A stretch of DNA of 64,000 nt from Vibrio stylophorae. Lineage in GTDB: Bacteria; Pseudomonadota; Gammaproteobacteria; Enterobacterales; Vibrionaceae. Below, piece after piece: positions 1 through 64,000 of this stretch; within the stretch, counting starts at the first letter, position 1, and each line of letters begins with the position of its first letter. Made by a program: the position numbers and the translations under genes. The stretch covers positions 2,357,915 through 2,421,914 of the forward strand of contig NZ_CAKLDI010000001.1 in the NCBI RefSeq assembly GCF_921293875.1, read 5' to 3'. The notes under the pieces were generated by a model. That model was not told the origin of the DNA. It made no database searches and saw only the letters and a program-made list of their open reading frames with translations.

Positions 1-23
1 AACAGAAATATCTGTCTAAAAAG

Positions 24-49
24 ATGGGGGTGATTGCAAAAAATTCAAG
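24..49 (-). promoter_or_regulatory. sigma-32 heat-shock promoter, probably for clpB
   Basis: Read on the minus strand, a -35 CTTGAA (49-44) is followed by 14 bases and a -10 CCCCAT (29-24), which matches the sigma-32 consensus closely. It points off the left edge. In related genomes clpB lies just downstream of pgeF, so this is probably the clpB promoter; clpB itself is outside the window, so the target is inferred. Confidence 0.75.
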
Positions 50-76
50 CGTTCTGGGGTAACTATCGCGGTGGGG

Positions 77-835
77 TTAAAGTGTCCCGATTGTGATACA
101 GCTGACCATGCGCCCTGTCTGGCCTTCGCGGCGATAGGAAAAAAAACGTGCCGCATCGGTATAGGTGCAGTAGTCACCGCCATAGATGGATTCAGCGTCA
201 ATGCCGAGCGCCTGCAGGCGTAAACGGGCAAGCTGATAGATATCAGCAAAATACTTATGTGAATCTGCGTGAGGGTTGATCGCCTGCGCTGCGGTAAAGG
301 CACTCACGGCTTGCGCCTGTTGCGCTATAAATTGCTCACGTACCTCTGCGCCAACTTCAAAAGCCTTTGGACCAATAGCAGGACCAAGCCAAACAAGTAT
401 GTCAGCGATTGGCTGCGAAAAATGAGAAAGGGTCTGTTCCAACACGCCATCGCATAAGCCGCGCCAACCTGCATGCGCAGCTGCCACTTGCGTACCTAGG
501 CGATCGCAAAACAGTACGGGCAAGCAATCTGCGGTCATCACCGCGCAGATTTGATTAATCTGCGAGCTAAAACTGGCGTCTGCATCGGCTTGATTCGCTG
601 GACCAAGATCTAAATTAACCACCCGTGTGCTATGTGTTTGCGTCAGCCAATGAATTGGCCCAGCAAATCGCTGAGCCAATTGCGCGCGATTTTGCGCGAC
701 ATGGGTTGGATTATCCCCCACATGATCGCCAACATTGAAACCAGCAAATACGCCCTCACTGATGCCGCCAATACGGGTCGTAGTGCAAGCTTGAATATGC
801 GCTGGCGCTGGCCAGTTCGGAATAATCCACTCCAT
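77..835 (-). CDS. pgeF: YfiH/PgeF family polyphenol oxidase-purine nucleosidase type protein
   Basis: 252 aa, full length for the YfiH/laccase-domain family (peptidoglycan editing factor, also shown in other species to act as a purine nucleoside phosphorylase/adenosine deaminase). The family metal-site motifs are visible: the TQTHS motif near residue 65, MTADCLPVLF near residue 100 and HAGWRG shortly after. It starts 13 bases after the rluD stop, so the two are almost certainly one transcript. The order rluD-pgeF-clpB is the usual one in enterics and vibrios. The exact physiological substrate is not decided by the sequence. Confidence 0.93.
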   Translation of the reverse strand: MEWIIPNWPAPAHIQACTTTRIGGISEGVFAGFNVGDHVGDNPTHVAQNRAQLAQRFAGPIHWLTQTHSTRVVNLDLGPANQADADASFSSQINQICAVMTADCLPVLFCDRLGTQVAAAHAGWRGLCDGVLEQTLSHFSQPIADILVWLGPAIGPKAFEVGAEVREQFIAQQAQAVSAFTAAQAINPHADSHKYFADIYQLARLRLQALGIDAESIYGGDYCTYTDAARFFSYRREGQTGRMVSCITIGTL

Positions 836-848
836 GGCTTACCTCGAG

Positions 849-1826
849 TTAATCGTCGATTTCTTCAGCGTGATCCTGTGCATCTTGGCGCAAGATAGCA
901 GCAAGGCCCACCATGTCATCAGGCACAGGTGCACGCCATTGCATCATTTCACCGGTAATTGGGTGCTCTAAACGCAACATCGCCGCATGCAAGGCTTGAC
1001 GGTCAAAGGCACGCAGCGCATCGATCACCAACTGCTCACAGTTTTTCGGTGGTTTTGGACGACCGCCATAGGTTTGATCGCCCACCAGCGGATGGCCTAG
1101 ATGAGACATATGTACACGAATTTGGTGAGTACGCCCCGTTTCCAAACGCAAACGCAAACGCGTATGGGCGCGGAAATGCTCTGCCACACGATAGTGGGTG
1201 ACCGCAGGTTTACCAAATTCGCTCACCGCCATTTGGGTACGCTTAGTAGGATGGCGACCAATAGCTTTATTGACCATACCACCCGCCGTCATACGACCAA
1301 TGGCAATGGCTTCATATTCACGGGTGATTTTGCGTTTTTGCAGCGCACGCACCAAACGGGTTTGGCTTTGTACGGTTTTTGCCACCACCATCAAACCAGT
1401 GGTGTCTTTATCCAAACGATGCACAATACCGGCGCGCGGCACTTCAGCAATCTCAGGATAACGATACAAAAGCGCGTTCAGTACGGTGCCATCTGGTGTA
1501 CCCGCCCCAGGATGCACGACCAAATCACGCGGTTTGTTGATCACCAATAGGTGCTCATCTTCATATACTACGTCAAGCGGAATATCTTGCGGAATAAAGC
1601 GAACTTCATCTTCAAGTTCGGCATCAATCGCCACGACTTCGCCACCCATTACTTTGTCACGTGGACGCACAATAGGTTGACCGTCGATGGTGATTTGACC
1701 GGCTAGGATCCACTCTTTGATCCGTGAGCGAGAAAAATCAGGGAACAACTCGGCAATAGCCTGGTCGGTACGTTGGCCAAGTTGTGATGGTTTAATGGTT
1801 TCGGTTAACTGGATTTGCTGTGCCAT
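849..1826 (-). CDS. rluD: 23S rRNA pseudouridine synthase RluD
   Basis: 325 aa. It makes pseudouridines 1911, 1915 and 1917 in helix 69 of 23S rRNA. An N-terminal S4 RNA-binding domain (about residues 15-80, with SRSRIKEWI) precedes the RluA-type catalytic domain, which carries the motif HRLDKDTTG with its catalytic Asp near residue 139. The protein ends with an acidic tail. It is divergent from bamD, sharing a 134-base gap, the common arrangement in gammaproteobacteria. The ATG at 1826 fits the known N-terminus of the family. Confidence 0.96.
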   Translation of the reverse strand: MAQQIQLTETIKPSQLGQRTDQAIAELFPDFSRSRIKEWILAGQITIDGQPIVRPRDKVMGGEVVAIDAELEDEVRFIPQDIPLDVVYEDEHLLVINKPRDLVVHPGAGTPDGTVLNALLYRYPEIAEVPRAGIVHRLDKDTTGLMVVAKTVQSQTRLVRALQKRKITREYEAIAIGRMTAGGMVNKAIGRHPTKRTQMAVSEFGKPAVTHYRVAEHFRAHTRLRLRLETGRTHQIRVHMSHLGHPLVGDQTYGGRPKPPKNCEQLVIDALRAFDRQALHAAMLRLEHPITGEMMQWRAPVPDDMVGLAAILRQDAQDHAEEIDD

Positions 1827-1960
1827 GTCGAACTTTTTAAAAATGGGTGGGACTAATTATCACACCTGAGTAGAATAGCGAATTCTATTATTGTATCTGG
1901 TTCACCCGACTTGCGTCACCCGCAACTCGTATTTATTGCATCAAGGAAGCTCGAATTGGT

Positions 1961-2689
1961 ATGAAACGCCTGACTGTGACCGCACTACTCGCACTAACTC
2001 TGATCACCGGCTGTACGAGCTCGGATCCAGATATTGTGCCAGATCTCGCGCCTTCGCAACTTTATAATGAAGCTCAAACCGAGCTCGAGCGAGGCAATTG
2101 GATGCAAGCCATCGAGAAGTTAGAGGCCTTGGACTCTCGCTATCCCTTTGGTGCCTATTCAGAGCAAGTCCAGCTTGATCTGATTTTTGCTTACTACAAA
2201 TATAATGATATGGCACTCGCCATTGCCACCATTGACCGCTTCCTCGCGCTCAACCCAACCCATCCAAATGCTGACTGGGCGCTTTACATGCGTGGCCTGT
2301 CAAATATGGCATTGGATAGCAGCTTTATTCACAGCATGCTGAATATGGAGCGCAATGACCGCGATCCCATTCCAGTGCGTCATGCATTCCAAGACTTTAA
2401 AAAGCTAATGAAGCGCTATCCCAATAGCCAATATACCGCTGATGCAAAGGCGCGAATGATTGCACTCAAAGAGCGCTTAGCGGCTTATGAACTTGCAGTG
2501 GTGGATTACTATGTGCGTCGCGGCGCATGGGTGGCTGCTGCAAATCGTGGTCAACTACTATTAAATCTCTATCCTGATACACAGGCCGCACGCGATGTTC
2601 TGCCATTGATGGAACGTTCCTACGCAGAGCTCAAATTGCAAAAGCCAACGGCGCAGATGAAAAGTCTGATGCAGCTCAACGGGCTCTAA
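1961..2689 (+). CDS. bamD: outer membrane assembly lipoprotein BamD
   Basis: 242 aa. An essential part of the BAM complex that inserts beta-barrel proteins in the outer membrane. The N-terminus has a lipoprotein signal ending in the lipobox LITGC (Cys at residue 18). TPR-type helices follow, with the typical phrases LYNEAQTELERGNW and ALDSRYPFG. A good ribosome binding site (CAAGGAAG) lies ahead of the ATG. It is followed by a strong terminator, so it is transcribed alone. Confidence 0.96.
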   Translation: MKRLTVTALLALTLITGCTSSDPDIVPDLAPSQLYNEAQTELERGNWMQAIEKLEALDSRYPFGAYSEQVQLDLIFAYYKYNDMALAIATIDRFLALNPTHPNADWALYMRGLSNMALDSSFIHSMLNMERNDRDPIPVRHAFQDFKKLMKRYPNSQYTADAKARMIALKERLAAYELAVVDYYVRRGAWVAAANRGQLLLNLYPDTQAARDVLPLMERSYAELKLQKPTAQMKSLMQLNGL

Positions 2690-2710
2690 ATCATTTTTTG
2701 AGCAATAAAA

Positions 2711-2736
2711 AAGCGACCCAAACGGTCGCTTTTTTG
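2711..2736 (+). terminator. rho-independent terminator after bamD
   Basis: Arms AAGCGACC (2711-2718) and GGTCGCTT (2724-2731) around a 5-base loop, followed by a T run. Confidence 0.9.
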
Positions 2737-3036
2737 TTCATGGTAAGGTGGAATCTGGCTATCCAAACACGCACTCAAACAGCGATTCAATAAACAATGA
2801 ATGCTGGGCTGTTAAGGTGCCTACCGCGCTTGGTATGGCTTGTTCCATTCCCCCATCATGCAAGTGTTCTTTGCCTATCGCAAGCTGAAATCCATAGAAA
2901 ATCTGGGTCGGTCACAGTCATGTCGCAGAGTTTGTTTCACCGCACCAATTAGTGATCATGATCACACTTTTTTTTATCCGTTGTCGTAATCTGAAAGTGA
3001 GCCCAATGATAGGCGGTAGCTAATAAGGAGCACCAT
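2737..3036 (+). promoter_or_regulatory. hpf leader region with a CRP site
   Basis: Three hundred bases without a gene. The only clear signal is a cAMP-CRP site at 2951-2966, AGTGATCATGATCACA, one mismatch from TGTGA-N6-TCACA. Its centre is at 2958/2959. A plausible -10 (TAATCT, 2987-2992) would put the start of transcription near 3000, which places CRP at about -41.5, the class II activator position. The remainder (2737-2940) shows nothing I recognise. Confidence 0.6.
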
Positions 3037-3369
3037 ATGACAGTAGAGATCACTGGCAAAGGCATTACTATTACTCCTGCGATTCGTGAACGTGTTGAAG
3101 CGCGCCTAGAGAAGTTAGAAAAATGGCATGTGCCACTCATTAATCCACGAGCCATCATTAGTAAAGAGCCGACCAACCGCGTTCGTTTTGAGTGTAAGGT
3201 GGCAATTCCAAATGGTCAGCTCATTGCATCAGAGAGCGATGAAGAACTACAAAACGCAATCCATGCCGTATTCCAAAAGCTTGAGCGTCAATTGAATAAG
3301 CAATCGCACAAGCCAGATGCACGCCGAGCGACGCATCATGAGCAAGAACTGATTGAAGAAGAAGCATAA
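3037..3369 (+). CDS. hpf: ribosome hibernation/stability factor (HPF/RaiA family)
   Basis: 110 aa, the short form of the family (no C-terminal dimerisation domain). It binds the decoding region of the 30S subunit in non-growing cells and blocks translation. The N-terminus TVEITGKGITITPAIRER and the middle WHVPLINPRAII are characteristic. Its length and position between bamD and pheA match E. coli raiA (yfiA), so raiA is an equally good name. A GGAG ribosome binding site lies 7 bases before the ATG. A class II-like CRP site sits upstream, which suits induction by poor carbon supply. Confidence 0.93.
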   Translation: MTVEITGKGITITPAIRERVEARLEKLEKWHVPLINPRAIISKEPTNRVRFECKVAIPNGQLIASESDEELQNAIHAVFQKLERQLNKQSHKPDARRATHHEQELIEEEA

Positions 3370-3388
3370 ATCGAAGGAATGTATCCAT

Positions 3389-3413
3389 GCGCCCCATGTG
3401 GGGCGCTTTTTTA
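3389..3413 (+). terminator. rho-independent terminator after hpf
   Basis: GCGCCCC (3389-3395), loop ATGT, GGGGCGC (3400-3406), then a T run. Confidence 0.9.
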
Positions 3414-3461
3414 TTCACGCCGACTTGAAAATAATTCCATGCAATTGCCACGGCCTTTTTC

Positions 3462-3490
3462 TTGACAGGGATGCCCAGATTTTCTAATGT
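3462..3490 (+). promoter_or_regulatory. pheA promoter
   Basis: A perfect -35 TTGACA (3462-3467) lies 17 bases from a weaker -10 TAATGT (3485-3490). Transcription would start near 3497, ahead of the leader peptide. Confidence 0.65.
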
Positions 3491-3519
3491 GGCGAAAAAC
3501 ACAGCAAATCAAAAGATTG

Positions 3520-3576
3520 ATGCAACCAGTTATTTTTTCATTTATTTTCTTCTTTCTTCACCGCTCTTGCTGGTGA
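3520..3576 (+). CDS. pheL: pheA leader peptide (attenuation)
   Basis: An 18-codon open frame, MQPVIFSFIFFFLHRSCW, containing five Phe codons in nine positions (residues 6, 8, 10, 11, 12). It lies between a good promoter and a rho-independent terminator that precedes pheA, the classical layout of a phenylalanine-controlled attenuator. Ribosomes stalling at the Phe codons when Phe-tRNA is short would prevent the terminator from forming. An in-frame ATG at 3487 lies inside the -10 element, so translation from there is unlikely. The ribosome binding site is weak (AAAAGA). Confidence 0.85.
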   Translation: MQPVIFSFIFFFLHRSCW

Positions 3577-3614
3577 GGTTGTTGCCCTTTAAGAAAATAA
3601 ACGAAAGCACAACG

Positions 3615-3641
3615 ACCTCCCATCTGGGAGGTTTTTTTTTT
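3615..3641 (+). terminator. pheA attenuator terminator
   Basis: Arms ACCTCCCA (3615-3622) and TGGGAGGT (3625-3632) followed by a run of ten T. It lies between the leader peptide and pheA and is the regulated terminator of the attenuator. Confidence 0.88.
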
Positions 3642-3692
3642 GCTGAGCATCATGGCGGCAATGCCGCTCAACCATACAACAAGGAATTAGGC

Positions 3693-4862
3693 ATGACGCA
3701 GCAGAGCGATTTGGCGACGATCAGGGAAGCGATCACCACAGTCGACCAAGAACTCCTTCAACTTCTCGCCAAACGCCGCGAACTGAGTTTAGCGGTAGCG
3801 CAAGATAAAATTAAAACCATGAAGCCTGTGCGCGATAAAGCGCGCGAACAAAGCTTGCTTCAAAATTTGGTGCAAAAGGGCCAAGCCATGTCGCTTGACC
3901 CGACCTATGTGACGCAGATTTTTCATACCATCATTGATGATTCGGTGCGCTTTCAGCAGGACTATATTCGCCAAATCACCCAGCCAACCGATCAAGCGCC
4001 CATGGCCAAAGTGGCATTTTTGGGCGCCAAAGGCTCTTACTCGCATCTTGCTGCGCGTCGCTATTTTCAACGGCAAAATACCGATGTATTGGAGATCAGC
4101 TGCGATCACTTTAAGGGCATTATTGAGCAGGTGGAATCAGGCCAAGCAGACTTTGGTGTTTTGCCCATTGAAAACACCAGTTCAGGCTCAATCAATGAAG
4201 TCTATGACCAATTGCAGCACACCAGCTTATCCATTGTCGGTGAACTTACGCTCGCCATTGAGCACGCCATTTTAACGGCTGTGGAAACGGAGCTGTCGCA
4301 AATCGACACCCTTTATTCGCACCCGCAACCACATCAGCAGTGCAGTGAATTTATTCATAGCCTTGGCAGCATTCAGCTTGCGACCACCGCCAGCACAGCA
4401 GAAGCGATGCAAGTGGTACGCGATTTAGCATCGCCAACCAAAGCCGCCATCGGTAATGCCACTAGCGGCGCCATGTATGGGCTCACGGCCATTGCTTCAG
4501 GCATTGCTAATCAAACGGAGAATTTCACCCGCTTTATTGTCGTTGCCCGCCAAAGTATCGATGTCACGCCGCTGATTCCATCGAAAACCACTTTAATTAT
4601 GTCCACCAGCCAGCAGCCCGGTGCGCTTGCAGACGCTCTGGTGGTCTTGAAAAATCATCACATCAATATGACCAAGCTCGAATCTCGCCCTGTGATGGGC
4701 AATCCATGGGAAGAGCTGTTCTATTTAGATGTACTGGCCAATGCCAATACCCCTGAGATGCAAAGCGCGCTGAGCGATCTTAAGAAAATCACGCGCTTTA
4801 TCAAAGTGCTGGGCTGCTATCCGCTCGATCACGTCGCGCCCACACCCGTTGATGGTGTTTGA
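3693..4862 (+). CDS. pheA: bifunctional chorismate mutase / prephenate dehydratase
   Basis: 389 aa. It converts chorismate to prephenate and then to phenylpyruvate. Residues 1-90 are the AroQ-type chorismate mutase, the middle is the prephenate dehydratase (AFLGAKGSYSHLAARRYF near residue 110, ENTSSGSINEVYD near 165), and the end is an ACT domain containing the ESRP motif for Phe feedback. The start at 3693 has an AAGGAA site and matches the family; an in-frame TTG at 3462 would add 77 residues of translated leader and is rejected. Confidence 0.96.
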   Translation: MTQQSDLATIREAITTVDQELLQLLAKRRELSLAVAQDKIKTMKPVRDKAREQSLLQNLVQKGQAMSLDPTYVTQIFHTIIDDSVRFQQDYIRQITQPTDQAPMAKVAFLGAKGSYSHLAARRYFQRQNTDVLEISCDHFKGIIEQVESGQADFGVLPIENTSSGSINEVYDQLQHTSLSIVGELTLAIEHAILTAVETELSQIDTLYSHPQPHQQCSEFIHSLGSIQLATTASTAEAMQVVRDLASPTKAAIGNATSGAMYGLTAIASGIANQTENFTRFIVVARQSIDVTPLIPSKTTLIMSTSQQPGALADALVVLKNHHINMTKLESRPVMGNPWEELFYLDVLANANTPEMQSALSDLKKITRFIKVLGCYPLDHVAPTPVDGV

Positions 4863-4886
4863 TGCTTAGGCGATAAATTCAGATAC

Positions 4887-4918
4887 AAAAAAACCAAGCC
4901 ATCGGCTTGGTTTTTTTG
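4887..4918. terminator. bidirectional terminator between pheA and tyrA
   Basis: Arms AAACCAAGCC (4891-4900) and GGCTTGGTTT (4904-4913), with A and T runs on both sides, so it can end both pheA and the opposing tyrA transcript. Confidence 0.88.
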
Positions 4919-4990
4919 TTGCATGATTTTGTTGTACGACCATTGAGTCATAGAGAAAATCGTCATTCAGTCAACGCAAAAATCTTGGCG

Positions 4991-6133
4991 TTAAATCATC
5001 TTTCGCGTGCGATGCACTGCATCATTGGCCTGTTTAAGCAAGGTTTTGCTTTCCGATAAGAAACGCGGCGCATAATCACCAAACCATTGCTCAACATGAT
5101 TGAAAGCATCAATAAAGCCCGCTTTATCACCACACTCAAGCAGCGCAATCGCCTCACCAAAACGCTGATGAAAACGACGAATCATCGCGACGTTATCTTC
5201 TGAAGCCATGATGATATCCGCATAAAGCGTTGGGTCTTGAGCAAACAAGCGCCCCACCATAGCAAGCTCCAAGCGATAAATGGGCGAGCTTAAGGTGATG
5301 AGCTGATCGAGGTTTGGATCCTCTTCAGCCAAATGCACACCATAAGCAAAGGAGGTAAAGTGGCGCAGCGCTTGAATTAAAATCATATTTTGGTCATGCG
5401 CGGGCGCGCTAATGGGCTCAACGCTTGCGCCCCAAATTTGGAACTGCTCAAGCAACCACTGATAAGCCTGTGGCTCACGGCCATCACAGTAAGCAATCAC
5501 TTGCTTGGCTAAACTTGGCAAATCAGGACCAAACATCGGGTGAAGCCCAACCACAGGTCCAGCGTGCACACTCAACATGGCTTGCAAAGGCTTGGCCTTA
5601 ATGGAGGTGAAATCCGCCAAAATACAATCTTGCGGCAAATGGCTCAGACACTCGATAATGTCCACCGTACGGTTGATTGGCACAGTGACAATCACCATTC
5701 CTGGATTTGCCAAAAGCTGATCAGATCGCTCCCCCCAATCACGGCTACTCATCACTTCGACGTGATAACCAGACAAACGAAAGAGATTAGCAAACAGTCC
5801 ACCGAGCTGACCTCGGCCACCAATAATCACAATGGGGCGCAAGTTTGGCTGCAAACATTTAAAGCCCGAGTCTTTTTCACTGGCATAGGACTCACGCATG
5901 GTGCGACGTAAAATATCTTCTATCAGATCCCCTGGCACGCCACGTTGTTCGGCCTCTTGTCGACGTGACGCGAGCATCGCCGCTTCACGATCCGGCGCAT
6001 AGATAGGTAAGCCATGCTGACTTTTCACCACGCCCACCTCAGCGACCAAAGCCAAACGCTGAGCCAGTAAGTCGATCATTTGCTGATCAACGGCATCTAT
6101 TTTGTCGCGCAATTGTGTCAGTTCTGCCACCAT
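4991..6133 (-). CDS. tyrA: bifunctional chorismate mutase / prephenate dehydrogenase
   Basis: 380 aa. Makes 4-hydroxyphenylpyruvate for tyrosine. Residues 1-90 are an AroQ chorismate mutase ([19 protein letters not shown]), followed by an NAD-binding prephenate dehydrogenase with [16 protein letters not shown] near residue 103 and the GLHPMFGPD motif near 197. It lies 30 bases downstream of aroF and is probably co-transcribed with it. Confidence 0.96.
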
Positions 6134-6163
6134 GCTGATTGCTTCCTTGTTAAGTGATCCTTG

Positions 6164-7237
6164 TTATCCCTTCATTCGTTCCATCAACGGCCCAGCGAGC
6201 TCTTGATAAGCATGACGTAATAGTTGCTCAGTGGTGTCCCAATCGATGCACGCATCGGTAATTGAAACGCCGTAAGCCATCTGATCAATGGGTAATTCTG
6301 CAGATTGGCAGCCTTCATTTAAATGACTCTCCAGCATAATGCCAGTAATTGATCGATTGCCATGTTTAATTTGGTGTACCACATCTTCCGCGACCATGGG
6401 CTGACGGCGATAATCCTTGCGCGAGTTGGCATGGCTACAATCCACCATCAAAGAGGCCGTCAGGCCAGCAGATGCCATCTGCTCTTCACACTCAGCCACA
6501 GATACCGCGTCATAGTTAGTACGCTTGCCACCTCGTAAAATCACATGACCATTGGGGTTGCCTTGCGTTTTCAGCAGAGCCACTTGCCCCTCTTGGTTGA
6601 TGCCCATAAAGCGGTGGCTGGACGCCGCAGCTTGCATCGCATTAATAGCGGTATCTAAATTGCCATCGGTGCCATTTTTAAAACCCACAGGCATCGATAG
6701 GCCACTGGCCATTTCGCGGTGGGTTTGCGATTCAGTGGTGCGCGCACCAATGGCAGACCAGCTAAAGAGATCCGCTAAATATTGCGGACTAATAGGATCC
6801 AAGGCTTCTGTCGCCAGAGGGAGCTCCATCTCGGTTAAGTCCAACAATAGTTGGCGCGCAATACGTAGACCTTTTTCAATATTAAATGAGCCGTTCAGCT
6901 CGGGATCATTGATCAGACCTTTCCAGCCTACCGTGGTTCTCGGCTTTTCAAAATAAACGCGCATCACCAGAAGTAAACGATCACCCAACTCTTCTGAGAG
7001 AACTTTCAATTTTTTCGCATAGGCTTTTGCTGCGTCCACATCGTGAATCGAACAAGGGCCGCAAACCACCAGCAATCGTGGATCACGCTTATTTACGACA
7101 TGGGCGATACTATGTCTTGCTGAGCGAATAAAGGCTTCGCCCTCAGCAGAAAGTGGCAATTCGGTTTTGAGTTGTTTCGGCGTGAGCAGAACCTGCTCGT
7201 CGGTAATATGGATATTGGTTAGCGCGTCGCGGTGCAT
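6164..7237 (-). CDS. aroF: 3-deoxy-7-phosphoheptulonate synthase, Tyr-sensitive type
   Basis: 357 aa from the ATG at 7237. First step of the shikimate pathway, joining PEP and erythrose 4-phosphate. The sequence follows AroF closely: HITDEQVLLTPKQLK at the start, LVVCGPCSIHD, EKPRTTVGWKGLINDP, GARTTESQ and DCSHANSRKDYRRQP. An upstream in-frame ATG at 7282 would add 15 residues; I prefer 7237 because it matches the AroF N-terminus and has an AAGGA upstream. Tandem TyrR boxes lie ahead of it, as expected for the Tyr-repressed isozyme, and tyrA follows. Confidence 0.94.
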   Translation of the reverse strand: MHRDALTNIHITDEQVLLTPKQLKTELPLSAEGEAFIRSARHSIAHVVNKRDPRLLVVCGPCSIHDVDAAKAYAKKLKVLSEELGDRLLLVMRVYFEKPRTTVGWKGLINDPELNGSFNIEKGLRIARQLLLDLTEMELPLATEALDPISPQYLADLFSWSAIGARTTESQTHREMASGLSMPVGFKNGTDGNLDTAINAMQAAASSHRFMGINQEGQVALLKTQGNPNGHVILRGGKRTNYDAVSVAECEEQMASAGLTASLMVDCSHANSRKDYRRQPMVAEDVVHQIKHGNRSITGIMLESHLNEGCQSAELPIDQMAYGVSITDACIDWDTTEQLLRHAYQELAGPLMERMKG

Positions 7238-7339
7238 AATCTTTACAGTCCTTATGGTGTCGCCTTGATGTTTCAACTCCATGAAACACCTGACCTATGG
7301 CCATCCACCTTACCAGCTTTGAATTCAATGACAAGTATT

Positions 7340-7378
7340 TGTACAAATTTAATTACCGCGTGTAATTAAATATTTACG
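7340..7378. promoter_or_regulatory. tandem TyrR boxes upstream of aroF-tyrA
   Basis: TGTAAT-TAAATA-TTTACG (7361-7378) matches 10 of 12 fixed bases of the TyrR box TGTAAA-N6-TTTACA. A weaker box, TGTACA-AATTTA-ATTACC (7340-7357), is 21 bp away centre to centre, about two helical turns. A strong/weak pair of this kind is what TyrR uses for tyrosine-dependent repression. Confidence 0.72.
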
Positions 7379-7431
7379 GATCATGTGTTTTCATAAGAAG
7401 CTATTGGCAGAAAATGTAGTCGCGCCACAAC

Positions 7432-7470
7432 AAAAAACGGCATGGATATGTTTATCGATATCCATGCCGT
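7432..7470 (-). terminator. strong terminator at the end of the PTS operon
   Basis: A perfect 13-bp stem, 7437-7449 with 7458-7470, and an 8-base loop. On the minus strand it is followed by a run of T, so it ends the operon that comes from the right. Confidence 0.9.
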
Positions 7471-7499
7471 CGATTATATATTTTTAGGGGGAAACGCGC

Positions 7500-8381
7500 T
7501 TAGCGACGATTGGCCATTCGTTTATATTGATGTCGCCGACCACGAATCGTCAAACCTAAACGCATAATATTTTCTGGTGGTGCAATGCCCGCATAGCCGC
7601 CATCACCAATATGAACAATGTCTGCGCCAGCGGCCTTACAAGCAATACCGACTTGTTCAATATAGCTCTCCGTTGCCCCCTCCTGAGACGTACCAATCGC
7701 CAACATCCCTAACATGCCAGCTTGATGGACTGAGTGCATCATCTCGCAGGCCATATCCGGTGTCACACCTGGTGTGGTATATGGCGCGGGGAACATCATA
7801 ATATCTGCACCTGCCTGCGCGAACTCAGGCACAATGGCGAGGTTGTAATCATTGCCCACACCACCACCATGCATCTTGCCAGCAATAATGATGATCTCAT
7901 TGGATACACTTCGCGCTAAACGAATCGCATCTAAAATGGTTTCTTGGGTGACACAGTTCCCTGGGTTACCTGTGAGCATGATGTAATCCAAACCCAAATC
8001 GATAGCTCGCTGCACGGTTTCACGCGTAACGGTTCGCCCCACACACAAGTCTTTTACATCCGCAGGAACGGGTTCCAAGTTACAACCAATCATACGGCCA
8101 GTCGCCGCTTTAATATCGGCGATACTCATTTGCGCTTCAGGATCATCCAACAGCACCTTGATTTCAGGATTCATCACATCTAAACAGTTCAAGGTGATCA
8201 TATCCGCGCCAAATGCCGCAGCAATTTCAGCACCAGAAACCACGTCCAATGGCGGCGTAATCGCGACGACGTTTTCCACCATCAAGGTACGCCCTTCTGA
8301 GCGACGAATGCTATCTACAATTTCAGCACGATTTGCGTTTGCTAAATCTGCTGCGGTGTAATCAAAAATACGCTTTTTCAT
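7500..8381 (-). CDS. uncharacterised TIM-barrel-like protein of a PTS operon
   Basis: 293 aa. I do not recognise a characterised enzyme here. The sequence has the alternating beta/alpha pattern of a TIM barrel, with Gly-rich loops after predicted strands: VVSGAEIAAAFGADMITLN near residue 47, LDYIMLTGNPGNC near 130, IIIAGKMHGGGVGNDYNL near 163, GADIMMFPAPYTTPGV near 190 and GADIVHIGDGGYAGIAPPEN near 252. The C-terminus is very basic. It is the last gene of a IIB-IIC-IIA PTS operon and overlaps the IIA gene by 4 bases (ATGA), so it very likely acts on the phosphorylated product of that PTS or on a nearby sugar phosphate. Similar genes next to lactose/cellobiose PTS genes are annotated as domain of unknown function. 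Barrel fold and role are inferences. Confidence 0.7.
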   Translation of the reverse strand: MKKRIFDYTAADLANANRAEIVDSIRRSEGRTLMVENVVAITPPLDVVSGAEIAAAFGADMITLNCLDVMNPEIKVLLDDPEAQMSIADIKAATGRMIGCNLEPVPADVKDLCVGRTVTRETVQRAIDLGLDYIMLTGNPGNCVTQETILDAIRLARSVSNEIIIIAGKMHGGGVGNDYNLAIVPEFAQAGADIMMFPAPYTTPGVTPDMACEMMHSVHQAGMLGMLAIGTSQEGATESYIEQVGIACKAAGADIVHIGDGGYAGIAPPENIMRLGLTIRGRRHQYKRMANRR

Positions 8382-8725
8382 GCAAACTCCTTTTCTCGAA
8401 TCAGCTGATGAATACCGACAATCTCTGCTGCTAAATCACGACACAGCATGGTGGTCATAATGTGGTCCTGAATATGCGTCAAGATTAAAGTCATGGTGAC
8501 TTTGCCTTCACCTTCATCAAAACCGATCAAGGATGTTTGTGAACGATGCACGTCAATCAGTGCTTGATCGCCTTCATTTAAACAACGACTCGCCTCATCA
8601 AAATGACCTTGCCTTGCCGCACTCATGGCCTCCATAAATGCGGCGCGCGCTTCACCAACTTGACACAGCAAGGTCATCAGAAACTCTTCAGTGATATCGT
8701 CACTTGACTGAATCGCTTGAACCAT
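8378..8725 (-). CDS. PTS system lactose/cellobiose-type IIA component
   Basis: 115 aa, the full length of the ChbA/LacF family of three-helix PTS IIA proteins. It passes phosphate from HPr to IIB. The phosphorylated His is expected in LTHIQDHIMT (His84), and the conserved DEGEGKV lies just before it. It overlaps the IIC gene by one base and the next gene by four, indicating tight translational coupling. The family transports diacetylchitobiose, cellobiose or lactose, but the substrate cannot be told from IIA. Confidence 0.92.
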   Translation of the reverse strand: MVQAIQSSDDITEEFLMTLLCQVGEARAAFMEAMSAARQGHFDEASRCLNEGDQALIDVHRSQTSLIGFDEGEGKVTMTLILTHIQDHIMTTMLCRDLAAEIVGIHQLIREKEFA

Positions 8726-10047
8726 TATGCAGCCCCCTCAGCAGCTTGTGGCATCGCACCACTTGCTTGTGCATCCTCACGCGCTTTTTCTTCTGCCACT
8801 AACTGCTTTTCATGCACCTTTAAGAAAGGAAGGAAAACCAACGCACTGACTACAATACTGCTACATACAACCAAAATGGCAGTACCTGAATTGGTGGCAA
8901 TCATCGCACCAATTGGTGCCGGCATGGTCCATGGTGGCAAGGCAATAATTTTTGCAACAAAACCAGTTTTAAAGGCAAGCCAAACAATGGTGGTATTCAG
9001 CGCTGGTGCCAATAACCAAGGAATGAAATAAAGTGGGTTCATGACAATCGGTGTGCCAAAAATCACGGGCTCATTGATATTAAAGGACCCAGGAATAACC
9101 GACATTTTACCAATGGTTTTGAGCTGCGTTGATTTAGAGAAGATCATCAAACAAACCAGACCCCAAGTACCACCCGCACCACCAACAAAAATAAAGAAGT
9201 CCATTACAGGGTTAATAAAGATATGAGGTAGCACCTCTCCGGCAGCCAGTGCCGCTTGGTTCGCTTCCAAGTTAATGAGCAGCATGGGTGCAATGATCCC
9301 ACCGACCACAGAGCCACCATGAATGCCGCTAAACCACAACAATTGAACCAGTAAAACCGCAACCAGACAGGCGATATAAGAATCGGACGCCACGACCAAT
9401 GGCTGGAACAAGGTCATTACCGCAGAAGGAATCTGAAGATCGTAATTCGCCAAGATAACGTTAATAGGCATGATCACCAATGAGATCACCACAATGGGAA
9501 TCAAGAGATCAAAAGAGGCTGAAATTTTTGGCGGTACAGCTTCAGGCATCTTGATGCGAATATTATATTTAATCAGTAGTCGCTGCATTTCAGGCACTAA
9601 CAAACCACAAATAATCGCAGTAAAGGCACCGGCGCCACCGAGATAAGACGCGGGAATACCACCATCTTTAATCGGGGCCGCTGCAAGTAAGAAAGCAAAG
9701 ACGCTAAGCATCCCGGTGTTCATTGGTCGTAATTTGTAAGATTCAGCCAAGCTAAACCCCATACCAAAGGTGGCATAAATGGCAAAGATCCCCATGCTTA
9801 GATTGAATGGCGCCATAATATTATCCATGCCAATCATCGCAATCAGACTATGCCAACCGCCAAAGAACCATCCATTCGATGATGGCGGGTAAGCAAAAAC
9901 TAAGAGTAGTGAACCCACAATCAAAAACGGCATACTTGAAACAAAACCATCTTTAATTGCATTGATATGGCGCTGTGCGGAAATTCTGCCCGCAATCGGT
10001 GCCACAGAGTTTTCAACAAAATGCATTGTTTTATCAATCAATGACAT
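8725..10047 (-). CDS. PTS system lactose/cellobiose-type IIC permease
   Basis: 440 aa with about ten hydrophobic segments. It is the membrane channel of the PTS. Residues 1-60 carry the family opening (KTMHFVENSVAPIAGRISAQ, then SMPFLIVGSLLLVFAYPP); conserved loops include FSGIHGGSVVGG and FNINEPVIFGTPIVMNP, the latter typical of the sugar-binding region of the ChbC family. The ATG at 10047 has a GGGGGAA site; the in-frame TTG at 10062 is rejected. The C-terminal tail (VAEEKAREDAQASG...) is soluble. Confidence 0.93.
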   Translation of the reverse strand: MSLIDKTMHFVENSVAPIAGRISAQRHINAIKDGFVSSMPFLIVGSLLLVFAYPPSSNGWFFGGWHSLIAMIGMDNIMAPFNLSMGIFAIYATFGMGFSLAESYKLRPMNTGMLSVFAFLLAAAPIKDGGIPASYLGGAGAFTAIICGLLVPEMQRLLIKYNIRIKMPEAVPPKISASFDLLIPIVVISLVIMPINVILANYDLQIPSAVMTLFQPLVVASDSYIACLVAVLLVQLLWFSGIHGGSVVGGIIAPMLLINLEANQAALAAGEVLPHIFINPVMDFFIFVGGAGGTWGLVCLMIFSKSTQLKTIGKMSVIPGSFNINEPVIFGTPIVMNPLYFIPWLLAPALNTTIVWLAFKTGFVAKIIALPPWTMPAPIGAMIATNSGTAILVVCSSIVVSALVFLPFLKVHEKQLVAEEKAREDAQASGAMPQAAEGAA

Positions 10048-10071
10048 AATCCATTCCCCCAATATTCTCTA

Positions 10072-10383
10072 TTATTGATGCTCGGAATAAAGGGCCATGG
10101 CTTGCTCAAGCACCACATCCCCTTTCATCATTCCGTAGCTCATCATATCGATCAGGCCACATCCCTTACCTTGGGCATTGGCCAACTGCTTAAACTCTTC
10201 AAATTTAAACTTCACTTGTGGCGCAACCAGACAAACATCACTACGTGCCATGCACTCTTCAAATTCAGCAATGGAATGCGCAGAAATTTCACATTCAATT
10301 CCCTTCATCTCAGCTGCCTGCTCCATTTTATTCACCAACATGCTGGTCGACATGCCAGCGGCACAACATAGAAATATTTTCAT
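10072..10383 (-). CDS. PTS system lactose/cellobiose-type IIB component
   Basis: 103 aa. A small IIB protein of the ChbB/CelA family. MKIFLCCAAGMSTSML at the N-terminus is the phosphocysteine loop, with Cys7 aligned to the active Cys. The ATG at 10383 follows a strong ribosome binding site (AGGAGGG). It is the first gene of the operon IIB-IIC-IIA-TIM-barrel gene and lies 48 bases downstream of an operator palindrome. Confidence 0.94.
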   Translation of the reverse strand: MKIFLCCAAGMSTSMLVNKMEQAAEMKGIECEISAHSIAEFEECMARSDVCLVAPQVKFKFEEFKQLANAQGKGCGLIDMMSYGMMKGDVVLEQAMALYSEHQ

Positions 10384-10430
10384 GCTATCCCTCCTATGGG
10401 TTTGTCCTTGAAAATGACTATAACCAAAAG

Positions 10431-10457
10431 TGAAACCGGTTACTGTAACCGGTTTCA
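10431..10457. promoter_or_regulatory. perfect palindromic operator for the LacI-type regulator
   Basis: Two 13-bp arms, TGAAACCGGTTAC and GTAACCGGTTTCA, around a single T. Each arm contains AACCGGTT, the core of a typical LacI-family operator with a central CpG, so the element may hold two overlapping sites 13 bp apart. It lies between the PTS operon and the regulator gene. Confidence 0.8.
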
Positions 10458-10539
10458 TTTCTGAATGTCATATCGCACAAATCGGCAGAATTTAATAAAT
10501 TTATGTAATCTGTATCAAATATTTAAGGCGGGAAAATAA

Positions 10540-10578
10540 ATGCTTTATTTATTTTTTATAGTGAAATAAATAAAGCAT
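10540..10578 (-). terminator. AT-rich terminator after the LacI-type regulator
   Basis: A 15-bp perfect stem, 10540-10554 with 10564-10578, AT-rich, with a following TTATTTT on the minus strand. It probably separates the regulator transcript from the PTS promoter. Confidence 0.6.
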
Positions 10579-10600
10579 CAAACAATCGAAAGAATGGCAT

Positions 10601-11599
10601 TTAAATTGCTGAAGTTGACTCGCGAATAATTAACTCACCAGCAAAGGATTCAGGCAAAAATATCTCTTGTGAGGTAATTAATTTTTTCGCCACATGCAGC
10701 GCACGGTCAATCATCTCTTGAATTGGCACGCTCATCGTCGTCAATGCAGGTGTCATATAAGCAGAGTATGGGTCATTATCGATCCCCATCACGGATACAT
10801 CCGCAGGCACATTTATACCCGCTTCTTTGAAAGCATGAATACAACCCACAGCGATATCATCACCAGCGCAAATGACAGCCGTGCAATTCCCTAGGTTTGA
10901 AGCTAGATGTTTGCCCATCATATAGCCCATATCAATACCGTGCATGCTTTCAATAAACTGCCCTTTACATCCCAAATCGCTGTACTGATCGATACACTCA
11001 AGAAAGCTATTGAGCCGTGCAACGTAGGCATGGGTCTCCCAAGATGGGCCGACATAGGTAATATTTCGATGGCCAGACTCAATCAAATAAGTGACTGCAG
11101 CACGCATCAACTGACCTTGATTGAGAGAAATAGAGTAGCCCGCCTCTGGTGGCAACTGTCGTCCCACATGCACCATCGGAACATCAATATCATGATTTAA
11201 TTCAATTAATTGCTCGACAGTCAGTAAACTACCGTGAAGTACAATCACGCCACATTTTTTTTCATGCAGCGAATAGATGGCTTCAATCTCTTTTTCTGGT
11301 TGTAGATGACCATCTGCTATCAGCAGTTGCTTACCCACCATCTCAGAGCTAAGTGAAGCCTGTTTGAGCAAAGTCCCCACATAACTTTTAGAAAAGTCAG
11401 ACAGCATTAAGCCAATACTGGTACCTTCCTGTTTCGCCAAAGCCTGTGCGACAGAACTCGGGCGATAATTCAGTTGTTGAATCGCGTCTTGAACTCGTGC
11501 GCTTGTGCTTTCTTTGACTTGCCCTGTTCCATTGATTACACGCGATACTGTCGCTTTTGATACCCCGGCAATACGGCAAACATCATTGATCGTGGCCAT
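10601..11599 (-). CDS. LacI family transcriptional regulator of the PTS operon
   Basis: 332 aa. Residues 1-60 are the LacI helix-turn-helix and hinge (INDVCRIAGVSKATVSRVIN, then LNYRPSSVAQALA), followed by a periplasmic-binding-like sensor domain (VMGIDNDPYSAYMTPALTTM near residue 270). It is transcribed in the same direction as the PTS operon and lies directly upstream of it, with the operator in between, so it very probably represses it. The effector is unknown. The ATG at 11599 matches the family start; an in-frame GTG at 11614 would add five residues. Confidence 0.92.
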   Translation of the reverse strand: MATINDVCRIAGVSKATVSRVINGTGQVKESTSARVQDAIQQLNYRPSSVAQALAKQEGTSIGLMLSDFSKSYVGTLLKQASLSSEMVGKQLLIADGHLQPEKEIEAIYSLHEKKCGVIVLHGSLLTVEQLIELNHDIDVPMVHVGRQLPPEAGYSISLNQGQLMRAAVTYLIESGHRNITYVGPSWETHAYVARLNSFLECIDQYSDLGCKGQFIESMHGIDMGYMMGKHLASNLGNCTAVICAGDDIAVGCIHAFKEAGINVPADVSVMGIDNDPYSAYMTPALTTMSVPIQEMIDRALHVAKKLITSQEIFLPESFAGELIIRESTSAI

Positions 11600-11614
11600 G
11601 TGCTTTTCTTGCAC

Positions 11615-12086
11615 CCTTCATCGTTTATGTCATTTCAGCGCTATTGCAGTACTGGTGACTAGGTTATTATTTTTATCGACTCATCTTACTATCCACAGAG
11701 TATTGCAAATTCAAAAATTGAACGCATGTATTTTCTGAGAATCTAAGCACAATATTATTAATATATTACACAATAATGATTTAAAAGCTGTGAGCGAATA
11801 ATAAGTTCAATATCGTCAATGACTGTCAACAAACCTAAATTAAAGTAAACATCAGCCATACTGCATCGCGATCCATCTCAGCTTCTTTCTTATTGCCCCT
11901 CAACATTAAAACTAAGCACTCAATCGCACAATATCTTGTTAGCCAAAGTGATATAAAAAGTTATTTTTTTGCGCCATCTTCGATCCATCATCCATAGATA
12001 GATGATCAATCAAGCAATGCGATGCATCATCCATAGATAGATGATCAATCAAGCAATGCGATGCATCAGATACAAACGGCAAGGCT
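11615..12086. other. AT-rich gene-free region with a tandem repeat
   Basis: About 470 bases without a credible gene, in an AT-rich stretch upstream of the LacI-type regulator. I see no CRP, FNR or LexA site. The only structured part is the 39-bp tandem repeat at 11986-12068. Confidence 0.6.
11986..12068. repeat. 39-bp tandem repeat, two full copies plus a stub
   Basis: Copies at 11986-12024 and 12025-12063 are identical over 39 bases, followed by CATCA (12064-12068) of a third. Each copy contains a small dyad, ATCATC-N8-GATGAT. Only two units and no spacers, so it is not a CRISPR array. Confidence 0.9.
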
Positions 12087-12116
12087 AAAAAAACCAAGCC
12101 GAGGCTTGGTTTTTAC
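12087..12116. terminator. terminator after the small lipoprotein gene
   Basis: Arms AAACCAAGCC (12091-12100) and GGCTTGGTTT (12103-12112) flanked by A and T runs. The arms are identical to those of the pheA/tyrA terminator. Confidence 0.85.
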
Positions 12117-12132
12117 TGTGCGTCAGGATGGA

Positions 12133-12495
12133 TTACCAATCGTGCAGGTCACTGTAGAAAGCCTGCTCCCAATTAGAGCGAAAGTGCGCGCCATCGGGCA
12201 TATCATCACACTGACCGAGATAGTTCACTTTCAACACACCCAGTCGGTAGGCATTTTCAAGTTGGCAAAACTCAAGCAAACCCGCGGCATAGCCAGCATC
12301 ATAGGCAGCTTGATCGACGGCCATTCCTTGACTGAGGTGAGCCAATGTATCAGCAGATTTTTGTTTATGCCCTTTTTGGCCATCATAGAAACCAGCCGCT
12401 TGCCAGTCGCCATCTTGTGCTAAATGACGAACTTCAGATGACACGCAACCTGTGAGTAGCACAACCAAACCTAGGAATATCGAACGCAACCACAT
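12133..12495 (-). CDS. small lipoprotein, DUF2799-like
   Basis: 120 aa. A short signal sequence ends in the lipobox VLLTGC (Cys near residue 17), so it should be a lipid-anchored envelope protein. The mature part (DWQAAGFYDGQKG..., AYDAGYAAGLLEFC, AYRLGVLKVNY) resembles the DUF2799 group of small enterobacterial and vibrio lipoproteins with Trp/Tyr-Gly repeats and two Cys. No function is known. It is the first gene to the right of the PTS region and faces a terminator. Confidence 0.8.
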   Translation of the reverse strand: MWLRSIFLGLVVLLTGCVSSEVRHLAQDGDWQAAGFYDGQKGHKQKSADTLAHLSQGMAVDQAAYDAGYAAGLLEFCQLENAYRLGVLKVNYLGQCDDMPDGAHFRSNWEQAFYSDLHDW

Positions 12496-12540
12496 ACAGC
12501 CTCCTCATCGAAACAACAGAATTGGGTGGTCACCCCAAGC

Positions 12541-12993
12541 CTAGCTGCTCTTCTCCATTTTGACCAAAGTTGGCAACTGGAAGTGCGCCAATGCATCCAT
12601 CCCCTGCTCGGAGACCTCAAAATCAGCCTGCATCAATTGCCACTGCTGATCTTGCCATTGGTAGTATTGACCATCTTGATGACGAGCACACAAGGCGCCA
12701 TAGCCAAGCTCCATCAGCATTTCCGCAAGCTCAATACACAATGCACTTTGCTGTTCAATGCTTTCCGCGACTAAAGACACCAAAACAGCGCGTGGAAAAT
12801 CTTCACACCACACAGAAAGCGCTGCGACATGGCCGTGCAGTTCGCCGTCATCATCCACCAGCACCACACTTAGCGCGAGCTCGCCAGATTCTCGCAACTG
12901 ATGAAACATCTGCTGCTGCGATTGACCCGCATATTCAGCGATTAAGCTGTCGATATGTAGTTGATCAACCGGCGCTTCAGTACGAATGAGCAT
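12541..12993 (-). CDS. degenerate GNAT acetyltransferase-like protein (YhbS type)
   Basis: 150 aa. The pattern MLIRTEAPVDQLHIDSLI, LRESGELALSVVLVDDDGE and HGHVAALSV follows YhbS-type N-acetyltransferases, and the position beside ubiT is that of E. coli yhbS. However the acetyl-CoA pyrophosphate loop (R/Q-x-x-G-x-G/A) that should follow LVSLVAES is replaced by IEQQSALC, and the C-terminal part is shortened. It may be a non-enzymatic remnant. The start codon overlaps the ubiT stop (TTATGATG), with no ribosome binding site of its own, so it is probably translated by coupling. Confidence 0.7.
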   Translation of the reverse strand: MLIRTEAPVDQLHIDSLIAEYAGQSQQQMFHQLRESGELALSVVLVDDDGELHGHVAALSVWCEDFPRAVLVSLVAESIEQQSALCIELAEMLMELGYGALCARHQDGQYYQWQDQQWQLMQADFEVSEQGMDALAHFQLPTLVKMEKSS

Positions 12994-13505
12994 CATAATG
13001 CCATTGCCTTTGATTGTTGATGAGCCATACCTTGCTCGACAAAGCCAGAGAGTTTTACTAGTGGCCAACTCATATAACTTGGCATCGCTTGCCAATCGAT
13101 GTTATCCATCAGATTTTTCAGCTCAAGTCCTAATTCAGTATCACCTTCAATTCTTAATCGACGCTGAAAAAACAGTGTATCCGGATCTTCCTTACGACCA
13201 GCCACCAAAATGAGATCATTGGTGTTGGCACTAAAGCTGACATCAAATTGCGGAACCTGCTCAGCCATCACCAATGCATTGTCAACAAAGCTGATATAAT
13301 GCACCACATCCAAATCGGTCACTTCGAGTTTGAGCCAGCGATCGCTAAGAAAATCGAGATCGCCCTCTTCAATGGCTTCTGCAAAGAGGCGATTGAGCAG
13401 TGGCAATAACAGCTGTTGCTTGGCTCGAAATGGCATCAGTTTCGCAGGATGACGAAGAAATTGCGGCGCTTTAGCCACGCAAGCGGCGTGAAGTTGTTTA
13501 AACAC
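12993..13505 (-). CDS. ubiT: ubiquinone biosynthesis accessory factor UbiT (SCP2 domain)
   Basis: 170 aa. Lipid-binding factor for O2-independent ubiquinone synthesis, working with UbiU and UbiV. The SCP2 domain is well kept: FSANTNDLILVAGRKEDPDTLFFQRRLRIEGDTELGLELKNLMD is close to E. coli YhbT. I choose the GTG at 13505, which has GAGGAG 5 bases upstream; an ATG at 13544 is in frame but has no ribosome binding site. ubiU and ubiV lie 2.3 kb away, on the other strand, beyond a c-di-GMP gene. Confidence 0.93.
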   Translation of the reverse strand: MFKQLHAACVAKAPQFLRHPAKLMPFRAKQQLLLPLLNRLFAEAIEEGDLDFLSDRWLKLEVTDLDVVHYISFVDNALVMAEQVPQFDVSFSANTNDLILVAGRKEDPDTLFFQRRLRIEGDTELGLELKNLMDNIDWQAMPSYMSWPLVKLSGFVEQGMAHQQSKAMAL

Positions 13506-13681
13506 AAAGGCTCCTCTCGATATCAATGACAGTTTTTTGCGCATTATGACTCAATTCGCTTCAATCATTTCATGCTTTGAGTCAAAAAATGTAACTTCCT
13601 GCCGATACAACTCAAGATTATTTTTAACACCCGCGTTATATTATGTTTTCCATCAATAACTCGCCCACAGTAGGACCGGCC

Positions 13682-15751
13682 ATGCCAATCAATGCGCTGC
13701 ACCAATGGTTTCCAACGCTCACTGAGCATAGCCCTTTCATTTTTGCTGTTTTAGATACCCAGCACCGTTATTTGATGGTTAACGACCGTTTCTGCGAACT
13801 CTGTGGATTGGCACGAGAAGCTATTATTGGCCAAACCGACCGCGACGTTTTAGGCGATCAGTTCTACGCCTGTTTTTCACCATTTTATCAGCGCGCCTTT
13901 GATGGAGAGGTGATTGAAGATGAAGTGGTGCTCAATGATGGATTGGGTGATACCGCGCTGCATTTTAGTCTCTCGCCAATGCTCAATGAGCAGGGAGATG
14001 TGCAAGCCGTGGTCATTCATGCCGCAGATACGTCTGAGCGCTTGGTGCTGAATCACTCAGTGACTGATGCAGAAGCTAAATTTGGCTTGCTCAGCCAGCT
14101 GATTCAAGAAGGCGTTTGTTTGCTCGATGGCGATGTGGTGATCTCAGCCAATGATCGCGCCGCTCAGTTACTCGGCGTGCCACATCGTCACGATTTAATC
14201 ACCGAGTCTTTAGGGCATTTTTTATCAGAGCGCCATTCGGAGCGCCCGCTGGAAAATCTCGATAACCTGATCAATAGCCCATCAGCCATTGAGTGCACCA
14301 CCCGTCGCCGCCATGAGCCACAAACCCTAACACTGTCGCTATCGCCAACCACCTCCATGGGTAGCCCTGCCACTCTGGCACTGCTCAGCCCGCTACCACA
14401 ATCGGTCGCAGTGGCTCACCAACCCGTGGAAATGGCGACGGTTGACCCCTTAACGAGCCTGCTCAATCGCCATGGTTTTATGAGCCAATTGGATCGCATG
14501 GTGAATCAGCAACAAGCGCTGACCATGCTCTACCTCGACATTGATAACTTTAAAAATATCAATGACTCGCTCGGCCATCATATTGGCGATCGCGTGCTCA
14601 AAGAGATCGCCCATCGTCTGCAGCGTCTGCTGTCACCTGAAGTGGTCATTGGTCACTTGGGGAGTGATGAATATGCCATTTTACTGCCTTGTAATATCGT
14701 GCCCGAACAAGAAGCCTTAGGCATCGTTGAGCAGATCATCACCTTAGTGAAACGTCCTTTTGACCTACAGCATTTTCGTAAAAACCTCGCCTGCTCTATT
14801 GGCGTGGTGAGTTATCCCAAAGATGGGGCGAGCGCGCGTATTTTGCTACAAAACGCCGATACCGCCATGCATGAGGCCAAAAGCCAAGGGCGTAATCGTC
14901 ATGTCATTTTTGATGAACTGATGAACAAAGAAGCGCGTAAACAACTTTGGCTTGAGATTGAATTGCAACGCGCGCTGCTGCACTCACGTTTGCAAGTTTT
15001 CTTCCAAGCCAAGGTCAGTGCGCGTGATTATTCGATCAATGGCGCTGAAGCTTTGGTTCGTTGGCATCACCCGGTTGAGGGCTTTATTAGTCCAGGACAA
15101 TTTATTCCCGTGGCCGAGCGCTCCGGTTTAATTGAAGCTGTGGGCCGCTTTGTGATGCGTGAAGTGTTTAAAGCGGTCAAACGTTGGACCCAACTGGGCA
15201 TCCTTCCGGGGCGCATTGCCATTAACTTATCACCGCAACAGTTTCGTAATCCGCAGCTAATGAGCTACGTCAAACGCTTGCAGCAAGAGTCCGGTGTTAA
15301 CCCGCGCAACATTACCTTTGAGCTTACTGAAAACGCAGTGATGAGTGATAGTGAGCACGCACTACAAATGCTTGATCACATCAAAAAGCAAGGCTTTGCG
15401 CTGTCCATTGATGACTTTGGTACGGGTTACTCTTCACTGTCCTATTTGGCCCGTTTCCCGCTTGATGAGTTGAAAATTGACCGCGCCTTTATCTGCGCGC
15501 TGGATGACACGCCAAAACAGATCACCTTGGTGGAAAACATCATCAATTTAGGCAAAGCGCTGAGTATGAACGTGGTGGCCGAAGGGGTGGAAACGCGCGA
15601 GCAAGCGACCCTGCTGTCCAATTTAAATTGCGACTGTATTCAAGGATTCCACTTTTATAAACCCATTGCACAACATGAATTTGAAGCACTTTTGTTAAAG
15701 AACAGTAAACAAACCAAAACAAAAACCCTAAACCCTGTATCACATCAATAA
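13682..15751 (+). CDS. rocS: PAS-GGDEF-EAL c-di-GMP protein, RocS-like
   Basis: 689 aa from the ATG at 13682, chosen for its AGGA site 7 bases upstream (an ATG at 13643 is in frame). A PAS domain covers about residues 10-125, a second poorly conserved one 140-240, GGDEF 250-410, EAL 430-680. The GGDEF signature is GSDEY (residue 327) without a visible RxxD inhibitory site, so cyclase activity is doubtful. The EAL motif (E456 of AEALVRW), NLSPQQF, ELTENAV, IDDFGTGYSSL, LKIDRAF and VAEGVET are all intact, so it is probably an active c-di-GMP phosphodiesterase. No membrane segment is seen. V. cholerae rocS (VC0653) also sits just before ubiUV, which supports the name. Confidence 0.85.
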   Translation: MPINALHQWFPTLTEHSPFIFAVLDTQHRYLMVNDRFCELCGLAREAIIGQTDRDVLGDQFYACFSPFYQRAFDGEVIEDEVVLNDGLGDTALHFSLSPMLNEQGDVQAVVIHAADTSERLVLNHSVTDAEAKFGLLSQLIQEGVCLLDGDVVISANDRAAQLLGVPHRHDLITESLGHFLSERHSERPLENLDNLINSPSAIECTTRRRHEPQTLTLSLSPTTSMGSPATLALLSPLPQSVAVAHQPVEMATVDPLTSLLNRHGFMSQLDRMVNQQQALTMLYLDIDNFKNINDSLGHHIGDRVLKEIAHRLQRLLSPEVVIGHLGSDEYAILLPCNIVPEQEALGIVEQIITLVKRPFDLQHFRKNLACSIGVVSYPKDGASARILLQNADTAMHEAKSQGRNRHVIFDELMNKEARKQLWLEIELQRALLHSRLQVFFQAKVSARDYSINGAEALVRWHHPVEGFISPGQFIPVAERSGLIEAVGRFVMREVFKAVKRWTQLGILPGRIAINLSPQQFRNPQLMSYVKRLQQESGVNPRNITFELTENAVMSDSEHALQMLDHIKKQGFALSIDDFGTGYSSLSYLARFPLDELKIDRAFICALDDTPKQITLVENIINLGKALSMNVVAEGVETREQATLLSNLNCDCIQGFHFYKPIAQHEFEALLLKNSKQTKTKTLNPVSHQ

Positions 15752-15754
15752 ATT

Positions 15755-15811
15755 CAAAGGGTCCCATGGTTACAATGCTGGCTTTGTAAATTGTCAGCAC
15801 AAGGACCTTTG
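15755..15811 (+). promoter_or_regulatory. inverted repeat around the ubiU ribosome binding site
   Basis: CAAAGGGTCC (15755-15764) can pair with GGACCTTTG (15803-15811), leaving one bulged G. The second arm overlaps the AAGGA ribosome binding site of ubiU (15801-15805). It could hide that site in the message; this is a reading of the sequence only. Confidence 0.4.
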
Positions 15812-15816
15812 GGTTT

Positions 15817-16824
15817 ATGGAGTTGCTTTGTCCTGCGGGGAGTTTACCTGCATTAAAAACAACCATTGATAATGGTGCCGATGCGGTTTATATCGGCTTT
15901 AAAGATGACACCAATGCGCGCCACTTTGCCGGTCTGAACTTTAGCGGCAAAAAACTCGACAAGGCGGTTGAGTACGTCAAAGACAAAGGAAAGAACATTC
16001 ACGTTGCGCTGAACACCTTTGCGCACCCCGATGGTTACCAGCGCTGGACACAAGCTGTCGACTTGGCTGTTGCCAGTGGTGTCGATGCTTTGATTATCAG
16101 CGATATCGCGGTGCTGCAATATGCCGCCACGCGTTATCCTGATATGGAAATCCACCTTTCAGTGCAAGCATCAGCCACCAATGCGGCGGCGATTCGCTTC
16201 TATCAGCAAAATTTTAATATCAAACGTGTGGTGCTACCGCGCGTGCTCTCCATTCAGCAGGTCAAACAGCTTTCTCGCGCCACCGATGTAGAACTGGAAG
16301 TCTTTGCCTTTGGCAGCCTGTGCATTATGGCGGAAGGCCGCTGTTATCTGTCCTCTTATCTGACCGGTGAGTCGCCAAATACCGTGGGTGCCTGCTCACC
16401 CGCAAAATATGTGCGCTGGCAAGAAACCGCCAATGGCCTTGAGTCTCGCCTTAATGAAGTACTGATTGATCGCTACCAAGCGGGTGAGAACGCGGGTTAT
16501 CCAACCCTGTGTAAGGGCCGCTTTGATATTGAGATGAATGGCCAACAGCAGCGCTACCATGCGCTGGAAGAGCCAACCAGCCTCAATACCCTAGCACTAT
16601 TACCTGAACTATTTGCTGCCAATGTCAGCTCGGTCAAAATTGAAGGCCGCCAGCGCAGTCCGGCCTATGTCGAGCAAGTGACCCGCGTTTGGCGCAGCGC
16701 CATCGACCGCTATCAACAAGCGCCTGAGCTTTATCATGTAGATCCAAGTTGGAACCAGTCACTGGATAAAGTTTCAGAAGGCCAGCAAACCACGCTGGGC
16801 GCCTATCATCGTCATTGGCAATAG
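15817..16824 (+). CDS. ubiU: O2-independent ubiquinone hydroxylase subunit UbiU
   Basis: 335 aa, peptidase U32 family fold. UbiU and UbiV form the 4Fe-4S complex that performs the ring hydroxylations of ubiquinone synthesis without oxygen, using prephenate. [20 protein letters not shown] and GADAVYIGF are typical. Cluster Cys residues are visible in the region [15 protein letters not shown] and LCKGRF. It lies 65 bases after the rocS-like gene and 11 bases before ubiV. Confidence 0.95.
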
Positions 16825-16835
16825 GATTTTTCGTT

Positions 16836-17708
16836 ATGCAAATTGCGCTTGGACCATTGCTTTATTACTGGTCTAAAACCAAAGTTTTTGAATTTTACGA
16901 GCAAGCCGCTGATAGCCAAGCGGACATCATCTATTTAGGTGAAAGTGTTTGTAGCAAACGCCGCGAGATGCGCGTCAATGATTGGCTCACCTTGGCAAAG
17001 CAGCTCAATGAGGCGGGCAAACAAGTAGTACTCAGCACCATGGCGCTCCTTGAAGCACCGAGCGAGCTCAAGATCATGCAGCAATTGGTGGATAATGGTC
17101 AGTTTGCCATTGAAGCCAATGATGTGGGCGCGATTCAAATGGCGCATGAAGCGGGTATTCCTTTCATCGTTGGCCCTGCGATTAACTGCTATAACGCCGA
17201 AGTGCTAAAACTCTTTCTCAGCCAAGGAATGACGCGCTGGTGTATGCCCGTGGAGCTATCCAAACAGTGGCTCGATAATCTACTGGTGCAATGTGATGCG
17301 CTTGGTATTCGCGATCAATTTGAGGTTGAAGTGTTTGCCCATGGCCATCTGCCACTGGCCTATTCAGCGCGCTGCTTTACCGCTCGCGCCTTGGATCGCC
17401 CCAAGGATGATTGTAAAACCTGCTGCATCGATTACCCGCAGGGGCTTAAGGTGAACAGTCAAGATGGACAGACAGTGTTTACCCTCAATGGTATTCAAAC
17501 ACAGTCCGGTGATTGCTATAACCTGATCAATGAAGTGGCAAGTATGCGCGATCAAGTTAATGTATTGCGTATTAGCCCTGAAGGTGAACATGCCTTTGCA
17601 TTGATTGAGCAGTTTAAACAGCAAATTACTCAGCCTTCAATTCAGCTGCTACAGTCGCATGAATGTAATGGTTACTGGCATGGCGGCGCTGGCTTTCATC
17701 AAATGTAA
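16836..17708 (+). CDS. ubiV: O2-independent ubiquinone hydroxylase subunit UbiV
   Basis: 290 aa, U32 family partner of UbiU. The N-terminus [14 protein letters not shown] and the phrase [16 protein letters not shown] are characteristic. The cluster Cys residues are expected in [17 protein letters not shown] and [10 protein letters not shown]. The ATG at 16836 has AGGATTTTT upstream; an earlier start at 16815 would overlap the end of ubiU and is not favoured. Confidence 0.95.
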
Positions 17709-17820
17709 AGTGGTCAGTGACAACCCAGCGCCTGTCATACCATGATGCCGTCCCCATGACTCAATATAGCTTTTGAGTCATGGGGTTCCCAAAGCTCAAA
17801 AAGCTGTACGGCGTCATCCA

Positions 17821-18720
17821 TTAGGCCAGCCAGTCTTGATAAAGCTGCGCTGAATTACCGAGATAACTCACCAACCACTGCACCAATTTGTTGTTCGGCG
17901 CTTGTCGCCAAGCCATACAGCAACGACTGGGTGGCAAACTCTCAGGTAATTGCCGAGCCACCAACTCACCACTGGCGAGCAAAGGTGCCGCGATATGACT
18001 TGGCATATACCCTACCCCGACGCCTTGGCGCAAACAGTGAATCGCACTAAACCAATTGGGCAAAAGTAATCGGCGCTGCTGCGGATAGTGCCAAGTATGA
18101 CGTTTGGGTAATTCACGTGAGGTATCATCCAAACAAATTGCAGAATATTGGCTGACATCACTTTCTGTGAGTACGTCCATTTCCGCCAGCGGATGATCAG
18201 CGGCCAGCACAAAGGTCCAGTTGAGCTCGCCCATATCCACCACGCCATAATCACCGCTTACCGGTATCGCTGCGGTGGCGCCAATCACAATATCAGCGCG
18301 CTGCTGAGCCAAGGCTTCCCAAGTGCCATTAAAGACTTCCATATTGATCTGCAACTCGGCAAAGGGAAAGGTGCGATAAAAGTCATCGATTAACTGTTTT
18401 AACCGCTCGAGTTTGACCACATTATCTAGCGTCAAACAGACCTTATCTTGCCAGCCCTGGGCCATGCGTTGCGTTTGACTGCGGATCTCAGCCATTTGCC
18501 GTAATAGACCTCGCGCTTCTTGAACAAAAAGTTCACCGGCAGGCGTTAACTCCACATGCCGTGGCAAACGGCGAAACAGTACCACATCCAGCTGCTGCTC
18601 AATCTGGCGAATGTTGTAGCTCACTGCCGATGGCACTTTATTCAATGCCTGCGCCGCTGCACTAAAGCTTCCTAAGCGCGCCACCATATCGACCAGCTCT
18701 AAAGATTGCACAGAGAACAT
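17821..18720 (-). CDS. punR: LysR family regulator PunR
   Basis: 299 aa. The N-terminal winged helix (LELVDMVARLGSFSAAAQAL, then VPSAVSYNIRQIEQQL) and the effector domain (EVFNGTWEALAQQRADIVIGAT, RELPKRHTWH) follow E. coli PunR (YdhB) through the whole length. PunR activates the purine exporter gene punC, which is divergent here with a 142-base gap, as in enterics. The ATG at 18720 has AAAGG upstream; an in-frame GTG at 18726 would add two residues. Confidence 0.9.
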   Translation of the reverse strand: MFSVQSLELVDMVARLGSFSAAAQALNKVPSAVSYNIRQIEQQLDVVLFRRLPRHVELTPAGELFVQEARGLLRQMAEIRSQTQRMAQGWQDKVCLTLDNVVKLERLKQLIDDFYRTFPFAELQINMEVFNGTWEALAQQRADIVIGATAAIPVSGDYGVVDMGELNWTFVLAADHPLAEMDVLTESDVSQYSAICLDDTSRELPKRHTWHYPQQRRLLLPNWFSAIHCLRQGVGVGYMPSHIAAPLLASGELVARQLPESLPPSRCCMAWRQAPNNKLVQWLVSYLGNSAQLYQDWLA

Positions 18721-18733
18721 ACACACCTTTCAA

Positions 18734-18760
18734 AAAATTTGATTGATAACTACAAATTTT
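18734..18760. promoter_or_regulatory. inverted repeat, candidate PunR site
   Basis: AAAATTTG (18734-18741) and CAAATTTT (18753-18760) separated by 11 bases, the T-N11-A layout of LysR-type sites. It lies in the punR/punC gap, close to the punR start. Confidence 0.5.
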
Positions 18761-18862
18761 AGCGCCACTGACAAATATTGAAAGCAATACAATAGCAATG
18801 CCTGATTTAATCTGGCTCAAAAAACAATAGAACAATGAATTATTTTGATTGGTGATGATGTT

Positions 18863-20059
18863 ATGAAAGTATCTCCATTGACCCTACTTTATCTCGCACT
18901 GCTGTCGATGCTTGGTTTCATCGCTACAGACATGTACCTTCCAGCCTTTAAAGCGATGGAACAAAGTTTTGCAACTGGCCCTGAGGCCATTGCCCTGTCG
19001 CTTTCAATTTTCCTTGCCGGTTTGGCCATGGGACAAATTGTTTGGGGGATCTTGAGTGATCGCTTTGGCCATGCACGCATGCTATTTGCTGGCCTTGTGA
19101 TCTTTACCATCGCATCACTGGGCCTGGCATTTAGTCAAAGTGTTTGGCAATTACTGGCGCTGCGCTTTGTGCAGGCCATTGGCGTCTGTGCGCCAACGGT
19201 CATCTGGCAAGCCATGGTGATTGATCGCTATGAAAGCAAAGTCAGCCAACAAATTTTTGCCACCATCATGCCGCTTGTTGCGCTCTCACCAGCCCTTGCA
19301 CCGCAACTTGGTGTGCAGCTTGCCAACCACTTTGGCTGGCCAAGTATCTTTATGGCGCTCACCGTCATTGGTGTACTGCTTGCTTTGGCAACCCTCAAGC
19401 AGCCACATAGTGCACGTCAGAGCAACCCTGAACCACTTGCACGCGCCATGAAAAATCTAGTCAGCAACCGCGCTTATTTGGGCAATGTGATGATCTTTGC
19501 CAGTGCTTCTGCGGCATTCTTTGCTTATCTCACTGGCATGCCAGAGATCATGGCCAAAATGGGTTATAGCCCAGATGACATCGCTAGCAGCTTTATTCCG
19601 CAAACCATCGCCTTTATCGTGGGTGGCTACGGCGGTAAGTGGGCTGTACAGCGCTTTGGTGAAGGGATTGTGCTACGTTTGATGCTCTCGCTCTTTAGCT
19701 TATCAGCACTCACCATTCTGGCTGCGTCGCAATCTGGTATTAGCCAAATTTGGCCACTGCTTTCGCCATTTTGTTTGATTGCTGTGGCAAACGGCGCTGT
19801 TTATCCAATCGTGGTTAACCGCGCTCTATCGCAAGCCAAAGAGAGCCCAGCCATGGCTGCTGGTTTACAAAACAGCCTACAAATCTGTCTTTGTAGCTTA
19901 GCAAGCGCCATTGTTGCCCGTTTTGCCAGCCAAGCCCTAAGCGTGACGGGGATTGTAATTGCAGTTTGTTTTGTCACCCTTTGGTGCGGTTACTTCCTTG
20001 CCAAGCGCCCAGCGCAAAACGCTGCACCGCTAAATCAAGTGGCGAGTGATAAGCTTTAA
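18863..20059 (+). CDS. punC: MFS purine nucleoside exporter PunC (Bcr/CflA family)
   Basis: 398 aa with twelve hydrophobic segments. LGFIATDMYLPAFKAME near the start, GILSDRFGHARMLFAGL (loop 2-3), RFVQAIGVCAPTVIWQAMV and FIPQTIAFIVGGYGGKWA match E. coli PunC (YdhC) segment by segment. In E. coli the protein exports adenosine and guanosine-type nucleosides. The start at 18863 follows GGTGATGATGTT; an in-frame TTG at 18845 is rejected. Convergent with dnaJ, sharing a terminator. Confidence 0.9.
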   Translation: MKVSPLTLLYLALLSMLGFIATDMYLPAFKAMEQSFATGPEAIALSLSIFLAGLAMGQIVWGILSDRFGHARMLFAGLVIFTIASLGLAFSQSVWQLLALRFVQAIGVCAPTVIWQAMVIDRYESKVSQQIFATIMPLVALSPALAPQLGVQLANHFGWPSIFMALTVIGVLLALATLKQPHSARQSNPEPLARAMKNLVSNRAYLGNVMIFASASAAFFAYLTGMPEIMAKMGYSPDDIASSFIPQTIAFIVGGYGGKWAVQRFGEGIVLRLMLSLFSLSALTILAASQSGISQIWPLLSPFCLIAVANGAVYPIVVNRALSQAKESPAMAAGLQNSLQICLCSLASAIVARFASQALSVTGIVIAVCFVTLWCGYFLAKRPAQNAAPLNQVASDKL

Positions 20060-20138
20060 TCGCTTCACTAAAAGAACATAGCTAAAACGCAATATTCGAA
20101 AAGCTAAGTTCAAAAGGCTGATCTCTAAAGCCCAGATA

Positions 20139-20168
20139 AAAAAATCCCTCGCAAGCGAGGGATTTTTA
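20139..20168. terminator. bidirectional terminator between punC and dnaJ
   Basis: AAAATCCCTCGC (20141-20152) and GCGAGGGATTTT (20155-20166), with A and T runs on both sides. Confidence 0.9.
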
Positions 20169-20190
20169 TTGGCTGTAAATCAGTGTTTGA

Positions 20191-21336
20191 TTAACGCGTT
20201 AGATCATCAAAGAACTTTTTCACGCCATCAAAGAAACCTTCTGATTTCGGTTTGTGTTTTTTCGCTGAACTGCCACCAAGTGACTCTTCAAGCTCAGACA
20301 ACAACTCACGCTGACGCTCGCTCAAGTTCACTGGAGTTTCAACCACCAGCTTACAGATCAAGTCGCCGACAGCGCCGCCACGAACCGATTTCACACCTTT
20401 GCCGCGCATGCGGAACATGCGACCGGTTTGGGTCTCTTTTGGTACTTTCAGTGCCACACGACCATTCAGGGTTGGCACTTCCACTTCACCGCCAAGTGCC
20501 GCCATGGTGAAACTAATTGGCACTTCGCAATAAAGGTTGTTCTGGTCACGCTCAAAGATTGGGTGCTGACGCACACTCACTTGAACATACAAATCACCTG
20601 CTGGTGCGCCGTTCTCGCCTGCTTCACCTTCTCCGGTCAAACGAATACGATCGCCTGTATCCACACCGGCTGGGATTTTCACAGAAAGCGTCTTGGTCTT
20701 TTGCACTCGGCCATTGCCATGACAATCACCACAAGGATCGCTAATGGTTTTACCGCGACCATGACAGCTTGGACAGGTTTGTTGCACCGCAAAGAAACCT
20801 TGGCGCATCTGTACTTGACCTGTGCCATGACAGGTACCACAGGTTGATGCTGAGGTGCCTTTCTTAGCACCAGAACCACCACAGGTTTCACAACCCACAA
20901 GGGTTGGTACTTCAATCTCTTTGCTGCAACCTGCAACTGCTTCTTCGAGGCTTAGCTCCATGTTGTAGCGCAAATCAGCACCGCGTTGGGCGCGAGGTTG
21001 ACCACCGCCGCGACGACCGCCACCGAAAATATCGCCAAACACATCACCGAAGATATCACCAAAATCAGCGCCACCGCCGCCGAAACCACCGCCACCAAAG
21101 CCGCCATGGCCTTGTTCAAAAGCGGCATGGCCATATTGGTCATAGGCTGCTTTTTTCTGTGGATCGGTCAGAATTTCGTAGGCTTCTTTTACTTCTTTAA
21201 ACTTCTCTGGCGCATCCGCATCATGGTTACGATCGGGATGGAATTTCATCGCCAATCGCTTATATGCTTTCTTAATATCGCGCTCAGAGGCATCGCGGCC
21301 GACGCCTAGCACTTCATAATAATCGCGTTTTGACAT
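20191..21336 (-). CDS. dnaJ: chaperone DnaJ (Hsp40)
   Basis: 381 aa. J domain at residues 1-70 with the HPD motif in KFHPDRNHD, a Gly/Phe-rich linker (75-115), four CxxCxGxG zinc repeats (about 145-205: [36 protein letters not shown]) and two C-terminal substrate-binding domains. It stimulates the DnaK ATPase and delivers unfolded proteins. It lies 80 bases downstream of dnaK in one transcript. Confidence 0.97.
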
Positions 21337-21362
21337 AAAACCTGTCTGCCTCTAATGCAAGG

Positions 21363-21391
21363 ACGGGCGTATGAGAGTTCCCAAACGCCCG
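21363..21391 (-). other. stem-loop between dnaK and dnaJ
   Basis: ACGGGCGT (21363-21370) and ACGCCCGT (21384-21391) form an 8-bp GC-rich stem. No T run follows on the minus strand, so it is not a simple terminator; it may be a processing or stability element. Confidence 0.5.
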
Positions 21392-21416
21392 TGAATATCA
21401 CAAGGATGATTGACGA

Positions 21417-23327
21417 TTATTTTTTGTCGTCTTTCACTTCTTCAAACTCAGCGTCAACAACGTCATCGTCTTGGTTGCTTTGACCGTTGTCTGCTTGCGC
21501 TTGCTGTGCTTGTGCTTGCTGTTGCGCAATTTCCATTAGCTTTTGAGACGCAGCAATCAGCGCTTGTACTTTCGCATCGATTGCTTCTTTGTCTTCGCCT
21601 TTAGACGCAGTTTCTAGCTCGCTGATCGCAGTTTCGATTTGCGCTTTGTCGTCTGCACCCAGTGCATCGCCAGCTTCTTCGATTTGTTTGCGAGTTGCGT
21701 GAACCATTTGGTCCGCTTGGTTGCGAGCAGTAACTAGCTCTTCAAATTTCTTATCAGCTTCTTTGTTCGCTTCTGCTTCTTGCACCATCTTCTCGATGTC
21801 TGCATCGCTTAGGCCGCCAGAGGCTTGAATGGTGATCTTCTGCTCTTTACCTGTGTTCTTGTCTTTTGCTGATACGTGCAAAATACCGTCCGCATCAAGG
21901 TCAAAAGTCACTTCGATTTGTGGCATACCACGTGCAGCAGCTTGAATACCTTCAAGGTTGAACTGACCCAAAGACTTGTTGTAAGACGCTTGCTTACGCT
22001 CACCTTGAAGCACGTGAATGGTTACCGCGCTTTGGTTGTCTTCAGCAGTTGAGAACACTTGGCTCGCTTTTGTTGGGATCGTGGTGTTCTTTTCAATCAA
22101 CTTGGTCATCACGCCGCCCATGGTTTCGATACCAAGAGACAGTGGGGTTACATCAAGAAGAAGAACGTCTTTCACTTCACCAGCAAGTACACCGCCTTGA
22201 ACGGCTGCGCCCATTGCAACTGCTTCGTCAGGGTTCACGTCTTTACGTGGCTCTTTACCGAAGAACTCAGTTACTTTGGCTTGCACCATAGGCATACGAG
22301 TTTGACCACCAACAAGGATCACGTCGTTGATGTCGCTAATAGATAGCTCAGCATCAGCCAAAGCAACACGAAGTGGCTCAAGTGAACGTTGCACCAAATC
22401 TTCAACCAAAGATTCAAGTTTAGAGCGCGTTACTTTGATGTTCATGTGCTTAGGACCAGTTGCGTCTGCAGTCACATAAGGTAGGTTCACATCAGTTTGT
22501 TGCGCTGAAGATAGCTCGATCTTCGCTTTTTCTGCTGCTTCTTTTAGACGCTGCATTGCAAGTGGATCGTTACGTAGGTCGATGCCTTGCTCTTTTTGGA
22601 ACTCGTCTACCAAGTAGTTGATTAGACGGTTATCAAAGTCTTCACCACCAAGGTGGGTATCACCGTTGGTTGCCAATACTTCAAAGGTTTTCTCGCCATC
22701 AACTTCATCGATTTCGATGATTGAGATATCGAATGTACCACCACCCAAGTCATACACAGCGATAGTGCGATCGCCGCCTTTCTTGTCCATGCCGTATGCC
22801 AATGCAGCAGCAGTTGGTTCGTTGATGATACGTTTTACTTCTAGACCTGCGATACGACCCGCATCTTTAGTTGCTTGACGTTGTGCGTCGTTAAAGTACG
22901 CAGGAACAGTGATTACTGCACCAGTTACCTCTTCACCAAGGAACTCTTCTGCAGTTTTCTTCATTTTTTTCAAAACTTCAGCAGAAACTTGTGGCGCAGC
23001 CATTTTCTGGCCTTTTGCTTCTACCCATGCATCGCCATTGTCAGCTTTTACAATGTTGAATGGCATGATTTTGATATCGCGCTGAACTTCTTCATCTTCA
23101 AAACGACGACCGATCAAACGCTTGATTGCAAATAGGGTGTTTTGTGGATTAGTAACAGCTTGACGTTTAGCAGGCTGACCAACCAGGGTCTCACCGTCGG
23201 TATATGCAATTACCGAAGGCGTAGTGCGATCGCCTTCCGCGTTCTCAATCACACGGGCTTTATCGCCGTCTAGTACCGCAACACAAGAGTTGGTTGTACC
23301 CAAGTCAATACCAATGATTTTACCCAT
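21417..23327 (-). CDS. dnaK: chaperone DnaK (Hsp70)
   Basis: 636 aa, full length. The N-terminal ATPase has the phosphate-1 loop [18 protein letters not shown], the phosphate-2 loop [14 protein letters not shown] and the adenosine loop [10 protein letters not shown]; the substrate domain follows from about residue 385 ([17 protein letters not shown]). The disordered tail is Gln/Ala-rich and ends in [13 protein letters not shown]. It has its own sigma-32-type promoter in the grpE-dnaK gap. Confidence 0.98.
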
Positions 23328-23357
23328 CAGGTTATCTCCAAATATGCTTTACATAAT

Positions 23358-23374
23358 CGCTCGCACCGCGAGCG
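23358..23374 (-). other. GC-rich hairpin in the dnaK leader
   Basis: CGCTCGC (23358-23364) and GCGAGCG (23368-23374) form a perfect 7-bp stem with a 3-base loop, about 30 bases ahead of the dnaK start and downstream of its heat-shock promoter. Confidence 0.5.
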
Positions 23375-23430
23375 TCATTTCATCTGAGTGGTGAGCCGTT
23401 ATATTGCTTCACCTTGCTTATGGCTTTTAA

Positions 23431-23456
23431 ATAAGGGCGCAAAAATCCTTTTCAAG
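23431..23456 (-). promoter_or_regulatory. sigma-32 type promoter of dnaK-dnaJ
   Basis: On the minus strand, -35 CTTGAA (23456-23451) and -10 CCCTTAT (23437-23431), 13 bases apart. The -10 is a little off the CCCCAT consensus. Confidence 0.65.
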
Positions 23457-23465
23457 GGTCAAAAC

Positions 23466-23497
23466 AAAAAAAACTCGTCAAAAGACGAGTTTTTTTT
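23466..23497 (-). terminator. terminator after grpE
   Basis: AAACTCGTC (23471-23479) and GACGAGTTT (23484-23492) with A and T runs on both sides. It separates grpE from dnaK, so the two are not one simple operon. Confidence 0.85.
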
Positions 23498-23517
23498 CAA
23501 TCAGTGGACAAACAACA

Positions 23518-24156
23518 TTATGCTTCGACGTTGATATTGCCTTCTGGCGCCTTAGAGACCATTACCATCGCAGGGCGAATCACGCGATCATTCAAGGCAT
23601 AACCTTTTTGCATCACCAACATCACAGTGTTAGGCGCAAATTCGCTGCTCTCTTGAATCGACATCGCTTGATGCTGCTCAGGGTTAAAGGCTTCACCATG
23701 CGGATCAATCGGCTGTAGACCATGCTTGCTGATTGCAGAAACCATGGTTTTTAGCGTCAATTCAACGCCTTCAATCATTGGCTTGATGGCATCATTTTCT
23801 TTGTCTGCCATCTCTACTGCGCGCTCCATGTTGTCGATCACTGGCAACAACTCACCGGCAAAACGCTCCAACGCAAATTTACGCGCCTTGTCGATCTCTT
23901 GTTCCGTTCGACGACGCATGTTTTCAACTTCTGCCGCAGCGCGTAGCACGCTGTCTTTTTGTTCTAATACCTTCGCTTCGCTGGCAGCAAGTTGCGCTTC
24001 AAGCTCCGCAACTTGCGCATGTAATGCAGCAAGCTCTTCGATTACATCGGCTTGTGCATCATCAGCATCGAATTCCTCGGCGATGACTTCAACGTCTGCG
24101 GTTTGGGCATCCATTTGGGTGTCGTCGTGTTGGTCTTTTTTATCTTCAGTGCTCAT
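23518..24156 (-). CDS. grpE: nucleotide exchange factor GrpE
   Basis: 212 aa. It releases ADP from DnaK. A long acidic N-terminal region ([14 protein letters not shown]..., about residues 1-50) is followed by a coiled coil ([38 protein letters not shown]) and the C-terminal beta domain ([33 protein letters not shown]). The ATG at 24156 gives the usual GrpE N-terminus; 17 further codons upstream are open but unlikely. A consensus sigma-32 promoter lies 80 bases upstream. Confidence 0.96.
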
Positions 24157-24236
24157 GGTTACTCCGAACAATTCATGGGTCTGATTGGCTGTAACATCAC
24201 AGGCCAATTAAATTTTAATCACAGTTGAAGCTTATT

Positions 24237-24262
24237 ATGGGGATCAATCTAAATGATTCAAG
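24237..24262 (-). promoter_or_regulatory. sigma-32 promoter of grpE
   Basis: On the minus strand, -35 CTTGAA (24262-24257), 14 bases, -10 CCCCAT (24242-24237) followed by AATA. This is an almost exact heat-shock promoter. Confidence 0.85.
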
Positions 24263-24386
24263 CGGTGCGCGATGACAATAGGCGACAATTGTGTGATGAC
24301 AACGTTATACTGGCCAAGATCCACCAAAAGCATCTGATTTTCCTAGCATGTGGTGGACGCCTGACCCTAACGCGAAGGATGGCAAC

Positions 24387-25268
24387 ATGTCCCAACTTTT
24401 TTCAACCATCGCTTTAATTGGCAAACCCCGCGATGAGCAAGCCTGTGCGACCCACGTTGCCATTTATCATTGGCTGATCGCGCAAAATTATCAGGTGCTC
24501 ATCGATTCACGTCTACGCGATGTTTTGCCCAATCTAGACGCTGAATTTACCGGCCTCGTTGAGCTTGGCAATCGGGCTGATCTTGCCATTGTTGTCGGAG
24601 GTGATGGCAATATGCTTGGCGCTGCGCGGGTGCTTTCCCGCTGTGATATCGCGGTGATTGGTGTCAATCGAGGCAACCTTGGCTTTTTGACCGATGTCGA
24701 TCCAGATGAGTTTGAGCAAACCCTTGGCGCGATGTTGACTGGCGAGTTCACCACCGAGCATCGCTTTTTATTAGAAGCGGAAGTGCATCGCCATCAGCAA
24801 ATGAAAAGCCACAATGCCGCGCTCAACGAAGTGGTTCTTCATCCGGGTAAAATTGCGCATATGATTGAGTTTGAGGTCAGCATCGATGACCAATTTGCTT
24901 TCTCTCAGCGCTCCGATGGTTTGATTATTGCGACGCCAACTGGCTCAACCGCCTATTCACTCTCCGGCGGCGGCCCAATTTTAGGCCCCAAACTTGATGC
25001 CATCACTTTGGTACCGATGTTTCCACATACCCTATCCTGCCGCCCATTGGTGGTCGATGCCAAACAGCGCATTCGCTTAACGGTTTCACCGAACAACCGC
25101 GATCGCCTTGAAATCAGTTGTGATGGGCAAGTGACCCTACCCGTCGCACCTGGTGATACCGTCGAAATATTCCAAAGTGAGCACCGCCTTAAGCTGCTAC
25201 ACCCTAAGGATTATAACTACTATCACACCCTGCGACGTAAGCTGGGCTGGTCCAGCAAGTTGTTTTAA
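24387..25268 (+). CDS. nadK: NAD kinase
   Basis: 293 aa. Phosphorylates NAD to NADP. The GGDG motif is in [15 protein letters not shown] (near residue 70), and the NAD-binding loop [17 protein letters not shown] near residue 178 is intact. The start at 24387 has AAGGATGGC upstream and gives the family length; an ATG at 24348 would add 13 residues. Divergent from grpE and followed by recN, as in enterobacteria and vibrios. Confidence 0.96.
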
Positions 25269-25294
25269 ATGGGCTGAAGATACAAAAATTGAAT

Positions 25295-25328
25295 GAAATG
25301 CCTGTACATTTGTGCAGGCATTTTTGCG
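25295..25328 (+). terminator. terminator after nadK
   Basis: AAATGCCTG (25297-25305) and CAGGCATTT (25316-25324), then T residues. Confidence 0.75.
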
Positions 25329-25360
25329 ATCCACACATAAAATCTGCATACAGCCATTTA

Positions 25361-25398
25361 CTGTATAAAATTACAGTTTATACTGTTCATTCAAACAG
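25361..25398 (+). promoter_or_regulatory. two LexA (SOS) boxes ahead of recN
   Basis: CTGTATAAAATTACAG (25361-25376) and CTGTTCATTCAAACAG (25383-25398) both fit CTGT-N8-ACAG. They are 22 bp apart centre to centre, upstream of recN, whose SOS control by multiple boxes is well known. Confidence 0.92.
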
Positions 25399-25426
25399 TG
25401 TGTTTGTTTAAACAGGATATGCATTC

Positions 25427-27091
25427 ATGTTGGTTCAATTAACGATTTCAAACTTTGCCATTGTGAAATCCCTTGAGCTTGACCTCAAACCAGGGATGAC
25501 CACCATTACCGGTGAAACGGGTGCCGGTAAATCCATCGCCATCGATGCCTTAAGCCTTTGCTTAGGTGAGCGAGCAGAGGCCAGTATGGTTCGCCCTGGT
25601 GAAGAAAAAGCGGAAGTGAGCGCTTGTTTTCGTATTGAGAAAAACCCAGCCGCCAAACAATGGCTCGATCAAAATGATTTAGAGTCTGGCGATGAATGCA
25701 TTATGCGCCGCGTGATCACCAAAGAGGGTCGTTCACGCGCTTATATCAATGGCAACCCCGTACCTGCAGCGCAACTCAAAGCCCTCGGCCATACCCTAAT
25801 CAATATTCATGGCCAGCATGCACACCAACTGCTGACCAAACCCGAATCACAATTGGCGATGCTAGATCACTATGCAGGCCACCACCGCCTATTACTCAAC
25901 TGCCAAAGCCAATATCGCCATTGGCAGCAACAACGCAAAGTTTGGCAAGATGCCATCAACAACCAAGCGGAATATGAATCGCAGCGTCAATTGCTCGAAT
26001 ACCAAGTGGCCGAGCTCAATGAGTTTGCCTTAGCTGAGCAAGAGTACGCAGAGCTTGAAGCTGAGCATCAAATACTCGCTAACAGTGGCCAACTCAGCGA
26101 GCATTGCCAAGCTGCGCTAGCGGCGCTGAGCGAAGCTGAAGAGGGTCATTGCCAGCAAACACTCAATGCCGCAATTAAAGCACTTGAGCAGCTAAGCGAA
26201 CTAGATGAGCGTTTACAACCGCAATTAACCATGCTGCATGAAGCAGCCATTTTGCTTAGTGAAACCAGCCAAGAGCTGTGCCGTTATCAAGATGATATCG
26301 AGATCGATCCGGCGCGTTTCGATTATATCGAAGAGCGTCTTGGACAGATCCATCGTCTAGCCAAAAAGCATCAAGTTGAGCCAGCACAACTCTACGCGCA
26401 GCACCAACAGCTACTGGCTGAACTTGAGAGTATTAGCGGTGGTGATGAGCGCATTGAAGCGTTGGAAGCGGCCTGCCAAGAAGCCGTGGCACAGTATCAT
26501 GATGCCGCCATGGCGTTGAGCGATAGCCGCCAGAAATTTGCCAATACGCTCAATGATAAAATCAGCAAGAGCATGCATCAGTTAAGTATGGAAAAAGGTC
26601 AATTCAAAATTGATTTTGAGACCGACATTAGCCACGCCAAGAGCAATGGCATGGATAAGATCAATTTCTTGGTTTCCACTAACCCAGGCCAACCGCTACA
26701 AGCGCTAGTCAAAGTGGCCTCTGGTGGTGAGCTTTCTCGTATCTCATTAGCAATTCAGGTGATCACCGCACAGAAAATCGATACCCCAAGTTTGATTTTT
26801 GATGAGGTGGATGTGGGGATCAGCGGTCCAACTGCCGCCGTCGTGGGTAAGATGCTACGTAAGCTTGGTGATTCAACGCAGGTTCTATGTGTCACGCACT
26901 TGCCACAAGTGGCTGGCGCCGGCCATCAGCAAATGTTTGTCGCCAAGCGCAGTGAAGGTCAAAGCACAGAAACTAGCATGAGCCCACTCAATCAGCAGCA
27001 GCGTATTAAAGAACTCGCTCGCTTACTGGGGGGCAGTAAGATCACCGAGTCCACACTGGCCAATGCCCGCGAGCTTCTCATTGCCGCTTAA
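25427..27091 (+). CDS. recN: DNA repair protein RecN
   Basis: 554 aa, an SMC-like ATPase acting in double-strand break repair. Walker A (GETGAGKSIAIDAL) at about residue 30, a central coiled-coil with a short insert, the ABC signature VASGGELSRISLAIQV near residue 427 and Walker B LIFDEVDVGISG near 455. Two LexA boxes lie ahead of it. Transcribed alone, with a terminator behind. Confidence 0.97.
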   Translation: MLVQLTISNFAIVKSLELDLKPGMTTITGETGAGKSIAIDALSLCLGERAEASMVRPGEEKAEVSACFRIEKNPAAKQWLDQNDLESGDECIMRRVITKEGRSRAYINGNPVPAAQLKALGHTLINIHGQHAHQLLTKPESQLAMLDHYAGHHRLLLNCQSQYRHWQQQRKVWQDAINNQAEYESQRQLLEYQVAELNEFALAEQEYAELEAEHQILANSGQLSEHCQAALAALSEAEEGHCQQTLNAAIKALEQLSELDERLQPQLTMLHEAAILLSETSQELCRYQDDIEIDPARFDYIEERLGQIHRLAKKHQVEPAQLYAQHQQLLAELESISGGDERIEALEAACQEAVAQYHDAAMALSDSRQKFANTLNDKISKSMHQLSMEKGQFKIDFETDISHAKSNGMDKINFLVSTNPGQPLQALVKVASGGELSRISLAIQVITAQKIDTPSLIFDEVDVGISGPTAAVVGKMLRKLGDSTQVLCVTHLPQVAGAGHQQMFVAKRSEGQSTETSMSPLNQQQRIKELARLLGGSKITESTLANARELLIAA

Positions 27092-27125
27092 TGAGCGCAT
27101 GGTTATAGGCAGATGCCCAATTTAA

Positions 27126-27154
27126 GAAAGCCCAGCAAGCCGCTGGGCTTTTTC
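27126..27154 (+). terminator. terminator after recN
   Basis: AAGCCCAGC (27128-27136) and GCTGGGCTT (27142-27150), then T residues. Confidence 0.85.
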
Positions 27155-27336
27155 TATACTCAAAATCAATTCATCAACCAAATGCGTCGGGAACTCTTGC
27201 CCAAATAGGTGCTCTAACTGCAAGATATAGCAATGCTTTATCAGGCTTAACGCACGTTTCCTGATGCTCCTTTTTACAACATCGCGCGAACTTGTATACT
27301 ATGCGCCTCTTACGGATAGGATTGAACTGAGTAGTT

Positions 27337-27693
27337 ATGCGATTGAAAACCACTGTTGCCCTTATCTTTGCCCTGCTTCTCAGTGGCTGCGGCACCATTG
27401 CCGAAAAATTGGTATACCGCATTGATATCGACCAAGGTAACTATATCGAGCAGAGCGCTGTCGATCTGCTGCGTTTCGGCATGACCAAAGAACAAGTCGC
27501 ATACGTGATGGGCTCCCCGATGATCGTCGAACCAAGCACGCCCGACACCTGGTACTTCGTGCAGCATATTGAAAAAGGCACTGGGGAAGTCACGCAAAAA
27601 ACCTTGATTATCGATTTTGATAAAAATCAGCGCTTGGTCGGCTTTAAAGGTGACTTTACGCCAGGGCCTAACTTCTTTACCCCACTTCAGTAA
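27337..27693 (+). CDS. bamE: outer membrane assembly lipoprotein BamE
   Basis: 118 aa, accessory lipoprotein of the BAM complex. The signal ends in the lipobox LLLSGC (Cys near residue 18); the mature domain has VDLLRFGMTKEQVAYVMGSP, the hallmark of the SmpA/OmlA fold, and DTWYFVQH. Its place after recN is the usual one. Confidence 0.95.
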   Translation: MRLKTTVALIFALLLSGCGTIAEKLVYRIDIDQGNYIEQSAVDLLRFGMTKEQVAYVMGSPMIVEPSTPDTWYFVQHIEKGTGEVTQKTLIIDFDKNQRLVGFKGDFTPGPNFFTPLQ

Positions 27694-27710
27694 AACCAAT
27701 CAATACCCAT

Positions 27711-27742
27711 AAAAAAACGCAGCGAAAGGCTGCGTTTTTTAT
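27711..27742. terminator. bidirectional terminator between bamE and luxS
   Basis: ACGCAGC and GCTGCGT arms (27717-27723 and 27729-27735), with A and T runs on both sides. Confidence 0.88.
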
Positions 27743-27767
27743 TCACGTGAAAATTTGATAATCACGC

Positions 27768-28277
27768 TTATAGGGTGTCTAGAATTTCCTGTGGCAACGC
27801 CAACTCATCATTCTTATTCACCCCAATCCCTGAAGCCAAAACGGCTTGCGCAATGGCTTTCGCCTCTTCCAATGAGTGCATCACAAAGGTGCCACACTGG
27901 TAAGCGTTAAGCTCAGGAATTTGGTCTTGATTTGGCACTGCCAGTACATCGTTCATTGCGGCTTGCCATGCATCGGCAACTTGCTGCTCTGAAGGTGTAC
28001 CAATCAGGCTCATATAGAAACCTGTACGGCAGCCCATTGGTGATATATCAATGATCTCAACGGCATCACCATTCAAGTGATCACGCATAAAACCAGCATA
28101 TAAGTGCTCTAGGGTGTGAATCCCTTTTTCACTCAAAATATCTTGGTTTGGGCGACAAAAACGCAAATCAAAAACAGTAATGGTGTCGCCTTTGGGTGTG
28201 GTCATGGTCTTTGCCACACGCACTGCAGGCGCCTGCATACGTTTATGATCAACGGTAAAACTATCTAAAAGTGGCAT
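27768..28277 (-). CDS. luxS: S-ribosylhomocysteine lyase (autoinducer-2 synthase)
   Basis: 169 aa. Splits S-ribosylhomocysteine into homocysteine and DPD, the precursor of AI-2. The metal-binding HTLEH motif lies near residue 54 and the second metal Cys in YQCGTF near 126. [13 protein letters not shown] and the [10 protein letters not shown] motif are typical. The ATG at 28277 gives the family N-terminus; 22 further upstream codons are open but overlap the preceding gene. It lies downstream of gshA with a lytic transglycosylase-like gene in between. Confidence 0.97.
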
Positions 28278-28302
28278 GAGCAAACCTCTACTTGGGGGTG
28301 AC

Positions 28303-28905
28303 CTAAAACGGCCACCAGCTTCGATTGTCTTCAAGCTCAGCACGGCACTGCTTTAACTGCCAACCGTACGTCTCTGCTTGCTTTTGAACTTTTCTAGCCA
28401 CTTGCTGTACCTGTGGCTTATTGCGGTAAGTTCCACGCTGATAACCACCTCGCCCTTCATGATAGGCAAGGTATTGTCGGTAGGCATCCCACTTCGAGAT
28501 GCCGAGCAAGCGATTTGTTTCTGAAGTATACCAACCGATAAACATCATCGCATCGGCAAAATCAGTACGAGAGCCACCATAATCCGTGGCTTTCTGAAAA
28601 TCAGACCATGCGGGATCCTGCGCCTGTGCATAGCCGTAGGCTGAGCTTGGCCGTCCAAGCGGAATAAACAGGAACCACTTACGCGGTGGTCTGGCATCGT
28701 GCACATAGGCACTTTCTTGACGAACAAAGGCCATGGCCACTTGAATCGGCGTGCCATAGGCTTCATTCATGTCAACAGCCCCTTCATACCAATCTGGATA
28801 TTGGCGAAAGATACTGCAAATATTATCCGGCTGCTGTGGCGGGGCATTGGCACAGCCAACCAGCAGCATGGCGGCACTGACAGCGAGTCCCTTCATCCAT
28901 TGCAT
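28303..28905 (-). CDS. lipoprotein with a lytic transglycosylase (SLT) domain
   Basis: 200 aa. A lipoprotein signal ([17 protein letters not shown], Cys near 18) is followed by a lysozyme-like domain: [16 protein letters not shown] carries the expected catalytic Glu (ES motif) and [17 protein letters not shown] replaces the usual GLMQ-type motif. It should cut peptidoglycan glycan strands at the outer membrane, though activity is inferred. Its ATG (28905) shares one base with the gshA stop (TGATG), so translation is coupled. A GTG at 28908 is also possible. Confidence 0.85.
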
Positions 28906-30482
28906 CACGAGTGTTGCGACTCCTTGAGATAATGGAAGTAGTTCGCCAAATACGCATCCAAGGAACCTTGGTCGGTGGCTTCCATCTCAGCTTGGCGTGC
29001 CAATGAATCCTGCGCTTCTTGACGAAATTGCGCTTCACTAATTTGACGATATTCGCCCTGCTGCAAAGATTCAGTATGGGATTTTGCCAATTTTTTACCC
29101 AAGCCAATCACACACTGATCTTGCTGAATCTGCTCAAGGATACGTGCAGATAAAGTCTTACTTGGATCAACCAACCAAGATGCCAATTCATCACAGGTTT
29201 GCTGATAATGCTGACCACCATTGACCTGATCAAAGAGTTCAGCAATTTGGCGAAGCTCAGCAAATACACGCTCGCCCCAAACACGCTGGGTCAATTGCTC
29301 GCCTTGACAGCCAATGGTCAACATCAAATCAGGCTGACGGCCACGCAAAATAATCTCTTGCCAGTTTTTGTGCCAGCACTGCTGCTCGCACTGACTCATG
29401 GGCTCAGATTCAGTCAATCCACACCAAGTGAGGAACAGATCAAGGAAGTACACTTGCTGACGAGTGAGGCCAACTGCGCTAAATGGATTCACATCCAAAG
29501 CGCGCACTTCGATATATTCCACCCCACCACGCGCTAGCGCATCCGATGGTTTTTCACCACTTTTTGCGACGCGTTTTGGACGAATCGGCGCATAGAGTTC
29601 ATTTTCAATCTGCAGAATATTGGTGTTTAGCTGGCGATATTCACCATCCACTTTAACGCCAATTTCCGCAAACTTATCAGAAGGCAGATGAATGGCACGG
29701 CGCACCCCATCAAGATAAGCATTTAAGCTGTTAAAACTAATGGCCAGATCGCTTTGCTCGCTGTTGGTGTAACCCAAATCACTGAGGCGCAGCGCTGTGG
29801 CATAGGGCAAATACAAGGTGCCTTCGCCTGCTTTTTCAAAAGGCAAAGTACTGGCTTTGTCTTTGACAAAAGATTGGCACAACGCAGGTGATGAGCCAAA
29901 AAGATAGGGAATCAACCAACCAAAGCGGTAGTAATTACGGATCAGTGCAAAATAACCCTCAGAGGTAATATCTTCATCCGCTGACGCTTGTGGAAATACA
30001 ATGGGCCAAAAATCAGTCGGCAAAGAAAAATTAAAATGCACCCCTGCAATAATTTGCATCAAGCTGCCATAGCGATTTTTCAAGCCTTGACGATACAGGT
30101 GCTTCATTTGCCCCACGTGTGAGCTGCCATAATCAGCCAACTGAATATCATCTTGATGTCCCACAAAACAAGGCATCGACATTGGCCACAGGTGTTCATC
30201 GCCAATCTCATTGACGGTGAAATGATGAATATCGCGCAACTGCTCTAAAAGCGTATCCACAGAGTGGCTCACCGGCGTGATCATCTCTAAAAGTGGCTCA
30301 GCAAAATCTGTGGTGATCCATTTGTGGGTCAGGGCTGATCCCAAGGTTTGCCCATGCGGTAACTGAGACAGCTCTCCCCGTTCGGTCAGACGCAAAGCTT
30401 CACGCTCGACGCCACGGCCAATCTGACAAAGCAATTGAGGCTGGGCAGCTAATCGATTTAGCCGCTGAGAAAAAGTGCTCAA
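28905..30482 (-). CDS. gshA: glutamate-cysteine ligase
   Basis: About 525 aa. First step of glutathione synthesis. The family 1 signature is clear: RGVEREALRLTERGEL, LGSALTHKWITTDFAEPLLEM and DEHLWPMSMPCF. The start is uncertain: a TTG at 30482 gives a length close to the 518 aa of the E. coli enzyme and a matching N-terminus (STFSQRLNRLA); a GTG at 30545 would add 21 residues. Order yqaA-(peptidase)-gshA-luxS resembles the E. coli yqaA-gshA-luxS block. Confidence 0.94.
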   Translation of the reverse strand: MSTFSQRLNRLAAQPQLLCQIGRGVEREALRLTERGELSQLPHGQTLGSALTHKWITTDFAEPLLEMITPVSHSVDTLLEQLRDIHHFTVNEIGDEHLWPMSMPCFVGHQDDIQLADYGSSHVGQMKHLYRQGLKNRYGSLMQIIAGVHFNFSLPTDFWPIVFPQASADEDITSEGYFALIRNYYRFGWLIPYLFGSSPALCQSFVKDKASTLPFEKAGEGTLYLPYATALRLSDLGYTNSEQSDLAISFNSLNAYLDGVRRAIHLPSDKFAEIGVKVDGEYRQLNTNILQIENELYAPIRPKRVAKSGEKPSDALARGGVEYIEVRALDVNPFSAVGLTRQQVYFLDLFLTWCGLTESEPMSQCEQQCWHKNWQEIILRGRQPDLMLTIGCQGEQLTQRVWGERVFAELRQIAELFDQVNGGQHYQQTCDELASWLVDPSKTLSARILEQIQQDQCVIGLGKKLAKSHTESLQQGEYRQISEAQFRQEAQDSLARQAEMEATDQGSLDAYLANYFHYLKESQHS

Positions 30483-30621
30483 AAGTGAATCCGAAAAAAT
30501 GCAAACAATGGCGTTAGCATAATCTCTATCGGCGTGAATAGCCACGGTTAATCAATTGTTAGCAACCGCAAAATGGATTGTTGCGCAATTGATTCCGTGG
30601 CTTTGAAAACGTCAGTTTGGC

Positions 30622-33459
30622 TTACTTTTCAACCTGTAAAATACGAACTGGCAAACCTAGCGCTTTCAATTTGGCTTCCCATTTTTGTCGGTCGGCAACC
30701 ACAATGATCTGATAGTCAGAGGGGCTAAACCACTTGGCCGCAATCGCGTTGAGTTCAGCTTTGCTGATATTTTGTACTCGCGCATTACGCGCGGCGATAT
30801 CCGCAGTTTGCAGATCAAACTCAAGCAGCAGTTGCAGTAATTTGGCTTTATCCGCTGGCGTTTCATATTTCAGCGCTTCTTGCTGACCTCGCGCCAAGCG
30901 CATAAAGGCGACCTCATCATCGGTCAAACCATGCGCTGCGTATTGACTCATCTCTTTGCGAATTTCAGCAATGGTATCAGCGGTTGCATCAGCGCGCACA
31001 TCTGCACCAAAGCTAATCACCCCGACCTCTTGGCCGCCATAGCTATAGCCCCAAGCGCCATAGGTGTAGCCTTTATCTTCACGCAAATTTTGGTTAATAC
31101 GACTATTGAAATTACCCGCTAAGTTAAAGTTACTGAGCGAAATATCATAGCCCTCACCCAAAGCCTCAAAAGGCAAACCACGACGCACAAAGCGAATCAC
31201 ACTTTGCGGTGCACCCGGTTTATCCACCAGCCAAATCTGTGAGTGTTTATAACTTGGCATTGGCGCCAGAGGCGCCATCGCCACGCTATCGCCTTGCCAG
31301 CCATTGAGTGCGGCGAGCTTACTCATCATCGCTTGTTGATTGAGATCGCCAACCACCACAATATTGGCCCCCTGCGGACGATAATGGCTGCGATAAAACG
31401 CCTGAACATCTTCCAAGGTCAGCGCTTGCAATGTTTGCAACGTACCACTACTTGGATAGCGGAAAATAGACTGTCCGTAGAGCACTTCTTTACTGGCTTG
31501 ATCTGCCAGCCAGCCCGGACGCTGCTGCTCATAGGTTGCGCCTTCTAGGGCTTGCTTTTTCACCCGCGCAAAATCTTCCGCTCGAAAACCCGGGGTCGCT
31601 AAGCTTTCATACACAATGGCAAGGGTGCGATCGAGATTTTTGGTCAGCGATGAAATCGCCACTGTGGTGTAGTAGGTATTCACGTTAAAGGATACGCTAC
31701 TGCCTAAAGTCGCAAGCTCAGCATGAATGTCATCGGTACTGCGGCTTTGGCTCGACTCATTCATCATCGCCGCGGTCAGCTCAGCAATACCTGCCTGTGC
31801 AGTGCTTTGATAACGACGACCAGCTGGAATATTTAGCTGCAGCTGAATTGTTGGTGTCTCGGTGCTATAACTCCCCACCACTTGCACGCCATTGGTCAGA
31901 TTTTGCTGCCATAGTTCAGGGACTTTCACCGCCACGGCTTGAGTCGCACTTGGCATCACAGTGCGATCGAAGTGACTTTGAATTGGCTGATAGTTAAGCG
32001 CGCTATGCTGTTTATCTGCGCTTAAATCACGCTTTTCAGGCCAGTAATTTTGCGGTGCTACGGCCCACTGCGTTTTGCCCTGCGGCACAATGCTAAGTAC
32101 CACATGCGCTTTATTCTCAAGGTATTTGCGATATACCGCTTTGACATCATTCGCGGTGACGGCATTAGCCGCCTTCAAATCTTGAACAAAATGGTTGGGA
32201 TCAGCAAAGAAGGTTTCACCTGCAGCCAACTGCGCGACTTTACCGTGCACACTTTGCAAGCCAAAGATCGCTGCGGCTTGGTTGCTACCCTGAATGCGCT
32301 TCAGATCTTTTTGCGCAATATCTTGCGCAGCAAAATCACTGAGATGCTGCATCAATTTTTTCTCGATCACAGCTAAGTCATGATTTGCTTGGCCATCACC
32401 CATGGCATACACCACAAAGTTACAAGACAGCTCAGCACAATCAGAGAAAGCGCCGACATCTAAGGCTTCGTTGGTCATCACCATGTTTTGGTATAGGTAA
32501 CTGCTCACACCGCCACTGAGTAGATCAGCCATCATGGATAGAGATGCATCGTCTTGGCTACCCATGTAGCTAGTTGGCCAGCTCAGTACCACCATCGGCT
32601 GAATAATACGATCTTCAAGGGTGATATAACGGGTTTGATCTAAGGTCACTGGCCACTTGTCCGCGCGCTCAACCGCAGGACCGGCTGGAATTTCACCAAA
32701 ATATTTTTCAACCCAAGCCAAGGTTTGCGCGGGATCGATATCCCCACCAATGGTCAATACCGCATTGTTAGGACCATACCAACGCATAAAGAAGGCTTTC
32801 AGATCGTTCACATCCACGCGATTCAAATCGTCGACATAGCCAATGGTTTGCCAAGAATAGGGATGCTGACGTGGATACATCGCCTCACCCAGACGTTCAA
32901 ATAGCAAGCCATAAGGACGGTTTTCATAGCTTTGCGCGCGCTCATTTTTCACCGTTGAACGCTGCACTTCAAATTTGCGCTGCGACACCGCCTCAAGTAA
33001 AAAGCCCATGCGATCGGACTCTAGCCACAGCACTTTTTCAAGCTGATTGGCTGGCACTGTTTCGTAGTAGTTGGTGCGATCGCGATTGGTGGTGCCATTG
33101 AGCGTGCCACCGGCTTCGGTGATGATCTTAAAGTGCTGCTGATCGCCAACATGCGCAGAGCCTTGAAACATCATATGCTCGAAGAAATGAGCAAAGCCCG
33201 ATTTACCTTCGACTTCGCGCGCAGAGCCAACGTGATAAGTGACATCCACATGCACCAATGGATCGGAGTGATCCTCCATTAAGATCACAGTCAAGCCATT
33301 GCTCAAACGATATTTTTGGTAACCAATGGCAAGAGAGTCCGGGTTTTCTTGGACCGACTCAATCAAAGTCACGCCCTGAGGTAAAGGTGGATTTGGCGCA
33401 ATCAAACTGCACCCGCTTAATGCCAGTGCAACCCCGATAGAAATCAACCAATGCTTCAC
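30622..33459 (-). CDS. M16 family zinc metallopeptidase lipoprotein
   Basis: 945 aa, two M16 halves in one chain. A lipoprotein signal (VALALSGCSLIAPN, Cys near 18) anchors it to the envelope. The first half has the inverted zinc motif HFFEH (in GFAHFFEHMMFQGS, near residue 90); the second half lacks it, as in pitrilysin-type enzymes where that half only shapes the chamber. The GTG at 33459 has AAGGAG 7 bases upstream and is preferred over an earlier in-frame codon at 33495. Substrate unknown; PqqL-like proteins are the nearest analogue. Confidence 0.9.
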   Translation of the reverse strand: MKHWLISIGVALALSGCSLIAPNPPLPQGVTLIESVQENPDSLAIGYQKYRLSNGLTVILMEDHSDPLVHVDVTYHVGSAREVEGKSGFAHFFEHMMFQGSAHVGDQQHFKIITEAGGTLNGTTNRDRTNYYETVPANQLEKVLWLESDRMGFLLEAVSQRKFEVQRSTVKNERAQSYENRPYGLLFERLGEAMYPRQHPYSWQTIGYVDDLNRVDVNDLKAFFMRWYGPNNAVLTIGGDIDPAQTLAWVEKYFGEIPAGPAVERADKWPVTLDQTRYITLEDRIIQPMVVLSWPTSYMGSQDDASLSMMADLLSGGVSSYLYQNMVMTNEALDVGAFSDCAELSCNFVVYAMGDGQANHDLAVIEKKLMQHLSDFAAQDIAQKDLKRIQGSNQAAAIFGLQSVHGKVAQLAAGETFFADPNHFVQDLKAANAVTANDVKAVYRKYLENKAHVVLSIVPQGKTQWAVAPQNYWPEKRDLSADKQHSALNYQPIQSHFDRTVMPSATQAVAVKVPELWQQNLTNGVQVVGSYSTETPTIQLQLNIPAGRRYQSTAQAGIAELTAAMMNESSQSRSTDDIHAELATLGSSVSFNVNTYYTTVAISSLTKNLDRTLAIVYESLATPGFRAEDFARVKKQALEGATYEQQRPGWLADQASKEVLYGQSIFRYPSSGTLQTLQALTLEDVQAFYRSHYRPQGANIVVVGDLNQQAMMSKLAALNGWQGDSVAMAPLAPMPSYKHSQIWLVDKPGAPQSVIRFVRRGLPFEALGEGYDISLSNFNLAGNFNSRINQNLREDKGYTYGAWGYSYGGQEVGVISFGADVRADATADTIAEIRKEMSQYAAHGLTDDEVAFMRLARGQQEALKYETPADKAKLLQLLLEFDLQTADIAARNARVQNISKAELNAIAAKWFSPSDYQIIVVADRQKWEAKLKALGLPVRILQVEK

Positions 33460-33472
33460 GCACACACTCCTT

Positions 33473-33889
33473 TTAATGCAATACGAACCATGCAATCAGT
33501 GCATAGCGCGTACTTTTACCTATCAACATAAAGGCCACTGAAGGCCATAACCGGCAGCGAAACCATCCTGCAGCCACACACAAAAGATCGCCAATAATCG
33601 GCAACCAACTCAATAACAACACACCAGTGCCGTAGCGCTGCAGGTAATCCAATGCTTTTTTTTGTTTTTTACTGGGCGACATTTTTTGTGGTAGCCAGCG
33701 GCCAATCGCGTAGTTGACCACACCACCCAAGGTATTAGCCAAACTTGCTAAAACAACCAACAACCAAGGTGCAGGAGACGTTTTAACCAACCAAAGCAAT
33801 AACGCTTCAGAGCCGCCAGGGAAAAGCGTCGCACTGACAAAACTGCTGGCCATCAAGCTCCAAGCTTGCAGCCAAAATTCAGAACTCAC
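33473..33889 (-). CDS. yqaA: YqaA family membrane protein (DedA-like)
   Basis: 138 aa, about four hydrophobic segments, with the SNARE-associated/DedA-like core NTLGGVVNYAIGRWLP and YGTGVLLLSWLPIIGD. The family is thought to act in lipid transport, but YqaA itself is uncharacterised. Start GTG at 33889. It ends 13 bases before the peptidase start and is a frequent neighbour of gshA. Confidence 0.88.
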   Translation of the reverse strand: MSSEFWLQAWSLMASSFVSATLFPGGSEALLLWLVKTSPAPWLLVVLASLANTLGGVVNYAIGRWLPQKMSPSKKQKKALDYLQRYGTGVLLLSWLPIIGDLLCVAAGWFRCRLWPSVAFMLIGKSTRYALIAWFVLH

Positions 33890-33909
33890 ACAAACTATCC
33901 AATGATCTA

Positions 33910-34863
33910 TTATGGCGTGACATTATCCAGATCGAACAACATCTTGCCACGCGTATGACCGCTTTCAATGGCTCGATGCGCATCAGCGCCGCGATAGAGC
34001 GGATAAATATGGCTAATTTCCACTTTTAAATGCCCTGCCTCAACGCGATTGAGCATCTCATGTAAAGCTTTTGGCTCCGCTTCAACTAGCAATCCCTGTG
34101 CTTGCATGGCTAAGCGCTCAGCGGCTTCAATCACTTGCTGCGCGGTCACTGTGGGCAGCGTCACGACACGGCAATTGCTGTGGCCACATTGCAGCGCCGC
34201 TAGGCCAACTTCGCCACCGATTAAATCGATAATGACATCCACCGACTCACATTGCTCAGCTAGCGGTGCTTGTCGATAATCTAGCGCTATCGCACCGAGC
34301 TCTTTGACAAAATCCACATTGTCACTTGAGCAACTCGCTATAACCTGCGCTTGCATCGAGTTGGCCAGCTGAATAGCTAAATGCCCCACGCCACCCGCGC
34401 CAGCTAATATTAAAACGCGTTCACCCGGGCGAATATTGGCTTTGGCCAGCGCTTGCCAGGCAGTCAAACCAGCCAGCGGCAAGCCTGCCGCTTTTTGGCT
34501 CGACACATGATTCGGCACAGCGCAAAGCAAAGCGGCATCTACCGCCACATATTGACTATAACCACCACCAGTCATCACCAGTCCAGCAACGCGCTGGCCC
34601 ACAGATAGACCTTGAACCTTAGTACCTAGTTCAACAATTTCGCCTGCTATATCAAAGCCAGGCGTCCATGGCAGCTGATCGCCATAACGCTGCGCCGCCC
34701 AGCCAAGACCTGCACGCGTTTTCGCATCTACGGGATTAATGCCCGCATACTCCACTTTCACCAGCACCTGATGCGCAGCCAAAGGCGGTAGCTCTGCATG
34801 GGCAAGTGTCAGAGATTCTGGAGGGCCAAATTGAGTTAACTGCAGCGCAATATTTTGAGGCAT
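33910..34863 (-). CDS. zinc-free MDR family NADP-dependent oxidoreductase
   Basis: 317 aa, medium-chain dehydrogenase/reductase fold of the quinone-oxidoreductase type. The GroES-like part contains VEYAGINPVDAKTRAG and the nucleotide-binding loop is ILAGAGGVGHLAIQLA near residue 150. The Cys/His set of the zinc enzymes is not seen, which fits a quinone or enone reductase. The ATG at 34863 follows AAGGA; a GTG at 34866 is just before it. Substrate unknown. Confidence 0.88.
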   Translation of the reverse strand: MPQNIALQLTQFGPPESLTLAHAELPPLAAHQVLVKVEYAGINPVDAKTRAGLGWAAQRYGDQLPWTPGFDIAGEIVELGTKVQGLSVGQRVAGLVMTGGGYSQYVAVDAALLCAVPNHVSSQKAAGLPLAGLTAWQALAKANIRPGERVLILAGAGGVGHLAIQLANSMQAQVIASCSSDNVDFVKELGAIALDYRQAPLAEQCESVDVIIDLIGGEVGLAALQCGHSNCRVVTLPTVTAQQVIEAAERLAMQAQGLLVEAEPKALHEMLNRVEAGHLKVEISHIYPLYRGADAHRAIESGHTRGKMLFDLDNVTP

Positions 34864-34910
34864 CACAAATCCTTGCTGATGGTTTTGCCAACACTTTACC
34901 GCACTTTACC

Positions 34911-34946
34911 GACAAAAAAATGGGCAAGCTGTGCGCTTGCCCATTT
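34911..34946 (-). terminator. terminator after oadGAB
   Basis: AAATGGGCAAG (34918-34928) and CTTGCCCATTT (34936-34946); on the minus strand a seven-base T run follows. Confidence 0.88.
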
Positions 34947-34996
34947 ACATTGAAATTTTGTGCGATGTTTCGGTCTATCGCTGCGGCAAAATCGGG

Positions 34997-36295
34997 TTAA
35001 CCCACCAATGCCAACAGCACACCCGCCGCCACTGCTGAGCCCAATACGCCTGCAACGTTTGGCCCCATGGCATGCATCAACAGGAAGTTCTGTGAATTTG
35101 CCTCAAGACCGACCTTGTTCACCACACGCGCCGCCATTGGAACCGCAGATACACCGGCCGCACCAATCAATGGGTTGATTGGTGAGCGACTAAAGCGGCC
35201 CAAAATCTTCGCCATAATCACACCTGATGCCGTACCGATACTAAAGGCCACTGCGCCCAGCACTAAGATACCAAGGGTTTCAAGCTGCAAAAATTGCTCA
35301 GCCTGAAGCTTGGAGCCCACGGACAAACCAAGGAAGATGGTCACTATGTTGATCAGCTCGTTTTGTGCCGTTTTCGACAAACGCTCCACCACGCCAGATT
35401 CGCGCATCAAGTTACCCAAGCAGAACATCCCAACCAATGGTGTGGCTTCTGGCAAAAATAAAATGGTTGCACCCAGCACCGCAAGTGGGAACAGGATCTT
35501 CTCTGTTTTTTTCACTTCGCGAAGCTGGTCCATCTTAATTTGACGCTCTTCTTTGGTTGTTAGGGCTTTCATAATCGGCGGCTGAATAATTGGCACCAAA
35601 GCCATATAGCTATATGCCGCTACCGCAATCGCACCCAGTAGTTCAGGGGCCAACTTTGATGCCAAGAAGATCGCGGTTGGACCATCGGCACCACCGATAA
35701 TCGCGATCGCCGAAGCATCGGCCAAGGTAAATTCCATACCCGGAATATAGTTGAGCAAAATCGCACCAAACAGGGTGGCGAAAATACCAAACTGCGCCGC
35801 TGCACCAAGCAGCAACATTTTCGGGTTAGCAATCAAGGCGCCAAAGTCGGTCATTGCACCCACGCCCATAAAAATCAGCAAAGGTGCCACGCCCGAAGCC
35901 ACCGCCACGGTATAAAAGGTGTAAAGCACGCCAGCACCATAGCCATGCTCAGCAGCCAAAGCTTTCGCGGCGGCAAGCTGAGTCGGATCGGCGAGCTTCA
36001 TCGCTTGCTGAACCGCTTCTTTGCTGATGTCAGTGACACCGACAATTTGCGCGAACTCTTTCAATAGATTGAGATCGGCGGCATAAAGCGCATTATCCAA
36101 GGCGGAGTTGGCCAAACCCACGGCAGGAATGTTGGCCAAGATCGCACCAAAACCAATAGGCAGAAGAAGCAAGGGCTCAAAGCCCTTGCGAATGGCTAAG
36201 TACAACAACGTCAGGCCAACAGCCATCATCACCATTTGTTGCCACTGGAAATGAGCTATCCCTGTGCTTTGCCAAAGTGTGTATAAACCGTCCAT
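34997..36295 (-). CDS. oadB: Na+-pumping oxaloacetate decarboxylase, beta subunit
   Basis: 432 aa, integral membrane subunit with about ten hydrophobic segments. It removes the carboxyl group from carboxybiotin and exports Na+. The conserved re-entrant loop [18 protein letters not shown] (with the essential Asp) and the motif [20 protein letters not shown] (with the essential Asn and Ser) are intact. Last gene of oadGAB. Confidence 0.96.
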
Positions 36296-36303
36296 GTCGT
36301 CCT

Positions 36304-38088
36304 CTAAGCTAGGTTCAACAGCGGCGTACCCACGCTCACCGAATCACCCTCTTTCACCAATACGTCCTGTACTTTGCCGCTGCGCGCAGCGCGTACTTCG
36401 GTTTCCATCTTCATCGCTTCAAGGATCAACAACACATCACCTTCTTGTACAGGATGACCCGGCTGAACCACCACTTTAAAGATATTGCCTGCCAAAGGCG
36501 CAGGAACGGCTTCCACGGAGCCACCTGCAACAGGTGCCGCAGCTGCCGCAGATTGCGTTGAGGCAGCAGCAGGCGCTACCGCAGCCACTTGTCCTTGAGG
36601 ACCCACTTGTACATCAAACACTTCACCGTTGACGCAAACGCTGTAGCTTTCTACACCGCCTTGCATTGGTGCAGCAGCGACCACAGGCACAGCAACTTCA
36701 GCGCTTGGCGCAGGTTCAAAGGCATCTGGATTGCCACGGTTTTTCAGGAATTTGAGACCTACTTGCGGGAATAGCGCATAGGTTAAAACATCATCCACCT
36801 GCGCTTCAGCCAAGCTGATATTCTCATCTTTGGCTTTTGCCAGCAGATCGTCAGTTAACGTATGCAGCTCATTTTCAAGCAAATCAGCTGGACGACAAGT
36901 GATCGCCTCAGCGCCATCTAATACACGCGCTTGCAGCTCAGCATTGACTGGTGCTGGTGTTGCGCCATATTCACCTTTGAGCACGCCTGCCGTTTCTTTG
37001 GTGATGGATTTATAGCGCTCACCAGTGAGCACGTTAATCACCGCTTGTGTTCCCACGATTTGCGATGTTGGCGTCACCAAAGGTAAGAAGCCCAAATCTT
37101 CACGCACACGTGGGATTTCATTGAGCACTTCATCGATGCGATCCGCGGCGCCCTGCTCTTTAAGCTGGCCTTCCATATTGGTTAGCATGCCGCCTGGTAC
37201 CTGAGCGATCAAAATGCGTGAGTCCACGCCCTTCATTGCCCCTTCCCATTTCGCATACTTCTTACGAACTTCTTTAAAGTAGGCAGCAATTGGTTCAAGC
37301 GCATTGAGATTCAAGCCGGTGTCTCGATCGGTCCCTTCTAGCATGGCAACAACAGTTTCTGTTGGCGTGTGGCCATAGGTTTGGCTCATAGAAGAGATGG
37401 AGGTATCCAGCACATCCACGCCCGCTTCAATAGCTTTAATCGCAGTTGCAGTCGACAGGCCTGTAGTCGCATGGCAATGCAGCGCAATTGGCACATCACA
37501 GCTTTGCTTAATCGCACGAATCAGATTTTCAGCTTCATAGGGCTTGAGCAAACCTGACATATCTTTAATACAAAGCGAGTGACATCCCAAATCTTCAAGA
37601 CGCTTAGCGAGATCAGTCCAAGTTTCAAGGGTATGGAATTTACTGGTGGTATAAGAGAGTGTGCCCTGAGCGTGCGCGCCAACATCCACAGCCGCTTTTA
37701 CTGCGCGCTGGAAGTTGCGAACATCGTTCATCGCATCAAAAATTCGAAATACATCCATACCGTTGGCATGTGAACGCTCAACAAATTTTTCAACCACGTC
37801 ATCGGCGTAGTGGCGATAGCCCAATAGGTTTTGACCGCGAAGCAGCATTTGCATCGGGGTATTTGGCATCGCTTTTTTCAGCGTACGTAGACGCTCCCAT
37901 GGATCTTCGCCGAGAAAACGAATACAAGCGTCAAAAGTCGCCCCACCCCAAGTTTCAAGTGACCAGTAGCCAACTTGATCTAACGCTTCAGCAATTGGAA
38001 GCATATCTTCAATACGCATACGAGTCGCGAAGAGCGACTGGTGCGCGTCACGTAATACAACGTCAGTAATCGCAAGAGCCTTGGACAT
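36304..38088 (-). CDS. oadA: oxaloacetate decarboxylase, alpha subunit (biotin-dependent)
   Basis: 594 aa. Carboxyltransferase domain ([18 protein letters not shown] at the start; [14 protein letters not shown] in the metal-site region), a PYC_OADA domain, an Ala/Pro-rich hinge (about residues 475-525) and the C-terminal biotinyl domain with the biotin Lys in LEAMKMETE. It moves CO2 from oxaloacetate to biotin. The operon order is oadG-oadA-oadB. Confidence 0.97.
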
Positions 38089-38123
38089 TCTGCCAACTCC
38101 TTGTAGTAGTCAAATCCAAAAAA

Positions 38124-38432
38124 TTATGAGGTTGCACGTGCACGGTATTGGTGCACAGCGCTGCTAATGGCTGCCACAACTTCGGGGCGAACCCCTTGTG
38201 CGGTTGGGCGAGGAGATGAGGATTGTTCAGCTTGCGGCTCCTCAGGAACCCATTTCGCCATCATATTGATGACGACAATCAGTAAGCTGAGAAACAAGAA
38301 AACAAATCCCATGCCGATCACCATCAATGCAGCAGCATCAATCAGTGCGGCGGTGATATCGATCGTTGGGCCGTTTGCGCCTTGTGACGCCGCGATAGTC
38401 ACGGCATCCACCACAACTGTGGTCTCTGTCAT
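38124..38432 (-). CDS. oadG: oxaloacetate decarboxylase, gamma subunit
   Basis: 102 aa. One membrane helix (LMVIGMGFVFLFLSLLIVVI, residues 37-56) and a soluble tail rich in Pro, Ser and Gln, which in this family binds zinc and joins OadA to OadB. The ATG at 38432 has GAAGGGAAG upstream. An upstream extension to 38480 is open but not supported. Confidence 0.92.
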   Translation of the reverse strand: MTETTVVVDAVTIAASQGANGPTIDITAALIDAAALMVIGMGFVFLFLSLLIVVINMMAKWVPEEPQAEQSSSPRPTAQGVRPEVVAAISSAVHQYRARATS

Positions 38433-38794
38433 TTGTAGCTTCCCTTCTTTCAAACTGCGACAGGCGCTAACGATTATCACGCAGCACCTATGCAGTCAAA
38501 CCCGAGCGAGTCAAAATGCAGTTAACGAATCAGTTACGAAACAAAATACATTTTTGTTGCATTCGCTGCTCTTTTAAGCAACTAGAGTACCAAGAAACGA
38601 CTGAAAAACGTTCAATCCACCTCACAGTTCCTTTCATTTGCTCAAATAAAAAAATTCGAATTGATACAGATCAGGAAATATCACGACAAAACCGTACGAA
38701 AAAGTGCAGAAAAACAGCGCGTTCCAAGCAGAGATGAAAATGTAAGAAATTGATAAATAGATAAGAATTGGGACAACGGAGAATCAATAGATAT
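38433..38794. other. gene-free region upstream of oadG
   Basis: About 360 bases between oadG and the tRNA array terminator. It must hold the oadGAB promoter, but I see no convincing CRP, LexA or two-component operator and no credible gene. It is AT-rich in its right half. Confidence 0.5.
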
Positions 38795-38824
38795 AAAAAA
38801 ACCCAGTCCGAAGACTGGGTTTTG
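38795..38824 (-). terminator. terminator after the tRNA array
   Basis: ACCCAGTC (38801-38808) and GACTGGGT (38813-38820), with an A run on the left that reads as T on the minus strand. Confidence 0.88.
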
Positions 38825-38830
38825 TAAGAA

Positions 38831-38907
38831 TGGCGCGCTCGGGAGGATTCGAACCTCCGACCGCCTGGTTCGTAGCCAGGTACTCTATCCAGCTGAGCTA
38901 CGAGCGC
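38831..38907 (-). tRNA. tRNA-Arg(ACG)
   Basis: 77 nt including an encoded CCA. Acceptor GCGCTCG pairs with CGAGCGC; the anticodon loop is CTACGAA, anticodon ACG. Last gene of the array. Confidence 0.98.
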
Positions 38908-38924
38908 GCAAATCTAAAAAGGGA

Positions 38925-39017
38925 TGGCGGTGAGGGAGGGATTCGAACCCTCGATACGGCTACAAACCGTATACTCCCTTAGCAGGGGAGCGCCTTCGGC
39001 CTCTCGGCCACCTCACC
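38925..39017 (-). tRNA. tRNA-Ser(GCT)
   Basis: 93 nt including encoded CCA, with the long variable arm of serine tRNAs. Anticodon loop CTGCTAA, anticodon GCT. Identical to the copy at 39657-39749. Confidence 0.98.
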
Positions 39018-39027
39018 ACACAAATAA

Positions 39028-39104
39028 TGGCGCGCTCGGGAGGATTCGAACCTCCGACCGCCTGGTTCGTAGCCAGGTACTCTATCCAGCTGAGCTACGA
39101 GCGC
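39028..39104 (-). tRNA. tRNA-Arg(ACG)
   Basis: 77 nt with encoded CCA, same sequence as the other five Arg copies; anticodon ACG. Confidence 0.98.
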
Positions 39105-39153
39105 GCAGAATTCATGTATTCTATTCAACTTATTGAAATAAGTCGAGAAAGAA

Positions 39154-39230
39154 TGGCGCGCTCGGGAGGATTCGAACCTCCGACCGCCTGGTTCGTAGCC
39201 AGGTACTCTATCCAGCTGAGCTACGAGCGC
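39154..39230 (-). tRNA. tRNA-Arg(ACG)
   Basis: 77 nt with encoded CCA; anticodon ACG. The spacer to the next copy on the right (39231-39284) is repeated exactly at 39362-39415. Confidence 0.98.
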
Positions 39231-39415
39231 GCAGAAATCTTTAAATTTTAAAATCAATCCGTGCTATACGAATTGAGAAAAGAATGGCGCGCTCGGGAGG
39301 ATTCGAACCTCCGACCGCCTGGTTCGTAGCCAGGTACTCTATCCAGCTGAGCTACGAGCGCGCAGAAATCTTTAAATTTTAAAATCAATCCGTGCTATAC
39401 GAATTGAGAAAAGAA
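39231..39415. repeat. duplicated 131-bp tRNA-Arg unit
   Basis: The 54-base spacers 39231-39284 and 39362-39415 are identical; with the tRNA gene they define a 131-bp unit present twice in tandem. Confidence 0.9.
39285..39361 (-). tRNA. tRNA-Arg(ACG)
   Basis: 77 nt with encoded CCA; anticodon ACG. It is flanked on both sides by the same 54-base spacer, the mark of a recent tandem duplication. Confidence 0.98.
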
Positions 39416-39492
39416 TGGCGCGCTCGGGAGGATTCGAACCTCCGACCGCCTGGTTCGTAGCCAGGTACTCTATCCAGCTGAGCTACGAGCGC
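39416..39492 (-). tRNA. tRNA-Arg(ACG)
   Basis: 77 nt with encoded CCA; anticodon ACG. Confidence 0.98.
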
Positions 39493-39546
39493 GCAGAAAT
39501 CTTTTAAATTTTGTATTCAACAAGCCAAAGCTTATCAAAAAAATAA

Positions 39547-39623
39547 TGGCGCGCTCGGGAGGATTCGAACCTCCGACCGCCTGGTTCGTAGCCAGGTACT
39601 CTATCCAGCTGAGCTACGAGCGC
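39547..39623 (-). tRNA. tRNA-Arg(ACG)
   Basis: 77 nt with encoded CCA; anticodon ACG. First Arg gene of the array after the leading Ser gene. Confidence 0.98.
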
Positions 39624-39656
39624 GCAACGCTTCAATAAATTGAAGCGACGCAAGAA

Positions 39657-39749
39657 TGGCGGTGAGGGAGGGATTCGAACCCTCGATACGGCTACAAACC
39701 GTATACTCCCTTAGCAGGGGAGCGCCTTCGGCCTCTCGGCCACCTCACC
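39657..39749 (-). tRNA. tRNA-Ser(GCT)
   Basis: 93 nt with encoded CCA and long variable arm; anticodon GCT. It is the first gene of the array, as serV is in the E. coli serV-argVYZQ operon, which also lies behind csrA. Confidence 0.98.
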
Positions 39750-39764
39750 ATCTTGCGGAGGCAC

Positions 39765-39792
39765 ATATTACTGTGAGGCCAAAATATGTCAA
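39765..39792 (-). promoter_or_regulatory. promoter of the tRNA array
   Basis: On the minus strand, -35 TTGACA (39792-39787), 16 bases, -10 TAATAT (39770-39765), followed by a GC-containing stretch (GTGCCTCCGC). A strong promoter for the stable RNA genes. Confidence 0.8.
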
Positions 39793-39931
39793 ACACTTTC
39801 TGGCAAAAACTCTAGAACAAATGCACGGTTGCGCACTTTGCACTCAATTGGTTGCGATTTTGAACAATTTATTTAAAAAAGAGAAGTCAGTCACACTGAC
39901 GAGAAGAAAAGATATTGCTAAATGACAGGCA

Positions 39932-39956
39932 AAAAGAAGGCCAGCATTTGCTGACC
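39932..39956 (-). terminator. terminator after csrA
   Basis: GGTCAGCA and TGCTGGCC (minus strand, with one G-T pair) around a 2-base loop, then TTCTTTTT. It separates csrA from the tRNA promoter. Confidence 0.75.
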
Positions 39957-39963
39957 CATCTCT

Positions 39964-40161
39964 TTAGAAGTTACCTTGATTTGTACTATCGGTACCTTTC
40001 TCCGCTTGAATTCGCATATAGATTTCTTCACGGTGAACGGAAACTTCTTTTGGTGCATTCACACCGATACGAACTTGGTTGCCTTTTACACCAAGCACAG
40101 TGACTGTTACTTCGTCACCAATCATCAGCGTTTCACCAACGCGACGAGTCAAAATTAGCAT
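39964..40161 (-). CDS. csrA: carbon storage regulator CsrA
   Basis: 65 aa. Small dimeric RNA-binding protein that binds GGA motifs near ribosome binding sites. [20 protein letters not shown] and [19 protein letters not shown] are nearly identical to E. coli CsrA, including the RNA-contacting Arg44 region. Preceded by AAGGAGCAG. It acts downstream of BarA, whose gene begins at the right edge of the window. Confidence 0.98.
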
Positions 40162-40252
40162 GAGTCTGCTCCTTGAGTTATCTCAGTCTTATTATGGATA
40201 ACGAATCAACGTTATATCGTTTCTTCCATTAGCAGCGGCAAGCGATTCCTGC

Positions 40253-41434
40253 TTAAGATACCGCGAGAAGCGGCGCATTATCTATAAATTCGTCACAAAC
40301 CACAAACTTTTCATGAAGTAAAGTTGCAGCCTGCGGATAGTCATCGCTATCAACCGTCAGACTTAATCGACTGTCCGCTAATGAGTACTGGTGTACCGCA
40401 ATACCCTGTAAAGATAGTGCCTCAATTGCATGATGACGAATCGTTTCCGCACTCTGTCCCACAATTGATAATGTAAACACCTTGATAATATGACGTATTC
40501 TTTGTTTTAACTCTAGCGGAATTTTGCCTTCATCTGAGTCACAAACGATTAACGTCACGTCATCAGCTTGCTCTTGTAAGAGTTGAAACTGAAGGTTTAG
40601 TTCCGTCAAATTCGTTCTAAATTCAATCAGATATTTTGATGGAATTGTGATTAGTAATTGAGCGACACCCGCAAGGCCAGCAATGGGTTTCACCGGACAG
40701 AGATGATCAAAGGTGACCAAGGTACTATGACCGGCGGTAAATGAGGATAAGACGCGCAGCGGAACATTCAACTCATAAGCGCTATGCACTGACTGATACT
40801 GCAACACCTTAGCGCCATGCTCAGCCATTGCCAGCATATCGGTAAAGCGAATACAGTCATGACGTACCGCACTCGGTACGATGCGGGGATCTGCGCTATA
40901 AACGCCATCCACGTCAGTAAAAATTTGGCACTCATCAGCCGCCAAAGCAGCCGCTAGTGCAACCGCAGTATAATCTGAGCCACCACGCCCCAGGGTGGTA
41001 ATCTCCCCCATGGCATCACAGCCCTGAAATCCCGCGACAATCGCAACCGCACCTTCAGCTAAGTTGGCTTCAAGTGCAGCTGTGTCGATATTTTCAATCA
41101 TTGCACCACCGTGCACTGATGAGGTGACAATACCAGCCTGCCCCCCAGTAAAAGAGCGCGCAGGGCAACCACGCGCACTCAACACAGTGGCCAATAACGA
41201 CATCGAGACTTGCTCCCCCGTCGCCATTAGCATATCCAGCTCTCGAGGATTGGGCGTCGCAGATAGGCGATAAGCCATCTCAACCAAGCGATTGGTTTCT
41301 CCTGCCATTGCGGAAACCACCACCACCAATTGATGCCCTAGCGAACGAAGGGCCATCACCTGCTCTGCAACCGCCTCAATGCGCTCAAGCGAGCCCACTG
41401 AGGTACCACCAAATTTAAGAACCAGACGAGACAC
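40253..41434 (-). CDS. lysC: aspartate kinase
   Basis: About 393 aa. First step of the aspartate family pathway (Lys, Met, Thr). LVLKFGGTSVGSLERIE opens the kinase domain, TTLGRGGSDYTAVALAAALAA is the substrate/ATP loop, and two ACT-type regulatory regions fill the C-terminal third. It differs from the long LysC/ThrA/MetL forms and is the kind found beside alaS in vibrios, so the symbol is tentative. Start GTG at 41434 (or TTG at 41443). It lies 18 bases after alaS, likely co-transcribed. Confidence 0.88.
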   Translation of the reverse strand: MSRLVLKFGGTSVGSLERIEAVAEQVMALRSLGHQLVVVVSAMAGETNRLVEMAYRLSATPNPRELDMLMATGEQVSMSLLATVLSARGCPARSFTGGQAGIVTSSVHGGAMIENIDTAALEANLAEGAVAIVAGFQGCDAMGEITTLGRGGSDYTAVALAAALAADECQIFTDVDGVYSADPRIVPSAVRHDCIRFTDMLAMAEHGAKVLQYQSVHSAYELNVPLRVLSSFTAGHSTLVTFDHLCPVKPIAGLAGVAQLLITIPSKYLIEFRTNLTELNLQFQLLQEQADDVTLIVCDSDEGKIPLELKQRIRHIIKVFTLSIVGQSAETIRHHAIEALSLQGIAVHQYSLADSRLSLTVDSDDYPQAATLLHEKFVVCDEFIDNAPLLAVS

Positions 41435-41452
41435 GATGTGCAATCACTCCGA

Positions 41453-44035
41453 TTAGAGTTGTTCAGTCAACCAAGGCACCACTGAATCCAATGCCTGTGG
41501 CAATGCTGCCGCATCAGTACCGCCAGCTTGCGCCATATCTGGACGACCGCCGCCTTTACCACCGACTTGTTGGGCCACAAGGTTCACCAAATCACCCGCT
41601 TTCACTTTGCCGATCAAATCTTTGGTCACGCCAGCAATCAGGCCAACTTTGCCTTCGCTGACATTGCCCAGCATGATCACACCGCTACCCATTTGGTTTT
41701 TCAGATCGTCAACCATACCGCGCAATGCCTTGTTATCCGCACCATCAAGTTTGGCAACCAGCACTTTCACGCCATTGATCTCTTGTACTTTGTCAGTCAG
41801 CTTAGCGCTGGCTGCTGCTGCAAGTTTATCTTTGAGCTGTGCGATCTCTTTTTCAAGCGCTTTTGCTTTGACTGCAGCTTCATCAAGCTTCAGCTCAGCT
41901 TTCGCCGCTTGACCATCCAAGTAATCCAGCGCAGCTTCACCAGTCACCGCTTCAATACGACGAATACCTGCTGCAATACCACTTTCAGAAGTGATCTTAA
42001 ATAGGCCGATATCACCTGTACTTGATGCGTGAACACCGCCACATAGCTCAGTTGAGAAATCACCCATGGACAGTACGCGAACTTGCTCGTCATACTTTTC
42101 ACCAAACAGTGCCATCGCACCTTTTTGTTTGGCTGACTCAATATCCATGATATTGGTTTCAATACTGTGGTTACGGCGCACTTCAGCGTTAACCATGCGC
42201 TCAACTTCTTTCAGCTCAGCTGCGGTCACACCCTCAAGGTGCGAGAAGTCAAAACGTAGATTTTCAGCTTTTACAAGTGAGCCCTTCTGAGTAACGTGCT
42301 CACCCAATACTTTACGTAGTGCAGCGTGAAGCAAGTGTGTTGCAGAGTGGTTCAAGGTAATAGCGGCGCGGCGCGCAGCATTCACCAATGCATTGGCTTT
42401 GTCACCTTTCGCCATGACGCCTTCAGTCAACTCGCCGTGATGCGCAATGGCATTACCAAGCTTTTGAGTATCTTCAACTTTGAACAAACCTGATTCAGTA
42501 TTGATCACACCCGCATCGCCACACTGGCCGCCTGACTCTGCATAGAAAGGTGTTTGATCAAGAATCAAAATCGCTTTATCACCCGCAGATAGTGCATCGA
42601 CTTCTTGGCCTTCAACGAACATCGCAACCACAGCGCTCTCACCTTCAGTACCGGCGTAGCCGCAGAATTCTGTTTGCGCTTCTGTTTTGATTGCGGCGTT
42701 GTAATCGGTACCAAATTGGCCCGCTTCACGTGCACGTTGACGCTGCTCTTCCATGGCTTTTTCAAAGCCAACTTCATCGATGCTAAAGTCACGCTCGCGC
42801 GCTACATCATTGGTCAAATCAGCAGGGAAGCCGTAGGTATCATAAAGTTTGAATACGGTTTCGCCGTCCAGCACTTTACCGTCAAGGTTATCAAGTGCAT
42901 CATTCAGGATCGCCATGCCGCGCTCGAGCGTGCGACCAAAGTTTTCTTCTTCGATACGAAGCACTTTCTCAACCACAGCTTGCTGGCGTTTGAGTTCTTG
43001 ACCCGCAGAGCCCATTACCTCAGCCAGCACGCCGACCAATTTATGGAAGAATGCACCTTGTGCACCCACTTTGTTACCGTGACGCACTGCGCGACGAATA
43101 ATGCGACGTAGCACATAGCCACGACCTTCATTTGAAGGCATCACACCGTCCACAATCAAGAATGAACATGAACGAATATGGTCAGCAATAACGCGTAGTG
43201 ATTGATTAGAAAGGTCATCACAACCTGTCACTTCTGCAGCGGCTTTGATCAATGTTTGGAAAACATCAATTTCATAGTTTGAATGCACACCCTGCATGAT
43301 GGCAGAGATACGCTCAATCCCCATGCCTGTATCTACCGAAGGTTGTGGTAGCGGCTCCATGGTGCCATCGGCATGGCGATTGAACTGCATAAATACGTTG
43401 TTCCAGATTTCAATAAAGCGGTCGCCATCTTCCTCTGCAGAACCTGGAGGACCACCCCAGATGTGGTCGCCGTGATCATAGAAAATCTCGGTACATGGAC
43501 CACATGGGCCAGTGTCACCCATTTGCCAGAAGTTATCTGACTCATAGGCTTTACCACCTTCTTTATCGCCAATGCGAACGATGCGCTCAGCTGGAATACC
43601 AATTTTTTTATTCCAGATATCAAAAGCCTCATCATCGGTCTGATAAACAGTCACCAACAAACGCTCTTTTGGCAGTTTTAGAATTTCAGTCAGGAATTCC
43701 CATGCATAGCTAATCGCATCATCTTTGAAGTAATCACCAAAGCTGAAGTTACCTAGCATTTCAAAGAAGGTATGGTGACGAGCTGTAAAACCAACGTTTT
43801 CTAGATCGTTGTGCTTACCACCGGCACGAACACAGCGTTGTGCAGTCGTTGCTCGTGTGTAGGCGCGTTTTTCCAAACCTAAGAAACAATCTTTAAATTG
43901 GTTCATACCTGCATTGGTAAAAAGCAGGGTTGGATCGTTATGCGGTACTAACGATGAACTGTCGACGATCTGGTGTCCTTTGCTTTCAAAGAACTTGAGG
44001 TACGCATTACGAACCTCATCTGTGCTCATGTACAT
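41453..44035 (-). CDS. alaS: alanyl-tRNA synthetase
   Basis: 860 aa. Class II catalytic core ([33 protein letters not shown]), editing domain with the zinc motif [12 protein letters not shown] and the later [13 protein letters not shown], and a C-terminal domain with a Gly-rich end ([18 protein letters not shown]). The ATG at 44035 follows AGGATTTG; ATG at 44029 is an alternative. Confidence 0.97.
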
Positions 44036-44212
44036 TGGCAAATCCTAAACTGGTTATGGTCTTCAACAGGTCGCTCTGCGACGATATAGACGCTGTTAGA
44101 AATTTTTTCGGCCAACATTGTAAATCAACCTTTGCCAATGCGGGAGCTTTTTAACCATTTCTACTAGATTTCTCGCCAATTTCCCCTTCATTTGCTGGCA
44201 GCAAGACAATGC

Positions 44213-44244
44213 ACGAAAGGCCGAAGCAAGGCTTTCTTTTTTTT
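44213..44244 (+). terminator. orphan plus-strand terminator
   Basis: GAAAGGCC and GGCTTTC arms (44216-44223 and 44230-44236, one bulged G) followed by a run of eight T on the plus strand. No plus-strand gene precedes it, and on the minus strand no T run follows. Confidence 0.5.
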
Positions 44245-44249
44245 GATAT

Positions 44250-44276
44250 AAAAAAACACCACATGAGGCGGTGTTT
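44250..44276 (-). terminator. terminator after recX
   Basis: AAACACC (44254-44260) and GGTGTTT (44270-44276), followed on the minus strand by TTTATATC. It overlaps the recX stop codon. Confidence 0.7.
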
Positions 44277-44748
44277 ATTCAGATTCACGATGTATCTCTA
44301 GCGCATACTGTACTTGGTCAAAACTAAACCCGCGATAGAGTAAAAAACGCATTCGCTTGCTGCGATCCTTGGCATCAACAATCGGCGTTGGCAAACATTC
44401 CCCCCACTGCGAATATTTTCGCAAATAGGTCGCTCTTGCCAGTTCAAACCAATCGACCTCACAATGCGCTAGAAGCGATTCTATTAAATCTTGCGCCAAC
44501 CCTTTTTGCTGCATTTGCTGACGAATACGTTGGACACCATGGCCTTTATCTTGACCATGACGAATCAACATTTCGCCATAGCGCTGATCATCAAGGTAAC
44601 GGTGTTCAATGCAACTTTGTAGGGCAAGTTCAATTTCCGTTTCGCCAAAATGCAAACTGCGCAGTTTACTGCGCAGTTCGGCTTGGCTATGTTCACGACG
44701 CGACAGATAGTTGATTGCCGCATCGCGTGGATTTTGCCAACGACTCAG
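44275..44748 (-). CDS. recX: RecA regulator RecX, apparently starting at CTG
   Basis: 157 aa if started at CTG 44748. It inhibits RecA filament growth. Three-helix RecX repeats are seen: [20 protein letters not shown], then [20 protein letters not shown], and [19 protein letters not shown]. No ATG, GTG or TTG exists between an upstream TGA and the TTG at 44655, and starting there would remove 31 residues including the conserved first repeat. The CTG overlaps the recA stop (CTGA) and has AAGGGG 8 bases upstream. Downstream of recA, as usual. Confidence 0.85.
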
Positions 44749-45803
44749 AAGGCTTCCCCTTCTTCAGACTCAGGTGATTCCACTTCAGCTTCTGTTGCCT
44801 GCGCTGAAGCGGTTTGCGGCTGCAGCAACAATTCACGAAGTGATTTGTCCAAAGCATCTGAAATCGCTGGATTATCAGCAAGGTATTTACAAGCATTGGC
44901 TTTACCTTGACCGATTTTATCGCCTTGATAGCTATACCAAGCACCCGCTTTATCAACAAATTTATGCTTCACACCCAGGTCAATGAGTTCACCCAAACGG
45001 TTAAAGCCTTGGCCGTAAAGAATTTGTGTATCCGCTTGTTTAAATGGTGCCGCAATTTTGTTCTTCACTACTTTAATGCGGGTTTCGTTACCAACAACCT
45101 CATCGCCCTCTTTAATCGAGCCAGTACGACGAATGTCCAAACGAACAGAAGCATAGAATTTCAGTGCATTACCACCGGTAGTGGTTTCTGGGTTACCAAA
45201 CATCACACCAATCTTCATACGGATTTGGTTGATGAAAATACACATACAGTTGGACTGTTTCAGGTTACCCGTCAATTTACGCATCGCTTGCGATAGCATA
45301 CGCGCTTGCAGACCCATGTGGCTGTCACCCATCTCACCTTCGATTTCAGCTTTTGGTGTAAGCGCTGCAACGGAGTCAACAACAATCACATCCACCGCGC
45401 CCGAACGAGCCAAAGCATCACAAATCTCAAGTGCTTGCTCACCAGTATCTGGCTGTGACACCAATAGCTGGTCGATATTCACGCCCAATTTCTGCGCATA
45501 GATTGGATCCAAGGCATGCTCAGCATCGATAAAGGCACAGGTTTTACCTTGGCGTTGCGCTGAAGCAATCAGCTCAAGAGTCAAGGTTGTTTTACCTGAA
45601 GATTCAGGGCCGTAGATTTCGCAAATACGCCCCATCGGTAAGCCACCAGCACCTAAAGCGATATCCAAGGCCAATGAACCAGTCGAGATGGTTTCTACAT
45701 CCATGGTACGGTTATCACCTAAACGCATGATAGAACCTTTACCAAATTGTTTTTCGATCTGGCCTAGGGCCGCAGCTAACGCTTTTTCTTTGTTGCTATC
45801 CAT
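44745..45803 (-). CDS. recA: recombinase RecA
   Basis: 352 aa. Forms filaments on single-stranded DNA, drives strand exchange and LexA cleavage. Walker [17 protein letters not shown] near residue 66, the MAW region [15 protein letters not shown], loops L1 and L2 ([38 protein letters not shown]) and an acidic tail. One LexA box lies upstream. Confidence 0.99.
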
Positions 45804-45852
45804 TTGACTCTCCGAGGGGGAACCGACAATCTGTGAATTGCTGTTAAGTATA

Positions 45853-45868
45853 CTGTCTACTTATACAG
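45853..45868 (-). promoter_or_regulatory. LexA (SOS) box ahead of recA
   Basis: CTGTCTACTTATACAG fits CTGT-N8-ACAG; 50 bases upstream of the recA start. Confidence 0.93.
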
Positions 45869-45928
45869 TGTCTAGTCCTGACCGCCTGTTTTTTTCAAAA
45901 TTTGATTGATTCGATATTTTTCAGCAGA

Positions 45929-46411
45929 TTAACTCAACTCTGTGAGTCGTTCACAGCAGCCTGCGATGGCATAGGCAACTGCTTGTTGACGTACTGCTTG
46001 GCGATCGCCAGTAAAGTGCTGACATTGACTTTTCACCCAGCCAGCATGATCAGCCCAGGCAAACCATACGGTGCCCACAGGCTTTTCGTCACTGCCGCCA
46101 CCAGGGCCGGCAATGCCACTAATCGATACCGTGAGTTTTGCATTGGAGTGGGTAATGGCCCCCTGTGCCATTGCACGGACGACGGCATCACTCACCGCGC
46201 CATGGCGACTAATAAGCGCTTCACTCACGCCAAGCATTTGAGTTTTCGCTTCATTGCTATAGGTAACAAACGCGCGATCAAACCAAGCTGAACTTCCTGC
46301 GATATCGGTCAATGCCATGGCGACACCACCACCGGTACATGACTCAGCAGTGGCCATTTGCCATTGCTTAGCCAAAAGTAGCTGCGCCAGCTGTTGTCCT
46401 TGATGATTCAT
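45929..46411 (-). CDS. pncC: nicotinamide-nucleotide amidohydrolase (CinA C-terminal domain)
   Basis: 160 aa, one-domain CinA_C/PncC family, which deamidates NMN for NAD salvage. ATAESCTGGGVAMALTDIAG contains the conserved active-site Ser, GAVSDAVVRAMAQGA and ISGIAGPGGGSDEKPVGTVW are typical. The ATG at 46411 is 9 bases after AAGGAG. Its place before recA is the usual one. Confidence 0.95.
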   Translation of the reverse strand: MNHQGQQLAQLLLAKQWQMATAESCTGGGVAMALTDIAGSSAWFDRAFVTYSNEAKTQMLGVSEALISRHGAVSDAVVRAMAQGAITHSNAKLTVSISGIAGPGGGSDEKPVGTVWFAWADHAGWVKSQCQHFTGDRQAVRQQAVAYAIAGCCERLTELS

Positions 46412-46709
46412 CTCATTCAACTCCTTTTTGCGCTCAGTGTAGCAGCTTCAATTGAAGAAAAAAGACATCCCCTCACTGTTTACAATAAACGCGAGAGAGC
46501 AGTAAAAATTAGGCGCCATTGATTGCTTAAAAATAGCTGAGACATGAAATCTATCGCAGCATTGTCAACGCACTGACACGCAAAAATAGCGCGAGAAAAT
46601 AACGCTTCGCGCATAAAGATTGACCTTTTGAATGACTCGCATTGCTTTCTCTGCCTATCAAAAATATGATGCCTGCAGTCTCTTTGCTTCCAATCGCCGA
46701 GGATTTTTC
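46412..46709. other. gap between pncC and mutS
   Basis: Nearly 300 bases, the promoters of the divergent pncC and mutS genes. A dyad GCGCGA-N12-TCGCGC is visible near 46590-46613, and TTGACC at 46620 could be a -35 element. No gene or known operator is recognised. Confidence 0.4.
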
Positions 46710-49295
46710 GTGCCCAACTCTCGCCCTTTAGAATCACACACCCCAATGATGCAGCAGTACCTTCGCTTAAAAGCGGAGCACCCAGAGATACTGCTGTTTT
46801 ATCGAATGGGCGATTTCTACGAACTCTTCTATGACGATGCCAAACGCGCTTCGCAACTGCTAGATATTTCACTGACTAAACGCGGTCAATCAGCTGGCGA
46901 GCCAATTCCCATGGCCGGCATTCCTTATCATGCCGTCGAAGGCTATCTGGCTAAATTAGTCCAGCAAGGTGAGTCAGTCGCGATTTGTGAACAAATTGGC
47001 GATCCTGCAACGAGTAAAGGCCCCGTCGAGCGCCAAGTAGTCCGTATCGTCACCCCTGGCACAGTAACCGATGAAGCCTTATTGGCAGAGCGTCGTGATA
47101 ACCTGATTGCCGCCATTGTTCAGCAAGGCGAACACTTTGGCTATGCCACCTTAGATCTCACTTCGGGGCGTTTTCTGCTGAGTGAAATGCAAGGAGACGA
47201 GCGCATTCAAGCCGAGCTCGAACGCACTCATCCAGTCGAGCTGCTATTTGCTGAAGATTTAGCCGCTGTTGAATTACTACGCCAACGTGACGGCAATCGT
47301 CGTCGGCCCGTATGGGAATTTGAATACAGCACTGCGCGTAACCAACTTTTACAACAGTTTGGCACCCGTGATTTAGTCGGCTTTGGCGTTGAAGATTATC
47401 GCCTAGGTATTTGTGCGGCTGGCGCCCTATTGCAATATGTCAAAGATACCCAGCGCACAGCACTGCCACACATTCGTAGCCTGCAGCTGGATAGCCAAGA
47501 TCACAGCGTGATCCTCGATGCCGCTACGCGCCGCAATTTGGAGCTTACCCAAAATTTGGCAGGCGGTTATGACAATACCTTAGCATCCGTGCTTGATTGT
47601 ACGGTCACCGCCATGGGTAGTCGTTTGCTTAAACGTTGGATTCATCAACCCATTCGTGCCATTGAACCTCGTCAAAACCGACTTGATGCGATTGCAGAAA
47701 TTAAAGATGGTTTGCACTTTGAGAGTATTCAGCCTGAGCTGAAACCCATTGGCGATATTGAACGTATTCTCGCACGCTTGGCACTACGTTCAGCCCGCCC
47801 TCGTGATTTGGCGCGTTTACGCAGTGCGCTTAATCAACTCCCTGTGCTACAGGACACATTATCAGCACTTGAACATCCACAATTAATGCAACTACGCAGC
47901 GCAGCTCAGCCGATGCCCGCAGTAGCTGAGCTATTAAATCGCGCCATTATCGAAAACCCGCCAGTGGTGATTCGTGACGGCGGCGTGATAGCCCCCGGCT
48001 ATAGCGCGGAGCTTGATGAGTGGCGCGATTTAGCATCAGGTGCCACCGAATTTTTAGAGCGTCTTGAAGTTCGCGAGCGTGAAACGCACCAAATCGATAC
48101 CCTGAAAGTAGGCTTTAACCAAGTGCACGGTTACTACATTCAAGTCAGTCGAGGGCAAAGCCACTTGGTGCCAAGTTACTATGTGCGCCGTCAAACGCTG
48201 AAAAATGCTGAGCGTTATATTATTCCGGAACTCAAAGCTCATGAAGACAAGGTGCTCAACTCAAAGAGTAAAGCCTTGGCCATTGAAAAACAACTTTGGG
48301 ACGCGCTCTTTGATCTACTGATGCCTGAGCTAGAGATGCTACAAAATGCAGCCCATGCCATTGCCGAGCTTGATGTACTTTGTAACCTTGCTGAGCGTGC
48401 GGACCAACTGGGTTATTGTCAACCGACCCTAGTTACAGAGCCGGGTATTCAGATTGAAGCGGGTCGCCACCCTGTGGTTGAACATGTGATGCAAGACCCT
48501 TTTATTGCCAACCCAATTTTGCTCGCACCTGATCGCCGCATGCTGATCATTACCGGCCCTAATATGGGTGGTAAATCAACCTATATGCGACAAACAGCCT
48601 TGATTGCATTGCTGGCTCATATCGGTAGTTTTGTCCCGGCGCAAAGTGCTGTGGTGGGTCCCTTAGATCGCATCTTTACCCGTATTGGCGCATCGGACGA
48701 TCTCGCCTCTGGCCGCTCAACTTTTATGGTCGAAATGACCGAAACTGCGAATATCTTACATAACGCTACCGCACATAGCTTAGTGTTAATGGATGAGATT
48801 GGTCGCGGTACCAGTACCTACGATGGCCTCTCATTGGCTTGGGCAAGCGCGGAATGGCTGGCCAAAGAAATCGGTGCAATGACACTCTTTGCCACCCATT
48901 ATTTTGAACTCACTGAGCTACCACAATTAATGCAGGGTCTTGCAAACGTACACCTGGATGCCGTAGAGCACGATGACACCATCGCCTTTATGCATGCAGT
49001 GCAAGAAGGTGCGGCCAATAAATCCTATGGTCTGGCTGTCGCAGCCCTTGCGGGTGTGCCTAAATCCGTCATTCGCCAAGCGAAAATGAAACTGCATCAA
49101 TTGGAAAATCGTGATTTAGCCGAATTACCAGCGGCGCAATCCAATTTACAACAAGCAAGTTCGCAACCTGTGCAAACCAGCTTATTTGCAGAGCCTTCAG
49201 AGCTTGAAATTGCACTCTCAGCCATTGACCCTAATGAAATGACGCCGCGCCAAGCATTGGATGCGCTGTATCGCCTGAAAAAAATCAGCCTCTGA
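46710..49295 (+). CDS. mutS: DNA mismatch repair protein MutS
   Basis: 861 aa from a GTG. Binds mismatches and recruits MutL. The mismatch motif F-x-E is in [16 protein letters not shown], the connector, lever and clamp domains follow, Walker A is [13 protein letters not shown] near residue 615 and Walker [20 protein letters not shown] at 46710 has GAGG 7 bases upstream and gives [12 protein letters not shown] at the normal distance; an in-frame ATG at 46632 would add 26 residues not found in the family. Confidence 0.97.
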
Positions 49296-49323
49296 ACTCA
49301 TACTTGAATCGAATGACTGAAAG

Positions 49324-49352
49324 CAAAAAGGACGCCAAGGCGTCCTTTTTAT
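49324..49352. terminator. bidirectional terminator between mutS and rpoS
   Basis: GGACGCC (49331-49337) and GGCGTCC (49340-49346) with A and T runs on both sides. Confidence 0.88.
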
Positions 49353-49376
49353 CAATATGAAGCTTTTCATAGGGGC

Positions 49377-50345
49377 TTAAGACATATTGAAAATCGCTTC
49401 AATATTTAATCCCTGATGGGTCAACATATCACGCAAGCGGCGCAAACCTTCAACCTGAATTTGGCGCACACGCTCACGGGTCAATCCAATCTCACGCCCC
49501 ACATCTTCCAATGTTGATGCTTCATAACCTAGCAAGCCAAAACGACGCGCCAATACTTCACGCTGTTTTACATTAAGCTCACCCAACCAAGTGACGATAG
49601 ATTCTTTGATGTCATCATCCTGCGTAACATTCTCAGGACCCGCCTGATTTTCGTCAGGAATAATATCAAGCAGCGCTTTTTCAGTATCGCCACCAATAGG
49701 GTTGTCCACCGAACTGATGCGTTCATTGAGCTTGAGCATCTTGCTGACATCTTCCACTGGCTTATCGAGACTAATCGCAATATCTTCAGCAGTTGGCTCA
49801 TGATCCAGCTTTTGTGATAACTCACGCGCCGTTCGCAAGTAAACATTAAGCTCTTTAACCACATGAATAGGCAAACGAATCGTGCGAGTCTGGTTCATGA
49901 TCGCACGCTCAATGGTTTGACGAATCCACCAAGTGGCATAAGTTGAGAAGCGGAATCCACGCTCCGGATCGAATTTTTCCACCGCGCGAATCAAACCAAG
50001 ATTGCCCTCTTCAACCAGATCAAGCAGTGCCAGACCTCGATTGCTGTATCGGCGAGAGATTTTCACCACCAAACGAAGATTACTTTCAATCATGCGTTTG
50101 CGTGCAATTTCATCACCACGCAAAGCGCGGCGAGCATAGAGCACTTCTTCTTCGGCGGTTAATAGTGGAGAGTAACCAATTTCACCCAGATAAAGCTGAG
50201 TGGCATCCATGGTCTTCGTAGTGAGGGCATCTTGCTGTGCTGATTCCACCTCAGTAGACACTTCCTCTTCCGTATCTAGTTCGATGTCCTCGATATCAAG
50301 TTGCTCGATTGTGTCTAATTGCTTTACTGCGTTACTGCGGCTCAT
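49377..50345 (-). CDS. rpoS: stationary-phase sigma factor RpoS
   Basis: 322 aa. Region 1.2 ([20 protein letters not shown]), region 2 ([40 protein letters not shown]), region 3 and region 4.2 with the helix-turn-helix ([20 protein letters not shown]). The ATG at 50345 follows GGGGAGG; an upstream extension of nine codons is rejected. It is the last gene of the nlpD-rpoS block; a main rpoS promoter inside nlpD is known in relatives and likely here. Confidence 0.98.
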
Positions 50346-50419
50346 AGGCGCCTCCCCGTATCCAGATAGCAAGACAATACTGCGAAATTTGTCTCTCTCA
50401 GCCCGCCCTGCGCTATCTG

Positions 50420-51391
50420 TTAAGGTAGGTAACGCTGTGGGTTGACTGATTTTCCCTTGTAGCGAATTTCAAAATGTAAGCGAACATCCTGTGAACCCGA
50501 GCTTCCCATGGTGGCAATCTGCTCACCTGCAGCCACTCGCTGATTTTCCTTCACCAGAATTCGCTCGTTATGGGCATAAGCACTTAAATAATCATCATTG
50601 TGTTTGATAATAATTAAGTTCCCGTAGCCTCGTAATGCATTGCCGGCATATACCACTGCGCCTTTCGCTGTTGCTACAACGGGTTGGCCGCGGCGGCCTG
50701 CAATATCAATTCCTTTGTTCCCCTGTTCAGCATTGGAGAAGCGAACCACCACGCGACCTTTAGTTGGCCAAAGCCAATCGGTCACCTTTCCTGAAACCGC
50801 CGGCTTAGGTGCTGGTTTCGGCTTCATTGGTTTTTTCTCTGCTGCTGTCACCTTCGCCGTAGACTGTGTAGTACTTGGCTTGGGTTTATTGTTAACAGTT
50901 TGTTTATTTTTTGTTTGCTCAGAGTAACGAGTCGGCTTAGGTGAATCAAGACCTAAATTTGAGACAGGTGTCGAGATTACGGAAATTGTCCCTGAGATCG
51001 CTGTTGTTTTCGCAGTTGAACCAACATATTCCGCTACAACTTTTGGATCGGGATAGAAGTTGATCGCAGTGGTTCTAGAAGGAGTAGGATAAACGTACTT
51101 TTTTTGCCAAAGTCGCAGTTTTTGTCCCGGATAGATCGTGTAAGGATATGAAAGATCGTTGTTTTCTATAATTTCTTGCACATCTTTATCTGTGATGTAA
51201 GCAATGAAATAAAGGGTATCTCCCTGATTCACTTCGTAATAGCTACCTCGATAACTACCGCGCTGAAGATCATCATAATTTGGCCCTAAACCAGACACTG
51301 GTGCCGGCGACTGTGCACAGCCCACAAGGCCAGCAATCATACTAGCCAAGCCCAATTGTTTTAGCCAAAAGCGACCCCGATTTCTTTTCAT
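50420..51391 (-). CDS. nlpD: murein hydrolase activator lipoprotein NlpD
   Basis: 323 aa. Lipobox IAGLVGC (Cys near 25), LysM domain ([18 protein letters not shown]...YPGQKLRLW, about residues 50-95), a Thr/Lys/Pro-rich linker and a C-terminal M23 (LytM) domain. The first metal His of M23 enzymes is replaced (NKGIDIA), so like other NlpD/EnvC proteins it should not cut murein itself but activate AmiC for daughter-cell separation. Confidence 0.95.
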
Positions 51392-51393
51392 AC

Positions 51394-52023
51394 TTACCCC
51401 AGTGCACCCGCAACAAGCGGTACAAAATGCACAGATTCGATCAATTCTGTAACAAATGTGTCACCTGTGCGTGTCATGCGCTTCAATTGTTGCGCATTCT
51501 CACCCTCAGGTAACACCAATACACCACCATCTTTGAGCTGAGCTAAGAGCGCCTGCGGAAGGTAAGCTGCTGCTGCTGTTACCAAAATCGCATCAAATGG
51601 TCCTTTTGAAGCCCAGCCTTCCCAGCCATCCCCATGACGGGTTGAGACATTATGAATATCCAGCTGTTTTAAGCGACGTTTCGCTTGCCATTGTAGCGTC
51701 TTTATTCGCTCAACAGAAAAGACGTGGTTCACCAATTGCGCCAAAACTGCGGTTTGATAGCCTGAGCCAGTTCCGATTTCCAACACAATATCCGTCGGCT
51801 TCAAATTCAAAAGCTGGGTCATTTTCGCCACAATATATGGCTGTGAAATGGTCTGCCCTGAACCAATCGGTAAGGCATTATTTTCATATGCTTGATGGGC
51901 AAATGCTTCGTCAACAAATGACTCTCGCGGAAGATTTGCCATGCTCGCCAACAAGGTTTCATCATGAATCCCTTGGCTACGAAGAAAAGCAAGCAAGCGC
52001 TGCTTATCCCCTGGTACTGCCAT
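51394..52023 (-). CDS. pcm: protein-L-isoaspartate O-methyltransferase
   Basis: 209 aa. Methylates isoaspartyl residues of aged proteins to start their repair. SAM-binding motif [18 protein letters not shown] near residue 80 and [19 protein letters not shown] ahead of it are typical. Two bases separate it from nlpD. Confidence 0.96.
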
Positions 52024-52047
52024 GAATGTTCTCTCTTATTGTTGTTT

Positions 52048-52794
52048 TTAATCGAGCCACTGGCGCACATTGGCCATGGCTTGATGTGCTGTTAAATCTA
52101 AATCAAGCGGTGTAATGGATACCCAACCCTGATCGACAGCGTAAAAATCAGTGCCTTCACCCGCATCTTGCCGTCCGCCTGGGGGACCTAACCAATAGAC
52201 GGTGTGTCCACGTGGATCAAGCTGTTTCACCATAGGCTCTGCGCGATGGCGTGCACCCAAGCGGGTCACTTGCATCCCCTGAATTTGCGCCAAAGGCAGA
52301 TCTGGCACATTGACGTTCAAAACTTGCTTTAGCGCCTGCGGATTTTGCAGCCAACGGGTCACCAATTGCGAAGCAATGGCTGCTGCAGTATCAAAATGGT
52401 GTTTGCCCACCAAAGATAAAGCAATGGCTGGACATTGTAGAAAAAAGCCTTCAGTTGCAGCAGCGACAGTGCCGGAATAGAGCACATCTTCCCCCTGATT
52501 GGCACCATGATTAATGCCTGTTAATACTAAATCTGGCGGACTGCTCAGGAGCAATTCATTTAATGCAAAATGCACACAGTCTGTGGGCGTACCTTCCACT
52601 GCATATTGATTCAGCGCCACTTGCCGAACCCGCAGTGGCTGATCTAAGGTCAGTGAATTTGAGGCGCCAGAACGATTACGATCTGGCGCAACAACAGTCA
52701 CACGCGAAACCAAAGGATGGGTTTCAATTGTTTGTGCAAGCGTCTGTAAGCCTTCAGCAAAAATGCCGTCATCATTACTCAGCAGAATATGCAC
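52048..52794 (-). CDS. surE: 5'-nucleotidase/exopolyphosphatase SurE
   Basis: 248 aa from GTG 52794. [14 protein letters not shown] carries the metal-binding Asp pair, [14 protein letters not shown] and [20 protein letters not shown] follow. I prefer the GTG because GGAGG stands 6 bases before it; the ATG at 52800 directly abuts that site. It overlaps the end of truD by 20 bases. Stationary-phase survival function in relatives. Confidence 0.95.
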
Positions 52795-53797
52795 GGCCAT
52801 CCTCCGAGGTAAGCTGCGCAAGCTCACGCATCACGGTGGTGGCATAAGCACCCGCAGGCAGCGCAAAGGCAACCAACAGATCGCCCTCTTGCCATGACCA
52901 TTGCATGGCTTGCGGATAAAGTAGCAAGGAACGGCGCTCTTGGCGCATACGGTTATCACGCAGTACCTGTAATAATTCTGGGTACTGATCCAAAATCGCT
53001 TGCTCAAACGCCTGCGCATCCGCTTGCGTTGGTAAGGCGTTATCACCCGCCATTGGGCCAGAAAGCAGCCAATCGGCTGGCATCTCACCTTGCCATGCTT
53101 GCGTTTGACCTTGCGCATCAATCAATAGATCGCCGGTCATTGGCGCTAAATTCATATCCGCAATCAAACGAGCAGAAAGCACTTCATTAAATAGATGACT
53201 ACGTGCGGCTGAAAGATAAAAGCTACGCTTTTTCTTATCACGAACTCGAATTTCACCCGCGCCCCAACGCACGGCTTGCGTCACATTGTTACCATCGTGA
53301 CCAAAACGCTGCTCACCAAAATAATTCGGTACACCTAAATCACGAATTTGGCTTAAGCGAGCATCGAGATCCTCTTTGGCATCAAGCTCAGTCACACGCA
53401 ATTCAAAACGGTTCCCTTGCAGATCGCCAGGACGCAATTTTTTGTTATGACGACGCAGCGCCAGCACTTCTACACCTGGGTGCGTGGCCACAAATTCACT
53501 CAAATCAGGATCAGCTTGTCCTGGTAAATGAACACTCAGCCACTGCTCTGTCACGGCATGACGATCTTTTAAACCCGCCCAGCTGACTTCGCGAGATGAA
53601 ACACCGCAGGCCTTTGCTAACTCATTAGCAACATATTGGGTATTTTCACCGGTTTTGCGAATATGCACCATCAAGTGCTCACCTTCGCCAGTGAACTCGT
53701 AACCCAGTTCTTCAACCACCACAAAATGTTCTGGTTTTGCTTTCAGTTTGCCAGTGCTCTTTGGCTCGCCAAAGCGATAGTGCCATGCTTGTTGCAT
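52775..53797 (-). CDS. truD: tRNA pseudouridine(13) synthase TruD
   Basis: 340 aa. Modifies uridine 13 of tRNA-Glu. [20 protein letters not shown] contains the catalytic Asp (KDRHA), and [17 protein letters not shown] is the second TruD motif. It starts on the last base of the ispF stop (TAATG). Confidence 0.95.
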
Positions 53798-54282
53798 TAT
53801 TGATTCTCTTGTTTAGGCATTAGCAACACCACAGCTTCTGTGGCGATCCCCTCTTTTCTACCGGTAAAACCCAGCTGCTCAGAGGTGGTTGCTTTGACAT
53901 TAATTTGATCGCGCTCAACGGCTAAATCAAGGGCGATGGTTTGGCACATCTGCTCGATATAGGGTGCCATTTTCGGCGCTTGCGCAATGATGGTGATATC
54001 CGCATTACCAAGCTGGTAGCCTTTTGCTTGCACCAATGCATAAACATGGCGCAGTAAGGCGCGGCTATCTGCCCCTTTAAATTGTGGATCAGTATCAGGA
54101 AAGTGCTTACCGATATCACCGGCCGCTATTGCGCCTAATAGCGCATCACTCAGTGCATGCAGAGCAACATCACCATCAGAATGAGCCAGCAAGCCTTGTT
54201 CATAAGGTATGGCAACACCGCCAATAATCACTGGGCCTTCACCACCAAATTTATGCACATCAAAGCCATGACCAATTCGCAT
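53797..54282 (-). CDS. ispF: 2-C-methyl-D-erythritol 2,4-cyclodiphosphate synthase
   Basis: 161 aa, MEP isoprenoid pathway. [16 protein letters not shown] has the zinc ligands (D8, H10); [21 protein letters not shown] and [17 protein letters not shown] are conserved. Follows ispD by two bases. Confidence 0.97.
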
Positions 54283-54284
54283 CG

Positions 54285-54986
54285 CTAACTCTCCTGTTGG
54301 GCCCGGCGCATTAGATAAAACTGCGCTAAGGCTAAATCTTCGGGTTGGGTGATCTTGATATTATCGCCGCGTCCAGCTACTAACAGTGGGGCTAGACCAT
54401 TGGCTTCAAATGCTGAAGCTTCATCGGTCAGCTGTAAACCACGCGCTTTCGCTGATTGCATATTGGCAATCAACTGCTTGGCTGGAAACAGCTGCGGCGT
54501 TAAAGCGTGCCATAAACCATTGCGATCCACACTATGATCACTGCACTGCTGGGCGTTAGCACTCTTCATGGTATCGCGCACTGGCATCGCTAGAATCCCA
54601 CCCACAGGATGGTTAGTGGCTTGCTGAATCAGTTGATCAATATCTGCTAAATCTACGCAAGGGCGCGCCGCATCATGCACCAATGCCCAATCATCAGACG
54701 CAAGTTTGGCTAACGCTGCAAGCACCGAATCATCGCGCTCATCACCACCGATGACAGTTTCTACCTGTGGGTGCGCTGAAAGTGGCAAGGTTGCAAAATG
54801 TTGATCATTGGGATGCAAAGCAATCACCACCCGCTCTACGCGTGGGTGGCGCAATAATTGATGCACGGTATGCTCAAGTACGGTCTGCTCACCAATCATT
54901 AAATATTGTTTGGCGATATCCGCACGCATTCGCTGACCGATCCCTGCGGCAGGGACGACAGCAACAATAGAAATGGATTGTGTCAC
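54285..54986 (-). CDS. ispD: 2-C-methyl-D-erythritol 4-phosphate cytidylyltransferase
   Basis: 233 aa. Couples CTP to methylerythritol phosphate. [20 protein letters not shown] is the nucleotide-binding loop, [17 protein letters not shown] the metal site, and [13 protein letters not shown] near the end is conserved. Follows ftsB by six bases. Confidence 0.97.
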
Positions 54987-54992
54987 GGGTAA

Positions 54993-55292
54993 TTACTCGG
55001 CTGTATCATCAAGATGACTTTCAGGCTCAATCACGCGGTAAAAGACTTCATCCGGCTTAATCATGCCAAGCTCATGACGGGCACGCTCTTCAATAGCGGC
55101 ATTGCCTGATTTGAGATCATCAATTTCAGCCCACATTTGTGCGTTGCGCTGTTTTAACGCAACATTAGCTTGCGTCTCATGCGCAATATCTTGCTCAAGC
55201 TGATGATGATCACGCACCCCGTTCTTGCCATAGAGCAAAATACTACTCAGAAGCAATAATATAGCCGCAAAGAATAGGGTCAGCAGTCGCAT
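54993..55292 (-). CDS. ftsB: cell division protein FtsB
   Basis: 99 aa. One N-terminal membrane helix (LLTLFFAAILLLLSSILLYG) followed by a coiled coil (HQLEQDIAHETQANVALKQR...) and the conserved IEERARHELGMIKPDEVFY. Part of the FtsQLB complex that triggers septal wall synthesis. It heads the ftsB-ispD-ispF-truD-surE-pcm-nlpD-rpoS series. Confidence 0.95.
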   Translation of the reverse strand: MRLLTLFFAAILLLLSSILLYGKNGVRDHHQLEQDIAHETQANVALKQRNAQMWAEIDDLKSGNAAIEERARHELGMIKPDEVFYRVIEPESHLDDTAE

Positions 55293-55441
55293 TACTCGTG
55301 TTTACCTTAGGCTTCAAAGCCAACCGTGATTGAACGATAAAACTGAGGGCTAATCCTGCCATAAAGGCAGCATGGGCGCTAGCGTCTATGTCGCACTGGC
55401 GCATCCTCGCTCCATCTCAATTTTATCTTCTGCTGGCAAAA

Positions 55442-55472
55442 ACAAAAACGCCCCGCAAAGCGAGGCGTTTTG
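55442..55472 (-). terminator. terminator after eno
   Basis: ACGCCCCGC and GCGAGGCGT (55448-55456 and 55460-55468), one C-A mismatch, with A run on the left that reads as T on the minus strand. Confidence 0.8.
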
Positions 55473-55504
55473 TTCAGCTAAAAGCTAAGCCATTCAATAA
55501 AGAA

Positions 55505-56827
<1,323 letters not shown>

Positions 56828-56884
56828 TTAAATGTCAAAACTAAAGGGGCGCTGCACCCTTGCAACTGCCCCATATCCTTTTAT

Positions 56885-58600
<1,716 letters not shown>

Positions 58601-58663
58601 CTATCTTGCGACAACGTGAAAACTATCACAGACGCTCAACTAATTTGTTGTGGTATATCAAAT

Positions 58664-59461
58664 TCACTCAGTCTGTTTGACTTTTTGCCAGTACGCTTCA
58701 AGGGTAGCCAAATCACACTGGCTCAGTTCTTTTTTTTCCGCGCGAGCAAAATCCTCAACACCGCGAAAACGTCGCATGAATTTATCATTGGCTTGGCGCA
58801 GTGCCATTTCAGGCTTCACACCCACATGACGGGCTAAATTAACCACTGCAAAAAGGAGATCACCCACCTCTTCTTGCACCTTGTGTGGATTGACTTGCGC
58901 CGCTTCAACCTCGGCCATCACCTCATCAATCTCTTCGCGAACCTTATCCACGACAGGCGGCAGTTGGTCCCAATCAAAGCCCACTTTGGCACAGCGTTTT
59001 TGAATCTTTTCCGCTTGCATCAAGGCAGGAAACTGACGCGGAATATCATCTAATAGATGCACTTGCCCTTTGGCTGCGCGCTCTTTCGCTTTTTCAGCTT
59101 CCCAAATCGGCGACACCGCCTCAGCGGAGCTTGGTGACAATGCAGTATTAGCAAAGACATGGGGATGACGACGCGTGAGCTTCTCTGCCAAATTGGTCAG
59201 AATATCCGCCATCTCAAAGTGACCTTGTTCTTTGCCCATCTGCGCATAAAAGATCACCTGAAATAGCAAATCCCCCAACTCATCTTTGAGCGCAGGCCAA
59301 TCCTGTTTATCGATGGCATCTAGCACCTCGTAGGTTTCTTCGAGGGTATAGGGCGCAATGGATACAAAATCTTGCGCGCAATCCCAAGGACACCCCGATT
59401 GCGGATCGCGCAGCTGCGCCATGATGGACAAAAGGCGCTCTAGGTGTTGCTGCTCACTCAT
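58664..59461 (-). CDS. mazG: nucleoside triphosphate pyrophosphohydrolase MazG
   Basis: 265 aa, two MazG domains. LRDPQSGCPWDCAQDFVSIA and ETYEVLDAIDKQDWPALKDELGDLLFQ carry the EExxE and ExxD metal sites of the first; REEIDEVMAEVEAAQ...EEVGDLLFAVVNLARH those of the second. Degrades NTPs and lowers ppGpp levels in E. coli; it lies directly after relA as in E. coli. Confidence 0.95.
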   Translation of the reverse strand: MSEQQHLERLLSIMAQLRDPQSGCPWDCAQDFVSIAPYTLEETYEVLDAIDKQDWPALKDELGDLLFQVIFYAQMGKEQGHFEMADILTNLAEKLTRRHPHVFANTALSPSSAEAVSPIWEAEKAKERAAKGQVHLLDDIPRQFPALMQAEKIQKRCAKVGFDWDQLPPVVDKVREEIDEVMAEVEAAQVNPHKVQEEVGDLLFAVVNLARHVGVKPEMALRQANDKFMRRFRGVEDFARAEKKELSQCDLATLEAYWQKVKQTE

Positions 59462-59484
59462 ATGATTCGTTCCACAATCTTTGA

Positions 59485-61698
59485 TTAGTACAAACGGCTG
59501 GCTTCGAGCACGTCATTAATGCCTTCGATGCGCAATGCAACGCGCTGCATGGTTTCCACATGGGCAAGCTCGAGCTCAAAATCCATCACGGTGAGATGCT
59601 GCTTGTAATCGGTACGGCTTTTCATACCCGCCACTTTGATTTTTTCATTGGCGAGAACCGTGGTGATATCTTTCAAAAGACCAGTACGCTCATTGGCAGT
59701 GACGCGTAAGGTCAGAAGATAGCTGCCTTTAAACTCATCGCCCCAGACGGTTTCAATCATGCGTTCAGGCGCATGGTGGCGCAGCTCTTCAAGCTGTTCA
59801 CAATCAGCGCGGTGCACTGAAATACCGCGACCTTGGGTCACATAACCGACAATTTCATCCCCCGGAATCGGCTGGCAGCAACGAGCCAAGTGCGACATCA
59901 GGTTATCCACGCCTTGTACCACGATGGCATCTTGGCGCACTTTTTTACGTGGCTTGTTGTCAGTGTCACTGAGCTTTTCTAAAAGCTGCTGATCTTCCTC
60001 TTCCGCCGTTGGGCTATTGAGCAAGGTATTGAGATGATTGGTGAGCTGATGAATACGAATATCACCACTGCCCACACCAGCGCACAGCTCCTCAAGCGAG
60101 TTGACATTAAAACGCTTGGTGGAGTGTTTCTCCGCATCCTTGATCGATAAGTGCAGTTTCTCGAGCTCTGTTTCAAGGATCTCTTTCCCTGCTGCGATGT
60201 TTTTATCGCGATCTTGTTTGCGGAACCACGCGTGGATCTTAGCGCGTGCACGGCTTGATTTGACAAAACCTAAGTTTGGATTGAGCCAATCACGTGATGG
60301 ATTGGGCTCTTTTTGAGTAATAATTTCGACCTGATCGCCCATGCTGAGCAAATAGGTAAAGGGTACTATACGGCCGCCGACCTTGGCACCAATACAGCGA
60401 TGCCCCACTTCCGAGTGAATATGGTAAGCAAAATCGAGCGGTGTGGCTTCACTCGGTAGGTCAACCACATCGCCTTTGGGCGTAAAGGCATAAACGCGAT
60501 CATCAAAGACTTGGCTGCGAAGCTCATCCAGCACTTCACCAGCATCTTGCATCTCTTCTTGCCATGCCAGCAATTTGCGAAGCCATGCAATTTTCTGATC
60601 ATAGGCAGAGCGACCACTGCTGCCCTCTTTGTATTTCCAGTGCGCAGCGACGCCTAGCTCAGCATCATCATGCATCTGCTGGGTGCGAATCTGAATCTCA
60701 ACCGTTTTACCGTTAGGGCCAAGAACTACGGTATGAATTGACTGATAGCCGTTGGGTTTAGGGTTGGCGACATAGTCATCAAACTCACTAGGAAGATGAC
60801 GATATTTGGTATGCACCACGCCCAGCGCGGCGTAACAATCTTGCAGACGCTCAGCAATAATACGCACGGCGCGCACGTCAAAGAGCTCATCAAAGGCCAA
60901 GCTCTTTTTCTGCATTTTGCGCCAAATGCTGTAGATATGTTTAGGGCGACCATACACTTCAGCACGGATCCCGCCCTCTTTCATCGCCTCATCAAGGTCG
61001 GCAACGAAATGCTCAATGTATTGTTCGCGGTCAATACGGCGCTCAGCCAACTGCTTAGCGATGGTTTTATAGGTATTGGGGTGCTGATAGCGAAAGGCGT
61101 AATCTTCAATTTCCCATTTAAGCTGACCAATGCCCAAACGGTTTGCTAGTGGCGCATAGATGTTGGCACACTCGCGCGCGACCAACAGACGCTCTTGCTC
61201 ATCATGGCTTTTCACTTCACGCAAATAACAGATACGTTCAGCAAGCTTGATGATCACGCAGCGGAAATCTTCCACCATGGATAGTAACATGTGACGCACG
61301 TGGTCCACTTGGCTCGACGACGCTGAGCCTTCCGTGGTGGCGTTGAGCTGACGAATGGCGGCCATCATCTGCACACCATCGATCATCTTAGCAATGCTAC
61401 TACCGTGCTCTTCAAGGACAGTTTCACGGTCAAGGACGCCGGCTTCAACCAAAGGAAAGAGCAAGGCGGCAAGCAAAGTGTCACCATCCATACTCAAGGT
61501 ATTGAGGATCTCCACCATCTCGCGGCCGCGCCACAGCAGCAGCTCGGCCTGCTCATGGCCGGATACGGCTTGCTGACATTGAGGATAAGCCTGTACTAAT
61601 CGCTTGGCTATCGCATCATCCAATGCCAATAAATTCACCCAAGTCTGCCCATCAAGGGGCTGCGCATCGGTCAAATGCGCACCGCGAACTGCAACCAT
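59485..61698 (-). CDS. relA: (p)ppGpp synthetase RelA
   Basis: 737 aa. Ribosome-associated alarmone synthetase. The hydrolase domain (about 30-200) lacks the HD motif (ALLFPLVEAGVLDRETVLEE), so it should only synthesise. The synthetase core is intact (DEAMKEGGIRAEVYGRPKHI, FDDYVANPKPNGYQSIHTVV). TGS, zinc-finger (LARCCQPIPGDEIVGYVTQG) and ACT domains follow. Confidence 0.97.
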   Translation of the reverse strand: MVAVRGAHLTDAQPLDGQTWVNLLALDDAIAKRLVQAYPQCQQAVSGHEQAELLLWRGREMVEILNTLSMDGDTLLAALLFPLVEAGVLDRETVLEEHGSSIAKMIDGVQMMAAIRQLNATTEGSASSSQVDHVRHMLLSMVEDFRCVIIKLAERICYLREVKSHDEQERLLVARECANIYAPLANRLGIGQLKWEIEDYAFRYQHPNTYKTIAKQLAERRIDREQYIEHFVADLDEAMKEGGIRAEVYGRPKHIYSIWRKMQKKSLAFDELFDVRAVRIIAERLQDCYAALGVVHTKYRHLPSEFDDYVANPKPNGYQSIHTVVLGPNGKTVEIQIRTQQMHDDAELGVAAHWKYKEGSSGRSAYDQKIAWLRKLLAWQEEMQDAGEVLDELRSQVFDDRVYAFTPKGDVVDLPSEATPLDFAYHIHSEVGHRCIGAKVGGRIVPFTYLLSMGDQVEIITQKEPNPSRDWLNPNLGFVKSSRARAKIHAWFRKQDRDKNIAAGKEILETELEKLHLSIKDAEKHSTKRFNVNSLEELCAGVGSGDIRIHQLTNHLNTLLNSPTAEEEDQQLLEKLSDTDNKPRKKVRQDAIVVQGVDNLMSHLARCCQPIPGDEIVGYVTQGRGISVHRADCEQLEELRHHAPERMIETVWGDEFKGSYLLTLRVTANERTGLLKDITTVLANEKIKVAGMKSRTDYKQHLTVMDFELELAHVETMQRVALRIEGINDVLEASRLY

Positions 61699-61770
61699 GT
61701 TCTTTCCTAATTCCTATACGCCATCAACGATCCTAAATGACACCACCCGCCCTTGGATGACCTCAATCTT

Positions 61771-63099
61771 TTAAGTTTCGCGAACAAAAAGCGCCATTGA
61801 TTCTAAGTGGCCAGTATGCGGAAACATATCCAACATGCCAAGCCTTACCAGTCGATAGCCAGCGGCATAAAGTGCTTCACTATCCCGTGCCATCGTCGCT
61901 GAATGACAAGACACATAAACAATATGAGTAGGCGCTAAAGTAATGATTTGACTCATGACTTCACGCGCACCTGCGCGTGCTGGGTCAAGCAGCACTTTAT
62001 CGACGCCTTGCTGCGCCCAATCAAACTTCGACACATCCGCACTGAGATCCGCATGATAAAACTGCGCATTGTTGATCCCTTGCGCCTTGGCATTTTCACG
62101 TGCGCGCAGCACCATCTCTTCAACGCCTTCAACACCAATCACCTGCTGGACATGCTTGGCCAGCGGTAAGGTGAAATTGCCGAGGCCACAGAACAGATCC
62201 AACACCCGATCGCTGCTTTTTAGCGCGAGCCAATCAAGGGCTTGTGCCACCATTTGGCTATTCACCTTGGCATTGACCTGCATAAAGTCATTGGGACCCA
62301 CGGCAATTTGGCATTGCGCTACCTCATAGTGATCAGCATGCCCGAGCAAGCACTGATAATCTTTACTGCTTTCAGCAAAATAAAAATTCAGTTGGTGTTG
62401 CTTAGCAAATTCGAGCCACAACGCTTGGTCACAGGCTTTCATTGGCCCTTGGTGACGAAGGCTTAATTGTACGCCATTGGCCAGTAACGCCAGCTGAATA
62501 TGACCCAGTGCGCGTTTCTGGCTATGCTTTGCAACCAAAGCTTGAAGCTGCGGTAATAACGCATTGAGCTCAGCAGCCAGTACCGGACAATCATCCACCA
62601 CCACCACTTCTTTACTGGCGCGGGCACGAAAACCTAATTGATATTCACCTTGATGATTCGGCGCAATACTCAAACGCGCGCTGCGACGGTAGTGCCAGCA
62701 ATCACCTTCAACGGGTTGTGCTTGCGCTGCCACGGCAGCTGCATCGCCACCTTGACGCATCAGCTGCGCTAGACTTTGCTGTTTATGCGCGACCTGCGCA
62801 TCATGAGGTAAGTGCTGCAAATTACAGCCACCACAACGGCCATAGTGCGGACAAGCAGGCGCAACACGATCAGCGCTTGGCTCAAGAATGCGAATTAATT
62901 TCGCCTGAGCGTAGCGACGTTTATCTTCGATAATTTGCGCCAGCACCGACTCTCCGGCCAATGCGCCAGGAATAAATACCGCCTTGCCTTGCCAGTGTGC
63001 AATGCCCACACCTTGATGGTCTAAGCGCTCAACCTGCATGGTTTGATGCTGCTGCGAAACTGATTTTTTACGAGGTGTTGGCTTAAAAAAACGGGCCAT
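61771..63099 (-). CDS. rlmD: 23S rRNA (uracil-1939-C5) methyltransferase RlmD
   Basis: 442 aa. TRAM domain (ERLDHQGVGIAHWQGKAVFI), 4Fe-4S Cys motif CPHYGRCGGCNLQHL with the fourth Cys in DDCPVL, SAM motif LDLFCGLGNFTLPLA and the catalytic Cys in VYVSCHSATMARD. Start ATG at 63099; a GTG at 63114 is in frame. It lies between relA and the divergent barA, the common arrangement. Confidence 0.96.
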   Translation of the reverse strand: MARFFKPTPRKKSVSQQHQTMQVERLDHQGVGIAHWQGKAVFIPGALAGESVLAQIIEDKRRYAQAKLIRILEPSADRVAPACPHYGRCGGCNLQHLPHDAQVAHKQQSLAQLMRQGGDAAAVAAQAQPVEGDCWHYRRSARLSIAPNHQGEYQLGFRARASKEVVVVDDCPVLAAELNALLPQLQALVAKHSQKRALGHIQLALLANGVQLSLRHQGPMKACDQALWLEFAKQHQLNFYFAESSKDYQCLLGHADHYEVAQCQIAVGPNDFMQVNAKVNSQMVAQALDWLALKSSDRVLDLFCGLGNFTLPLAKHVQQVIGVEGVEEMVLRARENAKAQGINNAQFYHADLSADVSKFDWAQQGVDKVLLDPARAGAREVMSQIITLAPTHIVYVSCHSATMARDSEALYAAGYRLVRLGMLDMFPHTGHLESMALFVRET

Positions 63100-63199
63100 G
63101 GTGCGGTGACTCACTGAATTGAAGATGAAAAATTGTCGAATGCGGTGAACTTCTTTAAGCTAAACGCAAGCTTGCTTATTCTCCCATAGATGATTGCCA

Positions 63200-64000
63200 A
63201 TGACCAAGTATGGACTGCGCGCGCGCGTCATTACCCTTACCCTAGCCCCGACTTTGATCATCGGGTTACTCCTCAGTGCCTATTTTACGCTCAACCGTTA
63301 TCACGACTTAGAAAATCAACTAGTCGAAACGGGCGCCAGCATTGTCGAGCCATTGGCGATTTCAACTGAATATGGCATGAGCGCCAATAGCCGTGAAGAG
63401 GTGCGTCGCCTTCTCAGCTATGTCCATCGCAAACACTCTGACATCATTCGAAGTATTGCAGTGTTTGACGATGACAACCGACTATTTGTCACCTCAAATT
63501 TTCACCGTAATTTTGATCTGCTGAAATTTCCTGACAATCAACCGATTCCGCAATCACTGTCCATTAGCCAGCACCAAGACCATTTGGTCTTACGCGCGCC
63601 CATTTTAGCCGAAGCGCGATTTGACCAAACCGACAATCAGGTCACCATGGCCGTACTGGGTTACGTCGCCTTAGAGCTCGATTTAGCGCCGCTTCGCTTA
63701 GCCCAATATCGTGAAATCAGCGTTGCACTCAGCGTGCTACTTTTTGGCCTGCTGCTTTCCGGACTCTTTGCCTATCGCCTATTAAAGGATGTTTCACGTC
63801 CAGTGCGACATATGGTCAATGTGGTGGACCAAATTCGCCGTGGCCATTTAAACGTGCGCATTGAAGGAAAATTACTCGGTGAGCTCGACACCCTGAAAAA
63901 TGGCATTAACGCCATGGCTATTTCATTGTCCGATTATCATGTGGAGATGCAGCAAAGCATCGATCAGGCCACCTCTGATCTGCGCGAAACCTTAGAGCAA
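63200..64000 (+). CDS. barA: hybrid sensor kinase BarA (5' part, cut by window end)
   Basis: The first 267 codons are present and the frame is open to the right edge. Two membrane segments (about residues 9-30 and 176-195) enclose a periplasmic sensor part, followed by HAMP (LLKDVSRPVRHMVNVVDQI, GHLNVRIEGKLLGELDTLKN) and the start of the kinase coiled coil (DQATSDLRETLEQ). The text follows E. coli BarA closely (EPLAISTEYGMS, LFVTSNFH). BarA phosphorylates UvrY/VarA, controlling the small RNAs that titrate CsrA. Confidence 0.95.
   Translation, partial: MTKYGLRARVITLTLAPTLIIGLLLSAYFTLNRYHDLENQLVETGASIVEPLAISTEYGMSANSREEVRRLLSYVHRKHSDIIRSIAVFDDDNRLFVTSNFHRNFDLLKFPDNQPIPQSLSISQHQDHLVLRAPILAEARFDQTDNQVTMAVLGYVALELDLAPLRLAQYREISVALSVLLFGLLLSGLFAYRLLKDVSRPVRHMVNVVDQIRRGHLNVRIEGKLLGELDTLKNGINAMAISLSDYHVEMQQSIDQATSDLRETLEQ

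Follow-up and report, generated by a model that had tools for sequence, protein, structure and literature searches.

A lactose/cellobiose-family PTS operon of Vibrio stylophorae with a DUF7916 protein as its sole non-transport gene

The PTS island SPH1922-1930 of Streptococcus pneumoniae encodes a Lac-family EIIA, EIIB and EIIC, with a hypothetical protein lying between the PTS genes (PMC3283741, PMC3302838). That protein has been named 'PEP phosphonomutase-like' or 'ComA family' (PMC3283741, PMC3302838; the ComA name in PMC3302838), and HHpred matched it to IMPDH, GMP reductase and NanE (PMC3283741). From synteny and annotation, we infer that SPH1928 is a member of the Pfam family DUF7916. 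A member of the same family is encoded behind a Lac-family PTS in the stretch of Vibrio stylophorae DNA analysed here, 64,000 nucleotides long and referred to below as the window. The pneumococcal island shares its layout with an Enterococcus faecalis locus (ROK, DUF7916, IIB, IIA, IIC), whose DUF7916 gene we confirmed in this analysis, but differs from the window operon in having a ROK instead of a LacI regulator and in its added sulfatase genes. The E. faecalis locus itself lies on plasmid LR962562.1 (L018:5392-14876) and runs from the ROK repressor through DUF7916, IIB, IIA and IIC to a 1592-aa surface GH16 enzyme.

Gene 'down' of Enterococcus faecium, beside hylEfm on pHylEfm, is also a DUF7916 member, identified by an exact match of the published primer (L017:7917-7933). 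Its in-frame deletion left growth and virulence unchanged in the conditions used (PMC3039558). Unlike the gene in the window, 'down' follows GH20, GH42 and GH84 genes and has no PTS gene within 7 ORFs. The chb and nag operons, for chitobiose and GlcNAc, have PTSs of related families, and amino-sugar genes of this kind adjoin DUF7916 in other genomes. The window operon, in contrast, has no ChbF (GH4), ChbG, NagA or NagB, is accompanied by a LacI regulator and carries DUF7916 as its only extra gene.

The operon and its regulator

The operon lies on the minus strand, in the transcription order LacI regulator, operator, EIIB, EIIC, EIIA, 293-aa gene, terminator. EIIB (10072..10383; PF02302, E=4e-20) carries its Cys in CCAAGMSTS and was delimited by its translation and ribosome-binding site. 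EIIC (8725..10062) matches PF02378 and, at 366.7 bits against a cut-off of 236, TIGR00410, and may start at TTG 10062 or ATG 10047. EIIA (8378..8725; PF02255, E=9e-27) contains the motif THIQDH and is the sole match to a Lac-family EIIA in the genome. The set of EIIA, EIIB and EIIC is thus complete, with the phosphorylation-site Cys and His present, as is required for a Lac-family PTS; its matches to sugar-specific equivalog models were all below cut-off. The 293-aa gene (7500..8381; PF25509, E=1e-107) shares bases 8378-8381 with EIIA, and a predicted intrinsic terminator (7436..7471, a 14-pair stem followed by a T-run) ends the operon. These coordinates and profile matches confirm the original prediction of a lactose/cellobiose-family IIB-IIC-IIA set followed, with a 4-base overlap, by a 293-aa gene. 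The gene extents given there stand for gene content and overlap but not for the start of EIIB, placed at about 10457; this start is most likely at 10383, because AGGAGGG precedes the ATG there and a gene starting further out would extend across the LacI operator. Shine-Dalgarno sequences are clear at EIIB and the 293-aa gene, and EIIC and EIIA have G-rich stretches at the right place.

Directly upstream lies a gene for a LacI-family regulator (10601..11614, minus strand), with a LacI HTH (PF00356) and a Peripla_BP_3 domain (PF13377); a lacI homologue takes the same position in most of the closest Vibrio loci. The predicted operator (10434..10454) is a perfect palindrome, AACCGGTTACTGTAACCGGTT, which recurs at 1-2 mismatches in 12 Vibrio/Photobacterium loci, again upstream of IIB and with lacI adjacent, and is absent from loci that lack the adjacent lacI. 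We considered using the LacI regulon as a clue to the substrate, and dropped it since the window's genome and a relative (G012), the two genomes searched, each have a single strong operator site and hence no further regulon members. With one clear operator per genome, PTS and DUF7916 therefore form a dedicated regulated unit. It follows that general metabolism must supply the rest: the window locus encodes no glycosidase, deacetylase or deaminase (by ORF and Pfam check), and the same genome has nagB-nagA at 1.904 Mb and two GH20 genes elsewhere. Between lacI and the next gene, at about 11980-12068, there is also a short tandem duplication with a unit of about 40 bases containing catccatagatagatgatcaatcaagcaatgcgatgcatca.

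Fold, conserved residues and family tests

The 293-aa protein matches PF25509 (DUF7916) over its full length (residues 6-291; 359.9 bits against a cut-off of 27), as do all 42 aligned members, the window protein and 41 relatives; an NCBIfam search with it gave no match. It is a plain member, with no difference from the Pfam family. The suggestion that this was undescribed biology therefore fails at the level of the family, which is already catalogued and has had a likely S. pneumoniae member on record since 2012, while a literature search for the name DUF7916 found no paper.

AlphaFold2, run on the alignment with the 41 relatives (taken from fetched genome loci), gives a (beta/alpha)8 TIM barrel of eight strands (pLDDT 93.0, pTM 0.92), which supports the predicted TIM-barrel-like partner. 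Of the 82 near-invariant residues, 38 fall among the 72 positions of the mouth formed by the C-terminal ends of the strands (odds ratio 4.5, p=3e-7), and the opposite face of the barrel is not enriched in them. The mouth residues are N65 and D68 on beta2, E103 on beta3, TGNP on beta4, GKMH on beta5, PAP-T-PG on beta6, GTSQEG on beta7 and HIGD-G on beta8. The Gly-rich turns after beta7 and beta8 may correspond to the phosphate site of phosphate-binding barrels, which they resemble. On the predicted structure, then, conservation at the mouth is as would be expected of an enzyme. The original prediction also allowed that the system senses rather than feeds; with the invariant residues gathered at the barrel's catalytic mouth, this is the less favoured of its two alternatives.

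Known enzyme families gave little to anchor a reaction. Foldseek with the predicted structure returned generic barrels only (TM about 0.5), sequence searches of the PDB gave nothing convincing, and in the profile and structure searches together we found no match to a characterised family; a match to one with an unrelated role would have counted against the original prediction. Members carry the GenBank names 'PEP phosphonomutase', 'haloacid dehalogenase-like hydrolase' and 'phosphosulfolactate synthase', and these have no profile support. The second, used for E. faecium copies, was rejected since the predicted fold is a TIM barrel and HAD is not among the listed Pfam matches. The first and third amount to a reading of DUF7916 as a member of the PEP mutase/isocitrate lyase superfamily or a ComA-like lyase, acting on a three-carbon acid to form or cleave a C-C or C-P bond. 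Existing annotation favours it (GenBank names; PMC3283741, PMC3302838), and PrpB and carboxyphosphonate mutase are among the many barrels listed by Foldseek. Against this, the profile probability (hhalign) against PEP mutase proteins (PF13714) is 2.6%, neither PEP_mutase nor ComA is among the listed Pfam matches of the 42 members at E<=5, and the neighbours of DUF7916 are amino-sugar genes rather than phosphonate or sulfonate genes. We consider this reading very improbable.

DUF families aside, NanE (PF04131) alone among the barrels of amino-sugar metabolism gave a signal repeatedly, though below threshold; weaker, scattered Pfam matches were to GGGP synthase, dapA and other barrels. NanE, the ManNAc-6-phosphate 2-epimerase, resembles DUF7916 in being a TIM barrel, in its link to amino-sugar phosphate metabolism and in a local match of about 78 columns. 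Sub-threshold matches occurred in 8 of the 42 members (best E 5e-5), and those inspected scored 13-15 bits against a cut-off of 27. Comparing the two profiles gave a probability of 94% over 78 columns at 29% identity, with a score of 57.7, where 60 column shuffles reached 21 at most; these figures come from single-pair comparisons of shallow alignments, in which NanE against PEP mutase itself reaches 52%. The alignment is out of barrel register, placing beta6-8 of DUF7916 on beta4-6 of NanE; the catalytic Asp of NanE (AMAD motif) aligns to A228 of the window protein, and the alignment does not extend to the Lys/Glu pair. We therefore rejected identity with NanE, given the shifted register, the Asp that is not kept and scores below the PF04131 cut-off. 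A circularly permuted NanE with Lys169 and Glu29 as catalytic pair, a by-eye reading of the motifs, was rejected as well: eight permuted profiles gave no support, cutting at the predicted point gave a lower score than the native order did, and full-length scores were no better. Judged by its sequence, DUF7916 is a remote cousin of NanE among the barrels and not a NanE. No NanE above cut-off was found in the window's genome. In two other genomes (G010 and G012) NanE coexists with DUF7916, and DUF7916 is therefore not simply a NanE substitute.

Gene neighbourhoods of DUF7916

Scanned for DUF7916 relatives, 84,980 species genomes of bacteria and archaea yielded at least 556 loci encoding one, and others lie on Enterococcus plasmids. 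The 80 genome loci of our neighbourhood survey were the closest among the matches listed and so form a biased sample. Across the 82 loci with an ORF-level match, a Lac-family PTS is near 28, a glucose/GlcNAc-type PTS near 32 and neither near 22, so that PTS genes of two different families are nearby in 60. Counting copies, 46 of 83 have a PTS gene as their immediate neighbour on the same strand; of the 372 genes lying more than 6 kb away in these loci, 1 is a PTS gene. In a separate, evenly drawn sample of Vibrionaceae, 41 of 248 genomes have the family. Short-type copies there directly follow IIC-IIA in 20 of 23 cases and are followed by a GH20 hexosaminidase in 9 of 23 (full-length Vibrio GH20 proteins adjoining DUF7916 have signal-peptide-like N-termini), and none of the 9 long-type copies is in an IIC-IIA-DUF7916 operon. 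The association with PTS genes is thus not unique to this genome and recurs across phyla. In the tree, the window copy belongs to a clade of Vibrionaceae copies paired with a Lac-PTS, and the second copy of its genome stands far off with those of the long type. Eight changes of the Lac-PTS label are required on this tree, and pairing with one or other PTS must therefore have been gained or lost repeatedly.

The typical Bacillales operon is nagA-nagB-GntR-EIINag-DUF7916. E. faecium plasmids have GntR-SIS-LacD-DUF7916-IIC as well as the GH20-GH42-GH84-DUF7916 order of 'down', and on an E. coli plasmid a glucose-type EII overlaps DUF7916 by four bases. Either nagA or nagB accompanies DUF7916 in 18 of the 82 loci, all of them among the 32 with a glucose/GlcNAc-type PTS; the statement that no known catabolic gene is present is thus correct for the window locus but not in general. 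The common thread of these neighbours is N-acetylhexosamines, and they point to an N-acetylhexosamine substrate.

Another way to view the 293-aa protein is as a phospho-glycosidase of a new family, cleaving an imported phosphorylated disaccharide in place of the missing GH1 or GH4 enzyme. Lac-family PTSs often import beta-disaccharides, the commonest glycosidase fold is the TIM barrel, and the window operon has no glycosidase. However, DUF7916 directly follows a GH4 phospho-glycosidase in loci L057 (a Thermoanaerobacterales bin) and L071 (a Chloroflexi bin), and the idea in the original prediction that it must replace such an enzyme is not supported. In addition, many relatives stand beside glucose/GlcNAc-type EII, normally monosaccharide importers, and the acidic pair of clan GH-A is absent from strands 4 and 7 (TGNP on beta4, TSQE on beta7). 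A glycosidase role is for these reasons improbable.

Proposed role

We propose, at about an even chance, that this is a LacI-controlled operon for the uptake of an N-acetylhexosamine or an N-acetylhexosamine-containing sugar, with DUF7916 as an enzyme of phospho-amino-sugar metabolism. EIIBCA would import and 6-phosphorylate the sugar, and the barrel would bind the phosphosugar where its strands have their C-terminal ends, converting it by isomerisation, epimerisation or a lyase/retro-aldol step, with the invariant Lys169 acting alongside E103, H171, E234 and D260. The product would then be one that NagA and NagB, whose genes lie elsewhere in the genome, can use. The class of substrate, an amino-sugar phosphate, is better supported than the reaction. 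For the latter, our likeliest single guess, and a doubtful one, is a C2/C4 epimerase or isomerase with HexNAc-6-phosphate as its substrate; the remaining probability is divided between a carbon-carbon lyase and other chemistry.

The main rival holds that DUF7916 is accessory or regulatory, binding the imported phosphosugar or an EII component, modulating uptake or repairing damaged phosphosugar, with no obligate catabolic step. With nagA, nagB and EIINag together, GlcNAc can be used without an additional step, and DUF7916 coexists with such complete sets and with GH4 phospho-glycosidases without a further step being obviously missing. Many copies stand alone (22 of the 82, and the second copy of the window's genome, have no PTS neighbour), no characterised relative fixes the reaction, and deletion of the E. 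faecium homologue, identified by its primer match, gave no phenotype in the conditions tested (PMC3039558). All of this counts against an enzyme. On the other side, the invariant charged residues that line the predicted barrel mouth would be typical of catalysis, and the regulated Vibrio operon has DUF7916 as its sole non-transport gene and thus no other dedicated enzyme. We regard an accessory role as possible but unlikely.

The locus is a real, conserved association, holding an uncharacterised member of a catalogued family in a variant of an amino-sugar PTS, and not a new category. A more far-reaching form of the enzymatic proposal, to which we give somewhat less than an even chance, is that DUF7916 represents a new TIM-barrel enzyme class, which acts on 6-phosphorylated N-acetylhexosamines in a step not described before and has been recruited repeatedly to two different PTS families; in Vibrionaceae, enzyme and PTS together would make up a self-contained module for the catabolism of a sugar derived from chitin or glycans, one that these bacteria are not yet known to use. 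The family is widespread, has misleading database names and no assigned function. Because the Vibrio operon is co-regulated, the question comes down to one transporter and one enzyme, and a small panel of hexosamine phosphates could therefore suffice to find the reaction. Its role would also account for part of the E. faecium hyl plasmids and, if the synteny is right, of a pneumococcal PTS island that contributes to colonisation.

DUF7916 also occurs in other surroundings. The second copy of the window's genome (L002:1501-2427, at about 1.28 Mb of contig G000:C1) is of the long type, about 42% identical to the window copy, and has no PTS neighbours, being flanked by genes that resemble those for a peptide release factor and an NAD-dependent epimerase. 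In L045 and L049, DUF7916 is near an iron-siderophore-like ABC transporter and an AraC regulator, with no sugar genes in the context. A gene of the CutC family, another TIM barrel, adjoins or diverges from DUF7916 in Salinicoccus and Oceanobacillus (L065, L067, L075, L089); membership of DUF7916 in CutC was rejected at a profile probability of 1.2%. In a Vibrio/Photobacterium subclade (L014, L033, L037, L039, L040, L043), PTS-DUF7916 adjoins a yhfZ-type regulator (YhfZ_C by Pfam in L014), followed at several loci by a phosphotriesterase-family gene and others resembling the uncharacterised yhf cluster of E. coli.
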